From contig NZ_AOFD01000004.1 of the NCBI RefSeq assembly GCF_000332815.1, positions 62,001-126,000 on the forward strand: a stretch of DNA of 64,000 nt, given 5' to 3'. Position 1 is the stretch's first letter, and every line of letters begins with the position of its first letter. Shown one piece after another: positions 1-64,000 of this stretch. The DNA is from Arthrobacter nitrophenolicus (GTDB lineage: Bacteria > Actinomycetota > Actinomycetes > Actinomycetales > Micrococcaceae). The notes beneath the pieces are model-generated. The model did not search any database. It had not been told where the DNA came from and worked only from the letters and a program-made list of their open reading frames with translations. A program made the position numbers and the translations under genes.

Positions 1-152
1 TCCGCCGTCACCAGCGTCAGGGCCCTGGGCGCAGGCTGACGGCGCCGGCTGAACGCACGGGCTGACGGCGCTGGTCGCTGATCGCTGGTCGCTGGCCATG
101 GGCGCCGGCAGCATTGTTTGACGGCGCGACGACGCCACGGCTTAGGCGGGCG

Positions 153-812
153 TCAGTACAACTCGCCCACCGGGATATCCACGGCCAGACGGTTGGCCGG
201 GCCCGGCAGGGGGCACGCCCACGCCTCGTTGTAGGCGCAGGACGGGTTGTAGGCAAAGTTGAAGTCCAGGACGAACGTGGCATCGGCGCCGGTGCCCTGG
301 ACACCGTGGAAGGCGCCCTTGATGGTGTCCAGGAGGTACCGTCCGCCACCGTAGCTGCCGCCCGGCTGGCCCGCCGTCGCATCCCTGAACGGCACGAAGA
401 TGCCGCCGCCGTACCCATGCAGTTTCCACACGGCAAGCTGCACCATCTCCGGCAGGTCAAAGGTGCCCAGCCGGATGAAGTGGAGCACGCCGTCGGTCCC
501 GGTGTCCACCGCCATCTCCCGGCCGGCACCCTCCTTGGTCAGCGGCACGTGGAAGCGGTAGATGGGGTCATAGTCGGCCGTTTTGAGGCCGGAGAACAGC
601 GCCTTGCCCTCGGCAGTGAGTGCCGAGGCCGGGTGCGTGGCAAACATCAGGTCCCGCTGGTGCCGCCAGTAGGAATGCGCCTCCGCCGGACTTTCGGCGG
701 AGATCTTCCGGACGTTTTCGTACAGGGCAAAGGTCCGGAGCCGCCAGTCCGCGATGTCGACGGCGGAGATGTCCGCGGGGTTTTCTTCGGCCGTGCCGTG
801 CTGTTCCGCCAT
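153..812 (-). CDS. DUF1684 domain-containing protein
   Basis: A 219-residue soluble protein of the DUF1684 family, whose biochemical role is not established. The family hallmarks lie in the C-terminal half: GGGRYLLDTIKGA, then LDFNFAYNPSCAY, then W-CPLPGPANRL, ending in VDIPVGELY. There is no signal peptide or membrane segment, so it is probably cytoplasmic. I chose the ATG at 812 because the conserved N-terminal part begins there and a TAGGCT box lies 7 bases upstream, which suggests a leaderless mRNA; the open frame extends further upstream but into the divergent intergenic region. It is divergent from the lipoprotein gene at 971. The family call is confident; the function is unknown. Confidence 0.85.
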   Translation of the reverse strand: MAEQHGTAEENPADISAVDIADWRLRTFALYENVRKISAESPAEAHSYWRHQRDLMFATHPASALTAEGKALFSGLKTADYDPIYRFHVPLTKEGAGREMAVDTGTDGVLHFIRLGTFDLPEMVQLAVWKLHGYGGGIFVPFRDATAGQPGGSYGGGRYLLDTIKGAFHGVQGTGADATFVLDFNFAYNPSCAYNEAWACPLPGPANRLAVDIPVGELY

Positions 813-819
813 AGTCCCC

Positions 820-825
820 AGCCTA
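820..825 (-). promoter_or_regulatory. -10 box for DUF1684 gene (leaderless)
   Basis: TAGGCT on the minus strand, 7 bases before the ATG at 812. This spacing puts the transcription start at or next to the start codon. No clear -35 hexamer is seen. Confidence 0.45.
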
Positions 826-958
826 GCCCCCGTGACAGGTATGCAGGTTCGACGGCGACACGCCCACCGGGCACGCCCGGTCCGGCGGCTGGGATCCGGA
901 CGGGAGGGGCCGGCAGGAAACACCCCGCCGCCCGCCGTGGCAAGCAGGGAAGCGCGGC

Positions 959-964
959 TAGGCT
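959..964 (+). promoter_or_regulatory. -10 box for lipoprotein gene (leaderless)
   Basis: TAGGCT, identical to the divergent box at 820-825, ends 6 bases before the ATG at 971, so the mRNA is probably leaderless. There is no Shine-Dalgarno sequence in the remaining 6 bases. Confidence 0.45.
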
Positions 965-970
965 GGCTCC

Positions 971-1774
971 ATGAGAGGCAAGGCACCGGTTCCCGTCCTG
1001 TCCGCCGTTTTCCTGCTGGCTGCTGCGTTGGCCGTGCCTGGATGCTCCGGGCCGCAGGACAGCGGTCCCGGTTGGACGGCGCAGCCTGACGCGACGCCGT
1101 CACCTGCCGGCCCAAGTGCCGGTTCCGGCGCGTCACCAGCCCCGGCCACGGACGGGGCTTCCGCCACTGCCACCGCCGGACCGTCACCTGCCGCCACGGC
1201 CGCCGCCTGGAAGACGTTCTCCGATCCCGCGAAGACCGTGAGTTTCGAACTGCCGCAGGAGTGGATCGCCCAGTCCGTAACTCCTGATGAGGGGACCCTG
1301 CCCGGTGCGCTGAAGATTGAGGTCAAGAAGCCCGACGGCACGTTCATGGCAGCCCTGCGGACCGGACTGCCGCCGTCGGCCGCTGACTGCCCCGAAAGCG
1401 TCCGCAAGCCGTACACCGTGATCAGCAGCCTGCCGGTGGACGTGGCGGCCGCGGGCGGCGAGGGGACCATCCCGCCGCGGATGGTGTTCCGGGTGATCCA
1501 GGGGTCCAGGTTCTTCGGGTCCTACGGCATCACCAACGTGGTGGGCGGCGCCGGCAACCAGGCGTGCGAACTCCGGAACGTGGTCCGCGGACCGGCGGGC
1601 AAGGGGGACTGGTCCTTCGGCGACCTGGTGTCCCTGAAGGCGTTCGCGCCGGACGAGAAGGTGGCCCCCGCCAAGGCGTTCGACACCCTCGACCAGGCGG
1701 CTGAGTATGTGGAGGGAAGCGCGGACTTCGCCAACGTGCAGCGGATGCTAATGTCTCTGGAGATCAAAAACTAG
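971..1774 (+). CDS. putative lipoprotein of unknown function
   Basis: A 267-residue exported protein. Residues 1-24 form a signal peptide with a lipobox ending in VPGC, so Cys25 would be lipidated and the protein anchored to the outer face of the membrane. Residues 26-75 are a low-complexity Ala/Pro/Ser/Thr linker. The remaining 190 residues form a compact domain (starting near WKTFSDPAKTVSFELPQEW) with two cysteines, which I do not assign to a named family. The start ATG sits directly behind a TAGGCT -10 box. The gene stands between the divergent DUF1684 gene and the transglutaminase-like gene. The lipoprotein call is solid; the function is unknown. Confidence 0.8.
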   Translation: MRGKAPVPVLSAVFLLAAALAVPGCSGPQDSGPGWTAQPDATPSPAGPSAGSGASPAPATDGASATATAGPSPAATAAAWKTFSDPAKTVSFELPQEWIAQSVTPDEGTLPGALKIEVKKPDGTFMAALRTGLPPSAADCPESVRKPYTVISSLPVDVAAAGGEGTIPPRMVFRVIQGSRFFGSYGITNVVGGAGNQACELRNVVRGPAGKGDWSFGDLVSLKAFAPDEKVAPAKAFDTLDQAAEYVEGSADFANVQRMLMSLEIKN

Positions 1775-1775
1775 T

Positions 1776-1802
1776 CCCGCTGCCGGCTCCCACAGGAGCG
1801 GG
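1776..1802 (+). terminator. weak hairpin after lipoprotein gene
   Basis: CCCGCT and AGCGGG pair around a 15-base loop directly after the stop codon. There is no T-tract, so this is only a possible terminator. Confidence 0.25.
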
Positions 1803-1846
1803 CATGGCGGGGGCTTTCCTTCCGACGCCGACACCCCCGGAGATTC

Positions 1847-2653
1847 ATGGAACGCTCTGTTTCCGCACGCCTGGCCTTCCGCACCGCAGCCAACACCAAG
1901 GTGGCCATGGCCATCGCGGTGGCACGGAACAGCGGCTACTCCTCCTTCAAGGAGTCCCTGTCCGTCAAGGCCGGCGGCGAGGAGGTGGCGCTGACCGAAA
2001 TCGGCGACCACCACGGCGGCAGGTTCCACTACATGGAGTTCAGCGAACCCTCCGACGTCACGGTGGAGTATGCGGCTACCGTGGCCGGGCGGGGGGAGCC
2101 GGAGGACACCGGCCTCGCCGACCGCATCCGCTACGTCCGTCCCAGCCGGTATGCGGAGTCGGACCGGCTGCTGCCCACTGCCTATGCCGAGTTCGACAGC
2201 GTCTCCGGAACCGGCCTGCTGCACGCGGTGCGCAACTGGGTCCACGGCGAGCTCCGCTACCTCAGCGGCTCATCCCGCGGCACCGACGGCGCCGTGGAAA
2301 CGCTGCTCAGCAGGCGCGGCGTGTGCCGGGACTTCGCGCACCTCGCCATCGCCCTGCTGCGGTCCAAGGACATTCCGGCCCGCCTGGCGGCGGTCTACGC
2401 CCCCGGGCTCAACCCCATGGACTTCCACGCCGTGGCCGAGGCCTACGTGGACGGCGCCTGGCACGTCATCGACCCCACGGGGCTCGCCCCGCGCGAGTCG
2501 ATGTTGCGCATCACCGCCGGGCGGGACTCCTCAGATACCGCCTTCCTCTCCACGGTGGGCGGCAGCCTGGTCCTCAACCAGCTGAAGGTCACCGCCGTCG
2601 TCAACGGGGACCTGCCGGTTGAGGATGCCGGCCGGCTGGTGCAGCTGGGCTAG
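1847..2653 (+). CDS. transglutaminase-like domain protein
   Basis: A 268-residue protein with an N-terminal beta-rich region (about residues 1-90) followed by a transglutaminase-like cysteine-protease-fold core. A Cys-His-Asp triad is visible: Cys160 in RRGVCRDFAH, His194 in MDFHAVAEAYVDG and Asp209 in WHVIDPTG. Many bacterial members act as proteases or amidases rather than protein cross-linkers, so the substrate cannot be given. There is no signal peptide, so it is probably cytoplasmic. Its stop codon overlaps the stop of the convergent MarR gene (shared bases 2650-2653), so neither gene has room for a separate terminator. Confidence 0.85.
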   Translation: MERSVSARLAFRTAANTKVAMAIAVARNSGYSSFKESLSVKAGGEEVALTEIGDHHGGRFHYMEFSEPSDVTVEYAATVAGRGEPEDTGLADRIRYVRPSRYAESDRLLPTAYAEFDSVSGTGLLHAVRNWVHGELRYLSGSSRGTDGAVETLLSRRGVCRDFAHLAIALLRSKDIPARLAAVYAPGLNPMDFHAVAEAYVDGAWHVIDPTGLAPRESMLRITAGRDSSDTAFLSTVGGSLVLNQLKVTAVVNGDLPVEDAGRLVQLG

Positions 2654-3111
2654 CGTTTCCCCAGGGAATCCCGGAGCTTGTCGGTCAGCCGGCGGAGCTC
2701 CTTCTGCTCCGCGGGCGTCAGGGCCGGGCCCACCAGCGCGGAAATGTCGCGGACGTGCTCACGGCCAATCTCCTTTTGGAGCTCCCGGCCTTCATCGGTG
2801 AGCTGGATCAGGATGCCGCGGCCGTCCTCCGGGGCCGGCATCCGTGCCACCAGCCCGCGCTTCTCCAGCCGCTCCACCAGCCGGCTCAGGCTGGACTGGC
2901 TCAGCAGGACGTTGTCATTGAGCTCGTTGAGCCGCAGCCAGCCGGAAGGGCAGCGGGACAGCGTGAACAGGACGTCGTACTCGTTTACCGCCAGCTTCCG
3001 GAAAGCCGGGCCCGACTGCAGTTTCCGCATCACAGCCACCTGGGCCCGGAACAGCGACTCCCAGGTCTCCGCCGCGAGGCGGACGGGCGATTCCGGTCCT
3101 CCGGCAGCCAT
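2650..3111 (-). CDS. MarR-family transcriptional regulator
   Basis: A 153-residue winged-helix regulator. The helix-turn-helix spans about residues 58-88 (LRLNELNDNVLLSQSSLSRL then VERLEKRGLV), and the wing carries the EDGRG motif at 95-99; flanking helices form the dimer interface typical of the family. It is the last gene of a minus-strand unit: its ATG overlaps the TAA of the flavin oxidoreductase gene (TAATG), so the two are translationally coupled. An 18-bp perfect palindrome at 4272-4289 in front of that unit is the obvious candidate operator, making autorepression likely. MarR proteins often sense small aromatic or oxidant ligands; the ligand here is unknown. Confidence 0.9.
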   Translation of the reverse strand: MAAGGPESPVRLAAETWESLFRAQVAVMRKLQSGPAFRKLAVNEYDVLFTLSRCPSGWLRLNELNDNVLLSQSSLSRLVERLEKRGLVARMPAPEDGRGILIQLTDEGRELQKEIGREHVRDISALVGPALTPAEQKELRRLTDKLRDSLGKR

Positions 3112-4220
3112 TACGCCTCCGCCGGGGTCTTTGCAGCGTCCTGGGCAGCCAGCAGCGTGGCCACGCGGCCTGCATGGGTGGGCGGCTCCGGAACGTGGGC
3201 GGGTTTGCGCGCGGCGTACTCCTTGCGCAGCACCGGAAGGACTTCCTCGCCGAACAGGTCCAGCTGCTCCAGCACCGTCTTCAGCGGAAGGCCGGCGTGG
3301 TCAATGAGGAACAGCTGCCGCTGGTAGTCGCCGAAGTGCTCGCGGAAGGTCAGGGTCTTTTCAATGACTTCCTGCGGGCTGCCCACCGTAAGGGGCGTTT
3401 GCGCGGTGAAATCCTCCAGCGACGGCCCGTGCCCGTAGACGGGGGCGTTGTCGAAGTAGGGCCGGAATTCCCGGACGGCGTCCTGGGAGTTCTTCCGCAT
3501 GAAGAACTGGCCGCCCAGGCCAACGATCGCCTGGTCCGCCTTGCCGTGGCCGTAGTGCTCGTAGCGCTCGCGGTAGAGGCCGATCAGCTGCTGGTAGTGC
3601 TCCTTGGGCCAGAAGATGTTGTTGGCGAAGAAGCCGTCACCGTAGTACGCGGCCACTTCGGCGATCTGCGGCGTGCGGATGGAGCCGTGCCAGACGAAGG
3701 GGGCGACGCCGTCGAGCGGGCGGGGCGTGGAGGTGAAGTTCTGCAGCGGGGTGCGGAACTTTCCGGACCAGTTCACGGTGTCCTCGTCCCACAGCCGGCG
3801 CAGCAGGCTGTAGTTCTCAATGGCCAGCTCCACGCCGTCCTGGATGTTCTTGCCGAACCAGGGGTACACCGGTGCGGTGTTGCCGCGGCCAAGGACCAGG
3901 TCCACGCGCCCGTCGGCAAGATGCTGGAGCATCGCGAAGTCCTCGGCGATCTTCACGGGGTCGTTCGTGGTGATCAGCGTGGTGGCCGTTGACAGGATGA
4001 TCCGCTCGGTCTGAGCCGCGATGTAGGCGAGCGTGGTGGTGGGGGAGGAGGAGAAGAACGGCCGGTTATGGTGCTCGCCCAGCGCATAGACGTCCATCCC
4101 GATCTCTTCGACCTTTTTGGCGATGGCAACAGAGGCCTTGATCCGCTCGTTCTCGGTGGGAGTGCGGCCCGTGGTGGGATCCGTGGTGATGTCGCTGACG
4201 CTGAAGACGCCGATCTGCAT
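3111..4220 (-). CDS. LLM class flavin-dependent oxidoreductase
   Basis: A 369-residue luciferase-like (bacterial TIM-barrel) flavoprotein, presumably using FMNH2 or F420H2. It begins MQIGVFSVSDIT, has the family segment ALGEHHNRPFFSSSP near residue 50, and LVLGRGNTAPVYPWFGKN in the middle, resembling the CE1758-type subgroup. I chose the ATG at 4220, which has AGAGGAAAG 6-8 bases upstream; the longer open frame would start inside the promoter. It overlaps marR by one base and lies downstream of the RND pump gene. Its control probably passes through the palindrome over its -35 region. The true substrate is unknown. Confidence 0.85.
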   Translation of the reverse strand: MQIGVFSVSDITTDPTTGRTPTENERIKASVAIAKKVEEIGMDVYALGEHHNRPFFSSSPTTTLAYIAAQTERIILSTATTLITTNDPVKIAEDFAMLQHLADGRVDLVLGRGNTAPVYPWFGKNIQDGVELAIENYSLLRRLWDEDTVNWSGKFRTPLQNFTSTPRPLDGVAPFVWHGSIRTPQIAEVAAYYGDGFFANNIFWPKEHYQQLIGLYRERYEHYGHGKADQAIVGLGGQFFMRKNSQDAVREFRPYFDNAPVYGHGPSLEDFTAQTPLTVGSPQEVIEKTLTFREHFGDYQRQLFLIDHAGLPLKTVLEQLDLFGEEVLPVLRKEYAARKPAHVPEPPTHAGRVATLLAAQDAAKTPAEA

Positions 4221-4257
4221 GATGTGCCCTTTCCTCTGGAGTTGCGAGCTTGGTTCA

Positions 4258-4289
4258 AGTGTAAACCAATTTAGATGCATTTGCATCTA
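4258..4289 (-). promoter_or_regulatory. promoter and MarR-type operator of the LLM-marR unit
   Basis: On the minus strand a TACACT -10 box (4258-4263) sits 38 bases upstream of the ATG at 4220. Over the expected -35 position lies a perfect inverted repeat, TAGATGCA-2-TGCATCTA (4272-4289). Its size and position match operators bound by MarR dimers, and binding there would block polymerase. The binding protein is inferred to be the MarR encoded two genes downstream. Confidence 0.6.
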
Positions 4290-4330
4290 CCGTCGGGTAC
4301 AACGCAGCCGGGCGGCGAATATTCCCTGTT

Positions 4331-7300
4331 TTACTCCGGGCTTCCCTGGGCGGCACGGCGGCCGCTGACCTTGGGCACCATGCCCGTGGTCCAGTCGTCG
4401 AATTCCTCATCCACGTCGGTGGCGGCAGCGAACTCGGGGCGTTCCTGGAGTTCCCGGAGCAGCGCCTTCTTCTCGCGCCGGCCCTCCACCAGCCGGTACA
4501 GCACCGGGACCAGGACGAGCGTCAGGGCCGTTGAGGAGACGAGCCCGCCGATCACCACCACGGCCAGCGGCTGCGAAATGAATCCCCCGCCGCCCGTGAG
4601 CCCCATTGCCATGGGGGTAAGGGCGAAGACCGTTGCCAGTGCCGTCATCAGGATGGGCCGGAGCCGCTGGCGGGCCCCGTGCGTGATGGCGTCCGCAACG
4701 TTCATCCCCGGCCGTCCGTCACGTGGCTGCCGGTACTGGTTGATGAGGTCGATCAGCACGATGGCATTGGTGACCACGATGCCCACCAGCATGAGCATGC
4801 CGATCAGGGACGGGAGGCCAAGCGGAACGCCTGTCACCAGCAGCAGGGCCACGGCCCCGGTGGCCGCGAACGGAACGGAGACCAGCAGGATCAGCGGCTG
4901 GACCAGGGATTTGAAGGTGGCCACCATGATCACGTATACGATGGCGATGGCCGCCAGCAGGGCCAGGCCCAGCTGCCGGAACGATTCCGCCTGCTGCGTG
5001 GTTGCGCCGCCGATTTCGGCGGTCACCCCGGGCGGGAGCTGCACGTCAGCCAGCCGCTTCTGGACTTCGGCGCTGACCGCACCAAGGTTGGAGCCCGACG
5101 GCGTGACGGAGACCCGTGCGGTCCGCTGCCCGTTGCTGGCAGTGATGGAGACCGGAATGTCCACCTGTTCCACGGAGGCGATGGTGCCCAGCGTCACCGG
5201 GCCGGCAGCTGCCGGCAGTGGGATGTTCCGCACGGCGTCGATGCTGGTGAACCGGGTTCCCTTGCCGATCTGCACCGGGAAGTCGTCGGTGTCGATCCGG
5301 ACTTCGCCTGCCGGGATGGGGCTGATGGTGGATGCGAGGACCCCGGCAACCTGTTCCTCGTTGAGGCCCGCCGCCACGGCCTTGGCCCGGTCCACCTTCA
5401 CCTGCACGACGGGCTGGGTGGCTGCCAGGTTGGTTTCCACCTCGCTGCTGCCCGGGACACCGGCCATGGCCGCAACCATTGTGTCGCTGGCTTCCTGCAG
5501 GTCGGCGGTGCTGGCAGCCTTGAGGGTGATGTCCACGGTGGAGGACGTGCCGAAGCCGCCTTGCTGCGTTCCCACCGACACCTTGCCGGAATCCGGCACT
5601 TTGGCCAGTTCGGAACGCACGGTGTCCTGCAGCTCCACCTGGTCCGCCTTTTCGTCGGTGACCACTGTGAAGGTGGAATTCGAGGAGCCGGTGGAGACGA
5701 GGGCGGCGAACCCGGCCTGTGCGTTGCCTGATGTCAGCTGGACGTCCTTGATGCCGTCGATGCCGCGGAGCACCTCCTCCAGCCGGACGGCAGCCGCGCT
5801 GGTGTCCGCCAGGCTTGTTCCGGCGGGGAGCACCTGGCGGACGGTCATGCTGTTCTGGCCGGAATTGCCCAGGAGGTTGGTGGCCAGCAGGGGAGCCATG
5901 GCGGCGGTCGCGCCCAGCACAAGTACTGCCGCCACCAGGGTGATGACGGGGTGCTTCTGCGTCGAGGTCAGGATGGGCAGGTAGCCCCGCTGCAGCCGGC
6001 TGCGCTGCTCGGCTTCCAGCGCCTTCGCCCGGGCCTCGGCGGCGAAAGCCCGCGCCGCGGCGGAATCCGCCTGCAGTCCGCCGGGCACCGCGCCCTTGTT
6101 CCGGAGGAACCAGTAGGCCAACACCGGAACGATGGTCAGCGAGACCAGCAGCGAGGCCAGCAACGCCATGGTGACAGTCAGGGCGAAGGGCCGGAACAGC
6201 TCGCCGGCCAGTTCACCCACGAAGGCAATGGGCAGGAACACGGCAACCGTGGTCAGGGTGGAAGCGGTGATGGCACCGGCAACCTCCCGGATGGCGGTGA
6301 GGATGGCGGTGACCTTCTCCTCCCCGTACGTGAGGTGCCGCTTGATGTTTTCGATGACGACGATCGAGTCATCCACTACCCGGCCGATGGCGATGGTCAG
6401 CGCGCCGAGCGTCAGGATGTTCAGCGAGTAGTTGGTGGCCGAGAGCCCGATGAAGGTGATCAGCAGGGACAGGGGGATGGAAACGGCGGTCACCAGGGTG
6501 GAACGGGTGGACATCAGGAAGACCAGGATGACGGCCACGGCGAAGCCCAGTCCCAGCAGGCCCTCCGTGGTCAGGTCCTTGATGGACTTCTCGATGAAGG
6601 GTGCCTGGTCGAAGACCGGCGTGAACTTCGCGCCGGAACCCAGTTCGGTTTCCAGGTCGCCCAGCATGTCCCGCACGGCGTGGGAGATGGCCACAGTGTC
6701 ACCCTCGGGCTTCTTGGTGACGGACACCGCAAGGGTTTCCTCCCCGTTGGTGCGGGTGATCGACGTGCGTTCATCGTCCTGCAGCGACACGTCCGCCACG
6801 GAGCCGACGGTGGCGGCATTCTTTGCCCCGGACAGCGGGAGGGCCTTGATGGCGTCGAGCGAGTCAACCGGGCTGCCGATCTGCAGGGACAGCGTCTTGC
6901 CCTCTTCCTCCAGGGTTCCGGCCGGAACCAGCGCACCGTTGTTTGCGAGCGCGTCCCGGATGGAGGTGATGCTGGCCCCCGCGGCCGCCATGGCCTCAGG
7001 GCGTGGAAGGATCTCGATGTGCTGGGTGGCCCCGCCGGTGACGTCGGCTCCCCGGACGCCGTCGATCTTCTGCAGCCTCGGCACGCTCAGGCGCTGAAGG
7101 TCGGCATTGAGTTCGCTGAGCGGCTTGTCCGAGGACACGGCCAGGAAGACGATCGGGAAGTCGCTGATGCTGCCGGCGATGGCCTGCGGCTGGACGTCCT
7201 CCGGCAGCGTCCTCTTGGCGTTGGAGATGGCGCGGTCAATCTGGGCGCGGGCGCGGTCCAGGTTGGAGCCATACGTGAAGACCAGGGTGATCTGCGAAAC

Positions 7301-7564
7301 CCCGTTCCGCGAGGTGGAGGAAGTGGACTCCAGCCCCTCCACCCCGTTGAGCGCCGTCTCCAGCGGCCCGCTCACCTGCTTGTCCACGACCTCCGGAGAG
7401 GCTCCGGGCATGGCGGTGAGCACCGTGATCTGCGGGAACTCAATGGAAGGAATGAGCTCCTGCTTCAGCGAGGTCATGGTGATCACGCCGAAGACGGACG
7501 CAAAGACGGTGATCAGTACGATCAGCGCCCGGTTCGCCAGGGAGAGGTGGGCCAGCCGGAACAT
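4331..7564 (-). CDS. efflux RND transporter permease subunit
   Basis: A 1077-residue inner-membrane pump of the RND superfamily (AcrB/HAE1-like, as in Gram-positive SwrC-type proteins), driven by proton flow. An N-terminal membrane helix (about residues 10-30) is followed by a large extracytoplasmic domain. Helices 2-6 include the family motif GRVVDDSIVVIENI with the paired aspartates of the proton relay. A second extracytoplasmic domain and a C-terminal helix bundle (MLMLVGIVVTNAIVLIDLI) complete the duplicated fold. I chose ATG 7564, which has GGAG 8 bases upstream; a GTG at 7573 would abut that GGAG. No adaptor or outer-membrane gene is nearby. It lies between mqo and the LLM-marR unit, all on the same strand. 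Confidence 0.92.
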   Translation of the reverse strand: MFRLAHLSLANRALIVLITVFASVFGVITMTSLKQELIPSIEFPQITVLTAMPGASPEVVDKQVSGPLETALNGVEGLESTSSTSRNGVSQITLVFTYGSNLDRARAQIDRAISNAKRTLPEDVQPQAIAGSISDFPIVFLAVSSDKPLSELNADLQRLSVPRLQKIDGVRGADVTGGATQHIEILPRPEAMAAAGASITSIRDALANNGALVPAGTLEEEGKTLSLQIGSPVDSLDAIKALPLSGAKNAATVGSVADVSLQDDERTSITRTNGEETLAVSVTKKPEGDTVAISHAVRDMLGDLETELGSGAKFTPVFDQAPFIEKSIKDLTTEGLLGLGFAVAVILVFLMSTRSTLVTAVSIPLSLLITFIGLSATNYSLNILTLGALTIAIGRVVDDSIVVIENIKRHLTYGEEKVTAILTAIREVAGAITASTLTTVAVFLPIAFVGELAGELFRPFALTVTMALLASLLVSLTIVPVLAYWFLRNKGAVPGGLQADSAAARAFAAEARAKALEAEQRSRLQRGYLPILTSTQKHPVITLVAAVLVLGATAAMAPLLATNLLGNSGQNSMTVRQVLPAGTSLADTSAAAVRLEEVLRGIDGIKDVQLTSGNAQAGFAALVSTGSSNSTFTVVTDEKADQVELQDTVRSELAKVPDSGKVSVGTQQGGFGTSSTVDITLKAASTADLQEASDTMVAAMAGVPGSSEVETNLAATQPVVQVKVDRAKAVAAGLNEEQVAGVLASTISPIPAGEVRIDTDDFPVQIGKGTRFTSIDAVRNIPLPAAAGPVTLGTIASVEQVDIPVSITASNGQRTARVSVTPSGSNLGAVSAEVQKRLADVQLPPGVTAEIGGATTQQAESFRQLGLALLAAIAIVYVIMVATFKSLVQPLILLVSVPFAATGAVALLLVTGVPLGLPSLIGMLMLVGIVVTNAIVLIDLINQYRQPRDGRPGMNVADAITHGARQRLRPILMTALATVFALTPMAMGLTGGGGFISQPLAVVVIGGLVSSTALTLVLVPVLYRLVEGRREKKALLRELQERPEFAAATDVDEEFDDWTTGMVPKVSGRRAAQGSPE

Positions 7565-7633
7565 CGCATGCACTCCTGGAGGGTAGGGGAACTGGTGCGT
7601 TCCCGCTGGTGCCGGCCGGTGGCCCCGGCCGGG

Positions 7634-9136
7634 TCAGCGGCCGGCGGAAACGCTCTCCAGCTGCAGTGACTTGGCGGTCGCCTGCTCCAGCTCGACGGCG
7701 AGGTCCGGATTCTCATCCAGCTTCACCCCGTAGCCGGGCATCATGTCCTTGAGCTTCGACTGCCAGCCCTTGAAGTTCTTCGGGAACGTCTTCTGCAGCA
7801 GTTCGATCATGATGGGAACGGCGGTCGAAGCTCCGGGGGACGCGCCGAGGAGCGCGCCGATGGAGCCATCACGGCCGGCGATCACTTCAGTACCGAATTG
7901 CAGGACACCGCCCTTGTTGGGGTCTTTCTTGATGATCTGTACACGCTGGCCGGCGGTAATCAGTTCCCAGTCGCCATCCTTGGCCTCGGGGTAGTACTCA
8001 CGCAGCGCCTCCACCTTGTCCCCGTGCCGCTTGGCCACTTCCTTGATCAGGTAGGCGGTGAGGTCCATGTTGTCCTTGGCCACGGCAAGCATCGGAATGA
8101 TGTTGGACGGGCGGATGGACAGCGGCAGGTCCAGGTAGGAGCCGTTCTTCAGGAAGTTGGTGGAGAACCCGGCGTAGGGGCCGAACAGCAGTGAACGCTT
8201 GCCGTCCACGTAGCGGGTGTCCAGGTGCGGGACGGACATGGGCGGAGCGCCCACCGACGCCTGGCCGTACACCTTGGCGCTGTGCTGGGCCGCGATGGTT
8301 TCGTCGGTGCAGCGGAAGAACTGGCCGGACACGGGGAACCCGCCGTAGCCCTTGCTTTCCGGGATGCCGGAAGCCTGGAGCAGGTGGAGGGCGCCGCCGC
8401 CGGCACCGACGAAGACGAACTTGGCATGGATCTTGCCGTGTTCGCCGGACTTCGGGTACTTCAGCGAGAGGTCCCAGCCGCCGTCGGACGCGCGGGAAAT
8501 CCCCGTGACGTCGTGGCCGTAGTTGATTTCGACGCCGTTGTTCCCCAGATACGTTGTCAGCTCGCGGGTCAGTGCCCCGAAGTCGACGTCGGTGCCTTCG
8601 GCGGCACGCGTGGCGGCAACACGCTGCTTCGGGTCGCGTCCCTTGACGATCAGCGGAGCCCACTTGGCGATCTGCGCCTGGTCCTCCGAGTACTCCATGC
8701 TCCGGAACAGGGTGTGCGGCTTCAGCGCCTCATACCGGGTCTTCAGGAAGCGGGTGTGGTCCTCGCCGATCACGAAGCTCATGTGCGGCACGGTGTTGAT
8801 GAAGCCCTTGGGCGAACCGATGAGGTTCCGGTCCACCAGGTGGGACCAGAACTGCCGGGAGAGCTGGAACTGCTCGTTGATGAGCAGTGCCTTGGCGGGG
8901 TTTACTGAGCCGTCTTTGGCTGCAGGGGAGTAGTTGAGTTCGCAGAGGGCGGCATGGCCGGTTCCTGCGTTGTTCCATGGGCCCGAGCTTTCAAGCCCGG
9001 GCTGGTCCAGCCGCTCGAACAGGGAGATGGTCCAGTTCGGCTCCAGCTGCTTGAGAAATGCCCCCAGCGTGGCGCTCATGATGCCGCCGCCAATCAGGAC
9101 GACGTCGGCATGCGGGGTCTTGGAAATGAAGGTCAC
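7634..9136 (-). CDS. mqo: malate:quinone oxidoreductase
   Basis: A 500-residue FAD-dependent, membrane-associated enzyme that oxidises malate to oxaloacetate and passes electrons to the quinone pool, replacing or complementing soluble malate dehydrogenase in the TCA cycle. The FAD-binding segment [15 protein letters not shown] is at residues 11-25. The Mqo-specific [18 protein letters not shown] follows near residue 54, and [12 protein letters not shown] lies in the middle. The length matches the family. Translation starts at a GTG with GGAGA 7 bases upstream. A GC-rich hairpin near 7611-7630 lies in the 69-base gap before the RND gene, so the two may be separate transcripts. Confidence 0.96.
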
Positions 9137-9215
9137 GATCAGTCTCCGATTGCAGCGGCTCTGGCTGTCACAGAATATCCCCGGGCAGCCGACATACTGA
9201 AATTGGCTCCGCCCG

Positions 9216-10886
9216 TCAAGGCTTTAGTTGCACCTTCGTGAAAACTTCATTTAAGACCGGCGAGGCCGGGTAGCCCACAACCCGGTCGGAGAGGGCCAGC
9301 GCAGAGATGGGGAAGGCAATCGGAACGGCCGGTACCGTGGCAGCGATCTGGGCGTTGATGGTGTGATATTGCTCATCCCGCTCCTGTCCTTCCGGCAGGC
9401 CACGGGCGCGGTTGATCTTGGAGAAGACCTGCGGATCCTGGTAGCCGAACTCGCCGTTCTTTTCCCCGAACAGGGGACCCACGAAGTTGTCGGCATCGGA
9501 ATAGGAGCCGTTCCAGCCGAGGAGGTGGAGCGCGTGGTCGCCAGGTGACTGGACCTTCTGGAGGTAGCCTTCGGACCATTCCACCGGGACCGGCCGGACA
9601 TTGAAGCCCGCCGCGGTGAGCTGCCGGCTGAGCTCGGCGTACACCTTCTCAGGGGTGGGCAGGTACGGCCGCGTGACGTTCAGCGGGTAGTAGAACTTCA
9701 GTTCCTCGCCCGCGTAGCCGGCTTCCTTGAGGTACTCCTTGGCTTTTGCCAGGTCATGGCCCAGTTCCGGGGCATCGTTATTGAAGCCGCTGATCTTCGG
9801 CGGGACAAACTGGGTTGCCTTTGCCGTGTTGTCGATGAAGAACTTCCGGATCAGGGTTTCCTTGTCGATCGCCATCTCGATGGCCTGCCGGACCTTCAAA
9901 TTCTGCAGGACCGGCACCTCCTGGTTGATGCCCACGTACATCACCGAGAACGGGTCCCGCTGGACGATCTGCTTTCCACGCTTGACCAGTTGGTCGAAGT
10001 TGCCGACGGTCACGGCATCGTAGCCGTCGATCTTGCCGTCGAGCAGGGCCTGGAGCCGGAGCTGCGGATGGTTGTAGGCCAGGAAATTGATGGTGGCAAT
10101 CTGGCCCCGCTCGCCCCAGTACGCCTTGTTGGTCACCAGGGTGACACTTTCCGCGTCCCAGGAGGCGAGGCTGAAAGGACCTGTACCCACGGGACTGGTG
10201 GCAAAGGCGGACAGCGGGGGACCACCGCGGTCCTGGTCCAGGACGTCTGCGGTGCCGGCAGCGAGTGCGGCAGGTGACGCCATGGCGAACGCGGGAAGGG
10301 TGAGCGCCTGGAGGAACGCGGTGAACCGCTGGGTCAGGTCGATCCGTACCGTGTGCTCGGACAGGGCCGTGCAGCTCTTGAAGATGGACAGGTCCGGCTC
10401 ATCCGAGTGTGCCTTGAAGACTCCCTTGAACGAGCTTCCCGGGGCCTGCCGGCGCAGCTCCGCGGAGAAGGCGAACCACCGGTTGAAGTTCACGCAGACG
10501 GCGTCCGCGTTGAAGGGTGTGCCGTCCTGGAAGACCACTCCCTTGCGCAGCGTGAAGGTATAGGAGCGGCCCTCGTTGGACTCGCTCCATTCCGTGGCCA
10601 GCAACGGTGTGGGCTTGCCCGTGGTCTGGTCCACGCCCACCAGCCCCTCAAGGATCTGCCGGGTGATCCGCTGTGACTCGACGTCGCTGGACAGTGCCGG
10701 GTCAAGTCCCAGGGGCTGTGCCGCGGTGCCGAAGTTGAAGGTGGCCGTGGGTTCGGGTGGGGTGGTGGCGCTGGGTGAACCGGACGACGGCGAAGGGGCC
10801 GGAGCTGCCGTGCACGAGGTTGCACCCAGTGCCAGGAGGGCGGCGCCGGCCGTCAGGACCGTCCGCCGCGATGGACTGCTGGGCAC
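9216..10886 (-). CDS. ABC transporter substrate-binding lipoprotein, peptide/nickel family
   Basis: A 556-residue extracytoplasmic solute-binding protein of the SBP_bac_5 (peptide/opine/nickel) family. The N-terminus carries SRRTVLTAG, which resembles a twin-arginine signal, and a lipobox with Cys25 (LGATSC). A low-complexity Ser/Pro/Thr linker follows. The mature domain has family segments such as [19 protein letters not shown] and [20 protein letters not shown]. The start is a GTG with AGAGGTG upstream. No permease or ATPase gene lies beside it, so it is either an orphan receptor for a transporter encoded elsewhere or has a separate role. The substrate cannot be told from sequence. Confidence 0.9.
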
Positions 10887-11076
10887 TCGTGGATCACCTC
10901 TGGATATTGCCGGCTCCGCTACCTGCGGGCCGGAAAGGCCAGTCTAATTGACGGTGCTGCCGGTGCCGGCACCGCTGTTGTCCCCCAGATGCCGCCGCCG
11001 CTTAAGCGCCGGCGCCGGGCTCCGCGGTTGGCGGGGCCCGCGTCCGGATGGTTCGCAGTGCGGTAGTGCCTGCTGC

Positions 11077-11756
11077 CTACTTGGGCATCAGCACAGAGTC
11101 GATGAGGTAGACGGTGGCGTTCTTGGTCTTGACGCCGCCGCAGATCACGTTGGCGTCATCAACCTTGAGCGCGTCGCCGCTGCCGCTCACGGTGACGGAG
11201 CCGCCCTGGACAGTTGCGTGGGTGCCGGCGATCATGTCGGGCGTGATCTGGCCGGGGACAACGTGGTAGGTGAGGATCTTGCTCAGGAGTGCGTCGTCGG
11301 TCTTCAGCGTTTCGATGGTGGCCGGGTCGATCTTGGCGAAGGCCTCGTCCACCGGGGCGAAGACCGTGAATTCGCCGCCGTTAAGCGTGTCCACCAGGTC
11401 AACCTTGGGGTTCAGCTTCCCGGAAACGGCCGCGGTCAGGGTGGTCAGGATGGGGTTGTTCGAGGCGGCAACTGCCACGGGATCGAGGGCCATGCCTTCA
11501 ACCGAGCCGGCGCCGGTGGGAACCTGCTCGGCGTAGCGGCGCAACCCGGGCCCACCAGGTTTGCTGCGGGATCCATGGCAGCGGCGGACGGGCTTGCCGA
11601 CGGGGAGGCGGCCATGCTGGAGGCTGCCGCGGACGGGCTTTCAGCCGCGGCGGAAGACCCCGAGGTGCTGCCGGTCCCGCCACAGGCGGTCAGGCCCAGC
11701 AATGCTGCAGCGGCAACGCCTGCGACGCTGAAGGTTGTGCGCGTGATTGTCTGCAT
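11077..11756 (-). CDS. fasciclin-domain lipoprotein (frame broken by one base)
   Basis: An exported lipoprotein of about 226 residues once one missing base is restored. The N-terminus (ATG 11756, AAGGAG upstream) is a signal peptide with lipobox LTAC (Cys25) and an Ala/Ser/Pro linker. The C-terminal part is a complete fasciclin (FAS1) domain with [17 protein letters not shown] and [14 protein letters not shown], of the MPB70/MPB83-like type. The two halves lie in different frames, joined near 11536, where loss of one G from a GG pair explains the shift. The restored joint reads [13 protein letters not shown], as in intact family members. FAS1 lipoproteins are thought to act in adhesion. It is probably functional in the living cell. 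Confidence 0.85.
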
Positions 11757-11978
11757 TTCAGTTCTCCTTGGATCATGGCTTCTGCTCGCCGCAGACGGAC
11801 TGTCCGCGGCGTCTATCAGGTCTGGCTTTGTAAGCACCTGCCCCAGGCTGGTGTCTCATTGGCTATTCGGCCGGTGGACAGGACCGGATGGGTGGATCCA
11901 GGAAGTTTTTCGGCGGCGGAAGAAATCCGGCCGCAGCGAACGCGCAGGTGAAGGGGGTGTTGGCCCTGTTAAAGCAGA

Positions 11979-12021
11979 AGATCCCCGCTGCCGGATGAAC
12001 TGCACCCCGGCCCGGGGATCT
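11979..12021 (-). terminator. terminator-like hairpin downstream of tRNA-Leu
   Basis: AGATCCCCG and CGGGGATCT form a perfect 9-bp stem, 13 bases after the end of tRNA-Leu on the minus strand. The loop is long and there is no clean U-tract. Confidence 0.45.
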
Positions 12022-12033
12022 CCTGATGTGATG

Positions 12034-12115
12034 TGCGCAAGGGGGGACTTGAACCCCCACGCCCGAAGGCACAGGAACCTAAATCCTGCGTGTCTGCCAA
12101 TTTCACCACTCGCGC
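12034..12115 (-). tRNA. tRNA-Leu (anticodon UAG)
   Basis: An 82-nt class II tRNA with a complete cloverleaf. The acceptor arms are GCGCGAG and CTTGCGC. The anticodon stem-loop is CAGGA-TTTAGGT-TCCTG, giving anticodon UAG, which reads CUA codons. It has a long variable arm and the T-loop GGTTCAAGTCC. The 3' CCA is not encoded. Confidence 0.95.
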
Positions 12116-12237
12116 GTGGCGTCATGCCGAGATGCGTAAAACCGGTACCTCAAAGCAGTACCGGCAATGCGTACGACGCGGATGCCAGTTTTCATTGTAG
12201 CGTCGCCCGCGGCGTGGCCATGCCAGGCCGCGAGAGG

Positions 12238-12711
12238 TCAGACGTCCAGCTTCAGGTCGCGGCGCAGCTTGGCGACGTGGCCGGTTGCGCGGACGTTGTA
12301 CTGGGCAAGCAGAACCTGGCCGTCGGGGTCCACCACGATGGTGGAGCGGATCAGGCCCTCGTACGTCTTTCCATAGTTCTTCTTTTCGCCCCAGGCGCCG
12401 TAGGCCTCGGCCACCGCGTGGTCCTCATCGGCGAGCAAGGGAAAAGTCAGTTCCTCCTTGGCGGCGAACTTGGCCAGCTTTTCCACCGGGTCCGGCGAAA
12501 TTCCCACAACGTCGTACCCGGCCGACTGCAGGGACGAAAGGCTGTCACGGAAGTCGCAGGCCTCCTTGGTGCAGCCCGGCGTGGAAGCGGCCGGGTAGAA
12601 GTAGACGATGGTGTGCCGGCCGTTGCCCGGGGACAGGCTGACGTCCTGGCCGGATGAGTCCTTGAGGGTGAATGCGGGGGCTTTGTCGCCAATCACGAGT
12701 CTGTCAGCCAT
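12238..12711 (-). CDS. bcp: thiol peroxidase, BCP/PrxQ-type peroxiredoxin
   Basis: A 157-residue cytoplasmic peroxiredoxin that reduces hydrogen peroxide and organic peroxides with thioredoxin-type electron donors. The active-site segment TPGCTKEACDFRD holds the peroxidatic Cys47 and the resolving Cys52, the five-residue spacing typical of BCP/PrxQ enzymes. The length is normal for the family. I chose ATG 12711, which has TAGGAG 7 bases upstream; the open frame runs further but conservation does not. It is divergent from a MarR-family gene across an 87-base gap, so that regulator may control it, although the regulator has no cysteine. Confidence 0.95.
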   Translation of the reverse strand: MADRLVIGDKAPAFTLKDSSGQDVSLSPGNGRHTIVYFYPAASTPGCTKEACDFRDSLSSLQSAGYDVVGISPDPVEKLAKFAAKEELTFPLLADEDHAVAEAYGAWGEKKNYGKTYEGLIRSTIVVDPDGQVLLAQYNVRATGHVAKLRRDLKLDV

Positions 12712-12785
12712 TGTTTTTCTCCTAGTTGCAGGCGGGACACAACAGCCTAGTAAGGGGGAGGGGCCGGTGCTAATCGGCACTTGGC

Positions 12786-12791
12786 TATACT
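12786..12791 (+). promoter_or_regulatory. -10 box for marR-like gene (leaderless)
   Basis: TATACT lies 7 bases before the ATG at 12799, predicting a leaderless transcript. Just upstream GTGC and GCAC (12767-12770 and 12777-12780) form a small inverted repeat that could be an operator. Confidence 0.45.
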
Positions 12792-12798
12792 TGCTGCT

Positions 12799-13262
12799 AT
12801 GCCTGATATGGAGCACTGGCCCACGGGACGCCTCTTGTCCACTGCTGCGCGCCTCGTAGAACACTCATGGAACGAAAAACTTGGTGCCATCGGTCTCACG
12901 CATGCCGGAGTCATAGCCATTGAGGTTTTGGCTGCCCAGGGACCATGACCCAGGCACAGCTTGCCCAGTTTGTGCGTGTACAGGCACAAACCATGGGCAA
13001 AACCCTCAGCCGGCTTGAGTCGCACGGGCACATCGTGCGGGTTCGCAGCACCTCGGACCGCAGGAGCCACGTGGTGTCACTCACCGAACGGGGCAAGGAA
13101 GCGGTTGCGGCTGCCGTCGAGATGGAGCGTTCCGTCCTTGCCTCCGCGTCGATCGACCCTGAAGTACTACGGCAGGAGCTCAAGGCCGTGGTCCGGGAAC
13201 TCGCCAGCCAGTTCGGCACCGTGCCCAGCAACGCCGCGGCCCTCGTGGAGAATTCACCCTAG
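12799..13262 (+). CDS. MarR-family transcriptional regulator (frame broken by one base)
   Basis: About 154 residues after restoring one base. The first part (MPDMEHWPTGRL onward) and the second part (MTQAQLAQFVRVQAQTMGKT onward) lie in adjacent frames and join at 12943-12945. There GGACCATGACC should probably read GGACCCATGACC. The winged helix carries the MarR wing motif STSDRRSHVVSLTERG. There is no cysteine, so it is not a thiol-based OhrR-type sensor. It is divergent from the peroxiredoxin gene and followed by a strong terminator at 13297. A short product starting at the internal ATG 12945 would lack the N-terminal dimerisation helix, so the full frame is the better model. Confidence 0.85.
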
Positions 13263-13296
13263 GCAGTTCCTGCCGCCGGCCGGTCCGGACAAACGG

Positions 13297-13340
13297 GGCG
13301 TGACCGCAGTTTCAGCAGAAGCTGCAGTCACGCCTTTTTT
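13297..13340 (+). terminator. rho-independent terminator of marR-like gene
   Basis: Outer stem GGCGTGAC/GTCACGCC (13297-13304 with 13327-13334), an inner stem in the long loop, and six T residues at 13335-13340. Confidence 0.85.
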
Positions 13341-13412
13341 GTGGGCGCTGTAACCACCGTTGCCGGGCGGGAACGGCGCGGCGCTGCCACCCCGTATCCG
13401 CGGCATAAAAAC

Positions 13413-13456
13413 AAAACAGCCCCCGGCCCGCGTTTCCGCAAGCCGGAGGCTGTTTT
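13413..13456 (-). terminator. terminator downstream of tRNA-Lys
   Basis: On the minus strand AAAACAGCCTCCGGC pairs with GCCGGGGGCTGTTTT, and the distal arm runs into a T-rich stretch. It begins 6 bases after the tRNA-Lys CCA end. Confidence 0.75.
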
Positions 13457-13461
13457 CCCAG

Positions 13462-13537
13462 TGGTGCACCCCCCGGGACTTGAACCCGGAACCCATTGAT
13501 TAAGAGTCAATTGCTCTGCCAATTGAGCTAGAGGTGC
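13462..13537 (-). tRNA. tRNA-Lys (anticodon CUU)
   Basis: A complete cloverleaf. The acceptor arms are GCACCTC and GGGGTGC, the anticodon loop is CTCTTAA giving CUU, and the T-loop is GGTTCAAGTCC. The mature 3' CCA is encoded (13462-13464). It is followed by its own terminator on the minus strand. Confidence 0.96.
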
Positions 13538-13667
13538 ATCTTGTTTGTTTCAGTCATTCGGGCTTTTTCTTTCCCGTTGACCTCCGCAACGACATGAAAC
13601 TCTACACGAACTTTTGGTGCATGTGAAATCGGGCCCCGTTTCGAGGGGCGGGTCGCACTCGGGCTGG

Positions 13668-13705
13668 CAAAACCCCCGGAAAATCAAGGGTTTCCGGAGG
13701 TTTTG
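13668..13705 (-). terminator. terminator of sunset-domain gene
   Basis: On the minus strand CAAAACCTCCGGAAA pairs with TTTCCGGGGGTTTTG across an 8-base loop, about 90 bases beyond the stop codon at 13797. The rest of 13538-13796 shows no gene. Confidence 0.55.
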
Positions 13706-13796
13706 CGCGTCACTGCCTGCCGGAAAAGACGTCCCGATCCTGCAGAGCTGGCCGGCGGGTTCCTGTGAGTTGGGCCACAGCCGGCCGGGGTGGCTG

Positions 13797-14894
13797 CTAA
13801 AGGCGCTTGCGGCGGGGCGCCCGGAAACCCGCGGCTTCCGCATGCGCCGCCGATTCAAACCAGACGTCAGCCCTGGTTTCCCCGAAGTCCGGGTGCCCTT
13901 CCTCGTAATAGACCATCGCGCCGGCGTCGCCCTTGACCTCGAACCCGGCAGGTCCGCTGCCGTCCGGTCCTGCTGCGGCCGAGCCGGCACCGTAGGGTTC
14001 GGCTGCGGCGAGGTGCCCCGCGGCTTCCGGCTGGTATCCGGCCCCGGTGTCTTCCCCGGGACCCCGGTCCTGCACGTCGTGGTCGGCCCCTGTTTCCACC
14101 AAGGCAGAGGACTGTGCCCGGTCCAGGGTCTCGGCTTCCGCCGCACCGGCCGGAATGGCAGGGCCTGTTGCCGCGGGGGTCGTCCCTGCCGCCGCGGTTC
14201 CCTGTGTGGCAGTTCCCTGCGTGGCGGGGGAGGGGGTGCCGGTGGCGCCTGTCCGGGCCGCTGCCGGGGTGCCGGCGTCGTCCGCTTCTTCAACTGCGGC
14301 GGTTTCGGCGCCCGGAAGGGTCGGCGCATGCGGTCCCGTGTACTCGGGATGGTGGACGGGCCGGGCAGGTTCCGCGGCGGACTGTTCCGTCGCGCCGTGA
14401 GGCGCTGCCGGAGCCACTGCTTCGGGGGTGGTATGCGATGCCGCTGCTGAACCGGCGCGGGCGGAGGGGGAGCCACCTGCTTCGGACCACTGTGTTTCCC
14501 ATTCGGCCTGGTCCTGGTGCCGCCGCTCGTCGTGGGATGTCCCGCCGGCGCTGCCATGAGAGGCATCCGCACCGGCCGGCGTTGCCGCGCTGGACCCGGC
14601 TCCCGACCGCTCCCGCCGCGGCGTTTCTTCCACCGGTGCCGGGGCCGGTTCGTCAGCGGTAGTGGGTGCCGCGGGCTCGGCAGGCCGGCCGAAGCCGGCC
14701 GCAGTGGCGATCCCCGTGGTGCCTGCCGCCTCAGCGGAAGGAGCGGCCCCGCCTGAGGACAGTGCGCCGTCGCTGTGGGGAGTATTCGTCACGGTCGGCT
14801 CGTGCTGCGACTTCGTCGAGTTGCTGCGGTTCAGCAACCACCACACGATGCCGACGGCCACAACAATCAGAATGACCCAGAAAAACGTATCCAT
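13797..14894 (-). CDS. membrane-anchored sunset-domain (ArfC-like) protein
   Basis: A 365-residue protein in three parts. An N-terminal transmembrane helix (residues 2-21, WVILIVVAVGIVWWLL) is followed by about 280 residues of low-complexity Ala/Pro/Gly/Thr/Glu sequence. The C-terminal 50-residue domain contains FEVKGDAGAMVYYEEG, then ADVWFESAAHAEAAGF, and ends APRRKRL. That last domain matches the 'sunset' domain named from mycobacterial ArfC, a partner of the OmpATb/ArfA system. With the helix at the very N-terminus and a basic tail, the topology is uncertain. The linker is far longer than in the short mycobacterial protein. It stands alone, upstream of and divergent from ilvD. The domain call is moderate to good; the function is unknown. 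Confidence 0.75.
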   Translation of the reverse strand: MDTFFWVILIVVAVGIVWWLLNRSNSTKSQHEPTVTNTPHSDGALSSGGAAPSAEAAGTTGIATAAGFGRPAEPAAPTTADEPAPAPVEETPRRERSGAGSSAATPAGADASHGSAGGTSHDERRHQDQAEWETQWSEAGGSPSARAGSAAASHTTPEAVAPAAPHGATEQSAAEPARPVHHPEYTGPHAPTLPGAETAAVEEADDAGTPAAARTGATGTPSPATQGTATQGTAAAGTTPAATGPAIPAGAAEAETLDRAQSSALVETGADHDVQDRGPGEDTGAGYQPEAAGHLAAAEPYGAGSAAAGPDGSGPAGFEVKGDAGAMVYYEEGHPDFGETRADVWFESAAHAEAAGFRAPRRKRL

Positions 14895-15045
14895 GGCTAA
14901 CCCTTCAGTCAGGAGGCAAGGTGTCCTGCCCCCGACGCTACGTCGGGTGCCTAACGCTGTCTAGGTTTTCGCACGCCGGAAGCGGGGCAGCGGTACCTGC
15001 AGGGGTGAGGCGGGCCACACCTGGAATACCCCGGATGGTGTTTGC

Positions 15046-15064
15046 GTCTCAAAATATGAGATGC
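15046..15064. promoter_or_regulatory. putative IclR-type (LtbR/NdgR-like) operator upstream of ilvD
   Basis: GTCTCAAAATATGAGATGC contains TCTCA-5-TGAGA, an inverted repeat. It matches 17 of 19 bases of the site between the IclR gene and leuC at 42112-42130. The rest of 14895-15157 has no gene. Confidence 0.6.
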
Positions 15065-15144
15065 CAGTCCACTATCTGGCAGAAATAATCCGGATTTTCG
15101 GCTATGACCGCCTTACGCGGTCCTTCCGGCCTCCGTCGGAGCCA

Positions 15145-15150
15145 TAGACT
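15145..15150 (+). promoter_or_regulatory. -10 box of ilvD (leaderless)
   Basis: TAGACT ends 7 bases before the ilvD ATG at 15158, and no Shine-Dalgarno sequence lies between them. No convincing -35 hexamer is seen. Confidence 0.45.
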
Positions 15151-15157
15151 TTCCCCT

Positions 15158-16876
15158 ATGAGTGAGACCACCATCGCAACCGACAACAAGCCTGACATCA
15201 AACCCCGTAGCCGGGTCGTAACCGACGGAATCCACGCTGCACCGGCACGTGGCATGTTCCGGGCGGTCGGCATGGGGGACGACGACTTCGCGAAGCCCCA
15301 GGTCGGTGTCGCGAGCTCGTGGAACGAAATCACTCCCTGCAACCTCTCCCTTAACCGGCTTGCCCAGGGCGCCAAGGAAGGCGTCCACGCGGGTGGCGGT
15401 TTCCCCATGCAGTTCGGCACCATCTCCGTCTCGGACGGCATCTCCATGGGCCATGAGGGCATGCACTTCTCCCTCGTGTCCCGCGAAGTCATCGCAGATT
15501 CCGTGGAAACCGTCATGCAGGCCGAGCGCATCGATGGATCCGTGCTGCTGGCAGGCTGCGACAAATCCCTTCCCGGCATGCTCATGGCCGCCGCCCGCCT
15601 GGACTTGTCCAGCGTGTTCCTCTACGCCGGCTCCATCATGCCCGGCTGGGTCAAGCTTGAGGACGGCTCCGAAAAGGAAGTCACCCTCATCGACGCCTTC
15701 GAGGCTGTTGGCGCCTGCGCGGCCGGCAAGATGAGCATGGAGGACCTGACCCGGATCGAAAAGGCCATCTGCCCCGGCGAAGGTGCCTGCGGCGGTATGT
15801 ACACGGCCAACACCATGGCCTGCATCGGTGAGGCCCTGGGCATGTCCCTGCCCGGCTCCGCAGCCCCGCCGTCGGCGGACCGCCGTCGCGATGAGTTCGC
15901 CCGCAAGTCCGGCGAAGCTGTGGTCAACCTGCTGCGCCAGGGCATCACCGCCCGCGACATCATGACCAAGAAGGCCTTCGAGAACGCCATCGCCGTAACC
16001 ATGGCGTTCGGCGGCTCCACCAACGCCGTCCTGCACCTGCTGGCCATCGCCCGTGAGGCGGAGGTCGAGCTGACCCTGGACGACTTCAACCGCATCGGCG
16101 ACAAGATCCCGCACCTTGGCGACCTCAAGCCCTTCGGCCGCTACGTGATGACGGACGTCGACAAGATCGGCGGCGTCCCGGTCATCATGAAGGCGCTGCT
16201 CGACGCCGGCCTGCTGCACGGGGACTGCCTCACCGTGACCGGCAAGACCGTCGCGGAAAACCTCGAGGCCATCAACCCGCCGGACGTGGACGGCAAGATC
16301 CTGCGTGCGCTGGACAACCCCATCCACAAGACGGGCGGCATCACCATCCTGCACGGCACCATGGCCCCCGAAGGCGCCGTCGTGAAGAGCGCCGGCTTCG
16401 ACGCTGACGTCTTTGAAGGCACCGCCCGGGTGTTCGAGCGTGAACAGGGAGCCCTGGACGCGCTGGACAACGGCCAGATCAAGGCCGGCGACGTTGTCGT
16501 GATCCGTTATGAAGGCCCCAAGGGCGGTCCCGGCATGCGCGAGATGCTCGCCATCACCGGCGCCATCAAGGGCGCGGGCCTGGGCAAGGACGTCCTGCTC
16601 CTGACCGACGGCCGGTTCTCCGGCGGCACCACCGGCCTGTGCATCGGCCACGTTGCGCCTGAAGCGGTCGACGGCGGCCCCATCGCCTTCGTCAAGGACG
16701 GCGACCGGATCCGCGTCGACATCGCCGCCCGCAGCTTCGACCTGCTGGTTGACGAAGGCGAACTCGAAGCCCGCAAGGTGGGCTGGGAGCCGCTGCCGGC
16801 CCGTTACACCAAGGGTGTCCTGGCCAAGTACGCCAAGCTGGTGCACAGCGCCAGCACCGGCGCATACTGCGGCTAG
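15158..16876 (+). CDS. ilvD: dihydroxy-acid dehydratase
   Basis: A 572-residue Fe-S cluster enzyme that dehydrates 2,3-dihydroxy-isovalerate and 2,3-dihydroxy-3-methylvalerate to the 2-oxo acids, the third step of valine and isoleucine synthesis. Recognisable features are the Cys-bearing [39 protein letters not shown], and [16 protein letters not shown] near the C-terminus, with normal family length. I chose ATG 15158 ([12 protein letters not shown]); an upstream frame extends to 15104 but overlaps the -10 box. The enzyme acts in the cytoplasm. A 19-bp inverted repeat at 15046, shared with leuC, suggests control by the IclR regulator near leuC. ilvBNC follows as a separate unit. Confidence 0.97.
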
Positions 16877-16882
16877 GAGGTC

Positions 16883-16922
16883 TCGACAGGCTCAACCACC
16901 GGCCGTTGGTTGAGCCCGTCGA
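16883..16922. repeat. REP-like palindrome, also possible ilvD terminator
   Basis: TCGACAGGCTCAACCA and TGGTTGAGCCCGTCGA pair over 16 bases with one mismatch around an 8-base loop, 6 bases after the ilvD stop. The sequence is of the kind repeated between genes in Arthrobacter chromosomes (from general recollection). Only one copy is seen in this window. Confidence 0.6.
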
Positions 16923-16953
16923 TACCGTTGGTCCTGCATCGCGGGATCAAAAG

Positions 16954-16972
16954 GTGGACAATGTTGTCCACA
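16954..16972. promoter_or_regulatory. palindrome of two DnaA-box-like arms upstream of ilvB leader
   Basis: GTGGACAA-TG-TTGTCCAC is a perfect inverted repeat (16954-16971). The right arm extends to TTGTCCACA, the DnaA-box consensus known from Streptomyces and Mycobacterium; the left arm reads TTGTCCACC on the other strand. It overlaps the likely -35 region of the ilvBNC leader promoter (TAGGGT at about 16981). The binding protein is unproven. Confidence 0.5.
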
Positions 16973-17030
16973 TGGTGAGATAGGGTGGTGCTTCGTTGAC
17001 ACCCATCCCACCAGAGGGAAAACTGAACGC

Positions 17031-17087
17031 ATGACTTTCGTTACCGCCGGCACCGTCGTCGTCCTTACCAAGCGCGTGGCACTATAG
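17031..17087 (+). CDS. ilvBNC leader peptide
   Basis: An 18-codon open frame, MTFVTAGTVVVLTKRVAL, preceded by AGAGGG and followed by an intrinsic terminator before ilvB. The run Val-Val-Val-Leu (GTC GTC GTC CTT) and further Val and Leu codons are what a ribosome would stall on when valine or leucine is short. Complementary segments support alternative folds: TTCGTTACC (17037-17045) pairs with GGTAACGAA (17096-17104), and GCGCGTG (17072-17078) pairs with CACGCGC (17109-17115). This is the classic attenuation layout for ilv operons. The peptide itself probably has no other role. Confidence 0.85.
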   Translation: MTFVTAGTVVVLTKRVAL

Positions 17088-17115
17088 CCTCCTCTGGTAA
17101 CGAACCGTCACGCGC

Positions 17116-17153
17116 AAACCCCTCGAAGAGCCGCCAGGCTGAGGGGTTTTTTT
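17116..17153 (+). terminator. ilvBNC attenuator (intrinsic terminator)
   Basis: AAACCCCTC pairs with GAGGGGTTT (17116-17124 with 17141-17149) around a 16-base loop, ending in a run of seven T. It lies 29 bases after the leader-peptide stop and 50 bases before ilvB. It is the terminator half of the attenuator. Confidence 0.85.
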
Positions 17154-17202
17154 ATTTCCTGCAGTTTCCATGAACCACAGATGATCCACAAGGAAGAGTC
17201 CG

Positions 17203-19110
17203 ATGAGCAAAGGATCGCCGATCAGCCCCTCGCTGTTGGCTACCAAGTCCACTGGAGCCACCAAGGCTCCGGAACGCGCCGACCGGACGGCTGACAATGC
17301 CGCCGTCGTCGCCGACCTTGCTGCCGCCTCTCCTGTCCTTGGGCCGAACAACGTTGTACCCCCAACGGTGATGACCGGCTCGCAAGCTATTGTCCGCTCG
17401 CTCGAAGAACTCGGCGTCGACGATATTTTCGGTTTGCCTGGTGGCGCGATCCTGCCCACCTACGACCCCTTGATGGCCTCCACCATGAATCACGTGCTGG
17501 TCCGTCACGAACAGGGAGCCGGCCACGCCGCGCAAGGCTACGCCATGGTCACCGGACGGGTTGGCGTCTGCATCGCCACCTCGGGCCCGGGTGCCACCAA
17601 CCTCGTTACCGCCATCATGGATGCCCACATGGACTCCGTGCCGCTGGTGGCCATCACCGGCCAGGTGTCCAGTGGAGTGATCGGCACCGACGCTTTCCAG
17701 GAAGCGGACATCGTGGGCATCACCATGCCCATCACCAAGCACTCGTTCCTGGTCACCGACCCCAACGACATCCCGCACGTCATGGCGGAGGCGTTCCACC
17801 TCGCCTCCACCGGCCGTCCCGGCCCGGTGCTGGTGGATGTTGCCAAGGACGCCCAGGTGGGCCAGATGACGTTCTCCTGGCCGCCGAAGATCGACCTGCC
17901 CGGATACCGCCCCGTCACCCGGGGCCACAACAAGCAGGTGCGCGAAGCCGCGAAACTCATCGCCGCTTCCACCAAGCCTGTCCTGTACGTGGGCGGCGGT
18001 GTGGTCAAGGCACACGCAAGCGCCGAACTGCTGGCCCTCGCCGAGGCCACGGGCGCCCCGGTGGTGACCACGCTGATGGCCAAGGGCGTGTTCCCGGACT
18101 CGCACCCGCAGCATGTGGGCATGCCCGGCATGCACGGCAGTGTTTCCGCCGTTACGGCGCTGCAGCAGGCCGACCTCCTGATCACCCTGGGCGCACGGTT
18201 CGACGACCGCGTTACCGGCGTGCTCAAGACGTTCGCGCCGATGGCCAAGGTCATCCACGCCGACATCGACCCCGCGGAAATCTCCAAGAACCGCACCGCC
18301 GATGTCCCCATCGTCGGTTCGGTCAAGGAAATCATTCCCGAACTGACCGACGCCGTGCATGCGCAGTTCGGCAGCACCGGAACCCCGGACCTCACCACGT
18401 GGTGGGCTTTCCTGAACAACCTCAAGGAAACCTACCCGCTGGGCTGGACCGAACCGGACGACGGCCTCACCGCTCCGCAGAAGGTCATCGAACGCATCGG
18501 CGCCCTCACCGGCCCCGAAGGCGTGTACGTGGCAGGCGTGGGCCAGCACCAGATGTGGGCAGCGCAGTTCATCAAGTACGAGCGCCCGCACGCCTGGCTG
18601 AACTCGGGCGGTGCCGGAACCATGGGTTACGCCGTACCGGCCGCCATGGGCGCCAAGGTGGGGGAGCCGGACCGGGTGGTCTGGGCCATCGACGGCGACG
18701 GCTGCTTCCAGATGACCAACCAGGAACTGGCCACCTGCGCCATCAACAACATTCCCATCAAGGTTGCGGTCATCAACAACTCCTCACTGGGCATGGTGCG
18801 CCAGTGGCAGACCCTCTTCTACGAAGGCCGCTACTCCAACACCGACCTCAACACGGGCCACGACACCGTCCGCATCCCGGACTTCGTCAAGCTGGGGGAG
18901 GCCTACGGCTGCGCGTCGTTCCGCTGCGAACGCGACGAGGACATCGACGCCACCATCCAGAAGGCCCTCGAGATCAACGACCGGCCCGTTGTCATCGACT
19001 TCGTGGTCAGCCCCAACTCGATGGTGTGGCCGATGGTGCCCGCCGGCGTGAGTAACGACCAGATCCAGGTCGCCCGCAACATGACCCCGGAATGGGAAGA
19101 AGAGGACTGA
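17203..19110 (+). CDS. ilvB: acetolactate synthase large (catalytic) subunit
   Basis: A 635-residue ThDP-dependent enzyme that condenses two pyruvates to acetolactate, or pyruvate with 2-oxobutyrate, the first common step of branched-chain amino-acid synthesis. Catalytic Glu103 lies in [15 protein letters not shown], the central FAD-binding domain follows, and the ThDP/Mg motif [15 protein letters not shown] continues into [17 protein letters not shown]. The first 55 residues are a low-complexity extension usual in actinobacterial forms. It is the first gene of ilvBNC and is controlled by the leader-peptide attenuator in front of it. ilvN starts 2 bases after its stop, so the subunits are made together. 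Confidence 0.97.
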
Positions 19111-19112
19111 GC

Positions 19113-20731
<1,619 letters not shown>

Positions 20732-20767
20732 GGCTGCCGGAAACCCGCCCTAACCAGGGCCGCGGTG

Positions 20768-20805
20768 AGGCCGGGTTCACACTTAACAATGTGAGCCCGG
20801 CCTTT
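20768..20805 (+). terminator. terminator of ilvBNC
   Basis: AGGCCGGGTTCACA pairs with TGTGAGCCCGGCCT (one G-U) around an 8-base loop and is followed by three T. It lies 36 bases after ilvC. Confidence 0.75.
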
Positions 20806-20857
20806 CCGTCGGCCTAGACTTGTTCCATCCCCAGGACTGCAACGCAGAGGATCAGCC

Positions 20858-22447
20858 GTGTCAAAACCCGTAGTACTGCTCGCCGAAGAACTTTCCCCCG
20901 CCACCGTCGAGGCCCTTGGCCCGGACTTCGAAATCCGCCAGACCGACGGCGCCGACCGTTCCCAGCTGCTCTCGGCGATCAGTGACGTTGACGCCATCCT
21001 GGTCCGCTCCGCGACCCAGGTGGATGCTGAAGCCATCGCCGCCGCAAAGAACCTGAAGGTCATCGCCCGCGCCGGCGTGGGACTGGACAACGTGGACATC
21101 AAGGCCGCCACGCAGGCAGGCGTGATGGTGGTCAACGCCCCCACGTCCAACATCGTCTCCGCTGCGGAACTCACCGTGGGCCACATCCTCAGCCTCGCCC
21201 GCCATATCCCGCAGGCCAGCGCCGCCCTCAAGGACGGCGAATGGAAGCGCTCCAAGTACACGGGCATCGAACTGTTCGAGAAGAAAATCGGCATCATCGG
21301 CCTCGGCCGGATCGGCGCCCTCGTCGCAGCCCGGCTCAAAGGCTTCGACACCAAAATCCTCGCGTACGACCCCTACATCACCTCCGCCCGCGCGGCCCAG
21401 CTCGGCGTGCAGCTGGTCACCCTGGACGAGCTCCTGGCCCAGGCCGACTTCATCACCATCCACATGCCCAAGACCCCTGAAACCGTGGGCATGCTCGGCG
21501 CGGACGCCTTCAAGAAGATGAAGAACACCGCCTACGTCGTCAACGTGGCCCGCGGCGGCCTGGTGGACGAGGAAGCCCTCTTCACGGCGCTTCAGGACGG
21601 CGAAATTGCCGGCGCCGGCGTCGACGTCTTCGCCAAGGAGCCCAGCACCGACCTGCCGTTCTTCAAGCTCGACAACGTGGTGGTCACCCCGCACCTGGGC
21701 GCCTCCACCGACGAAGCCCAGGAAAAGGCCGGCGTTTCGGTGGCAAAGTCGGTCCGCCTGGCCCTCGCCGGTGAGCTGGTCCCGGATGCCGTCAACGTCG
21801 CCGGCGGCGTCATCGCCCCCGACGTCCGCCCCGGCATCCCGCTGATCGAAAAGCTGGGCCGCATCTTCACCGCCCTGACCCACGATTCCCTGACCCAGTT
21901 CGACGTCGAGGTTGCCGGCGAAATCTCGTCGCTGGACGTCAAGGTCCTGGAACTGGCAGCCCTGAAGGGCATCTTCGCGGACGTCGTGACCGAGCAGGTC
22001 TCCTACGTCAACGCCCCGGTCATCGCTGAGCAGCGCGGCATCAACGTCCGCCTGATCACCACTGCGGAGACCGAGTCCTACCGCAACGTCCTAACCCTGC
22101 GCGGCGCGCTGAGCGACGGCAGCCAGATCTCCGTGGCGGGAACCCTGACCGGTCCCAAGCAGATCCAGAAGCTCGTAGGCATCAACGGCTTCGAGGTGGA
22201 AATCCCGATCAGCGAGCACGTGGTGGTTGTTGGCTACACCGACCGCCCCGGCGTCATCGGCACCATCGGCCACATCCTGGGCATGAACAACATCAACATC
22301 GCCGGCATGCAGGTGGCCCGCCACGACCAGGGCGGCCAGGTCCTCGCCCTGCTCACCGTGGACAGCTCCGTGCCGCAGCAGGTTCTGGACGCCATCAAGG
22401 CCGGCATCGGCGCCGACATGGTCCGGGAAGTGGACTTGGAAGACTAA
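20858..22447 (+). CDS. serA: D-3-phosphoglycerate dehydrogenase
   Basis: A 529-residue NAD-dependent enzyme that oxidises 3-phosphoglycerate to 3-phosphohydroxypyruvate, the first step of serine synthesis. It is the long form: substrate and NAD-binding domains (GIIGLGRIGALVAARL near residue 145; catalytic HLGASTDEAQEKAG near residue 280), then the allosteric substrate-binding (ASB) domain, then a C-terminal ACT domain (VVVGYTDRPGVIGTIG) that binds serine for feedback control. The start is a GTG with AGAGG 9 bases upstream. It follows the ilvBNC terminator and has its own TAGACT-type promoter region (near 20814). Confidence 0.97.
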   Translation: MSKPVVLLAEELSPATVEALGPDFEIRQTDGADRSQLLSAISDVDAILVRSATQVDAEAIAAAKNLKVIARAGVGLDNVDIKAATQAGVMVVNAPTSNIVSAAELTVGHILSLARHIPQASAALKDGEWKRSKYTGIELFEKKIGIIGLGRIGALVAARLKGFDTKILAYDPYITSARAAQLGVQLVTLDELLAQADFITIHMPKTPETVGMLGADAFKKMKNTAYVVNVARGGLVDEEALFTALQDGEIAGAGVDVFAKEPSTDLPFFKLDNVVVTPHLGASTDEAQEKAGVSVAKSVRLALAGELVPDAVNVAGGVIAPDVRPGIPLIEKLGRIFTALTHDSLTQFDVEVAGEISSLDVKVLELAALKGIFADVVTEQVSYVNAPVIAEQRGINVRLITTAETESYRNVLTLRGALSDGSQISVAGTLTGPKQIQKLVGINGFEVEIPISEHVVVVGYTDRPGVIGTIGHILGMNNINIAGMQVARHDQGGQVLALLTVDSSVPQQVLDAIKAGIGADMVREVDLED

Positions 22448-22482
22448 ACACCCCGGCAGTGGCCGGGAAACGCCGTACCAAC

Positions 22483-22512
22483 GGCCCCCGCCGGGCGTGT
22501 CCCGGCGGGGCC
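22483..22512 (+). terminator. GC hairpin after serA
   Basis: GGCCCCCGCCGGG pairs with CCCGGCGGGGCC with one bulged C. There is no T-tract. The remaining 150 bases before the ABC permease gene show no gene. Confidence 0.45.
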
Positions 22513-22664
22513 ACATATGATTGGCCGGTCTGCTTACAATGGCTTGGTCCTGGTTCAGGACCGGGCCGGCAGGCCGGCCATCACCTTTTGCACATCCGTC
22601 CGTAGTCGTCCATGTCCGCCGGGGGGCACGGTGTGCGCACGCAATCCAGGTTTCAGGGAGTTCC

Positions 22665-25457
22665 ATGAACGCCGTCCAGAGGTTCATCAGAAGCAAAGTG
22701 CTGCTGTTGACCGCTGCTATCTTGATCGCAGCCATGTGCTTGTCGGTCCTCGTCCAAAGCCAGTCCCAGGCCGCGCTCAACCGGACCGTGGATGAAAATT
22801 CCCGGGGCCTCTACGACGTCCTCGTCCAGGCCAAGCGCCCGCCGGTGCCCTGCTGCAGCCGGAAATCGCCAACGGTACCGGCGGCATCAGCTTCGAGCAG
22901 CTGGAATCCATCAAGAAGCTGTCCGGGACCTCCGTGGCCGCACCCATCAGCCTGGTTTCCCGCGTGACCCAGAACCTCGAAGCGCCGCGCCTGGATGCCA
23001 TGGACTACCTCGGCTACAACGCCGGCCTCGCCGGCACCGCGACGGCGGACCAGGCCGCCGGTGCCACGGCGCCGGACAAGTGGCCTGCCGCGGAGTCCGT
23101 CCTGAGTGACGAGAGCAAGAAATACCGGCTCACCGCCAGCGCGGTAAGCTCCGACGGCGTCTCCGAGCAGACCCTCTTCAAGTCCACGGCCGAGGGCACC
23201 CTGGGCAAGGCGAAACTTGTTGAGGAACAGGCCGCCGGCGGCAGCAGCATCCGGATCGCGGCCCCCGAGGGCGAAACGGGCATCAAGTTCCCCGCGCCCG
23301 CCGGAGGCTCCGAGCACAACCTGTTCAACCTGTCCGTGTCCCTGCCCCTGGCGCCCGAAGTCACGGAATCCGTGGTGGCAGTCGACCCCGCCGCGGAGCG
23401 CGCCCTGCTGGGCTCCGCCGGTGACTTCCTGGCGCCGCTGGAAAAGGCCCCGCCGGCCGACGCCCGCAACGCCGGTGCCATCGGCCGCTACTTCGAAGGC
23501 CTGTTCACCACCGGAATCGGCCTCGACCAGCTGGAGGAAGGACCGGACTTCCTGGGCGTCAAGCTCAAGTACTGGGCGCCGCTGATGACCCAGTACCAGC
23601 AGGCGAAGCGCAACGGCCAGCTCACCGCAGACTCCCAGGCGATTCCGCTGATCGTGCGCTCCGGCACCTCGCTGGACCTTAAGTACAACGTCAAGATCGA
23701 AGAGATCGACGAGTCCGGCAAGGTGGTCAAGGACGTCGGAACCGTCTCCCGGTCGCTGGACAAGGACTACCTGCCGTTCGTCTCCAAGGACCCGTTCGTC
23801 CTGTCCTGGCCGGGCTCCACCGACCACTCGTCGCTCCTGGGTGCCACCGGCAACTTCAACCAGGGTCTTTACACTCCCGCCACCTGGAGCACGGACTTTG
23901 CCGCCGCGCCGAAGTACACCGACGGCGAGGAGGCGGCCAACGGCGCCGTGGACAAGACCGCCGTTCCCGGCGAATGGGTCACCATCAACCGCCTGCCCGA
24001 AAAGAGCGCCAACGGCACGCCCGTGGACCAGACCCAGCGCGAGCCGGTGGACGAGCGGTCCTACCGCGAGAACCTGGCAACGGGTGAAAAGACGGCAGCC
24101 CCGCTGGCCATGGTCTACGGCACCTTCGACCCCGCAGCCGTGGCCGAGGCCGCCGGCGACGTCAACAAGCTTCCCCTGGGCGGCTACGATCCCACCCCCT
24201 TCACCCTGGTCAAGGACGCCGAGGGCAAGGACGTTCCTGCCACCGAGCTTGAGCCTCGCTGAGCGCCACCGGTCTCGCCAGCCAGTCGGCGGGCGCGATC
24301 ACCGACTACTACGGGCTCGCCGCTGCCCGCGGCTACACGGACAACGCCGACGTGATCGACGCCGTGCGCGTCCGCGCCAAGGCACCGGGAAGCTGGAAGG
24401 AAGCGCAGCCGGAGGTGGAGAAGCTCGCCGCCGAGATCCGGGACATGGGCCTGGAAGCCACCATCGTGGCCGGCTCCGCCCGTGAGGACGCCAGCATCTT
24501 CGTGCCCGGCTATTCCAAGGACGACGCCGGCAAGGAGTCCGCGCTGGGCACTGTCCAGCAGTCGTGGGTGCGGCAGAACGCGGCCGAGGCCGTGACGGGA
24601 TCGCTCTCCGGAACCAACGTGACCCTGCTCTTCCTGACCCTGTGCGGCGCGGCCCTGCTGACAGGGGCGTCCACCGTGAGCTACATCCGGAAGCGGCGCA
24701 GCGAAGCCGGAACCCTCCGGGCCATGGGCTGGACCCAGCGGCGGATCCGCAACTGGGTGCTGGAGGAATTCGGCGTGGGCGCAGTGCTGCTGGCCGTGGC
24801 CGGCCTCGTCCTGAGCCTGGTTAGCTGGAGCCTCGCCACTGCCCTGGTGTGCGTGGCTGTCCTGCTGCTGTATATCGGCGCCGCGTTCTTCGCAGCGCAG
24901 CAGCTGCGCCACCGCGACGTGATCGACCAGGAGCCGCAGCACGACGAGCGGCTTATTCCGGTGGATTCGCCGCTGACGTTTGCCAACCGCCAGCTGGGCA
25001 CCAACAAGTTCAACACACTGGCCCTGGCCGTGGCCGTCGGTGTTTTCGGCGCCGCCGTGGGCGGCCTGATCGCCCTGCTGATCGACATTCCCCGGGCAGC
25101 CGGGGCGAGCGCCTGAGCGGGTTGGCCGCCGCCAGCGTGGCCCTGCCCAGCATCCTCCTGGCGCTGGCCGGCGTGGTGGTCGGCCTGGTGCTGACCCTTG
25201 TGACCGGAAGGTTCGAGCTGAATGCCAAGCGGCAGTACCTGAGCATCCTCGAGGCCATGGGCTGGAACCCGGACATGCTCCGCCAGGTCCGCCTGTTCGA
25301 AAACGCGCTGGTGGGAACCGTGGCCCTGCCCCTGGGCGTGCTGGGCGCCCTGGGCATCGGCCTCCTGCTGGCACCCTATGCCGCACTGTGGGCAGGCGTC
25401 GCCGGCCTCGTGGCTGTACTTTGCTGGATACCTATTGCAACGAAAGTGGTCCAATGA
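22665..25457 (+). CDS. FtsX-like ABC transporter permease (frame broken at three sites)
   Basis: A MacB/FtsX-type permease of about 931 residues after restoring three single bases. The N-terminal helix (VLLLTAAILIAAMCLSVLV) is followed by an extracytoplasmic domain of roughly 600 residues. A membrane bundle with two FtsX-type motifs (RAMGWTQRRIRNWVLEEFG and EAMGWNPDMLRQVRLFENA) completes the protein. Frames change near 22841, 24255 and 25113, each explained by one lost G or C; the last two are CCC read as CC. The start has CAGGGAG upstream. Its TGA overlaps the ATG of the ATPase gene (ATGA), so the two make one exporter. MacB-like systems drive mechanical work or export across the envelope; the substrate is unknown. 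Confidence 0.8.
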
Positions 25458-26208
25458 CAAACCCGACCAATGTCCAGCGGAGCCGCAGGAGCGGCTCCGG
25501 CGAGGTTCCCCTGCAGACCCGCGCGAACACCATCGTCAAGGCGGCTGACCACGCCACCCCGCTGGAATTGAGCGACATCACCATCCGCTACGGCGGCGGC
25601 AAGGGCGGTGCCGAGGCCGTCAGTGTGGTGGAGGGCTTCGACCTGACGCTGCACGCCGGCGAGATGCACTGCGTGGCCGGCCGAAGCGGCTCCGGCAAGA
25701 CAAGCATCCTCACCGTCGGCGCAGGACTGACGCTGCCGACGTCGGGCCGCGTCTTTTGGGAAGGCGATTCCCTGGAGAGCATGGGCGACGACGAAATCGC
25801 CGACCGCGTCGTGCCCTCATCGGCTATGTCGACCAGGGCGGCGCCCTGATCGACGGCATGAGCGCCCTCGAGAACGTCCTCCTGCCTGCCGTTCCCGACG
25901 GCGAAGTGGACCAGCGGCGGGACATGGCCAAGGACCTCCTGGACCTGGTGGGCCTCGGCCGCCGCATGCGCCACCGGCCGGCGCAGCTGTCCGGCGGTGA
26001 ACGCCAGCGCGTCGCCATCGCCCGCGCGCTGATCCTGGGAACCCGGGTCCTGGTGGTGGACGAACCCACCGCAAGCCTGGACCGCGCCTCGGCCAACCGC
26101 ATCATCAGCATCCTGAAAGACACCACTAACGACGGCATTGCCGTGCTGGTTGCGTCACACGACCACGAACTGGTCCGGCTCAGCGATACCCTGACTGAAC
26201 TGATCTAG
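25454..26208 (+). CDS. ABC transporter ATP-binding protein, MacB/LolD type (frame broken by one base)
   Basis: A 251-residue ATPase after restoring one base. It has Walker [10 protein letters not shown] at residues 76-84, signature [15 protein letters not shown], Walker [13 protein letters not shown] and H-loop VLVASHDHE. The frame changes near 25807, where GACCGCGTCGTG should probably read GACCGCCGTCGTG; restored, it gives [15 protein letters not shown] across the Q-loop. The ATG overlaps the permease stop (ATGA), and metG starts 34 bases downstream. It energises the permease upstream. The 35 residues before the ABC core are an unusual N-terminal extension. Confidence 0.87.
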
Positions 26209-26242
26209 CCTGTCCCTCCGCACCGAAGGTAACCGTCCGCAC

Positions 26243-27802
26243 GTGACTGCTTCAGAGAAGACGCCGTTCTACATCACCACGGCCATCACCTACCCCAACG
26301 GCGTGCCGCACATCGGCCACGCCTACGAGTACATCGCCACCGACGCCATGGCCCGGTTCAAGCGGCTGGACGGCTATGACGTGATGTTCCTGACCGGTAC
26401 GGACGAGCACGGCATGAAGATCGCCCAGACGGCCGAAAAGGAAGGCATCACCCCCAAGGAGCTGGTGGACCGCAACGCCGAGGTGTACAAGGCGGCGCAC
26501 GCCGCCCTCGGCATCACCTACGACCGCTTCATCCGGACCACGGATGCCGACCACTACGCGGCCTCGCAGGCGATCTGGAAAAAGATGGAAGCCAAGGGCG
26601 ACATCTACCTGTCCAAGTACGAGGGCTGGTACTCCGTGCGGGACGAGGCCTTCTACGGCGAGGACGACACCGTGGTCAAGGACGACGGCGTGCGCTACTC
26701 GAAGGAAACGGACACCGAGGTGACCTGGACGGCGGAGGAGAGCTACTTCTTCCGGCTGTCCGCCTACCAGGACAAGCTGCTGGCACTCTACGAATCCCAC
26801 CCGGAGTTCGGTGCGCCGCAGTACCGGTTCAACGAAGTGATCAGCTTCGTCCGGCGCGGCCTGGAGGACCTGTCCATCAGCCGCACCACGTTCGACTGGG
26901 GCGTTCCGGTTCCCGGCAACGACAAGCACGTCATGTACGTCTGGGTGGACGCGCTGACGAACTACCTGACGGGCGTGGGCTACCCGGATGTCGAGTCGGA
27001 GAAGTTCCGCAGGTTCTGGCCTGCGGACGTCCACATCATCGGCAAGGACATCTCCCGTTTCCACGCCATCTACTGGCCGGCCTTCCTCATGAGCGCCGGC
27101 CTGGAACTGCCCAAGCGGGTGATGATCCACGGCTTCCTGCACAACAACGGCGTGAAGATGTCCAAGTCGCTGGGCAACGTCGTGGCTCCGGCCGACTTCG
27201 TGGCGCAGTACGGCCTGGACCAGGTGCGGTTCTTCTTCCTCCGCGAAGTCCCTTTCGGCGCCGACGGAAGCTACAACCACGAGGCCATCGTGGGCAGGAT
27301 GAACTCGGACCTCGCCAACAACTTCGGCAACCTTGCGCAGCGGTCGCTCTCCATGGTGGCCAAGAACTGCGGCGGCGACGTTCCCGTACCGGGGGAGTTC
27401 ACTGCAGCCGATACGGCCATCCTCGCGCAGGCGGGAGGGCTCCTGGAGACTGCCCGGGCCGCATTCGAAAAGCAGGAATTCAGCCGGGCCCTCGAAGCCA
27501 TCTGGGCGGTCCTGGGTGACACCAATGCGTACTTCGCCGAGCAGGCGCCCTGGGTCCTCCGGAAGACCGACGTCGGACGCATGAACACCGTGCTCTACGT
27601 GACGCTTGAGGTGCTCCGGATCGTGGCCATCCTGGCCCAGCCGGTGATGCCTGGAGCGACGGGGAAGCTCCTGGAAAGCCTGGGCCAGCCCAACGGCGAG
27701 GCCCGGCAGTTCTCGGCGATCTCCACTCCGATAACCCCCGGGACTGCCCTCCCGGCGCCGTCACCGGTATTCCCCAAGTACGAGGAACCCGCCGGGGCCT
27801 GA
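26243..27802 (+). CDS. metG: methionyl-tRNA synthetase
   Basis: A 519-residue class I synthetase that charges tRNA-Met. The HIGH motif appears as PHIGHAYEY near residue 20 and the KMSKS loop as VKMSKSLGN near residue 305. There is no CxxC zinc knuckle pair in the connective insert, so it belongs to the short, zinc-free MetG form. It lacks the C-terminal tRNA-binding appendix found in the E. coli enzyme. Translation starts at GTG 26243. A strong GC palindrome follows the stop. Confidence 0.96.
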
Positions 27803-27811
27803 CAGCTGCTT

Positions 27812-27836
27812 CCCGGGCCGGCCTGGCCGGCCCGGG
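27812..27836 (+). terminator. GC palindrome after metG
   Basis: CCCGGGCCGGCC and GGCCGGCCCGGG form a near-perfect palindrome 9 bases after the metG stop. No U-tract follows, so termination would depend on the stem alone. Confidence 0.45.
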
Positions 27837-27873
27837 GACCCTGCCACGAAACAAGTAGTGGCCCGTTTTTATA

Positions 27874-27909
27874 TGAGTACCGGCTACTGGAGATTCGCCG
27901 GAGTACTCA
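27874..27909. promoter_or_regulatory. inverted repeat upstream of the surface-protein gene
   Basis: TGAGTAC (27874-27880) and GTACTCA (27903-27909) are inverted copies; inside them CGGC and GCCG extend the pairing with a two-base bulge. GAGTAC also occurs as a direct repeat, 26 bases apart. It lies about 150 bases before the ATG at 28061, in a 258-base gap with no gene, and may be an operator or an RNA hairpin. Confidence 0.4.
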
Positions 27910-28060
27910 ACATAGCCTTTTCCTGTTAGCAAACTGATGATTCGCATCTGGGAGAACCGTCGCCTCGATGCCGTCTGTTTGCCTTTTTTATGTCGTCACC
28001 CGGGGCGCCGTTTTTCCTGCACGTTCGTCAGTTTGAAGCAGACGAAGGACGGAGACGGAA

Positions 28061-28933
28061 ATGAAACGGATCCTTGCCGCGCTGGGGGTCACAAGCCTCG
28101 CACTGTTTGGTGCATCAGCCACGGCCAACGCCACAGGCGGAGCATCGGGTGACAACGAAAAAATCACCATTTGCCACGCCACAGGCTCGGAAACAAACCC
28201 GTACGTGCCAATCACCATCGACCTCAACGGGCTGAACGGCCACGTGGGCCACCAGCATGACGAGGACATTATTCCCGCCAACAACGGGAAGGTCCTCCCC
28301 GGCGGCCAGAACCTGGACAAGGTGGACTGGTGGAACGCCGGCTGCACCAAGCCCGGAGGGGCGGTAACGCCCACGCCAAAACCCACCCACCCGCACGATG
28401 ACAATGGCAAGAAGATCACCATCTGCCATGCCACGGGATCGGAAACCAACCCCTACGTGGTGATCACCATTGCCCTCCAAGGCCTCAACGGACACGCAGG
28501 CGCCCACCACCAGCACGCTGAGGACATCATCCCGCCGAATGACGGAAAAGTGATGCCCGCAGGCCAGAACTGGACCGCCGAGGGCCAGGCAACCTGGAAC
28601 AACGACTGCGTCCCCGTAAAGGTGCCGCCGACTACACCGCCGACGACCCCGCCGACAGTGCCGCCAACAGTCACGCCGACAACCCCGCCCACCGGAGCGG
28701 TTGTCCCCGCACCGAAGCCCAGTGGCGCAGCAGTTGGTAAGCCAGCAGGCGGAGCAGGCGCAGTGGCCGCCAACAACCAGGGCTTCAATGTGCAGACCGC
28801 CGTGGCCGGGAACCAGGAACCCGGAATTGCCCCGTGGCTCGGGGGCGCGGCAGCACTGCTGCTGGCCGGCGCAGCCATTGCGGCCCGGAAGTCGCTGGCA
28901 GGCGGCGGAACCCAGGGCAGGCATCACCAGTAA
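28061..28933 (+). CDS. cell-surface protein with two ICHATG repeats and C-terminal sorting-like tail
   Basis: A 290-residue exported protein. Residues 1-25 are a signal peptide (cleavage after ANA). Two repeats of about 62 residues follow (34-95 and 118-183), each beginning KITICHATGSETNPYV, containing EDIIP-N-GKV-P-GQN and ending in a cysteine, so each could close one disulfide (Cys39-Cys95, Cys122-Cys183). A Pro/Thr stalk (186-212) leads to GFNVQTA at 241-247, a hydrophobic helix (about 258-276) and a short basic tail. The tail has the layout of a sortase substrate but no LPXTG. A sortase gene follows 92 bases downstream. Role in adhesion or surface coating is inferred only. Confidence 0.8.
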   Translation: MKRILAALGVTSLALFGASATANATGGASGDNEKITICHATGSETNPYVPITIDLNGLNGHVGHQHDEDIIPANNGKVLPGGQNLDKVDWWNAGCTKPGGAVTPTPKPTHPHDDNGKKITICHATGSETNPYVVITIALQGLNGHAGAHHQHAEDIIPPNDGKVMPAGQNWTAEGQATWNNDCVPVKVPPTTPPTTPPTVPPTVTPTTPPTGAVVPAPKPSGAAVGKPAGGAGAVAANNQGFNVQTAVAGNQEPGIAPWLGGAAALLLAGAAIAARKSLAGGGTQGRHHQ

Positions 28934-28975
28934 GTCCCCGGCTGCCGCTTCCGCGGCAACCGGCTGAACAAGCGC

Positions 28976-29009
28976 AGGGCGCCGTGCCGTCACGTGGGCA
29001 CGGCGCCCT
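28976..29009 (+). terminator. hairpin between surface-protein and sortase genes
   Basis: AGGGCGCCGTGCC and GGCACGGCGCCCT form a perfect 13-bp stem with an 8-base loop. No T-tract follows. It could attenuate rather than end transcription into the sortase gene. Confidence 0.5.
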
Positions 29010-29025
29010 CCGCGCGGGGAGCCGT

Positions 29026-29742
29026 ATGCACGAACCATCCTCGACAGAACCGGAAGCAGACAGCGCCGCCCACCGCCACCGGACGGACGGGCAGCTGAGG
29101 CGCCTGCGCCTCCTCGCCGGTGCGCTCCTGCTGGCCGGGCTGGCATGCCTGGTGCTGTTCCTGCCCTCCCTGGCCGGACGGGATGGAAAGACTTCCCTTC
29201 CGGAGGTTTCCGCTCCTGCGGCCACAACCGCGGCGGTGGCCACGGCCCCGGCACCTTCCAGGGCCGCACCAGCACCTGCCACCAGCCTGACTCCCGAGGG
29301 GCCGGCGGCTGCAGCACCCCAACACCTGGCCTACCCGGCGGCGGGGATCGATGTGGTGGTCCACCCCCTCGACCCGAGTGCTGAGGACCAGGAACGCCGG
29401 ACCATCATTCCGCCGTCCACGAAGGACGGCTACTGGCTCACGCCCTACGGCACCCCCGGTGCCGGCTCCGCAAACACCACCTACATCGTGGGCCACAGCT
29501 GGCAGGACCAGGACGCGCCCTTCAACCACCTCAGCACCAGGGCCGCTGCCGGAGACCTGCTGACGGTCACCACCTCAACCGGCCAGCTGGCCTATCGGGT
29601 GGAATCTGTCACCACCTACGAAAAGTCCAGCCTGAAGGACAGCCCCATCTGGGCCGTCGCACCCAACACGGTGGTGCTCATTTCCTGTTATACGGACGAC
29701 CTGTGGGGGACGAACGTGGTGGTCGTGGCAACGCCCGCATAA
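29026..29742 (+). CDS. class F-like sortase
   Basis: A 238-residue membrane-anchored transpeptidase. One N-terminal membrane helix (about residues 29-47) is followed by an Ala/Pro linker to residue 100 and the sortase beta-barrel. Catalytic His157 (YIVGHSW) and Cys221 (VLISCYTDD) are present. The third catalytic residue, an Arg in the strand after the Cys, is not evident: the strand reads LWGTNVVVVATPA. I chose ATG 29026, which has GGGGAG upstream; the frame extends upstream through the preceding gene's end. The neighbouring gene encodes its likely substrate. The class assignment is moderate. Confidence 0.85.
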   Translation: MHEPSSTEPEADSAAHRHRTDGQLRRLRLLAGALLLAGLACLVLFLPSLAGRDGKTSLPEVSAPAATTAAVATAPAPSRAAPAPATSLTPEGPAAAAPQHLAYPAAGIDVVVHPLDPSAEDQERRTIIPPSTKDGYWLTPYGTPGAGSANTTYIVGHSWQDQDAPFNHLSTRAAAGDLLTVTTSTGQLAYRVESVTTYEKSSLKDSPIWAVAPNTVVLISCYTDDLWGTNVVVVATPA

Positions 29743-29751
29743 TGAGACGGC

Positions 29752-29782
29752 TTGACCACGATATGGATCGCTTGGCTACCCT
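29752..29782 (+). promoter_or_regulatory. leuB promoter (leaderless)
   Basis: TTGACC (29752-29757) and TACCCT (29777-29782) are separated by 19 bases, and the ATG of leuB begins 6 bases after the -10 box. Transcription should start at or beside the ATG. Confidence 0.55.
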
Positions 29783-29788
29783 GAAACT

Positions 29789-30841
29789 ATGAGCGCATCC
29801 TCCATCGATCTGGCAGTTATCCCCGGCGACGGCATTGGCCCCGAGGTCATTGCCGAGGCAGTCAAAGTCCTGGAAAAAGCTGTTGCAGCCGAAGGGGTGG
29901 AGCTTAAGCAGACGCACTACAAGCTGGGCGCTGAGCACTGGCTGGAAACGGGGGAGACCCTTCCGGACGAGGTCCTCGCGGACCTGCGGACCCGGGACGC
30001 CATCCTCTTCGGCGCCGTGGGTGCAGCCCCCGGCGATACCCGGATCCCGTCGGGCATCATCGAGCGCGAAATGCTGCTGAAGCTCCGCTTCAGCCTGGAC
30101 CACTACGTCAACCTGCGGCCGTCACGGCTGTACGGCACGGTGGGCAGCCCGCTCGCCAATCCGGGCACCATCGACTTCATCGTTGTCCGTGAAGGTACCG
30201 AGGGCCCTTACGTGGGCAACGGCGGAAGCCTCCGGGCGGGCACCCCCCATGAGGTGGCAACCGAAGTTTCACTGAACACCGCCCACGGCGTGGAGCGCGT
30301 GGTGCGGGACGCCTTCCGGCGCGCAAGTGCCCGGGAGCGCAAGCACGTCACCCTGGTCCACAAGCACAATGTCCTGGTCTACGCAGGCCACCTCTGGAAG
30401 CGGACCGTCGAGGCCGTGGCCGCGGAGTTCCCGGAGGTCACGCACGACTACCTGCACGTGGATGCAGCCACCATTTTCATGGTCACGGACCCGTCCCGCT
30501 TTGACGTGATCGTCACGGACAACCTCTTCGGCGACATCCTGACCGACCTGGCTGCCGCCATCACCGGGGGCATCGGGCTGGCGGCATCCGGCAATATCAA
30601 CATGGACCGCACCGCCCCGTCCATGTTCGAGCCGGTCCACGGCTCCGCGCCGGACATCGCCGGCCAGGGCAAAGCGGACCCCACCGCCGCCATCCTGTCC
30701 GCCGCCCTGCTCCTGGACCACCTCGGCTTCACTGCGGCGTCACGCAGGATCGAAGCGGCAGTGGTTGCCGACGTCGAAAAGCGCGACGGCGGTGCCCGCA
30801 GCACCAGTGCGATCGGCGACGCGATCGCGGCCGGACTCTGA
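29789..30841 (+). CDS. leuB: 3-isopropylmalate dehydrogenase
   Basis: A 350-residue NAD-dependent, Mg2+-requiring decarboxylating dehydrogenase, the third step of leucine synthesis. It has [15 protein letters not shown] at residues 10-24, [14 protein letters not shown] for substrate binding, and the family signature [17 protein letters not shown]. The C-terminal [20 protein letters not shown] contacts NAD. It starts at ATG 29789 directly behind its -10 box. ilvE follows 103 bases downstream and may be a separate transcript; leuCD lie 11 kb away. Confidence 0.97.
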
Positions 30842-30944
30842 CCCCGCGCCGGGGCCTCCGGCATCGGGCGTAAGCTTGTCTCGAATCACCAAATGCCGCC
30901 CTCGCGTTCAGCGCTGAACCCGGGCGGCCGATCGTGGAGGAACC

Positions 30945-32057
30945 ATGACCCAGACTGCCCACGGCGTCGAATTCAGCCGGCAGCTATCGGCCAACCCGAA
31001 GTCTGCTGAAGAGCGTGCAGCCATCCTGGCGAACCCGGGATTCGGCAACCACTTCACCGACCACACCGCCATCGTGGACTACAGCGTCGACGAGAACGGT
31101 AAAGGCGGCTGGCACAACCCCCGGGTGGAGGCCTATGGGCCCATCTCCCTCGACCCGTCCGCGGCCGTGCTGCATTACGGGCAGGAAATTTTCGAAGGGC
31201 TCAAGGCCTACCGCCACGCCGACGGTTCGGTGTGGACCTTCCGTCCGGAAGCCAACGCCGCCCGCCTCAACAAGTCGGCCCGCAGGCTGGCGCTGCCTGA
31301 ATTGCCTGCCGAATACTTCCTCGGCGCCATCCGCGAACTGGTGACCGTCGACAAGGAATGGGTTCCGGACGGTGACGGCGAGTCCCTGTACCTGCGGCCG
31401 TTCATGATCGCCACCGAGGCATTCCTGGGCGTCCGGGCTGCGCGCGAAGTCTCTTTCCGGGTTATTGCCTCACCGGCAGGCAACTACTTCGGCGGCGAGC
31501 TCAAGCCGGTGTCCATCTGGATTTCCAGGGAGTACGCGCGGGCCGGCCGCGGCGGCACCGGTGCGGCCAAGTGCGGCGGCAACTACGCTGCTTCGCTCAT
31601 TGCGCAGCAGGAAGCCGAAGCGAACGGCTGCAAGCAGGTCCTGTTCCTCGACCAGTTCAATGACAACGCGGTGGAAGAGCTGGGCGGCATGAATGTGTTC
31701 TTCGTCATGAAGGACGGCTCACTGGCCACCCCCGCGCTCACCGGCACCATCCTGGAAGGCGTCACCCGCATGTCCGTCATCCAGGTGGCCAAGGACATGG
31801 GCCGGGAAGTCGCCGAGCGCAAGATCACCCTGGATGAGTGGCGCGACGGCGTTGCCTCCGGCGAGATCACCGAGGTTTTCGCCTGCGGTACTGCCGCCGT
31901 CATCACCCCGATCGGTGTCCTCAAGGACGCCACGGAATTCATTGGATCCGAGGACGCCAAGGCGGGGGAGACCACCATGGCCATCCGCGAACGGCTGCTC
32001 GGCATCCAGACCGGCACGTCCCCGGACACCCACGGCTGGCTGACCCGCCTGGCTTGA
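30945..32057 (+). CDS. ilvE: branched-chain amino-acid aminotransferase
   Basis: A 370-residue PLP-dependent class IV aminotransferase that makes leucine, isoleucine and valine from their 2-oxo acids. The N-terminal half carries YGQEIFEGLKAYRHADGS, and the PLP-binding lysine lies in GGTGAAKCGGNYAASL. ELGGMNVFFV and AVITPIGVL complete the cofactor pocket. The length suits the long actinobacterial form. The start is ATG with GTGGAGGAACC upstream. It completes the pathways fed by ilvBNCD and leuBCD in this window and ends with a clear terminator. Confidence 0.96.
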   Translation: MTQTAHGVEFSRQLSANPKSAEERAAILANPGFGNHFTDHTAIVDYSVDENGKGGWHNPRVEAYGPISLDPSAAVLHYGQEIFEGLKAYRHADGSVWTFRPEANAARLNKSARRLALPELPAEYFLGAIRELVTVDKEWVPDGDGESLYLRPFMIATEAFLGVRAAREVSFRVIASPAGNYFGGELKPVSIWISREYARAGRGGTGAAKCGGNYAASLIAQQEAEANGCKQVLFLDQFNDNAVEELGGMNVFFVMKDGSLATPALTGTILEGVTRMSVIQVAKDMGREVAERKITLDEWRDGVASGEITEVFACGTAAVITPIGVLKDATEFIGSEDAKAGETTMAIRERLLGIQTGTSPDTHGWLTRLA

Positions 32058-32081
32058 GCCGGGGCTTATCGCCAAACAACG

Positions 32082-32120
32082 ACGGCGCCTGCGGGGCTTC
32101 TGCCCGGCAGGCGCCGTTTT
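32082..32120 (+). terminator. rho-independent terminator of ilvE
   Basis: ACGGCGCCTGC pairs perfectly with GCAGGCGCCGT (32082-32092 with 32107-32117), followed by TTT. Transcripts of the convergent gene at 32134 would also meet it. Confidence 0.8.
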
Positions 32121-32133
32121 GCGGGTGGACAGG

Positions 32134-32727
32134 TCAGCGGCGGGCGGCTTTCCTGGCGGCGTTCTTCAGCGCCTTCCGCGAAACCGGCTTCAGGGCCTTC
32201 CGGGCCGCTTCTTCCGCGATGGCCTGGTTGCGGCGGGCATCAATGATGTCGTTCCACAGTGTTGTCGCAAAGACCCCGCCGTCCTGGGCGTAGACGTCGT
32301 AGGGGTAGTCGGCAAATATGGACGGCGTAGTGGTGCCGGTGGGCAGGTCCTGCCCCTTGGCTTTCGCGACGGCGTCGCCAACAGCCCAGGTCCGCGTCAG
32401 GTGCTGAACCAGGTTCTCCTGCACAAAGATGTTGGCGTCACCGGAAGCAGCGGCCCTAGTCAGCAGCAGGTCAAGGTCCTGGGCCAGGAGCTCGGAAGCG
32501 GATTCCTCCGCTGGTGCCGTCCCTGAGCTGAAATCCCCGGCGAGGCCGTCCACGGCTACGCTCCAGTCGGCCGTTTCGCGGTACTTCTTCCACGTGGGAA
32601 ACCAGACAATGCTGCCCGTCGCGTGGTTGTGGATGTGTTGGAGTCCACTGTTCTTCTCGGTCGCAGCATGGTCATGGCCGGCAGCGTCAGCCCCGGCGAG
32701 GAGGTCAGCAAGGGTGGTTGTGCTCAT
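32134..32727 (-). CDS. hypothetical protein with basic C-terminal tail
   Basis: A 197-residue soluble protein I do not recognise. It starts MSTTTLADLLAGADAAG, contains NHATGSIVWFPTWKKYRETA in the first third and FADYPYDVYAQDGGVFATTL near the C-terminus. It ends in a lysine/arginine-rich tail (KALKPVSRKALKNAARKAAR) that could bind nucleic acid or the membrane surface. There is no signal peptide or membrane helix. I prefer ATG 32727; a TTG at 32781 would add 18 residues. It converges on ilvE and shares its terminator, and is divergent from the metallo-hydrolase gene. Real coding is supported by composition and the isolated long frame; function is unknown. Confidence 0.65.
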   Translation of the reverse strand: MSTTTLADLLAGADAAGHDHAATEKNSGLQHIHNHATGSIVWFPTWKKYRETADWSVAVDGLAGDFSSGTAPAEESASELLAQDLDLLLTRAAASGDANIFVQENLVQHLTRTWAVGDAVAKAKGQDLPTGTTTPSIFADYPYDVYAQDGGVFATTLWNDIIDARRNQAIAEEAARKALKPVSRKALKNAARKAARR

Positions 32728-32850
32728 GGTGTCCGGTTCCGGCTTTCTGGTGGGGAACGTGTGGTCTTCGTTAATGGTCAACCCGGGCCGCGGGCTGTTC
32801 TATTCCGGCGGCCAAAACTCACCTCGCTCCGGATGCAGTGCAAAGATGGG

Positions 32851-33650
32851 ATGGTGACGTCAGCCTCCGGTTCCATCCTGCAGCGCAGCTCCGCCCTGAC
32901 CCAATACATCCTGGCCCCGAATCCCGGCCCCATGAGCCTGGAGGGGACCAACTCCTATATCCTGCGGGCCACCGGCTGTCCCGGTGCAGTTGTGGTGGAC
33001 CCAGGCCCCCTCGATGACGGCCACCTGCGCGCGCTGGCCGCCGCCGGCCCGGTGGAACTCATTCTCGTCACCCACCGCCATGCGGACCACACGGCAGGAT
33101 CTGCACGCCTGCATGAACTGACGGGCGCCCCCGTCCGGGCGGCGGACCCCGCACACTGCCACGGCGGCGGTGAACCCCTGCACGGCGGGGTGATCCGCAC
33201 TGCGGGGCTGGAAATCCACGTGCTGCCCACGCCCGGCCATACGTCCGATTCGCTGTGTTTCCACCTTCCGGAGGACGGCCCCGGCGGTTCGGTCCTGACC
33301 GGCGACACCATCCTGGGCAGGGGCACCACCATGCTGGACTTCCCGGACGGCACGCTGGGGGACTACCTCGGAACTTTGGACAGGCTCGAGGCCCTGGGCC
33401 CGGCCACTGTCCTCCCGGCACACGGGCCCGTGCTGCCCTCCGTGGAGTCGATCGCGCGCGACTACCGGCTGCACCGGCAGGAGAGGCTCGGCCAGATCCG
33501 CGCGGCGCTGAAACAACTCGGCCGGGACGCTCCGTGGGTGAGGTGGCAGACGCCGTCTATGCCGACGTCGTGCCCTCTGTCCGGCGGGCAGCCGAAATGT
33601 CCGTCGCCGCCCAGCTGCATTACCTGCGGGAAGAAGCCGGACGGCTTTAA
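32851..33650 (+). CDS. MBL-fold metallo-hydrolase (frame broken by one base)
   Basis: A beta-lactamase-fold hydrolase of about 266 residues after restoring one base. The zinc-binding motif THRHADHTAGS (His75, His77, Asp79, His80) is complete, followed by PTPGHTSDS, LTGDTILGRG and a terminal PAHGPVLPS, as in LACTB2/glyoxalase-II-like enzymes. The frame breaks near 33530, where GACGCTCCGTG should probably read GACGCCTCCGTG. Restored, the C-terminus reads EVADAVYADVVPSVRRAAEM. The ATG at 32833 is an alternative start. The substrate cannot be told; LACTB2 relatives act on RNA or thioesters. Confidence 0.85.
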
Positions 33651-33712
33651 GCCTGGCCCAGGGCCGGCAGCCCGGCACGGACCGCCCGGCGCGGAACGGT
33701 AGGGTAGGACCC

Positions 33713-34489
33713 ATGCGTATTGCCAGGTTTGTTGTCGATTCTGATCCCCTTTACGGTGTTGTTGAAGGCGGGCCGGGCAGTGAGGAAGTCACTGTCATCC
33801 ATGGAGACCCCTTCTTCAACGGCGTGGAGCGCACGTCCGTCCGCCACAAGCTGGAGGATGTCCGGCTGCTGGCCCCCATCATCCCCCGCAGCAAGGTCAT
33901 CGGTGTGGGGCGCAACTACGTGGAGCATGCGCGCGAGCTTGGCAATGAGGTTCCGGCGCAGCCGCTCCTTTTCCTGAAGCCCAACACGGCCGTCGTGGGT
34001 CCCAACGATCCCGTGGTCCTTCCGGAGTTCTCTGAGGAAGTCTCCTTCGAGGCCGAACTGTGCGTGGTCATAGGCCGGATCTGCAAGGACGTTCCCGAGG
34101 ACCGCGTGGATGATGTCATCTTCGGCTACACCTGCGGCAACGACCTCACGGCCCGTGACGTCCAGAAGACCGACCTGCAGTGGACCCGGGCCAAGGGCTT
34201 TGACACCTCGGCGCCGCTCGGCCCGTGGATCGAGACAGACCTCGATCCCGAGGACCTGCAAATCCAGGGGCGGCTGAACGGCGAGGTGCGCCAGGACGGC
34301 AGCACCAGCCAGATGATCCGGGGCGTGCGCGAACTGGTCTCCGTGGTGTCACAGGCCTTCACCCTCCTGCCGGGCGATGTCATCATGACGGGAACCCCCG
34401 CCGGCGTGGGCCTGGTGAATGCAGGCGACCGGTTCGAGGTGGAGATCGAAGGAATCGGGCGCCTGTCCAATCCGATCGTCCGCCGCTGA
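33713..34489 (+). CDS. fumarylacetoacetate hydrolase family protein
   Basis: A 258-residue Mg2+-dependent C-C or C-O bond hydrolase or decarboxylase of the FAH superfamily. Family features are VGRNYVEHARELGNEVP, the metal ligands in VSFEAELCVVIG, GYTCGNDLTARDVQ and the late MTGTPAGVGLVNAGD. This is the housekeeping actinobacterial form, for which acylpyruvate or oxaloacetate hydrolysis is plausible but not demonstrated. A TAGGGT box lies 7 bases before the ATG, suggesting a leaderless mRNA. gltX follows 78 bases downstream; the same FAH-gltX order is, from memory, common in related genera. Confidence 0.93.
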   Translation: MRIARFVVDSDPLYGVVEGGPGSEEVTVIHGDPFFNGVERTSVRHKLEDVRLLAPIIPRSKVIGVGRNYVEHARELGNEVPAQPLLFLKPNTAVVGPNDPVVLPEFSEEVSFEAELCVVIGRICKDVPEDRVDDVIFGYTCGNDLTARDVQKTDLQWTRAKGFDTSAPLGPWIETDLDPEDLQIQGRLNGEVRQDGSTSQMIRGVRELVSVVSQAFTLLPGDVIMTGTPAGVGLVNAGDRFEVEIEGIGRLSNPIVRR

Positions 34490-34567
34490 CTCCAGCGGAC
34501 GGCCGCCGCCGGCATCCGGTGCCGCCCGCGCCGGGTGGCGGCGGCAGACGGTAAAGTTGGAGCCACT

Positions 34568-36082
34568 ATGACTACTCCTTCTGCGTCCCCTGCTGCCTCC
34601 CTCCCATCCGTTTCAGCCGATACACCCGTGCGCGTCCGGTTCTGTCCCTCGCCCACCGGCACCCCGCACGTCGGCCTGATCCGGACGGCGCTCTTCAACT
34701 GGGCCCATGCCAAGCACACCAAGGGAACGTTTGTCTTCCGCATCGAGGACACCGACGCCGCACGCGACTCGGAGGAAAGCTACCAGCAGCTGCTGGAGGC
34801 GCTGAAGTGGCTGGGCATCACCTGGGAAGAAGGCGTGGAAGTCGGCGGACCGCACGAACCCTACCGGCAGTCGCAGCGCCTGGACCTCTACAAGGACGTC
34901 GTCGCCAAGCTGATCGCGGGCGGTTACGCCTACGAGTGCTACTCGTCCCCTGAGGAAGTGGAGGCACGCCACCGGGCTGCGGGACGCGATCCCAAGCTCG
35001 GCTACGACAACTTCGACCGGGAGCTCACCGAGGAGCAGGTGGCGGCGTTCAAGGCGGAAGGCCGCCAGCCCGTGCTGCGGGTCCGGATGCCCGACGAGGA
35101 CGTCACCTTCACCGACCTGGTACGCGGCGAAATCACTTTCAAGGCCGGCAGCATCCCGGACTATGTGATCGTGCGCGCCGACGGCTCACCCCTGTACACC
35201 CTGGTGAATCCAGTCGACGACGCACTTATGGGCATCACGCACGTGCTGCGCGGGGAGGACCTGCTCTCGTCCACCCCCCGGCAGGTAGTCCTCATCCGGG
35301 CCCTGATGGATCTGGGCGTGGCCAGCTACATGCCCGAATTCGGCCACCTGCCGTACGTCATGGGTGAAGGCAACAAGAAGCTGTCCAAGCGGGACCCGCA
35401 GTCCAACCTGTTCCTCCTGCGTGACCGCGGCTTCATCCCCGAAGGCCTCCTCAACTACCTCTCGCTGCTGGGCTGGAGCCTGTCCGCGGACGAGGACATT
35501 TTCACCGTGGACCAGCTCATCGAGCACTTCGACGTGCATGACGTCCTGGCCAACCCGGCACGCTTCGACATCAAGAAGGCCGAAGCCATCAACGGCACCC
35601 ACATCCGGATGCTCGCACCGGAAGACTTCCGGGACCGGCTGGTGCCCTACCTGCGGAACGCGGGATACCTGGGGGAACAGCTCACGGAACGGCAGGAGCA
35701 GATCCTTACCGACGCGGCGCCCCTGATCCAGGAACGCATTGCCCTGCTGGGCGAGGCGCCGGACATGCTCGGGTTCCTCTTCAAGGCCGATGACGCCATC
35801 GACATCGCCGATGACGCCCGCAAGGGACTGCCGCAGAACCTCGAGGAAGTCCTCGACGCAGCCATCGCCGCTCTCGAACCCGTGGAGGAATGGACGCCGG
35901 ACACTATCCAGGCTGCACTCAAGCAGGCACTCGTGGAGGACCTCGGCATCAAGCCGCGGCTGGCCTTTGGCCCGGTACGCACGGCCGTGTCCGGCCGCCG
36001 GATCTCGCCCCCTCTGTTCGAATCCATGGTGATCCTGGGCAAGGAATCCTCCCTGCGCCGGCTCCGGACCTTCCGCGGCTGA
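34568..36082 (+). CDS. gltX: glutamyl-tRNA synthetase, probably non-discriminating
   Basis: A 504-residue class I synthetase. The HIGH-type motif is in [20 protein letters not shown] near residue 27, and the KMSKS-type loop is [11 protein letters not shown]. Family length is normal. In actinobacteria GluRS usually also charges tRNA-Gln with glutamate for later amidation by GatCAB. Fittingly, tRNA-Gln and tRNA-Glu lie just downstream. I chose ATG 34568 with GGAG upstream. Its stop overlaps the ATG of the HAD gene (TGATG), so the two are co-translated. Confidence 0.96.
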
Positions 36083-36861
36083 TGACTGCTCCCGGCAAGG
36101 CGCGCAGCGGCGTCCTGGAGACACCCTTCGGGGCGGTCCGCGGTGTCCTCTTCGATATCGACGACACCCTGGTGGACCTCGAATACTCGATGACCACTGC
36201 CTTGCGGGAGGTCAGCGAACACCTCCTGCCCGGCCTGGACCAGGCCGGGTGGGAGCGGTTCGGGCGCATCTTCACGCACGAGACCACGCACTACTACGAC
36301 CAGTACCTCGCCGGCGAAGTGACGTTCAACGAACAGCGCCTGCTCCGCGGCCGCGCTGCCTTGGGGCACTTCGGGGTTGAATTGGCCGACGGCGAGGAAT
36401 CGCACCGGTGGCTCAGCGCCTACATGGAGCGCCAGCCTGCCTACGTCAAGCCTTTCCCGGACGTCCTGCCGCTGCTGGATGTCCTGGACGGCGCAGGCAT
36501 CCCCTACGGCGCGGTCAGCAACAACGTCCACGACTACCAGCGGGCCAAGCTGGACAGCGCCGGACTGGAACGCGTCACGCACCTGGTGGGCACCGACACG
36601 CTCGGCGTCGCCAAACCCAATCCAGCCATGTACCTCGAGGGCGTTCGGCTGCTGGGCACCGCCACCTCCGAAACGCTCTACGTGGGCGACAACCGGCTGC
36701 TGGACGCCGAGGGTTCCACCGCAGCCGGGCTGCTGGGCGTGTGGCTGAACCGGACGGGTGAGCCGGTGACAGGGTTCGACGGCCACATGGTTGCCTCGCT
36801 CGATGGGCTGGTAAGGCACGTCACACCCGGCCGATTTGTGCGGGCTGAAAGTCTCGGGTAG
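36082..36861 (+). CDS. HAD-superfamily hydrolase
   Basis: A 259-residue haloacid-dehalogenase-type phosphatase. Motif I DIDDTLVD holds the nucleophile Asp25 and Asp27, motif II is AVSNNVHDYQ, motif III includes GVAKPNPAMY, and motif IV is YVGDNRLLDAEG. The helical cap between motifs I and II (about residues 35-120) places it in subfamily I, like phosphoglycolate phosphatases and YjjG-type nucleotidases. The substrate is unknown. It overlaps gltX by one base and is followed by tRNA-Gln after 67 bases. Confidence 0.92.
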   Translation: MTAPGKARSGVLETPFGAVRGVLFDIDDTLVDLEYSMTTALREVSEHLLPGLDQAGWERFGRIFTHETTHYYDQYLAGEVTFNEQRLLRGRAALGHFGVELADGEESHRWLSAYMERQPAYVKPFPDVLPLLDVLDGAGIPYGAVSNNVHDYQRAKLDSAGLERVTHLVGTDTLGVAKPNPAMYLEGVRLLGTATSETLYVGDNRLLDAEGSTAAGLLGVWLNRTGEPVTGFDGHMVASLDGLVRHVTPGRFVRAESLG

Positions 36862-36928
36862 AGTATTTTCTCGTGCTGAGGCGCACGGAGCGGGGTGAAA
36901 GCCCTGACAACCGGCCCGAAAGTGCCAT

Positions 36929-37000
36929 TGGGATATGGTGTAATTGGCAACACTACGGTTTCTGGTACCGTCATTCTAGGTTCGAGTCCTGGTATCCCAG
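36929..37000 (+). tRNA. tRNA-Gln (anticodon CUG)
   Basis: A 72-nt cloverleaf. The acceptor arms are TGGGATA and TATCCCA, the anticodon stem-loop is ACGGT-TTCTGGT-ACCGT giving CUG, and the T-loop is GGTTCGAGTCC. The discriminator is G and the CCA is not encoded. It has the U1-A72 first pair typical of tRNA-Gln. Confidence 0.96.
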
Positions 37001-37131
37001 CTCTGGTTTGAGCACCGGTTTTCCGGTCTCGGGACAGAAAAGTTCCAAACGGTCCGCCGATTTGGAACACGAGCGAAGTGTATGAAACAATCACTGAGCT
37101 TGACCAGCGGAAACGCTGGCAGGAAGTACGC

Positions 37132-37207
37132 GGCCCCATCGTATAGCGGCCTAGTACGCCGCCCTCTCACGGCGGTAACGCGGGTTCGAATCCCGCTGGG
37201 GTCACCA
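37132..37207 (+). tRNA. tRNA-Glu (anticodon CUC)
   Basis: A complete cloverleaf. The acceptor arms are GGCCCCA and TGGGGTC, the anticodon stem-loop is CCGCC-CTCTCAC-GGCGG giving CUC, and the T-loop is GGTTCGAATCC. The CCA is encoded at 37205-37207. It is 131 bases after tRNA-Gln and probably co-transcribed with it. Confidence 0.96.
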
Positions 37208-37212
37208 ACGAA

Positions 37213-37248
37213 ATGGTCCCGGGCAGAAGCCCGGGACCATTTTTCTTT
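37213..37248 (+). terminator. strong rho-independent terminator after tRNA-Glu
   Basis: ATGGTCCCGGGC and GCCCGGGACCAT form a perfect 12-bp stem with an AGAA loop, followed by TTTTCTTT. It closes the tRNA-Gln/tRNA-Glu unit. Confidence 0.93.
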
Positions 37249-37374
37249 GTCCTGTTAGAAGTCCCCGCCGGCCGGACAATTCCGCCGGTCATGCCCGGCG
37301 GAAAGGCCCGTCTGCAGGGGAGCCCCGCCGTCGTTTGCCGCTGACTGGGCGGCGTGAGCTGGCATGATGTTGCT

Positions 37375-39142
37375 GTGACCTCCCGGAACGAGCACGATGA
37401 TGCAGCCCAGCCGGCGCAGACCGCCGAAGCGGTGGCCCTGCTGGAAGATGTGCGGAGCGCCCTTGCGGAGGTCAGCCTGCCGCTGGCGCTTCCAGGTGCT
37501 GACCAGGCCCGGCGTGAAGCTGCCGGCGCCGCGAGCCAGCTGGAGGACTACATCCTTCCCCGGTACCGGAGCCTGGACGCGCCGCTGCTGGCCGTTGTTG
37601 GGGGTTCCACCGGCGCCGGGAAGTCGACCCTTGTGAATGCGCTCGTGGGCCATCCGGTGACCCGTGCCGGCGCCATCCGGCCCACCACGCGCCAGCCCAT
37701 CCTGCTGCACAATCCGGCGGAGGCGGCGTGGTTCGAAGGCCAGCGTGTCCTACCCGGCCTCAGCCGGATCCGCGGCGCCCTTACCGGCCAAGCCGCCGCC
37801 GGGCAGGCACCGGAACGCCCGGGGACGGCGCCGTCGTCGTCGCTCGTCCTGCTGGCGGACCCCGCCGTTCCCGCCGGGATCGCCCTGCTGGACGCCCCGG
37901 ACGTCGATTCCATCGCCGATGAGAACAGGAGGCTGGCAGGACAGCTGCTGGCGGCGGCAGACCTCTGGGTTTTCGTCACCACCGCCAACCGCTACGCCGA
38001 CGCCGTTCCGTGGAAGCTGCTGCTGGATGCGGCCGGCCGGGACATCATGGTGGCCGTGGTGCTGGACCGGGTTCCGCCGGGGGCGGAGGCTGAAGTCAGT
38101 GGGGACCTCCGGGCGCTCCTCGACAAGGAGGGCCTGGGCGCTGCACAGCTGTTCATCATTCCGGAGACCACACTGGATGCAAAAGGAATGCTGCCCGCTG
38201 CAGCTGTCCGTCCGCTGGCCACATGGCTGCAGGACCTCGCGGCGGACGCTGCCGGCCGCTCGGACGTCGCCCGGCGGACCCTCAACGGGGCAGTCCGGGC
38301 ATTGGCCGGCAAGGTCTCCGCCATCGCCCTGGCTGCGGCAGAGCAGCGGCGCGCAGCGGGCAGCCTGGAGTCCGATGCCGTGTCGGTTTACCGGGACGCG
38401 GCGGAGCGCATCATGGATGCCACCCGCGACGGTGCGCTCCTGCGTGGTGAAGTACTCGCCCGGTGGCAGGACTTCGTCGGTACCGGTGAGTTCTTCCGCG
38501 CCCTGGAGCAGAACGTTGGACGGTTCCGGGACCGGCTGGGTGCCTTCTTCCGGGGTGAACCGCCGCCCGCCGTGCGGGTGGAGGCCGCCATCGAGACAGG
38601 CCTGCAGGCCGTCATCCTGGACGAGGCAGCCACCGCGGCCGAGGAGACCGACCAGCGCTGGCGGTCCGATCCGGCCGGGCGCAGCTGCTGGGAACGGACG
38701 ATCTTTCAGGTACTGCTCCGGGCTTCGCCGACCGGGCCGCCGCGGAAATACGTGCGTGGCAGGAGGCCCTCATGGAGCTCATCCGGACAGAGGGCCAGGG
38801 CAAGCGGACCCAGGCGCGCTGGCTTTCCTTCGGAATCAACGGCCTCGGTGCCGCGCTGATGATCGTGGTCTTTTCGATGACCGCCGGACTGACAGGCCTG
38901 GAAGTCGGTGTTGCCGGCGGGACTGCGTGGTGGGCCAGCGGCTGCTGGAGGCGGTGTTCGGCGAGGATGCCGTCCGCCGGATGGCCGAAAAGGCACGGGA
39001 GGACCTCGCGCTCCGGTGCCGGCGGCTGCTGGATGAGGAGCAGCAGAAATTCCTGGACCGGCTGCCGGACAGCGTCGAGGGCACCGAAGCCGTCCTCACG
39101 GCACAGTCAAGTGCCCTGGTCCGGCTGGCAGGCAGCGCGTGA
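37375..39142 (+). CDS. dynamin-like GTPase, first of a tandem pair (frame broken at two sites)
   Basis: A large GTPase of about 589 residues after restoring two single bases. The G1 P-loop GSTGAGKS is at residues 77-84, with switch-region TTRQP near 110 and G3 LLDAPDVDS. The expected NKxD G4 motif is not clear (VVLDRVPPG). A long helical region follows, then a paired hydrophobic segment (INGLGAALMIVVFSMTAGLTG). Frames shift near 38678 (GGGG read as GGG) and near 38927 (GG read as G). The GTG start has no Shine-Dalgarno; an in-frame GTG at 37354 is an alternative. The TGA overlaps the next GTPase's GTG. The layout resembles bacterial dynamin-like pairs that remodel membranes; that role is inferred. 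Confidence 0.8.
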
Positions 39143-40754
39143 GCCGCCACAGTGCCGCCAGGGAGGCTTCCCGCCTGGACAGCAGGCTCCAGGCACTCGA
39201 CGACGCCCGCGGTCTTGGCGAAGGCGTCCTGCCCGACCAGGCGCTGGAGGAAGTCCTGGCTGTCCTGGACAGGGCAAGTTCCCGCCGGTCGCTGTCCGCG
39301 GACCACACCGTGGTGGGCTTCTTCGGTGCCACGGGCAGCGGCAAATCCTCCTTGTTCAATGCGGTCAGCGGCGCGGAAATTGCGACGGCGGCGGCCCGCC
39401 GCCCCACAACATCGGAACCTTTGGCAGGGGTCTGGGGCGCCGACGGCAGCGGGCCGCTCCTTGACTGGCTCGAAGTCCGCAACCGGCACCACGCGGCCGC
39501 CGTGGACGCTTCGCCGACGAGGAGACGGGGCTGATCCTGCTGGATCTGCCCGATTTCGACTCCACCCGGGAAGCCAACCGTGAAGTGGTGGAACGGATGG
39601 TAGGCCTGGTTGACGTTCTGGTGTGGGTCTTGGACCCGCAAAAATATGCCGATGCGGCGGTCCATCACGGCTTCCTCGCCCGGCTCGCCTCCCACGGCGC
39701 GGTGACCCTCGTGGTGTTGAACCAGGTTGACCGGCTGCCGGTGCCGGACGTGGAACCGGTGCTGGAATCCCTCCGCGCCATCCTGGCCCGCGACGGCCTC
39801 GGGCAGGTGAGGGTGCTTCCGACGTCCGCGGTGACAGGCGCCGGCGTCGATACCCTGCGGGCGGCCATCCGGTCCGTTGCCGTCCAGCGCCGGGCCCAGT
39901 CGCAGAGGCTGGCCGCCGATGTTTCCAAGGCAGGCCGGGACCTGCGGGCAGCCTCGGGGGACGGGGAAGCGGCCGGGGTTGCGCCGGCGGCAAAAGCCAG
40001 GCTGGCTGAAGAACTGGCAGTGGCCGCGAATGTGCCGGTTGTGGTCAGCGCCGTTGCCCGGTCCTACCGGCTGGAATCAGTGCGGCGGACCGGCTGGCCC
40101 GTCACCAGGTGGCTTGCAAGGTTCCGTCCGGACCCCCTGCGCCGGCTCAATCTCCGCAGCACCACACCGGCCGAACTGAACCGGACGTCACTGCCGGCCG
40201 CGGGTGCCCCCGAGCGCGCCCGGACGGACGCAGCCGTGCGGGCATTCGCCGATGCCGCCAGCGCCGGTGCGCCCGGACCGTGGCGGGCCGCCATCAGGAG
40301 CGCCGCCCGGGAAGGCCGTGAAAGGCTGCCTGATGCCCTGGACCAGGCGATTGCCGGCACGGACATCGGCGCCAACCGCAAGGCATGGTGGTGGGGCCTC
40401 TTCAATGTGGTGCAGTGGCTGGCGCTCCTGACCGTGCTGGGCGGGCTTGGCTGGCTCGGCGTGCTCGCCGGCCTGGGCTACTTCCAGATGCCGGTGCCGG
40501 AGGTGCCGCGGGTGGAAGGCTGGCCCATACCCACCCTGATGGCCGCGTCCGGCGTGGTGCTGGGGGTCTTCCTTGCCGTCACCGGCCGGGTCATTGCCGC
40601 CGGCGCCGCAAACGCCCGGGCCAGCAGGGCACGGAAGCGGCTGAATAAAGCCGTGGCAGCTGTGGCCCACAAGCTGATCGTGGAGCCGGTGGAGGTGGAG
40701 GTGGGCAGGCTTGCCGCCTTCAACGCCGCCTTGAGGCGTGCCGGGGAGAGCTAG
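39139..40754 (+). CDS. dynamin-like GTPase, second of a tandem pair (frame broken by one base)
   Basis: A GTPase of about 538 residues after restoring one base. G1 GATGSGKS is at residues 63-70, RRPTTSEP is switch I, LLDLPDFDS is G3, and VVLNQVDRLP is a proper G4. Two adjacent membrane helices lie near the C-terminus (FNVVQWLALLTVLGGLGWLG and IPTLMAASGVVLGVFLAVTG). The frame breaks near 39508 in GTGGACGCTTC, where GG was probably read as G; restored it gives VDGFADEETGLILLDLPDF. It starts at a GTG inside the previous stop (GTGA). Unlike its partner it keeps the full G4, so it may be the active GTPase. It converges with the DUF1697 gene. Confidence 0.83.
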
Positions 40755-40776
40755 GAACCGGCCCGCAGGCCGTCCG

Positions 40777-41334
40777 CTACCGCTGACCGCCGGACGCCTC
40801 CAGCGCGGCCGCGGCGTCACGGACCTTGATGAGCGTCCGCAGGTTGCGTGTTGTGGTGGCCGACTTGAACTTTGCCTTTGCCGAGAGCTTGCTGAAGGGG
40901 CTGTCCAGCGTTCCGCCGGCCGGTGCCAGCCAGGCGAGGGCTTCCGGACCGAGCCGCTGCTGTTGGGTGCCTTCGAGGGCGGCACCCGCGGCATCCAGAT
41001 GGTCGAGCACCTTGGTGTCCGACGACAGCGTGATGTAGGTATGGGTGGATTTGTCGTCCGCCGGCCAGGGGCAGGCATCCACCAGTGCGGCCACCCGGGA
41101 TGCATCCAGGACCACAACCCAGGCCTCGTAGCCAAAGGCCGCGCGGAGGCAGTCTTCGCATTCCCGCTTGACGGCACGGGCATCACGGCTGCTGGTGAGC
41201 ACCACGTTTCCGCTGGCCAGGAGGGTCTTTGCGTCGGCAAAGCCGCAGCCCTTCAGGGCCTCCCGCAGGTCCGCCATTTTGATATTGATCCCGCCCACGT
41301 TGATGCCGCGGAGGAACACCGCATAGCTGCCCAT
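40777..41334 (-). CDS. DUF1697 family protein
   Basis: A 185-residue soluble protein of the DUF1697 family, function unknown. The N-terminus YAVFLRGINVGGINIKMADL is the family hallmark, followed by LLASGNVVLTS, and KFKSATTTRNLRTLIKV lies near the C-terminus. I prefer ATG 41334; a GTG two codons upstream (41340) is also possible. On the minus strand TAGGCT lies 7 bases before the ATG, so the mRNA may be leaderless. It converges on the GTPase pair and follows the IclR gene by 43 bases on the same strand. Confidence 0.9.
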   Translation of the reverse strand: MGSYAVFLRGINVGGINIKMADLREALKGCGFADAKTLLASGNVVLTSSRDARAVKRECEDCLRAAFGYEAWVVVLDASRVAALVDACPWPADDKSTHTYITLSSDTKVLDHLDAAGAALEGTQQQRLGPEALAWLAPAGGTLDSPFSKLSAKAKFKSATTTRNLRTLIKVRDAAAALEASGGQR

Positions 41335-41377
41335 GGCCACAGCCTAGCGCCCGGTGCCCGCGGACGGTCGGGACTTG

Positions 41378-42097
41378 TCAGTCGTTGTTCTTGCGCAGGG
41401 CTTCGGTGAGGATGCGCCCGGCGTTGCACACCACTTCCGCGTGCAGCCGGCCGGGCTGGCGGGTGAGCCGCTCGATGGGGCCGGAGATGGACACGGCCGC
41501 GATCACCCGGCCGGACGGCCCGCGCACGGGTGCAGAAACGGAGGCAACCCCCGGCTCACGTTCGCCGAGGCTCTGGCCCCAGCCCCGGCGTCGTACGCCC
41601 GCCAGCACGGTGGGCGTGAACCGGGCGGACTGCAGGCCTTCCAGCAGTCGGTCGTGGTCCTCCCATGCCAGGAGCACCTGCGCAGCGGATCCGGCCTTCA
41701 TGGACAGCTGGGTGCCCACCGGAATGGTGTCGCGAAGGCCGATGGGGCGTTCCGCCGACGCCACGCATACCCGCCAGTCACCCTGGCGGCGGAAGATCTG
41801 TGCACTCTCGCCGGTGGCGTCCCGCAACTGCATCAGGACTGGTCCTGCGGAGGCGATCAGGCGGTCCTCGCCGGCGGCGGACGCCAGTTCAACGAGCCTG
41901 CTGCCCAGGACGAAGCGGCCCTGGATATCCCGGCTGACAAGCCGGTGGTGGACCAGTGCAAGTGCCAGCCGGTGGACAGTGGGCCGGGCCAGGCCGGTGG
42001 CAGCTACCAGCTGTGCCAGCGTGGTGGGGCCGGCCTCCAGTGCATCAAGCACCTGGGCAGCTTTATCAATGACACCGACTCCACTAGAATTGTCCAT
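41378..42097 (-). CDS. IclR-family transcriptional regulator, NdgR/LtbR-like
   Basis: A 239-residue regulator. The N-terminal winged helix spans about residues 8-65 (GVIDKAAQVLDALEAGP, LARPTVHRLALALVHHRLV). The C-terminal IclR effector domain contains RLIASAGPVLMQLRDATGES and VSISGPIERLT. Divergent placement from leuCD is the arrangement of Corynebacterium LtbR and Streptomyces NdgR, which control leuCD and other amino-acid genes. The shared inverted repeat at 42112 lies 14 bases upstream of its ATG, so it probably also controls itself. A matching site before ilvD extends the predicted regulon. I chose ATG 42097; the frame upstream runs through the operator. Confidence 0.92.
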   Translation of the reverse strand: MDNSSGVGVIDKAAQVLDALEAGPTTLAQLVAATGLARPTVHRLALALVHHRLVSRDIQGRFVLGSRLVELASAAGEDRLIASAGPVLMQLRDATGESAQIFRRQGDWRVCVASAERPIGLRDTIPVGTQLSMKAGSAAQVLLAWEDHDRLLEGLQSARFTPTVLAGVRRRGWGQSLGEREPGVASVSAPVRGPSGRVIAAVSISGPIERLTRQPGRLHAEVVCNAGRILTEALRKNND

Positions 42098-42111
42098 GTA
42101 ATGATATTGCC

Positions 42112-42130
42112 GTCTCAATATCTGAGATGC
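42112..42130. promoter_or_regulatory. putative NdgR/LtbR-like operator between the IclR gene and leuC
   Basis: GTCTCAATATCTGAGATGC contains TCTCA-5-TGAGA and differs at two positions from the ilvD site at 15046. It is 14 bases from the IclR start and 81 bases from the leuC start, so it can serve both directions. Confidence 0.65.
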
Positions 42131-42211
42131 AAATCTTTCGGCTGGCGCACGGTGAAGCCGTCCTGCTTCAGTTGGAACAATCAATCACAACAGCAGTGAA
42201 GGGAGCTGGCC

Positions 42212-43682
42212 ATGGCAAAGACATTGGCCGAGAAAGTCTGGGACGCGCACGTGGTGCGCAAAGGTGACGGCGACGGAGCCAACGCCCAGCCCGACCTTCT
42301 CTTCATCGACCTTCACCTGGTCCACGAGGTCACCTCGCCGCAGGCCTTCGAAGGCCTCCGCCTGGCCGGACGCAAGCTGCGCCGGCCTGACTTGACCATT
42401 GCCACGGAGGACCACAACACTCCGACGCTGGACATCGACAAGCCTATCGCCGACCTCACCAGCCGAACCCAGATCCAGACGCTGCGCAACAACTGCGCCG
42501 AGTTCGGTGTCCGGCTGCACAGCCTGGGCGACGCCGAACAGGGCATTGTGCACGTGGTTGGCCCGCAGCTGGGCCTGACCCAGCCCGGCATGACGGTGGT
42601 CTGCGGCGACTCCCACACGTCCACCCATGGTGCCTTCGGTGCACTTGCCATGGGCATTGGCACCTCGGAGGTGGAGCATGTCATGGCCACCCAGACGCTC
42701 TCCCTTAAGCCGTTCAAGACCATGGCCATCAACGTTGAGGGCACCCTCCGTCCCGGCGTCACCGCCAAGGACATCATCCTCGCCGTCATCGCGAAGATCG
42801 GCACCGGCGGCGGCCAGGGCTACGTCCTGGAATACCGCGGCTCAGCCATCCGCGCCCTGTCCATGGACGCCCGGATGACCATCTGCAACATGTCCATCGA
42901 GGCGGGCGCCCGCGCCGGCATGGTGGCCCCGGATGAAACAACCTACGCCTACATGAAGGGCCGCCCGCACGCGCCGGAGGGCGCTGACTGGGACGCTGCA
43001 GTCGAGTACTGGAACACGTTGAAGACCGACGACGACGCCGTCTTCGACGCGCAGGTGGACCTGGATGCCAACACGCTGGAGCCCTTCGTCACCTGGGGCA
43101 CCAACCCCGGCCAGGGCGTTTCGCTGTCCGACTCCGTGCCGTCGCCGGAGGACTTCGGCGACGAGAACGCCAAGGCAGCCGCGGAGCGCGCCCTGCAATA
43201 CATGGGCCTTGAAGCCGGCACCCGTATGAAGGACATCCGCGTCGACACCGTCTTCCTGGGTTCCTGCACCAACTCCCGCATCGAGGACCTCCGTGCGGCG
43301 GCGGACATCATCCGCGGCCGGGAAAAGGACCCCAAGGTCCGCATGCTGGTGGTTCCCGGTTCCGCCCGGGTCCGCCTGGAAGCCGAGGCCGAGGGCCTGG
43401 ACCGCGTGTTCAAGGACTTCGGTGCCGAATGGCGCTTTGCCGGCTGCTCCATGTGCCTGGGCATGAACCGGACCAGCTGGAGCCGGGGGAGCGCTGCGCC
43501 TCCACCTCGAACCGCAACTTCGAAGGACGCCAGGGCAAGGGCGGCCGCACCCACTTGGTGTCCCCGGTGGTGGCCGCAGCCACAGCCGTCCGCGGCACGC
43601 TCAGCTCGCCGTCGGACCTTGGCCCGGCCCCTGAACCGGCGGCCAAGCCCGCCGGAACCGCCATCCGCACCGACGCAGCTAG
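42212..43682 (+). CDS. leuC: 3-isopropylmalate dehydratase large subunit (frame broken at two sites)
   Basis: The aconitase-family large subunit, about 490 residues when corrected, that with LeuD isomerises 2-isopropylmalate to 3-isopropylmalate using a 4Fe-4S cluster. [20 protein letters not shown] and the cluster cysteines in [11 protein letters not shown] and [10 protein letters not shown] are present. The frame breaks near 43468, where AACCGGACCAG should read AACCCGGACCAG ([19 protein letters not shown]). A second loss near 43679 is needed to reach the TAG at 43680, which sits 9 bases before leuD. The start has GAAGGGAG upstream. Control is probably by the operator at 42112. Confidence 0.92.
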
Positions 43683-43691
43683 GAGCCAGCC

Positions 43692-44294
43692 ATGGAAAAG
43701 TTCACCAAGCACACCGGCGTCGGCGTTCCGCTGCGCCAGAGCAACGTCGATACCGACCAGATCATCCCCGCGGTCTACCTCAAGCGGATCACCCGCACCG
43801 GCTTCGAGGATGCCCTGTTCTCCGCCTGGCGCAAGGATCCATCCTTCATCCTGAACCAGGAGCCGTTCAACGCCGGCTCGGTCCTGGTGGCCGGCCCGGA
43901 CTTCGGTACCGGGTCCTCGCGTGAACATGCGGTCTGGGCCCTGAAGGACTACGGCTTCAAGGCGGTCCTTTCCTCCCGGTTCGCCGACATCTTCCGCGGC
44001 AATTCCGGCAAGCAGGGACTGCTCGCCGCGCAGGTGGCCCAGGACGATATCGAACTGATCTGGAAAGAGCTGGAAAACGCTCCGGGCACCGAGGTCACCG
44101 TGGACCTCGAGTCCAAGACAGTGGTGTGCGGCAACATCGTGGCACCGTTCGACATCGACGACTACACCCGCTGGCGCCTGCTGGAGGGCCTGGACGATAT
44201 CGGGCTGACCCTGCAGCACGAGGCGGACATCACGGCGTACGAGGCCACGCGTCCGGCCTTCAAGCCGAAAACCCTGCCGGCCAAGCTTTCCTGA
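43692..44294 (+). CDS. leuD: 3-isopropylmalate dehydratase small subunit
   Basis: A 200-residue swivel-domain subunit that completes the isopropylmalate isomerase with LeuC. The family signature [20 protein letters not shown] is near the N-terminus, and [19 protein letters not shown] contains the substrate-binding SSREH. The length is normal. AGGAG 6 bases before the ATG also overlaps the predicted leuC stop, consistent with translational coupling. A GC-rich hairpin at 44323 ends the unit. Confidence 0.97.
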
Positions 44295-44322
44295 CCGCTC
44301 CACAGCTTCCGTCCGCAGTACC

Positions 44323-44354
44323 CGGGCCCCGCCACACCACGTCGGCGGGGCCCG
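44323..44354 (+). terminator. terminator-like hairpin after leuCD
   Basis: CGGGCCCCGCC and GGCGGGGCCCG form a perfect 11-bp stem with a 10-base loop, 28 bases after leuD. Only a weak T-rich stretch (ATTTCGG) follows. Confidence 0.6.
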
Positions 44355-44442
44355 CGTATTTCGGTTCGGTAACACGACCTCCTATGCTTGGGTGGAGCCT
44401 TTGCAAGGATTTGGGGGCGAGTAATCGTGAGGAAACCGGTAT

Positions 44443-45767
44443 ATGAGTAGTGTTCTGACAATCCGCGGCGGAGTCCCGCTTACAGGCCGCGTCAGCGTCC
44501 GGGGGGCAAAGAATCTGGTTCCCAAGGCCATGGTGGCCGCATTGCTGGGCAATGAACCGTCGGTGTTGCGGAACGTCCCGGAAATCAAGGACGTGGAGGT
44601 AGTCACCTCCCTGCTGCAGCTGCACGGCGTCACGGTGGTCAAGGACCCTGTCAACGGCGATCTCACCCTTGATCCCAAGGATGCGAAGACTGCGCCGAGC
44701 ACGGCCATCGACGCCCACGCCGGCGATTCCAGGATTCCCATCCTGCTCTGCGGTCCCCTGATCCACGCGATCGGCGAAGCCTTCATCCCGGACCTGGGCG
44801 GCTGCAAGATTGGTGACCGCCCCATCGACTACCACCTGGATGTCCTGCGCCAGTTCGGTGCCGTGGTAGAGAAGCGTCCCGGCGGCATCCACATCTCCGC
44901 GCCCAAGGGACTCCACGGCGCCAAGATTTCCCTGCCGTATCCCTCCGTGGGTGCCACGGAGCAGGTGCTCCTGAGCGCCACCCGCGCCGAAGGCATCACC
45001 GAGTTGTCCGGTGCAGCAACCGAGCCGGAGATCATCGACCTCATCGCCGTGCTGCAGAAAATGGGCGCCATCATCAGCGTCCAGACGGACCGGACCATCC
45101 GCATCGAGGGTGTCCGCGACCTGGGCGGCTACAACCACCGGGCCCTGTCAGACCGGAACGAGTCGGCATCCTGGGCCTCCGCCGCCCTGGTCACCCGCGG
45201 CGACATCTTCGTTGAGGGGGCATCCCAGCGGGACATGATGACTTTCCTGAACACCTACCGCAAGGTGGGCGGGGGAATGGACATCGGCGAGGACGGCATC
45301 CGCTTCTACCACCCGGGCGGAAAGCTCAACCCGCTGGTCCTGGAAACGGACGTCCACCCGGGGTTCATGACCGACTGGCAGCAGCCGCTGGTGGTGGCCC
45401 TCACCCAGGCTGAGGGCGTATCCATCGTCCACGAGACGGTCTACGAGAACCGGTTCGGCTTCACCGACGCCTGATCAGGATGGGCGCCAGCATCCAGGTG
45501 CACCGCGAATGCCTGGGCAGCGTTCCCTGCCGATTCGGGCAGCGGAACTTCCTGCACTCGGCAGTGATTTCGGGACCCACCCAGCTCAAGGGAACAGACA
45601 TCGACGTGCCGGACCTCCGTGGCGGCTTCAGCCACCTGATTGCCGCCCTGGCGGCCACGGGCACCTCACGGGTCACCGGCATCGACATCATCAACCGCGG
45701 CTACGAGCGCTTCACTGAAAAGCTCGCCGGACTCGGTGCCGATTTCGACATCACCACCAAGAAGTAG
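44443..45767 (+). CDS. murA: UDP-N-acetylglucosamine 1-carboxyvinyltransferase (frame broken by one base)
   Basis: About 441 residues after restoring one base. The enzyme transfers enolpyruvate from PEP to UDP-GlcNAc, the first committed step of peptidoglycan synthesis. The catalytic Lys-Asn pair (GAKN, Lys23) is present, and Cys121 in LGGCKIGDRP keeps the residue targeted by fosfomycin. The frame breaks at 45470, where GACGCCTGATC should read GACGCCCTGATC. Restored, DALIRMGASIQVHRECLG joins the C-terminal VISGPTQLKGTDIDVPD. It is an essential gene, so a real null mutation is very unlikely. The start has GTGAGGAAA upstream. It heads murA-plsC-gpsA-ddl. Confidence 0.93.
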
Positions 45768-45776
45768 CGGGGGACC

Positions 45777-46550
45777 GTGAAGGAATCGGCCAAGAGCAGG
45801 GCCACGTTCATTTTCATTGCCGGCGTTGCGCGCCCGCTGCTGAACCTCATGATGGGGAAGAAGTGGGAGGGAACCGACAAGCTTCCCGCCGGCGGGTTCA
45901 TTGCCGCCCCGAACCACTGCACCGAAATTGACCCGCTGGTGGTGGGCCACATGCTGTACAACAACAACAGGGCGCCGCACTTCCTGGCAAAGGCGGCCCT
46001 CTTCAAGGTGCCCGGCCTCGGCTGGCTGCTGCGCGCCACCAAACAGGTCCCCGTGGAGCGTTCGACGGCGGGAGCCAACCGCTCGCTGCAGGTCGCCCAG
46101 GAGATCGTCGCCGAGGGCGGGGCCATCATCATCTACCCCGAAGGCACCCTGACCCGGGATCCGGACCTGTGGCCCATGAAGGGCCATACCGGGGCGGCCA
46201 GGCTCGCGCTCGAGGGCGGAATCCCGGTGGTCCCCATCGCGCACTGGGGAGCCCACGAGGTCTTTCCCCGCTACGGCAAAAGCTTCCACCTGTTCCCCCG
46301 CAAGCAGTCCCGCGTGGTGGTGGGGGACCCCGTGGACCTCAGCGCGTTCGCCGGCAAGCCCCTGGACAAGGCCACGCTCACGGCGGCCACTGACGCAATC
46401 ATGGACGCCATCACCGGCCTCCTGGCTGACCTGCGCGGTGAACAGCCCCCGGCCGAGCGCTGGGACCCGGCGCGGCAGCAGCAGGCCAAGCACGGGCGGT
46501 TCGTTGAACGCGGACAGCAGCAGTCCGGCGACGGGGCGGATGCCCAGTGA
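45777..46550 (+). CDS. plsC: 1-acylglycerol-3-phosphate acyltransferase family protein
   Basis: A 257-residue membrane-associated acyltransferase of the PlsC family, which acylates lysophosphatidic acid in phospholipid synthesis. The HX4D motif is NHCTEID (His47, Asp52), and the phosphate-binding PEGT is at 121-124 (YPEGTLTRD). VPVERSTAGANRS and GIPVVPIAHWG are further family blocks. It starts at a GTG 9 bases after murA. The last 35 residues are Gln-rich and hydrophilic. It overlaps gpsA by four bases (GTGA), fitting a shared role in phospholipid precursors. The exact acceptor is not proven. Confidence 0.9.
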   Translation: MKESAKSRATFIFIAGVARPLLNLMMGKKWEGTDKLPAGGFIAAPNHCTEIDPLVVGHMLYNNNRAPHFLAKAALFKVPGLGWLLRATKQVPVERSTAGANRSLQVAQEIVAEGGAIIIYPEGTLTRDPDLWPMKGHTGAARLALEGGIPVVPIAHWGAHEVFPRYGKSFHLFPRKQSRVVVGDPVDLSAFAGKPLDKATLTAATDAIMDAITGLLADLRGEQPPAERWDPARQQQAKHGRFVERGQQQSGDGADAQ

Positions 46551-47599
46551 CGCTTGACGCGGACATGACCGGTTCTGCGCGGTCCGTGGCCGTGCTCGGC
46601 GCCGGATCCTGGGGGACTACCTTCGCAAAGATCCTGGCCGATGCCGCCATCGCCGCGGACTCCCCGCGCGCCATCAGGGTCTGGGGCCGGCGGCCCGAAG
46701 TGGTGGAACAGATCAACGCCAGCCATCGCAATGAACAGTATTTGAAGGACATCGCCCTTCCCCCCAGCATCACAGCGTCCACCGACGTCCGTGAGGTGCT
46801 CCACGGGGCCGACCTCGTGGTCCTTGCGGTCCCGGCCCAGTCGCTGCGGCCGCAACTGCGGGAATGGAAGGGCCTGATCTCGCCGGGGGCCATCGTGGTC
46901 TCCCTCATGAAGGGCCTTGAGCTCGGGACCGACTCGCGCATGAGCCAGGTCATCCAGGAGGAGCTGGACCTTCCCGCGGACCGGATCGCCGTCGTCTCCG
47001 GCCCCAACCTGGCCATGGAAATTGCCCGCGAGGAACCCACCGCCTCCGTGGTGGCCTGCGCGGAACCGGCAGTCGCCGGCTGGCTGGCCAGAAGCTGCAC
47101 CGCGCCGTACTTCCGGCCCTACACCACCTCGGACGTGGTGGGCGTCGAAATCGGCGGGATCGTCAAGAACGTCATCGCACTGGCAGTGGGCATCTGCGAG
47201 GGCAAGCAGATGGGGGACAACACCAAGGCCTCGGTCATCACCCGGGGACTTGCGGAAACTTCACGGCTGGCCCTGGCCCTGGGCGGTGAAGCGAAAACCA
47301 TGGCGGGCCTCGCCGGCCTGGGTGACCTGGTGGCCACCTGTTCGTCGCCGCTGTCCCGGAACCATACCGCCGGACGGCTTCTTGGCCAGGGCCTCACCCT
47401 CGAGGAAGTGGGCCAGAAGATGACCCAAACAGCCGAGGGCATCAAATCGGGCCAGGCCGTGCACGAACTGGCCGGCAAGCTGGGCGTGGACATGCCCATC
47501 ACGGCCGCCGTCGTGGCAGTGCTTGCCGGCAAGCTGTCCGTTAACCAACTGGGGACTGTCCTGCTGTCCCGGGAACTGAAACCTGAAGGCGATTACTGA
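46547..47599 (+). CDS. gpsA: glycerol-3-phosphate dehydrogenase [NAD(P)+]
   Basis: A 350-residue enzyme that reduces dihydroxyacetone phosphate to sn-glycerol-3-phosphate for phospholipid synthesis. The Rossmann motif is VAVLGAGSWGTTFAKIL (Gly18, Gly20, Gly23). SGPNLAMEIAREEPTA and the catalytic lysine region EIGGIVKNVIALAVGI are conserved, as is GLAGLGDLVATCSSPLSRN. It begins at a GTG overlapping the plsC stop. ddl starts 2 bases after its own stop, so murA-plsC-gpsA-ddl is almost certainly one operon. Confidence 0.97.
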   Translation: MTLDADMTGSARSVAVLGAGSWGTTFAKILADAAIAADSPRAIRVWGRRPEVVEQINASHRNEQYLKDIALPPSITASTDVREVLHGADLVVLAVPAQSLRPQLREWKGLISPGAIVVSLMKGLELGTDSRMSQVIQEELDLPADRIAVVSGPNLAMEIAREEPTASVVACAEPAVAGWLARSCTAPYFRPYTTSDVVGVEIGGIVKNVIALAVGICEGKQMGDNTKASVITRGLAETSRLALALGGEAKTMAGLAGLGDLVATCSSPLSRNHTAGRLLGQGLTLEEVGQKMTQTAEGIKSGQAVHELAGKLGVDMPITAAVVAVLAGKLSVNQLGTVLLSRELKPEGDY

Positions 47600-47601
47600 C
47601 C

Positions 47602-48741
<1,140 letters not shown>

Positions 48742-48749
48742 CGGGCCGC

Positions 48750-48786
48750 GGAGGGCCCTGTCCGGGGCAACCCGGAAGGGCCTTCC
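48750..48786. terminator. bidirectional terminator between ddl and DUF3515 gene
   Basis: GGAGGGCCC pairs with GGGCCTTCC (one G-U), with an inner CCGG/CCGG pairing. It occupies almost all of the 44-base gap between the two convergent stops. Confidence 0.6.
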
Positions 48787-49289
48787 TATTGGCTCTGCGG
48801 CAGGTCCTGCAACTCTTCCTGGCCCACGCAGTTCCGGGTCGCCGGGATCTTGCCGGCCGAGGTGGCAAGGTCAGCGAGGACCGTGGCCGAACTGATCTTG
48901 TCCGGATCCATGAGAATTTCGGTGGCTGGCTCACGGCCGTAGGTGGTCAGTGTCCACACCGGGTCACCCTCCTTGATCACCCAGTCAATGCCGTTCACGG
49001 TCACGCACCGGTCCGTCGTGGGCCCGGGCACGTTGACGCCGCAGCGCAGGATGACGAGGGACGGGTCGCCCCAGGCGGCCGTTGCCTGGCTGTTCGTCTT
49101 CCGCAACTGCGCCTCTCCAATCGCATCAGGCAGTGACACCATCATGGGGGCGCAGGCCGGATTGGCAGCATCCTTGGCAGCCGTGACGTCCACTGCGGGG
49201 GAACACCCGGCCAGGGAGAAAGCGGCAAGGGCTCCAACCAGTGCAATCCTGGCGGCACGGACGAAGAAGGAAGGCATGGGGTGGTGCAT
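48786..49289 (-). CDS. DUF3515 family lipoprotein
   Basis: A 167-residue exported lipoprotein of the DUF3515 family. The signal peptide ends in the lipobox SLAGC (Cys29). The mature part has CAPMMVSLPDAI, WGDPSLVILRCGV, and a late GREPATEILMDPDKIS. The function is unknown, but in actinobacteria the family sits beside ddl and thiL as here, which hints at a cell-envelope role. I prefer ATG 49289; an ATG at 49277 (MPSFFV) would shorten the signal peptide by four residues. A frame running to 49325 has no support. Confidence 0.88.
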   Translation of the reverse strand: MHHPMPSFFVRAARIALVGALAAFSLAGCSPAVDVTAAKDAANPACAPMMVSLPDAIGEAQLRKTNSQATAAWGDPSLVILRCGVNVPGPTTDRCVTVNGIDWVIKEGDPVWTLTTYGREPATEILMDPDKISSATVLADLATSAGKIPATRNCVGQEELQDLPQSQ

Positions 49290-49406
49290 TTTTCCATCAT
49301 CCCGGCTTGCGCGTGGCAAGACCAATCGCCCGGCTGTTTCCCCTTGTCAGCGCCGCCGGCGCCGAAGTGCAGCGTTGCTGACGCACCCTTATAAGCTGGC
49401 TTCATC

Positions 49407-50773
49407 ATGAAAAATACCGCTGTTGCTGCGCCATCCCACCGGCTGGATCCAGAAGCAAAGACCTCCCGGCCCATCCGCGCGCACAGCATCAGGGCGGCGG
49501 GTGTTCTTGCCGCCGTCGCGGTCCTGGGCTTCCTCTCATGGTTCCGGCTTCCGGAAGTGACCCGTGGCACGCTCTGGGCGGAGGACGCGGCAGTCTTCCT
49601 GGCCGACACCATGTCCATCGGAGCATGGCAAAGCATCGCTGACCCCTACGCCGGCTACCTTCACACAATCCCGCGGCTTGTTTCCGGCATCGCGTATACG
49701 GTTGCCCCGATCGACGCCTATGCCACGCTTGTTTCCTTCCTGAGCTGCGTGGTGGTGGCCGCGGTTTCCGTGGGCACCTACTTTTGTCCGCGCAGATGTT
49801 CCCCCACCGGAGCTACCGCCTGATGCTGGCACTGATCCCGGTCCTGGTTCCGGTGGGCCCCCTGGAGGTCCTGGGCAACGTTGCCAACCTCCACTGGTAC
49901 CTGCTCTGGCTCTGCCCCTGGCTGCTCGTTTATGAGCCGCGGGGATGGACTGGGCGTGCCGGGCTCTTTGTTGCCACCCTGGCCGCCGCCACCACCGAGA
50001 TCATCGTGGGCATCTTCCTGCCCCTGGCACTGTGGTCACTGGTGAAGAGGCGGAACTATGCAGCGCCGCTGGCCCTGGTTGCGGGCATCGGCCTCCAGCT
50101 GTTGGCCACGGTCGCGGATCCCCGCTACGCAGAAACGCCCCGTCTGGACTCCATGCAGCCTTTGTCGGTCATCTACGGATTCATCCTGCAGGCAGTCGGC
50201 TCGATCTGGGAGCCGGACGCCCGCACCATGGCGCTGAACATCGTGACTTTCGGCGGCTTTGCCGTGGTTGTCCCCTCCATCATTGTCCTCGGGTTGCTCG
50301 CCTACATCACCATTTACGGGCGCGCCCCGTTGAAGGTTGCAGCCTTGTATGCGGCGGGCGCTGCCGCAGCCTGCTGGGCGGCTGCGACAGTGCTTAATCC
50401 CTCACCCGAATTCGATTTCGCGAATTTCTCGAGGGACGACTGGCTGTCCGGCTTCACGTTCTTCCGCTATGCGGTCACGCCTTCCATGTTCCTGCTTGCC
50501 CTGGTTCCCATGGCCTGCGCTGTGGCTGAGGACAGAGGGATCATCGGACGCAACCGGGCCAGGTACCTGGCTCCGGTCCTGATGGCAGTCTTCCTGTCCA
50601 CCAGCTATTTCGAGGCCACGCCTGCCAGGCAGACCGGGCCCGAATGGACGACCGGGGTCCGGGCAGCCGCCGCGCAGTGCGCGGCGGACCCGTCCCTGAC
50701 CGAGGCAGTCATTGCCGTGACACCCGCCACGTGGCAGGTGGCTGTTCCCTGCCGGGTGCTGTCCGGCCGTTAA
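49407..50773 (+). CDS. polytopic membrane protein of unknown function (frame broken by one base)
   Basis: About 455 residues after restoring one base. The N-terminal cytoplasmic tail leads to a membrane helix (AAGVLAAVAVLGFLSWF), then a loop with RGTLWAEDAAVFLADT, then about eight more helices. The frame shifts near 49784 at TACTTTTGTCC; one extra T or C gives TYFLSAQMFPHRSYRLML. The acidic WAED loop after the first helix recalls GT-C glycosyltransferases, but I see no firm family motif. It lies alone between the ddl/DUF3515 pair and thiL, which are usually close neighbours, so it may be a lineage-specific insertion. Confidence 0.72.
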
Positions 50774-50838
50774 TTGGACAGCAGCGGTTGGGCAGCCGGC
50801 AGACACCCAATGTCAGGGGCGCGCTGTAGCGTAGTGCC

Positions 50839-51960
50839 GTGCCTGAAAAGCCCTTGAGCAACAGTGAATCCATCCGACCCGGCGCGGGCAGCGCCGGCCC
50901 TGCGCCCCAGGACTCCTTGACCATGGAGTCCGGCAGCCGGGAGCGACAGCCGGCCGTGGCCGGACTGTCGGAAGCCGAACTGCTGGCCAGGATCTTTCCC
51001 CGGCTTGCCATGGGCAGCGCGCATACCGAGGCCACGCTGCTCGGCCCCGGGGATGACGCCGCGGTGCTTGCCGTACCCGACGGGCGAACCGTCATCAGCA
51101 TCGACACCCAGGTCGAGGACCAGGACTTCCGCCTTGCCTGGGCCAACGGCTACCGCACCACCGGGTACGACGTCGGCTGGAAGGCAGCTGCACAGAACCT
51201 CAGCGACATCAACGCCATGGGGGCCAGCGCAACATCCATGGTGGTAAGCCTCACGCTGCCGCCGGATACCCCGGTCAGCTGGGTTGAGGACCTGGCAGAC
51301 GGACTCATCGCAGGAATCCGGGAACTGGGCGCCGGCCGCTGCTCGGTTGCCGGCGGCGACCTTGGCCGGGGGCGGGAAATCTCCGTTACCGTCGCCGTCC
51401 TTGGAACGCTCGACGGCGGCGCTGCCGTCCTGCGTTCCGGTGCGCAGCCAGGCGACGTGCTGGCGCTGGCGGGCACGGCGGGGCACGCCGCTGCGGGCCT
51501 CGCGCTGCTCGAATCAGATGTGCCTGTGGACCGTCTCAACCCGGAGCAGCGTGTGTTCCTGGAACTGCAGTGCCGGCCCCGGCCGCCACTGTCAGCTGGT
51601 CCAGCCGCCAGGGCTGCCGGGGCCAGCGCCATGCTGGATATCTCGGACGGCCTGGTCCGCGATGGCCGCCGGCTGGCGGCTGCCAGCCAGGTGGCCGTGG
51701 ACCTCGACCCGGAACAGCTGGCGCGCCTGGCGTCCGTCCTCCAGCCGGCCGCAGAGCTGCTCCGGGCCGATGCGCGGGAATGGGTCCTCAGCGGCGGGGA
51801 GGACCACGGACTGCTCGCCACATTCCCGCCCGGCATTCAGCTGCCTCCCGGATTCACTGCGATAGGCTCGGTACAAGCACTGGGAATCAACGAGGTTCCG
51901 GGCGTCAGGATTGCGGGCCGGTCCGCGGACACCGGGGGATGGGATCACTTTGCACACTAA
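50839..51960 (+). CDS. thiL: thiamine-phosphate kinase
   Basis: A 373-residue ATP-dependent kinase that converts thiamine phosphate to thiamine diphosphate, the cofactor used for example by the IlvB encoded in this window. ATP- and metal-binding segments include LLGPGDDAAVLAVPDG, ISIDTQVEDQDF, AAQNLSDINAMGA and the late MLDISDGLVRDGRR. The first 40 residues are a low-complexity extension. The start is a GTG 6 bases after TAGCGT, so the mRNA may be leaderless. It overlaps the DAK2 gene's likely TTG start. Confidence 0.95.
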   Translation: MPEKPLSNSESIRPGAGSAGPAPQDSLTMESGSRERQPAVAGLSEAELLARIFPRLAMGSAHTEATLLGPGDDAAVLAVPDGRTVISIDTQVEDQDFRLAWANGYRTTGYDVGWKAAAQNLSDINAMGASATSMVVSLTLPPDTPVSWVEDLADGLIAGIRELGAGRCSVAGGDLGRGREISVTVAVLGTLDGGAAVLRSGAQPGDVLALAGTAGHAAAGLALLESDVPVDRLNPEQRVFLELQCRPRPPLSAGPAARAAGASAMLDISDGLVRDGRRLAAASQVAVDLDPEQLARLASVLQPAAELLRADAREWVLSGGEDHGLLATFPPGIQLPPGFTAIGSVQALGINEVPGVRIAGRSADTGGWDHFAH

Positions 51961-52968
51961 GGTTGCCGCCAACGCGCAAGCGATGAAGAGATGGCTGGGC
52001 AAGGCCGAAACTGCCCTGGGCAACCACAGCGACCGCCTGAACGCCATCAATATCTTCCCCGTTGCAGACGGGGACACCGGCACCAACCTGTACCTGACCG
52101 TCCGGGCCGCAGCGCGCTCCCTCGCCGCGGGCACGGGCCAGCCGGCACAGGTGGACGTTGGCGCAGTCCTGTCCACCGCAGGGCAGGCTGCCCTCGAAGA
52201 GGCAAGGGGCAATTCCGGGACGTTGTTCTCCGTTTTCCTTTGCGCCGCCGCAGAGCCGCTTGAAGGCCATACCCGGCTGACCTCCACCCTGCTTGCCGCG
52301 GCCCTGAACCGGGCCCAGATCCGTGCCTGGTCCGCATTGAGCGACCCCGTACCGGGCACCATGCTCTCCGTTATGGAATCCGCAGCGCGCGCGGCAGCCG
52401 CAGTGGATGCCGGGCAGAACGGAGATGACAGCAACCATGCCCTGGGCCTGGCGCTGGATGCCGCCGTTGAGGGAGCGCTGGCAGCTGTCATCCAGACGGA
52501 GGACCAGCTCGATGCCCTGACCACCGCCCACGTTGTGGACGCCGGCGGCGTCGGCATGCTGCTGATCCTTGACTGCCTCCGCTCCGCGGTCATGGGGGTT
52601 GAGCTCCAGAGCGAACTTCTTGACGGGCTCCACGGCTACGACGTCGCGGACCCGCACATCCATGCCGACATGCCGGACGACGACGGCGTGGAGGTCATGT
52701 GCACCATCAACCTGTCCCCGCTGAACGCCGCCACCCTCCGGCAGCGCCTGGACGAAATCGGCGAGTCCGTCATCATGAGCCAGGTGGCAGCGGCGCTGAC
52801 GCGGGCGGGAACTACCGGTGGCGGGTCCACGTCCACGTTCCGGATCCGGAGCCTGCCGTCGCCATCATCCGGTCCCTTGGCGAACCCTCCCAGGTCAGCA
52901 TCAGTGAACTCGCGCTGCCGCGGGAACCTGATGCCAGCGCAGTCAACACCGCCGGGCATGAACGCTGA
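51950..52968 (+). CDS. DAK2 (DhaL-like) phosphatase/kinase-domain protein (frame broken by one base)
   Basis: About 339 residues after restoring one base. The DhaL-type nucleotide-binding domain has INIFPVADGDTGTNLYLT near residue 32 and EEARGNSGTLFSVFL near residue 84, followed by HVVDAGGVGMLLILD. This is the family of FakA, which phosphorylates fatty acids with a FakB partner. No fakB gene lies nearby. The frame shifts between about 52786 and 52815; restored, the C-terminus reads NYRWRVHVHVPDPEPAV and stops at 52968. The start is uncertain: TTG 51950 (overlapping thiL) or ATG 51983. It overlaps recG by 11 bases. An apparent 1105-residue fusion with RecG is an artefact of the shift. Confidence 0.85.
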
Positions 52969-55228
52969 GCTGGACCTGGCCCTGGAACGGCGCATCGGCA
53001 AACGTTCCGCCGCCGTCATCGAAAAACACCTGGGCATCACCACGGTCGAGGAGCTGCTGAACTACTTTCCCCGCCGCTACCTCACCCGCGGCGAACTGAC
53101 GCCCATCAGCGACATTCCGCTCGATGAGGACGTCACCCTGATCGCCCGGGTGCTCTCCAGCAGTACCCGGACCATGCGCGCACGGAAGGGAACCATCACC
53201 GACGTCGTCATCTCGGACGACGACGGCCAGGCCGGGCTGCGGCTCGTGGGCGGCACCGATTACCGCGGGAAAGCCCCGGGTACGCTCAAGATCAGCTTCT
53301 TCAACGGTTACCGGGCCAAGGCTGAATTGCTGCCCGGCAGGCGGGCGCTGTTCTCCGGCAAGGTCACCAGCTTCAAAGGTTCGCTTGGCCTGACAAACCC
53401 CGATTACCACGTCCTGGACGAGGAGCCCTTCTCCGCGGGCGGGCAGGATGCCGGCAAGCTGGCCGCCATGCCCATTCCCGTCTATCCGGCAACGGCAAAG
53501 CTCCCGAGCTGGAAAATCCAGAAGGTGGTCGCCGCCCTGCTGGAGACGGCGGACCTCGCCTCGCTGCCGGACCCCGTTCCAGCGGCCGTTGCTGAACGCG
53601 AAGGCTTCCTGCCCCTCCACCAGGCGTACCGGCTGATCCATGCGCCAGAAACGGCGGCGGACTGGAAGCAGGCGCGCGAGCGGCTCCGGTACCAGGAAGC
53701 GCTGGTCCTGCAGTCGGCGCTCGCCCGGCGCAGGGCCCAGTTGGCTTCAGAGGAGGCCACCGCGCGGCGGCCACGACCGGACGGGGTGCGGGCCGCGTTC
53801 GACCGCAGCCTCCCCTTCACGCTGACCGACGGCCAGGCCGCTGTGGGCAAGACCCTTGCCGGGGAGCTGGCGCGCGATTTCCCGATGAACCGGTTGCTCC
53901 AGGGCGAGGTGGGCTCCGGCAAGACGGTGGTGGCGCTGCGTGCCATGCTGCAGGTAGTCGACGCCGGAGGGCAGGCGGCCCTGCTGGCCCCCACCGAAGT
54001 GCTGGCCGCACAGCACTATGATTCCATCCGCCGCACCCTCGGCCCGCTCTCCAGGGATGGGCTGCTGGGCGGCCTGGGCGCCGGGGACGACGCATCCGTC
54101 CAGGTCACCCTGCTCACGGGGTCCATGCCGACGGCGGCCCGCAGGCAGGCAATGCTGGACGCCGCGTCCGGAACGGCCGGCATCGTCATCGGCACCCACG
54201 CCTTGCTCAGTGACAACGTGTCCTTCTACGACCTCGGCCTGATCGTGGTGGACGAGCAGCATCGGTTCGGTGTGGAGCAGCGTGATGCCCTCCGCGCCAA
54301 AGCCCGGAAACCGCCCCACCTGCTGGTCATGACAGCTACTCCGATTCCCCGCACGGTGGCCATGACCGTCTTCGGCGACCTTGAAACATCCACTCTTGAC
54401 GAACTGCCCAAGGGCCGTGCGCCCATCACCACGCACCTGGTGGGCCTCGCGGAAAACCCTGCGTGGGCCGGCCGGATCTGGGCCCGCGCGCGCGAGGAGA
54501 TCGACGCCGGCCACCAGGTGTACGTCGTCTGTCCCAAGATCGGCACCGACGACGGCGACTTCAGCCCCGGCGAAGCGGAGCCGCCCGGCCTTGATGCCGA
54601 GGAAAGCCAGCGGGAACTGGCGTCGGTGACAGCCGTCGTCGAACATCTGCAGGGTGAACCTTCCCTGTCAGGCGTGCCGCTGGCTCCGCTGCACGGACGC
54701 CAGGACCCCGAGCTGAAGTCGGCCACGATGGCCGGGTTCGTGGACAACACCGTCAAACTGCTGGTCTCGACCACCGTGATCGAGGTGGGCGTGGACGTCC
54801 ACAACGCAACACTGATGGTCATCCTAGACGCCGACCGGTTCGGCATCTCCCAGCTGCACCAGCTCCGCGGCCGCGTGGGACGTGGAGGACTGCCCGGCAC
54901 CTGCCTGCTGGTCACGGCACTCGAACCGGGCCATCCCAGCCGGCGGAGGCTGGAAGCAGTGGCCGCGACCACCGACGGCTTCGTCCTGTCGCAGGAGGAC
55001 CTGAAGCTCCGCCGCGAGGGCGACATCCTGGGAGCCTCCCAGTCCGGCGGGCGCTCCACCTTGAAGCTGCTGCGGGTCCTGGAGCACGAGGATGTCATTG
55101 CCCGGGCCAGGGAGGACGCGCAGGACATTGTGGCCGCGGACCCGTTCCTGTCCCGCCACGAGGAACTGGCGGACGCCATCGAGAAGTACCTTAACCCGGA
55201 AAAGGAGGCGTTCCTTGAACGCGGATAA
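52958..55228 (+). CDS. recG: ATP-dependent DNA helicase RecG
   Basis: A 756-residue superfamily 2 helicase that remodels stalled replication forks and Holliday junctions. The N-terminal wedge (OB-fold) domain covers about residues 60-160. The helicase core has motif I LLQGEVGSGKTVVALRAML, motif II VVDEQHRFGVEQRDAL, motif III TATPIPRT, and the C-terminal block with QLHQLRGRVGRGG, where motif VI lies. The wedge-associated length is slightly above the E. coli protein. I chose ATG 52958; an in-frame ATG at 52931 is also possible. It follows the DAK2 gene with an 11-base overlap and precedes rsmD, as in other actinobacteria. Confidence 0.96.
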   Translation: MNAELDLALERRIGKRSAAVIEKHLGITTVEELLNYFPRRYLTRGELTPISDIPLDEDVTLIARVLSSSTRTMRARKGTITDVVISDDDGQAGLRLVGGTDYRGKAPGTLKISFFNGYRAKAELLPGRRALFSGKVTSFKGSLGLTNPDYHVLDEEPFSAGGQDAGKLAAMPIPVYPATAKLPSWKIQKVVAALLETADLASLPDPVPAAVAEREGFLPLHQAYRLIHAPETAADWKQARERLRYQEALVLQSALARRRAQLASEEATARRPRPDGVRAAFDRSLPFTLTDGQAAVGKTLAGELARDFPMNRLLQGEVGSGKTVVALRAMLQVVDAGGQAALLAPTEVLAAQHYDSIRRTLGPLSRDGLLGGLGAGDDASVQVTLLTGSMPTAARRQAMLDAASGTAGIVIGTHALLSDNVSFYDLGLIVVDEQHRFGVEQRDALRAKARKPPHLLVMTATPIPRTVAMTVFGDLETSTLDELPKGRAPITTHLVGLAENPAWAGRIWARAREEIDAGHQVYVVCPKIGTDDGDFSPGEAEPPGLDAEESQRELASVTAVVEHLQGEPSLSGVPLAPLHGRQDPELKSATMAGFVDNTVKLLVSTTVIEVGVDVHNATLMVILDADRFGISQLHQLRGRVGRGGLPGTCLLVTALEPGHPSRRRLEAVAATTDGFVLSQEDLKLRREGDILGASQSGGRSTLKLLRVLEHEDVIARAREDAQDIVAADPFLSRHEELADAIEKYLNPEKEAFLERG

Positions 55229-55270
55229 CAGGGGAGCTGCCGGATACGCCGGCGCTGCCAGGAGGCCAGA

Positions 55271-55899
55271 ATGAGCCGGATCATAGCCGGTGCCGCCGGC
55301 GGCACCCCGCTGTCAGCGGTTCCGGGCTCCTTGACCCGCCCCACCACCGACCGCGTCAAGGAGGCACTGTTTTCCCGCCTTGACGCTTTCGACGTCATCT
55401 CCGGCGCCCGGGTGCTGGATCTTTATGCCGGCTCCGGCTCGCTGGGAATCGAAAGTGGCAGCCGCGGCGCACAGTCCGTGGAGCTGGTGGAATCCGATGC
55501 CAAGGCCAGCGCTGTCTGCCAGCGGAACGCGGACCTCCTCAACGGGGTCCTGGGGCGCAAGGCGGTAACGGTGCACCGGTCCAGGGTTGAGCCGTTCCTG
55601 GAGCGTGCCGCACCGGCCACAACCTGGGACCTGGTCTTCCTGGACCCGCCATATCCCTTGAGGAGCTGGCAGTGTCCGCTGTGCTGGCGAAACTGGCCCC
55701 GCATCTCGCTCCGTCGGCGGTCGTCGTGGTGGAACGCTCATCCCGTTCGCCGGAGCCGGAATGGCCCGGAAGCCTGGCACGGTTCGCGGAAAAGAAATAC
55801 GGCGAAACCAGGCTGTGGTTTGCCGAGCCGAATGTGCCGGACGCAATTGCCGGCGATGATATCCCGGAGGCGGCAGAGGCGGAGGGGCAAAGCCAATAG
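55271..55899 (+). CDS. rsmD: 16S rRNA (guanine(966)-N2)-methyltransferase (frame broken by one base)
   Basis: About 209 residues after restoring one base. The SAM-dependent enzyme methylates G966 of 16S rRNA in the 30S subunit. It has MSRIIAGAAGGTPL, TRPTTDRVKEALFSRL, the SAM motif VLDLYAGSGSLGIE and the catalytic DPPY. The frame breaks at 55655-55657, where TATCCCTTGAGG should read TATCCCCTTGAGG (DPPYPLEELAVSAVLAKL). The start has AGGAGG 5 bases upstream. In related genomes coaD normally follows directly; here two minus-strand genes lie between. Confidence 0.9.
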
Positions 55900-55902
55900 G
55901 CG

Positions 55903-56691
55903 TCAGCCCGCCAGGGGATCGAGATCCACTCCGGCGAGCACCCTGGCGGGGTGCGGGCCGCGGGCCGTGAGTTCCACGGACCACTCCCTTGGCCATGGCA
56001 CCTGTGTGCCCGCCAGTATGATGTTGCCGGGGTACCGGCCCTCGAACATGCCCGCTTCTGCGATGGCGGCCACATCGGCCATCGCCTGCCGCATCGCGGT
56101 CACCTGGCTGCGCACCAGCGTCAGGCCCGGCTCGTCGCCCACGTTGACCACCAGCACGCCCTCCGGGCCCAGCTTCTCCCGCGCTTCCCGGTAGAAGCCG
56201 GCGCAGGCAAGATGGGCTGGTGCTTCAGGCCCCGAAAAAATATCGAGGATGATGACGTCGAAGCTGAGCTCCGGGTCCAGTTCATCCAGTGCATCCCTGG
56301 CATCCCCGGTAATGGTGTGGAGATCCGTTCCCTCCGGGAGAGGAAGCTGGCGCAGGACAAAATCGAGCAGTTCACGCTCCAGTTCCACTGCATACTGCAG
56401 TGACCCCGGCCGGGTGGCCTGGATGTAACGGGCCAGCGTCAGTGCTCCGGCGCCCAGGTGCAGCGCCCGGATCGGTTCTCCCGGCGGGGCTGCAAGGTCT
56501 ACCAGGTGCCCGATCCTGCGGAGGTACTCGTAAAAAATCTCTTCCGGGTGGCCCAGGTTGACGTGGGACTGTTCGGCGCCGCCGATACTCAACACATAGC
56601 TGCCCTCCGTGAAGCTGTCAGGATCAATAGCTGCGTGCTGGCCCGTGCTGCGCAGGAACCTGGTGGCATGGCCCGCATTCCCGGCGGACAT
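55903..56691 (-). CDS. spermidine-synthase-like SAM-binding protein
   Basis: A 262-residue Rossmann-fold protein related to spermidine/spermine synthases. The cofactor-site motif is ALHLGAGALTLARYI near residue 95, the acidic VELERELLDFV follows, and ITGDARDALDELD then FDVIILDIFSG correspond to the active-site region. No polyamine genes are nearby, and the protein lacks the N-terminal beta domain's usual YHE signature, so the reaction may be different. Its ATG overlaps the TGA of the aminotransferase gene (TGATG), so the two are co-translated. Its stop lies 3 bases from the convergent rsmD stop. Confidence 0.8.
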   Translation of the reverse strand: MSAGNAGHATRFLRSTGQHAAIDPDSFTEGSYVLSIGGAEQSHVNLGHPEEIFYEYLRRIGHLVDLAAPPGEPIRALHLGAGALTLARYIQATRPGSLQYAVELERELLDFVLRQLPLPEGTDLHTITGDARDALDELDPELSFDVIILDIFSGPEAPAHLACAGFYREAREKLGPEGVLVVNVGDEPGLTLVRSQVTAMRQAMADVAAIAEAGMFEGRYPGNIILAGTQVPWPREWSVELTARGPHPARVLAGVDLDPLAG

Positions 56692-57914
56692 CAGAGCTTT
56701 TCGCTGAGGGTGGCCAGCCTTCCGGCTGCTTCCTCAAGGACGGCGGCCTTCTTGCAGAACGCAAACCGGAGCAGGCTGCGCGTCCGTTCCGCTCCTTCCG
56801 GGTGGCAGAACACCGGGACCGGTATTGCCGCCACGCCCACCAGGGCAGGCAGGCGCCTGGCAAGGTCCACCGAGTCCGTGATGCCCAGGGGGGCCGTGTC
56901 CACGTTGACGAAATAGGTGCCCTGCGGGGAGAAGACATCAAAGCCGGCGGCGCGCAGGCCGGCACTGAGGATGTCCCGCTTGCGCTCCAGGTCAGCGGCG
57001 ATGCCCTTGAAGAAGTCATCCGGCAGGGCCAGTCCGGCTGCAATCGCCGCCTGGAAGGGCGTCCCGGAGCTGTACGTGAGGAACTGCTTCACGGTCCGCG
57101 CCGCCGCCACCAGTTCCGCCGGGCCGGAGAGCCAGCCCACTTTCCAGCCGGTGAGCGAAAAGGTCTTTCCGGCCGAGGAGATGGTGATGGTCCGCTCTGC
57201 TGCCCCGGGAAGGCCGGCCACCGGGGTGTGGCTGATGCCGAACGTCAGGTGCTCATAAACCTCGTCCGTGATGATGATGCTGTCGTACTTCCGGGCCAGC
57301 TCCACGATCCGTTGCAGGACGCTGCGCGGGAAGACGGCCCCGGTGGGAATGTGGGGATTGTTGAGCAGCACAACCCGGGTCCGTTGGCTGAAGGCAGCTT
57401 CGAGGGCGGCCATGTCCGGGAGGAAGTCCGGCGCCGCAAGCGGTGCCGTCACATGGGTGGCACCAGCGAGGCCGATCACCGCCCCATAGGAATCGTAAAA
57501 GGGCTCGAAGGTGAGCACTTCGTCGCCGGGGCGGGCGAAGGCAAGGAGGGACGCGGCGATGCCTTCGGTGGCTCCGGTGGTGATGACCACCTCTGTTTCG
57601 GGGTCCGGGGCCAGGCCATAGAAGCGCTCCTGGTGCGCCGCCACCGCCTCCCGCAGCAGCGGGAGGCCCTTGCCCGGGGCGTACTGGTTCGCCCCTGAGC
57701 TGATGACGGCGCGGGCCGCCTCACAGATTTCCAGCGGACCGTCCTCATCCGGGAAGCCCTGGCCCAGGTTGATCGCTCCGGTACGGACGGCCAGCCCGGT
57801 CATTTCCTCGAAGATCGTCACGCCCAGTCCGCCGTCGGGCGCCAGGAGATTGGCGCCGAGCGCCGTGCGCTGCCAGGGGGCAGGAGCTGGGGAAGGTTCC
57901 GGTCGAGGATGCAT
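56691..57914 (-). CDS. PLP-dependent aminotransferase, class I/II
   Basis: A 407-residue fold-type I aminotransferase. NLGQGFPDEDGPLEICEAA is the N-terminal block, TGATEGIAASLLAF and LLNNPHIPTGAVF bind PLP and substrate, YDSIIITDEVYEHLTF holds the cofactor Asp-Tyr pair, and the Schiff-base lysine is in SSAGKTFSLTGWKVGW. It most resembles the kynurenine/glutamine transaminase and N-succinyldiaminopimelate aminotransferase (DapC) branch. The usual NPHNPTG here reads NPHIPTG, an unusual change of the Asn. I chose ATG 57914. It is divergent from coaD (43-base gap) and co-translated with the spermidine-synthase-like gene. Confidence 0.9.
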   Translation of the reverse strand: MHPRPEPSPAPAPWQRTALGANLLAPDGGLGVTIFEEMTGLAVRTGAINLGQGFPDEDGPLEICEAARAVISSGANQYAPGKGLPLLREAVAAHQERFYGLAPDPETEVVITTGATEGIAASLLAFARPGDEVLTFEPFYDSYGAVIGLAGATHVTAPLAAPDFLPDMAALEAAFSQRTRVVLLNNPHIPTGAVFPRSVLQRIVELARKYDSIIITDEVYEHLTFGISHTPVAGLPGAAERTITISSAGKTFSLTGWKVGWLSGPAELVAAARTVKQFLTYSSGTPFQAAIAAGLALPDDFFKGIAADLERKRDILSAGLRAAGFDVFSPQGTYFVNVDTAPLGITDSVDLARRLPALVGVAAIPVPVFCHPEGAERTRSLLRFAFCKKAAVLEEAAGRLATLSEKL

Positions 57915-57957
57915 CAAGTCATGTTATCCCGGGCTTTTAATGGGGTAGGTTCGGAGC

Positions 57958-58458
57958 ATGAGACGAGCTGTCTGCCCAGGATCCTTCGACCCCATCCACA
58001 ACGGCCATCTTGAGGTTATTGCGCGGGCGGCCGGCCTTTTTGATGAAGTCATTGTGGCCATCTCCACGAATTACGCCAAGAAGTACAGGTTCACCCTGGA
58101 CGAGAGGCTGGAGATGGCCCGGGAAACCCTGGCCTCGCTCAAGGGAATCGTTGTTGAGCCCGTGGGGGAGGGCCTGCTTGCGGAGTACTGCCGCCAGCGC
58201 GGTGTGTCCGCGATCGTGAAGGGGCTCAGGTCCTCTTCGGATTTCGACTACGAACTGCCCATGGCAACCATGAACCGCCAGCTCAGCGGCGTGGAGACCG
58301 TGTTCCTGCCCGCAGAGGCCCACTATGTCCACCTGTCGTCCACCCTCATCAAGGAAGTGGCCGGCCTGGGCGGCAGCGTGTCCGACTATGTGCCCAGGTC
58401 TGTGCAGCGGCGGATGCTTGCTGGCGAGCCTGCGCAGGATCAGCAGCCCAGGCGGTAG
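57958..58458 (+). CDS. coaD: pantetheine-phosphate adenylyltransferase
   Basis: A 166-residue nucleotidyltransferase that makes dephospho-CoA from 4'-phosphopantetheine and ATP, a rate-setting step of CoA synthesis. The (T/S)xGH-type nucleotide site is PGSFDPIHNGH at residues 7-17. AIVKGLRSSSDFDYELPMATMN and the late YVHLSSTLIKEVAGLGG are characteristic. The last 12 residues are a hydrophilic extension. TAGGTT lies 6 bases before the ATG, suggesting a leaderless mRNA. Confidence 0.97.
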   Translation: MRRAVCPGSFDPIHNGHLEVIARAAGLFDEVIVAISTNYAKKYRFTLDERLEMARETLASLKGIVVEPVGEGLLAEYCRQRGVSAIVKGLRSSSDFDYELPMATMNRQLSGVETVFLPAEAHYVHLSSTLIKEVAGLGGSVSDYVPRSVQRRMLAGEPAQDQQPRR

Positions 58459-58494
58459 GCTTGTCCGGTACTTCGAGCCCGCCGGCACCCCGGT

Positions 58495-58524
58495 TTGAGT
58501 CCCCGGGATTCTTCAGGCTAAAAT
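58495..58524 (+). promoter_or_regulatory. promoter of DUF177-rpmF unit
   Basis: TTGAGT (58495-58500) and TAAAAT (58519-58524) are separated by 18 bases, about 33 bases before the first possible start codon of the DUF177 gene. Confidence 0.6.
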
Positions 58525-58557
58525 AGTACGTCGGTCATATGTTCAACAGGAGTTCTC

Positions 58558-59106
58558 ATTAAAAGAGATGCTGGTTCGCCCTTGGTGTTCGATGTCAAGG
58601 ATCTCGGTCGAAGCCCGGGAAGCATGCGGACGCTGAAGGAACATGTACCCGCACCAAGTGATCTTGGTGTGCCGCTCATTGGTGTTCAGGAAGGCTCGGA
58701 TGTCGAGCTGGATCTGAGGCTTGAGGCCGTACACGAAGGAATTCTGGTATCAGGAACCGCCCTCACCGAAGTAACCGGTGAATGCGGCCGATGCCTGGAT
58801 CCCCTTGCGTATGACCTGGAGGTCAATGTGCAAGAACTTTTCTTCTACGAAGGCGCTGAGCTTTCGGACGGAGAAGATGATGAAGAGCAACGTCGAGTCG
58901 AGCACGATCTAATCGATCTTGAACCGGTGTTGCGGGACGCGGTTGTTACCATGCTGCCGTTCCAGCCGGTGTGCCGGGAAGACTGCCAGGGCCTTTGCTC
59001 CGAATGCGGAGCTCGCCTGGAAGACGAGCCGGGGCACCACCACGAGGTCATTGATCCTCGCTGGGCTGCCCTAGCTGATATGGCTAAGCCTGACCGGCAA
59101 AATTGA
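58558..59106 (+). CDS. YceD/DUF177 family protein, possible ATT start
   Basis: A protein of about 182 residues. DUF177/YceD proteins are encoded next to rpmF in most bacteria and are linked to 23S rRNA maturation and L32 supply. The N-terminal VFDVKDLGRSPGSM is followed by CGRCLDPLAYDLEV, an acidic stretch (SDGEDDEEQRR), and a C-terminal cysteine cluster (CREDCQGLCSECG) that could bind metal. An AGGAG at 58549-58553 is well spaced only for an ATT codon at 58558. The first standard in-frame starts are TTG 58582 and GTG 58585, about 30 bases from that AGGAG. Either an unusual AUU start or one misread base is implied. Confidence 0.85.
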   Translation: MKRDAGSPLVFDVKDLGRSPGSMRTLKEHVPAPSDLGVPLIGVQEGSDVELDLRLEAVHEGILVSGTALTEVTGECGRCLDPLAYDLEVNVQELFFYEGAELSDGEDDEEQRRVEHDLIDLEPVLRDAVVTMLPFQPVCREDCQGLCSECGARLEDEPGHHHEVIDPRWAALADMAKPDRQN

Positions 59107-59142
59107 TTTGTACGTGTTTGTCTAGAGAGAAATGAGTTAGCC

Positions 59143-59346
59143 GTGGCTGTTCCCAAGCGGAAAATGTCTCGCTCGAATACCCGCGCCCGCCGCTCGCAGT
59201 GGAAGGCGACCGCCCCCCACCTGGTGAAGACCGTTGAGAACGGCCAGGTTACATACAGCCTGCCGCACCAGGCGAAGGTCGTTACCGACTCTGCTGGCAC
59301 TGCGCTGTTCCTTGAGTACAAGGGCCGCAAGGTCGCTGACGTCTAA
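59143..59346 (+). CDS. rpmF: 50S ribosomal protein L32
   Basis: A 67-residue ribosomal protein, starting [20 protein letters not shown]. There are no cysteines, so this is the zinc-independent form of L32 lacking the CxxC pairs. It starts at a GTG with AGAGAG upstream, 36 bases after the DUF177 gene, as expected for that pair, and rnc follows after 21 bases. Confidence 0.97.
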
Positions 59347-59367
59347 TCGGCCACTCAGGCTGACCAG

Positions 59368-60095
59368 ATGTCTTCAACTGAAGAGCTTCTGAAGCGTCTC
59401 GGTGTCACTATTGACGCCGGGACGCTTCGTCTTGCGCTGACACACCGTTCCTACGCCTACGAGAACGGCGGCATTCCCACCAACGAACGGCTCGAATTCC
59501 TGGGTGACTCCATCCTGGGGTTCTCGGTGACGGATGCCCTCTACCGGGACAATCCGGACCTTCCCGAAGGGGACCTGGCAAAGCGGCGGTCCGCAGTGGT
59601 CAGTACCCGTGCCCTGGCCAACATCGGGCGCAGCTCGGCATCGGCGAGTACATCTACCTTGGACAGGGCGAAAAGCTCACCGAAGGCAAGAACAAGGCGT
59701 CGATCCTGGCCGACACCATGGAGGCGCTGATCGGTGCCACCTACGTGTCCAATGACATCGAGACCGCCCGCCAGCTGGTCATGCGGCTGATTGGTCCGCT
59801 GCTGAAGGACGCTGCCGTGCTGGGCGCCGGTACCGACTGGAAGACCAGCATCCAGGAGCTTGCGGCCAGCCGGCAGCTGGGCACCATCCACTACGCGGTG
59901 GACGGCGCCGGCCCGGACCATGCCCGGACGTTCACGGCGGTCCTGAACATTGGCGGGACGGCCTACGGCAAGGGCTCCGGCCACTCCAAGAAGGAAGCGG
60001 AGCAGGAAGCCGCCGCCGACGCCTGGCGTGTCCTGTCCGGAGCCAAATCCACCGACGCATCCGGCACGTCGGCTGGTTCCGTAGCAGCGAAGTAG
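59368..60095 (+). CDS. rnc: ribonuclease III (frame broken by one base)
   Basis: About 242 residues after restoring one base. The double-stranded-RNA endonuclease processes rRNA precursors. The catalytic signature [14 protein letters not shown] (residues 39-52; Glu43, Asp47) is intact, as is the second acidic site in [17 protein letters not shown]-terminal dsRNA-binding domain follows ([16 protein letters not shown] to [17 protein letters not shown]). The frame breaks at 59626-59628, where ATCGGGCGCAG should read ATCGGGGCGCAG ([18 protein letters not shown]). It lies in the conserved rpmF-rnc-mutM-smc order, with mutM starting 3 bases after its stop. Confidence 0.93.
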
Positions 60096-60098
60096 CGC

Positions 60099-61070
60099 AT
60101 GCCCGAACTGCCCGAGGTGGAAGTGGTGCGCCGCGGCCTGGTGAGCTGGGTCCGTGGCCGCACCATCGAAGCCGTCGACGTCCTGGACCCGCGTTCCATC
60201 CGGCGCCATGCCCTGGGAACCGAAGATTTCATCGGCAATCTTGAGGGTGCGGTGGTGGCGGACGTCGTGCGCCGGGGCAAGTTCCTGTGGATGCCGCTGC
60301 TGGACCGCGCCGGCCTGCAAGGCCGGCAAATGAACGGAAGCGGCGACGTCCCGGCGGTGGCGCTGATGGCGCATCTTGGAATGAGCGGCCAGCTCCTGAT
60401 GCAGGACCGGGACGTTCCCGACGAAAAGCACCTCAAGGTGCGGTTCCGGCTCAGCCGCAGTGACGGCATGCCGGAACAGCTGCGGTTCGTGGACCAGCGG
60501 ATCTTCGGCGGACTGTTCGTCACGGCGATGGTCCCCACGGACGACGGCGGTCCGGGCGGCCTTGCCGAGTCCCCCCTCGCACTGATTGCGGAAGAGGCTG
60601 CGCACATCGCCCGGGACCCGCTGGACCCGGCCTTCTCCTTCGACCTCTTCTTCCGCCGCCTCCGCAAGCGCAAAACCGGACTCAAGCGCGCATTGCTGGA
60701 CCAGGGACTGGTCTCAGGAATCGGTAACATCTACGCCGACGAAGCCCTGTGGGCTGCCAAACTGCACTATGCCCGGCCCACCGACACCCTGCGCAGGGCC
60801 GAGGCCGAAAGAGTCCTGGAAAGCGCCCGCCAGGTCATGCTTGACGCCCTTGCCGCGGGTGGAACCAGCTTCGATTCCCTCTACGTCAACGTGAACGGTG
60901 CCTCCGGCTACTTCGACCGGTCACTGAATGCCTACGGCCGCGAAGGTGAGCCCTGCAAGCGGTGCGCCGCAGCAGGAATCCACGCCACCATCCGCCGGGA
61001 GCAGTTCATGAACCGCTCATCCCACACCTGCCCGGTCTGCCAGCCGCGGCCGCGCAACGGACGCTGGTAA
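60099..61070 (+). CDS. mutM: formamidopyrimidine-DNA glycosylase
   Basis: A 323-residue bifunctional glycosylase/AP lyase that removes 8-oxoguanine and formamidopyrimidines. The catalytic Pro2 and Glu3 are in [14 protein letters not shown]. The helix-two-turn-helix region has [20 protein letters not shown], and a C-terminal zinc finger has CKRC and CPVC with the loop in between. It is slightly longer than E. coli MutM because of inserts near residues 68-85. It starts 3 bases after rnc and is in the same operon. Confidence 0.97.
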
Positions 61071-61191
61071 CCGCCTGCAACCGGGACCACTTGCGGGGGA
61101 CAACCGCGGGAATCCGGGACTTTGGCCGCGAACCCAGTAAATTTGGGAGTTCCAAGCAGCAGCTGCAGCCACCGAGGAGATCCGAAACGCC

Positions 61192-64000
61192 TTGCACCTC
61201 AAAAGCCTCACCGTCCGGGGGTTCAAGTCCTTTGCGTCGGCAACCACCTTCGACTTCGAGCCGGGGGTCACCGCGGTAGTCGGCCCCAACGGTTCCGGCA
61301 AGTCCAACGTGGTGGACGCGCTGGCCTGGGTCATGGGGGAGCAGGGCGCCAAGACCCTTCGCGGGGGCAAGATGGAGGACGTCATCTTCGCGGGCACCTC
61401 GGGCCGGCCTCCGCTGGGCCGGGCGCACGTGTCCCTCACCATCGACAATTCCGACGGCGCCCTGCCCATCGAATACAGCGAAGTCACCATCTCCCGCACC
61501 CTCTTCAGGACCGGCGGGTCTGAGTACGCCATCAACGGGGCATCGTGCCGCCTGCTGGACATCCAGGAGCTGCTGTCCGATTCAGGACTTGGCCGGGAAA
61601 TGCATGTGATCGTGGGCCAGGGGCAGCTGGACCGGGTCCTGCACGCCACACCGGAGGACCGGCGCGGTTTCATCGAGGAGGCCGCCGGCATCCTCAAGCA
61701 CCGGCGCCGCAAGGAACGGACCGTCCGCAAGCTCGAGGCGATGCAGGCGAACCTCCAGCGCCTCACCGACCTCACCGGCGAACTCCGGCGCCAGCTCACG
61801 CCGCTCGGCAAGCAGGCCGAGGTTGCCCGGCGTGCGCAGCGGGTCCAGTTCGATGTCCGCGACGCACGCGCCCGCCTTCTGGCCGACGACCTGGTCCAGT
61901 TGCAGCTCGCCCTGGAACAGGACGTCGCGGACGAAGCCGCCCTCAAGGCACGGCGCGGCGTCGTTGAACATGAGTTGGAAACCGGCCGGCGGCAGCAGGC
62001 AGCACTGGAGCAGATGGCGGCAGAGGCCACGCCCAGGCTCAACGCAGCCCGGGACACCTGGTACCAGTTGTCCGCCGCCCGGGAGCGGCTCCGGTCCCTC
62101 GGATCGCTTGCCCGCGAACGCAGCCGCCTGCTCGGCTCGGCTGACGCCGCGCCCGCCTCCGGCCGGGACCCGGAACAGCTGGAACGGCAGGCTGCCCGGG
62201 TGCGCGAGGAACTGGCCGAACTCGAGCGGACGATTCTGGACCGGCGGAGTGCACTGGAAGCGGCCACGTCGGCAAAAGCCGGGGCCGAGCAGGCCGCGAC
62301 CGCCGAAGACCAGCGGCTCACGGCCCAGCTTCGCGCCGCTGCTGACCGGCGGGAGGGCCTGGCAAGGCTGGCCGGGCAGGTGGCGGCAGCCAGGTCGCGG
62401 GTGGAATCCGCACAGGCTGAACTCGGCAGGTTGCGGGAATCGCTTGCGGCCGGGGTGGAACGCCGTGCCCGCGCCCAGGAAGAGTTCACGGCGCTGGAAA
62501 ACCAGGTGGCGGGAGTTGAAGAGGGCGAGGAATCGCTCGACGCCGACTATGAGGACGCCAGTGCTGCGCTGGAGGCAGTCCTTGACGACATTGCGCGCCT
62601 CAAGTCCGAAGTCAACGAGGGCATCCGCAAGCGTGATGCCCTGGCGGCGCGCAGGGACGCACTCAAGCTCGGCCTGGACCGCAAGGACGGTGCACGGCAC
62701 GTCCTGCAGTCCGGCGTCGCAGGCATCGAAGGCAGCGTCGCAGGGGAACTGGCGGTGGAACCTGGATACGAGACCGCCATCGCCGCGGCGCTGGGGGAGG
62801 CCTCCGATGCTGTGCTGGTGCGGGACGCCGAAACGGCGGCCACTGTCCTGCAGCTGCTCAAGGACGACGACGCCGGCCGCGCCACGCTGCTGCTCCGGTC
62901 CGCCGCCGAAGCCGGGCAGGGCAGGAACGCGGACAGCCTGCCGGCCGGAGCCCAGTGGGCCGGCGACCTGATTGGCGGCAGCGGCCCCGGCCCGGACGTG
63001 GCCAGGCACCTGCTGTTCGGGACCGCCATCGTCGAAGATATTGCAGCGGCAATTGCACTGGCATCCAGCCGGCCCAGGATCAGCGCCGTGACCCGTGCCG
63101 GTGACATCCTCACCGCCGTCTCTGCCACGGGAGGCTCCGCCAAGGCGCCGTCGCTGCTGGAGGTCCAGGCCGCCGTCGACGACGCCGCACAGCAGCTTGC
63201 AGTCGTCACTGCGGCCATCGAGCAGAACAGGTTCGCCCTGGCCGGCGCCGAAGCACGCCGCGCCGAAGCGCAGGAACGGGCGGACGCCGCCCTCGACCGG
63301 CTGCACGAGTCGGATGCCCGCCTTGCCGCCGTCGCGGAACGGCTGGGCCACCTCAACTCCGTCCTCCGCAGCGCCGCCGGCGAGAGCGACCGGCTTGCCG
63401 CCTCCCTCGCCAAAGCCGAAGCCAACGTGGCGTCGGAACAGGAAGCACTCGCGGCCGTCGCCGCCCGCCTTGCCGCGGCGCAGGAGGCACCGGTGGAGCA
63501 GGAACCGTCCACTGGGCACCGGGACGCGCTCGCCAGGGCGGCGTCCTCCGCCCGGGCCGCCGAGGTGGAGGCGAGGCTGGCGCTGCGCAGCGCCGAAGAG
63601 CAGCTGGCCGCCACCCGCAACCGCGTTGCTTCCCTGGAACGTGCGGCCGCCACAGAGCGCCGTGCCCGGGAGGAAGCAGCCGAACGGGCCAGGCGCCGGC
63701 GCATCCAGGCCCGGCGTGCCGCGGCAGTCGTGGCCGCGGTCGAGGCCGCGCTCCGCCACGTGGATGTTTCCGTCGCGATCGCCGCAACTGAACGGGACCG
63801 CGCCGAAGAGAACCGTGAGCTGCGCGAGCAGGGCCTGAAAGACGTCAGGAGTACCAATGATGCGCTGGCCCGGGAACTCGCCGAGCTGACAGACAACGTG
63901 CATCGCGACGAGCTGGCCCGCGCGAGGCAGCGTGCGCAGATCGAGGCGTTGGAAACCCGGTCGGTGGACGAACTCGGCATCACTCCGGACGCCTGGTCAG
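61192..64000 (+). CDS. smc: chromosome segregation protein SMC (partial, runs off the window)
   Basis: The first 936 codons of an SMC ATPase, open to the window edge with no frame break. It starts at a TTG (MHLKSLTVRGFKSFASATTF) with GAGGAGA about 12 bases upstream. Walker A is GPNGSGKSN at residues 31-39, and VIVGQGQLDRVLHATPEDRR lies near residue 140. The first coiled coil (about residues 165-470, Arg/Ala/Glu-rich) leads to the hinge (IEGSVAGELAVEPGYETAIA near residue 516), then the returning coiled coil. The C-terminal Walker B half is outside. SMC with ScpAB organises and segregates the chromosome. Confidence 0.96.
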   Translation, partial: MHLKSLTVRGFKSFASATTFDFEPGVTAVVGPNGSGKSNVVDALAWVMGEQGAKTLRGGKMEDVIFAGTSGRPPLGRAHVSLTIDNSDGALPIEYSEVTISRTLFRTGGSEYAINGASCRLLDIQELLSDSGLGREMHVIVGQGQLDRVLHATPEDRRGFIEEAAGILKHRRRKERTVRKLEAMQANLQRLTDLTGELRRQLTPLGKQAEVARRAQRVQFDVRDARARLLADDLVQLQLALEQDVADEAALKARRGVVEHELETGRRQQAALEQMAAEATPRLNAARDTWYQLSAARERLRSLGSLARERSRLLGSADAAPASGRDPEQLERQAARVREELAELERTILDRRSALEAATSAKAGAEQAATAEDQRLTAQLRAAADRREGLARLAGQVAAARSRVESAQAELGRLRESLAAGVERRARAQEEFTALENQVAGVEEGEESLDADYEDASAALEAVLDDIARLKSEVNEGIRKRDALAARRDALKLGLDRKDGARHVLQSGVAGIEGSVAGELAVEPGYETAIAAALGEASDAVLVRDAETAATVLQLLKDDDAGRATLLLRSAAEAGQGRNADSLPAGAQWAGDLIGGSGPGPDVARHLLFGTAIVEDIAAAIALASSRPRISAVTRAGDILTAVSATGGSAKAPSLLEVQAAVDDAAQQLAVVTAAIEQNRFALAGAEARRAEAQERADAALDRLHESDARLAAVAERLGHLNSVLRSAAGESDRLAASLAKAEANVASEQEALAAVAARLAAAQEAPVEQEPSTGHRDALARAASSARAAEVEARLALRSAEEQLAATRNRVASLERAAATERRAREEAAERARRRRIQARRAAAVVAAVEAALRHVDVSVAIAATERDRAEENRELREQGLKDVRSTNDALARELAELTDNVHRDELARARQRAQIEALETRSVDELGITPDAWS

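Follow-up and report, generated by a model that had tools for sequence, protein, structure and literature searches.

A DnaA-box-like palindrome upstream of ilvBNC in Arthrobacter nitrophenolicus as the probable centre of a tandem LtbR/NdgR-type operator

Which protein, if any, reads the 18-bp palindrome GTGGACAATGTTGTCCAC upstream of ilvBNC is the question raised by this locus of the 64,000-nucleotide stretch analysed here (the window). The palindrome occupies 16954-16971, begins 77 bp past the stop codon of ilvD (end 16876) and is followed by the leader peptide of the operon; the closest named match of IlvB is that of Arthrobacter sp. Leaf137, with 97% identity. Its left arm reads TTGTCCACC, and its right arm, together with the A at 16972, gives an exact TTGTCCACA (16964-16972). 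An earlier note, which described a perfect palindrome with DnaA-box-like arms and an exact DnaA box on the right, was accurate in both respects. Within the window GTGGACAATGTTGTCCAC has a single match at up to three mismatches, with 0.04 other matches expected, and with the two central bases left free it occurs exactly at one place of the 4.39-Mb genome, the next best place having two mismatches.

The conservation of the element was followed in 61 genomes of the genus, own genome included, with the DNA upstream of ilvB anchored on the conserved leader start. GG.C and GTCC of the palindrome are present in all 61 promoters, and both arms are intact as GGAC/GTCC in 60, as TGGAC/GTCCA in 51 and as GTGGAC/GTCCAC in 37 of them, which exceeds chance. 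Perfect 8-bp arms on both sides, however, were found in 2/61, so conservation upstream of ilvB, which the earlier note had proposed to check, holds for the core but not for the full arms. Counted from the first base of the palindrome, G3, G4, C6, G13, T14, C15, C16, A19 and T23-A27 (TGAGA) are invariant, while the two positions opening the right arm, 11 and 12, are T in 9/61 and 23/61. Upstream of the palindrome, Y-C-R at 16947-16949 is kept in 61/61 and G at 16945 in 55/61. This pattern indicates a conserved unit of the form GNYCR-N5-YGGAC-N6-GTCCA..AT.GTGAGAY rather than two DnaA boxes.

The binding of DnaA to two head-to-head boxes, coupling ilvBNC expression to replication state, was the first explanation offered, and the resemblance is real: the right arm is the sole exact TTRTCCACA in the window and equals the high-affinity box of Streptomyces coelicolor and Mycobacterium tuberculosis given in the accessible part of PMC4285127, and TTGTCCAC, the first eight letters of the box, is kept by the left arm in 37/61 relatives. 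The right arm, though, keeps these letters in 4/61, and the complete 9-mer is found in 4/61 relatives on the right and 2/61 on the left. The conserved block also outruns both boxes, with TGAGA and Y-C-R lying outside them, and DnaA-like 9-mers at up to one mismatch are no more frequent in the window than expected by chance (12 found against 12.0 expected). The element is thus like a known DnaA box in one exact 9-mer, and unlike it in that this 9-mer is not kept in relatives and no excess of boxes exists. The proposed DnaA link loses its footing, and we consider it very improbable.

An overlap of the palindrome with the -35 region, also suggested before, was rejected, since the conserved TTGACA, kept in 61/61 same-genus promoters, lies 24 bp downstream. 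That the palindrome acts as an RNA hairpin or as the terminator of ilvD is another conceivable reading, given the short distance from the ilvD stop codon and a terminator-like match on the minus strand (1 found, against 0.4 in shuffles), but the plus strand carries no T run, full complementarity of the arms is found in 2/61 relatives and the conservation extends beyond the stem, which makes this reading extremely improbable.

The conserved block is wider than the palindrome and can be divided into two sites of 15-16 bp, A and B, with centres 21-21.5 bp apart (Table 1). The sequence supports the view that two tandem dimer sites meet in the palindrome, which is then no dimer site by itself. In S. 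coelicolor, the regulator NdgR has a 15-bp motif, [GT]T[CT]CAC[CA][CTA][TC][GC][TC]GGAC, and its targets include ilvB, ilvD, leuB and ndgR-leuC, as stated in the accessible part of PMC4340878. A matrix was built from 18 S. coelicolor NdgR ChIP-seq sites published there, and 63,986 positions of the window were scored. Site A (16945-16959) obtained rank 4 with a score of 13.5 and site B (16966-16980) rank 10 with a score of 12.4; the three positions above site A are unrelated and lie elsewhere. The palindrome, taken as a single dimer site, was rejected with a matrix score of -14.4 at 16955. Site A is imperfect in this genome, with GATCA instead of GTCCA. The same matrix places the ilvD site at 15067 at rank 20 and the best leuB position at rank 35; in the window scan it misses the ltbR/leuC site, the best position between these two genes being rank 265.

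Table 1. Predicted regulatory elements and genes of the branched-chain amino acid loci in the window (positions of the window)
Feature	Position	Strand	Basis or remark
Predicted tandem LtbR-type sites before ilvD, GTCTCAAAATATGAGAT + GTCCACTATCTGGCA, centres 20 bp apart	15046..15081	+	Second best tandem of the window
Predicted operator site A, GATCAAAAGGTGGAC	16945..16959	+	NdgR matrix rank 4/63,986; genus conservation
Palindrome of the earlier note, probably right half of site A + left half of site B	16954..16971	.	Sequence and genus alignment
Predicted operator site B, GTCCACATGGTGAGAT	16966..16981	+	NdgR matrix rank 10; GTCC and TGAGA in 61/61
Probable -35, TTGACA	16996..17001	+	61/61 relatives; 20-22 nt after TGAGAY start in 51 other-genus family loci
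Possible -10, AAAACT, 17 nt from TTGACA and 6 nt before leader ATG	17019..17024	+	Inferred from sequence and alignment
Leader peptide MTFVTAGTVVVLTKRVAL	17031..17087	+	Start conserved in the genus
Predicted attenuator terminator hairpin, then U run	17116..17149	+	z -1.72 for the whole leader
ilvB, ilvN, ilvC	17203..20731	+	NCBIfam above cut-off for each
Predicted tandem LtbR-type sites before leuB, GCCCGCATAATGAGAC + GACCACGATATGGAT, centres 20.5 bp apart	29733..29768	+	Fourth best tandem of the window, 23.5
ltbR/ndgR, IclR-family regulator, divergent to leuC	41378..42097	-	HTH_IclR and IclR_C above cut-off
Predicted tandem LtbR-type sites between ltbR and leuC, GTCCATGTAATGATAT + GTCTCAATATCTGAGAT, centres 20.5 bp apart	42092..42128	.	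Best tandem of the window

The same tandem was seen in a family set of 95 ilvB loci from 31 other genera, where the inner halves are mostly 5 or 6 bases apart (4 in L184, L185, L187 and L188) and the outer halves are clear, as in GTCCACTAACTGGAC-CCTCT-GTCCATATAATGAGAC. A strict regular expression for the tandem matched 55/61 genus loci and 32/95 other-genus family loci, with 0/95 in the reversed and 0/95 in the opposite-strand controls; on both strands of the window it found the ilvB place only. A half-site model was trained on the 32 positive other-genus loci and compared with a null of 950 Markov-randomised upstream regions. By this model 78/95 family loci exceed 99% of the null (46/63 among the loci not used for training), and at least one passing locus occurs in 25/31 genera. 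The genera without any (g2, g3, g16, g21, g9 and g25) include two, g9 and g25, with short anchored upstream DNA; three loci in which anchoring left just 188-438 bases upstream (L178, L191 and L193) were scored as misses. Altogether 6/61 genus and 17/95 family loci failed these tests, including those of the LtbR-bearing genera g2, g3, g16 and g21. The distance from the start of TGAGAY to that of TTGACA is 20-22 nt in 51/51 loci having both among the 95 (20 nt in 37, 21 nt in 13 and 22 nt in one), a constant spacing that holds the operator in phase with the promoter. A promoter regular expression matched 59/99 family loci and entered no count. Outside the family, GTCTCA-type tandem sites are present in the ilvB promoters of L264, L262 and L311, the last two having the -35 region as part of a longer inverted repeat.

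Other branched-chain amino acid genes of the window carry similar sites. With the model trained on ilvB promoters of other genera, the four highest tandem scores of the window fall at ltbR/leuC (38.5), ilvD (30.7), ilvB (29.3) and leuB (23.5), the next one scoring 17.5. In 20 random 64-kb sequences the best tandem reached up to 25.8 and 3/20 beat the score of leuB, so that the assignment of the leuB site leans also on its position. The centre spacings, 21-21.5 bp at ilvB and 20-20.5 bp at ilvD, leuB and ltbR/leuC, fall inside the 18-22 nt reported for tandem IclR-family sites in the accessible part of PMC8222616. The second ltbR/leuC site is exact in 61/61 genus genomes. Two exact copies of GTCTCANNNNNTGAGAY are present in the own genome, one in front of ilvD and the other between ltbR and leuC. 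The 61 genus genomes contain 96 exact places, of which 85 belong to these loci or to leuB: 61 just before ltbR, one per genome, 18 before ilvD and 6 at 10.6-12.4 kb downstream of ilvB, assigned to leuB by distance alone; the other 11 lie elsewhere, and the reversed pattern is present in 6/61 genomes. The exact ilvD site is thus found in 18/61 genus genomes; direct reading of L253-L256 revealed no such site, and among the ilvD promoters of 19 named loci only that of L264 scored above 19.2. With one regulator reading tandem sites before ilvD and leuB and between ltbR and leuC, the pathway would form one regulon. Six relatives (G012, G022, G043, G045, G051 and G054) share a GTCTCAGYGGATGAGAT site at a distance from the branched-chain genes, where it perhaps marks a further member of the regulon.

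The candidate regulator is encoded in the same window, about 24 kb from the palindrome; its start codon was chosen by us. The protein has no NCBIfam equivalog above cut-off, and its orthology to LtbR/NdgR therefore rests on synteny and on 75% identity to Streptomyces matches. LtbR matches were found in 61/61 genus genomes (96-100% identity) and in 100/100 family genomes (58-100%). The start codon of ltbR falls in one LtbR-type site (42092-42107) and the other site occupies the expected place of the ltbR promoter, which suggests that ltbR may repress its own expression. The adjacent leuC looks frameshifted near its 3' end (43381-43720), models matching the first ~420 residues and the C-terminal part lying in another frame, either by an error of the draft sequence or in reality.

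Co-occurrence of site and regulator was assessed in named actinobacterial loci (L253-L312), the regulator being sought in 46 of 60 and compared with the tandem scores; the 14 left out were 13 metagenome assemblies and one Mycobacterium, and of the 13 among these 14 that were scored, five pass the 99% null. A tandem site above 99% of the null is present in 16/34 genomes with LtbR and 0/12 without it (p 0.0035); at the 95% null the numbers are 19/34 and 1/12 (p 0.006), and with the own family left out 13/31 and 0/12 (p 0.008). The 12 genomes without LtbR, namely Mycetocola (2), Microbacterium (4), Pseudoclavibacter, Leucobacter, Gryllotalpicola, Subtercola, Schumannella and Agreia, which we take to belong to one family, are related, so the p values overstate the independent events and few independent losses are represented. 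For eleven of them no match was obtained at 1e-15, and for Agreia a 38% paralogue only. Divided by the identity of LtbR, the site is present in 13/19 genomes at 65% or more and in 3/15 below 65%. By the half-site model, 18/34 named genomes with LtbR, such as Brevibacterium and all mycobacteria tested, have no tandem site. In one g3 genome (G092) ltbR (C1:932935-933639) contains one in-frame TAA; this says little, since its ilvB tandem score of 18.1 exceeds the 95% null but not the 99% null, and the remaining three g3 genomes have a score of 0.

A different dimeric regulator, for instance another IclR-type protein, a LysR or a GntR, might bind the palindrome, with LtbR binding the TGAGAY part only or nothing. 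The GTGGAC/GTCCAC halves are indeed unlike the GTCTCA/TGAGAT halves at ltbR/leuC and ilvD, and further IclR paralogues, as weak matches, are present in the genomes. Against this, both kinds of half-site stand in one operator at constant spacing in 61/61 genus loci, both kinds adjoin before ilvD and leuB, and the published NdgR motif consists of GTCCAC-type halves (accessible part of PMC4340878); the involvement of another regulator is accordingly improbable. The suggestion of the earlier note that an operator of a dimeric regulator mimics a DnaA box was right in kind, but the regulator is likely the IclR-family LtbR/NdgR, not a GntR protein, and the palindrome would be the junction of two dimer sites. 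Computation shows that the sites are present and conserved, that they match the NdgR motif, that the regulon is coherent and that site and regulator co-occur, and it is highly probable that the palindrome represents the centre of a tandem LtbR/NdgR operator that regulates ilvBNC, in one regulon with ilvD, leuB and ltbR/leuC.

The position of the operator allows a mechanism to be proposed. AAAACT and its distance of 6 nt to the leader ATG, together with TTGACA, suggest that transcription may start at or next to this ATG, and because of the short distance the leader peptide may be translated from a leaderless transcript (17019-17033). A strict sigma-70 promoter scan listed none at TTGACA/AAAACT. 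The spacing of exactly 6 nt between AAAACT and the leader ATG recurs in the genus and similarly in many other genera, and 8 nt occur in, for example, L157. Two LtbR/NdgR dimers would bind sites A and B; as the centres are two helical turns apart, the dimers would lie on one face of the DNA, where contact is possible, and binding may be cooperative. Relative to the inferred start, the centres of the sites would be at about -79 and -57, in fixed phase to TTGACA. We infer that this placement fits activation better than repression by blocking, and the LtbR pair, presumably under the influence of an effector, probably activates the TTGACA promoter, with the leader-peptide attenuator acting as a second control step on ilvBNC. 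Repression of ilvB by LtbR may also occur, in line with the title of the paper on Corynebacterium glutamicum LtbR, as cited in PMC8222616. Leader peptides with terminators before ilvB were described for Corynebacterium, Mycobacterium and Streptomyces in PMC1262725, the accessible part of which does not mention Arthrobacter.

The operator resembles that of S. coelicolor NdgR in its GTCCAC/GTGGAC half-sites, its 15-bp site and its targets (accessible part of PMC4340878). TCCCACCCACTTGAC stands in the NdgR ChIP-seq table of that paper, in a row which, judging from the order of coordinates, probably represents the ilvB peak, and precedes ilvB in 3/4 loci labelled Streptomyces (L278, L291 and L303). 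The Streptomyces site listed there, however, overlaps TTGACAC, whereas here two tandem sites lie upstream of the -35 and the second half of site B is TGAGAY. C. glutamicum LtbR is an orthologous type of regulator that controls leu genes and shares the motif KTYCRSMWYSYGRRM with NdgR, but it is titled a repressor, and control of ilvB is not among what is described in the accessible part of PMC8222616. The alternating half-sites of the tandem and three-box IclR-family sites described there are also similar, with no Arthrobacter ilvB case in that part. Among the papers that we could search, none dealt with the ilvB promoter site, the regulon or LtbR in Arthrobacter.

In 17/51 family loci TTGACA is closely preceded by a G[TC]YYR half-site, a count made without control and thus only a lead for a third site. 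Rather speculatively, and on balance doubtfully, LtbR/NdgR might form a phased ladder of dimers in steps of 20-21 bp, with a third site in part of the group that ends, like the Streptomyces motif, in the -35 TTGACAC; the upstream pair would then activate and the third site repress. If so, one protein would change the sign of its action with concentration or effector, which would reconcile the activator of Streptomyces with the repressor of Corynebacterium.

The ilvB element belongs to a known class of control elements, of which it is an unremarkable though very clean case. A perfect palindrome specific to one genome can come from the abutting halves of two adjacent sites, and a tempting link between replication and amino acid synthesis is removed as unsupported. 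The ilvBNC operon of this Arthrobacter-like group gains a candidate regulator, and a sharply defined tandem operator, the helical phase of which is kept across genera, offers a test ground for the sign of LtbR/NdgR control.
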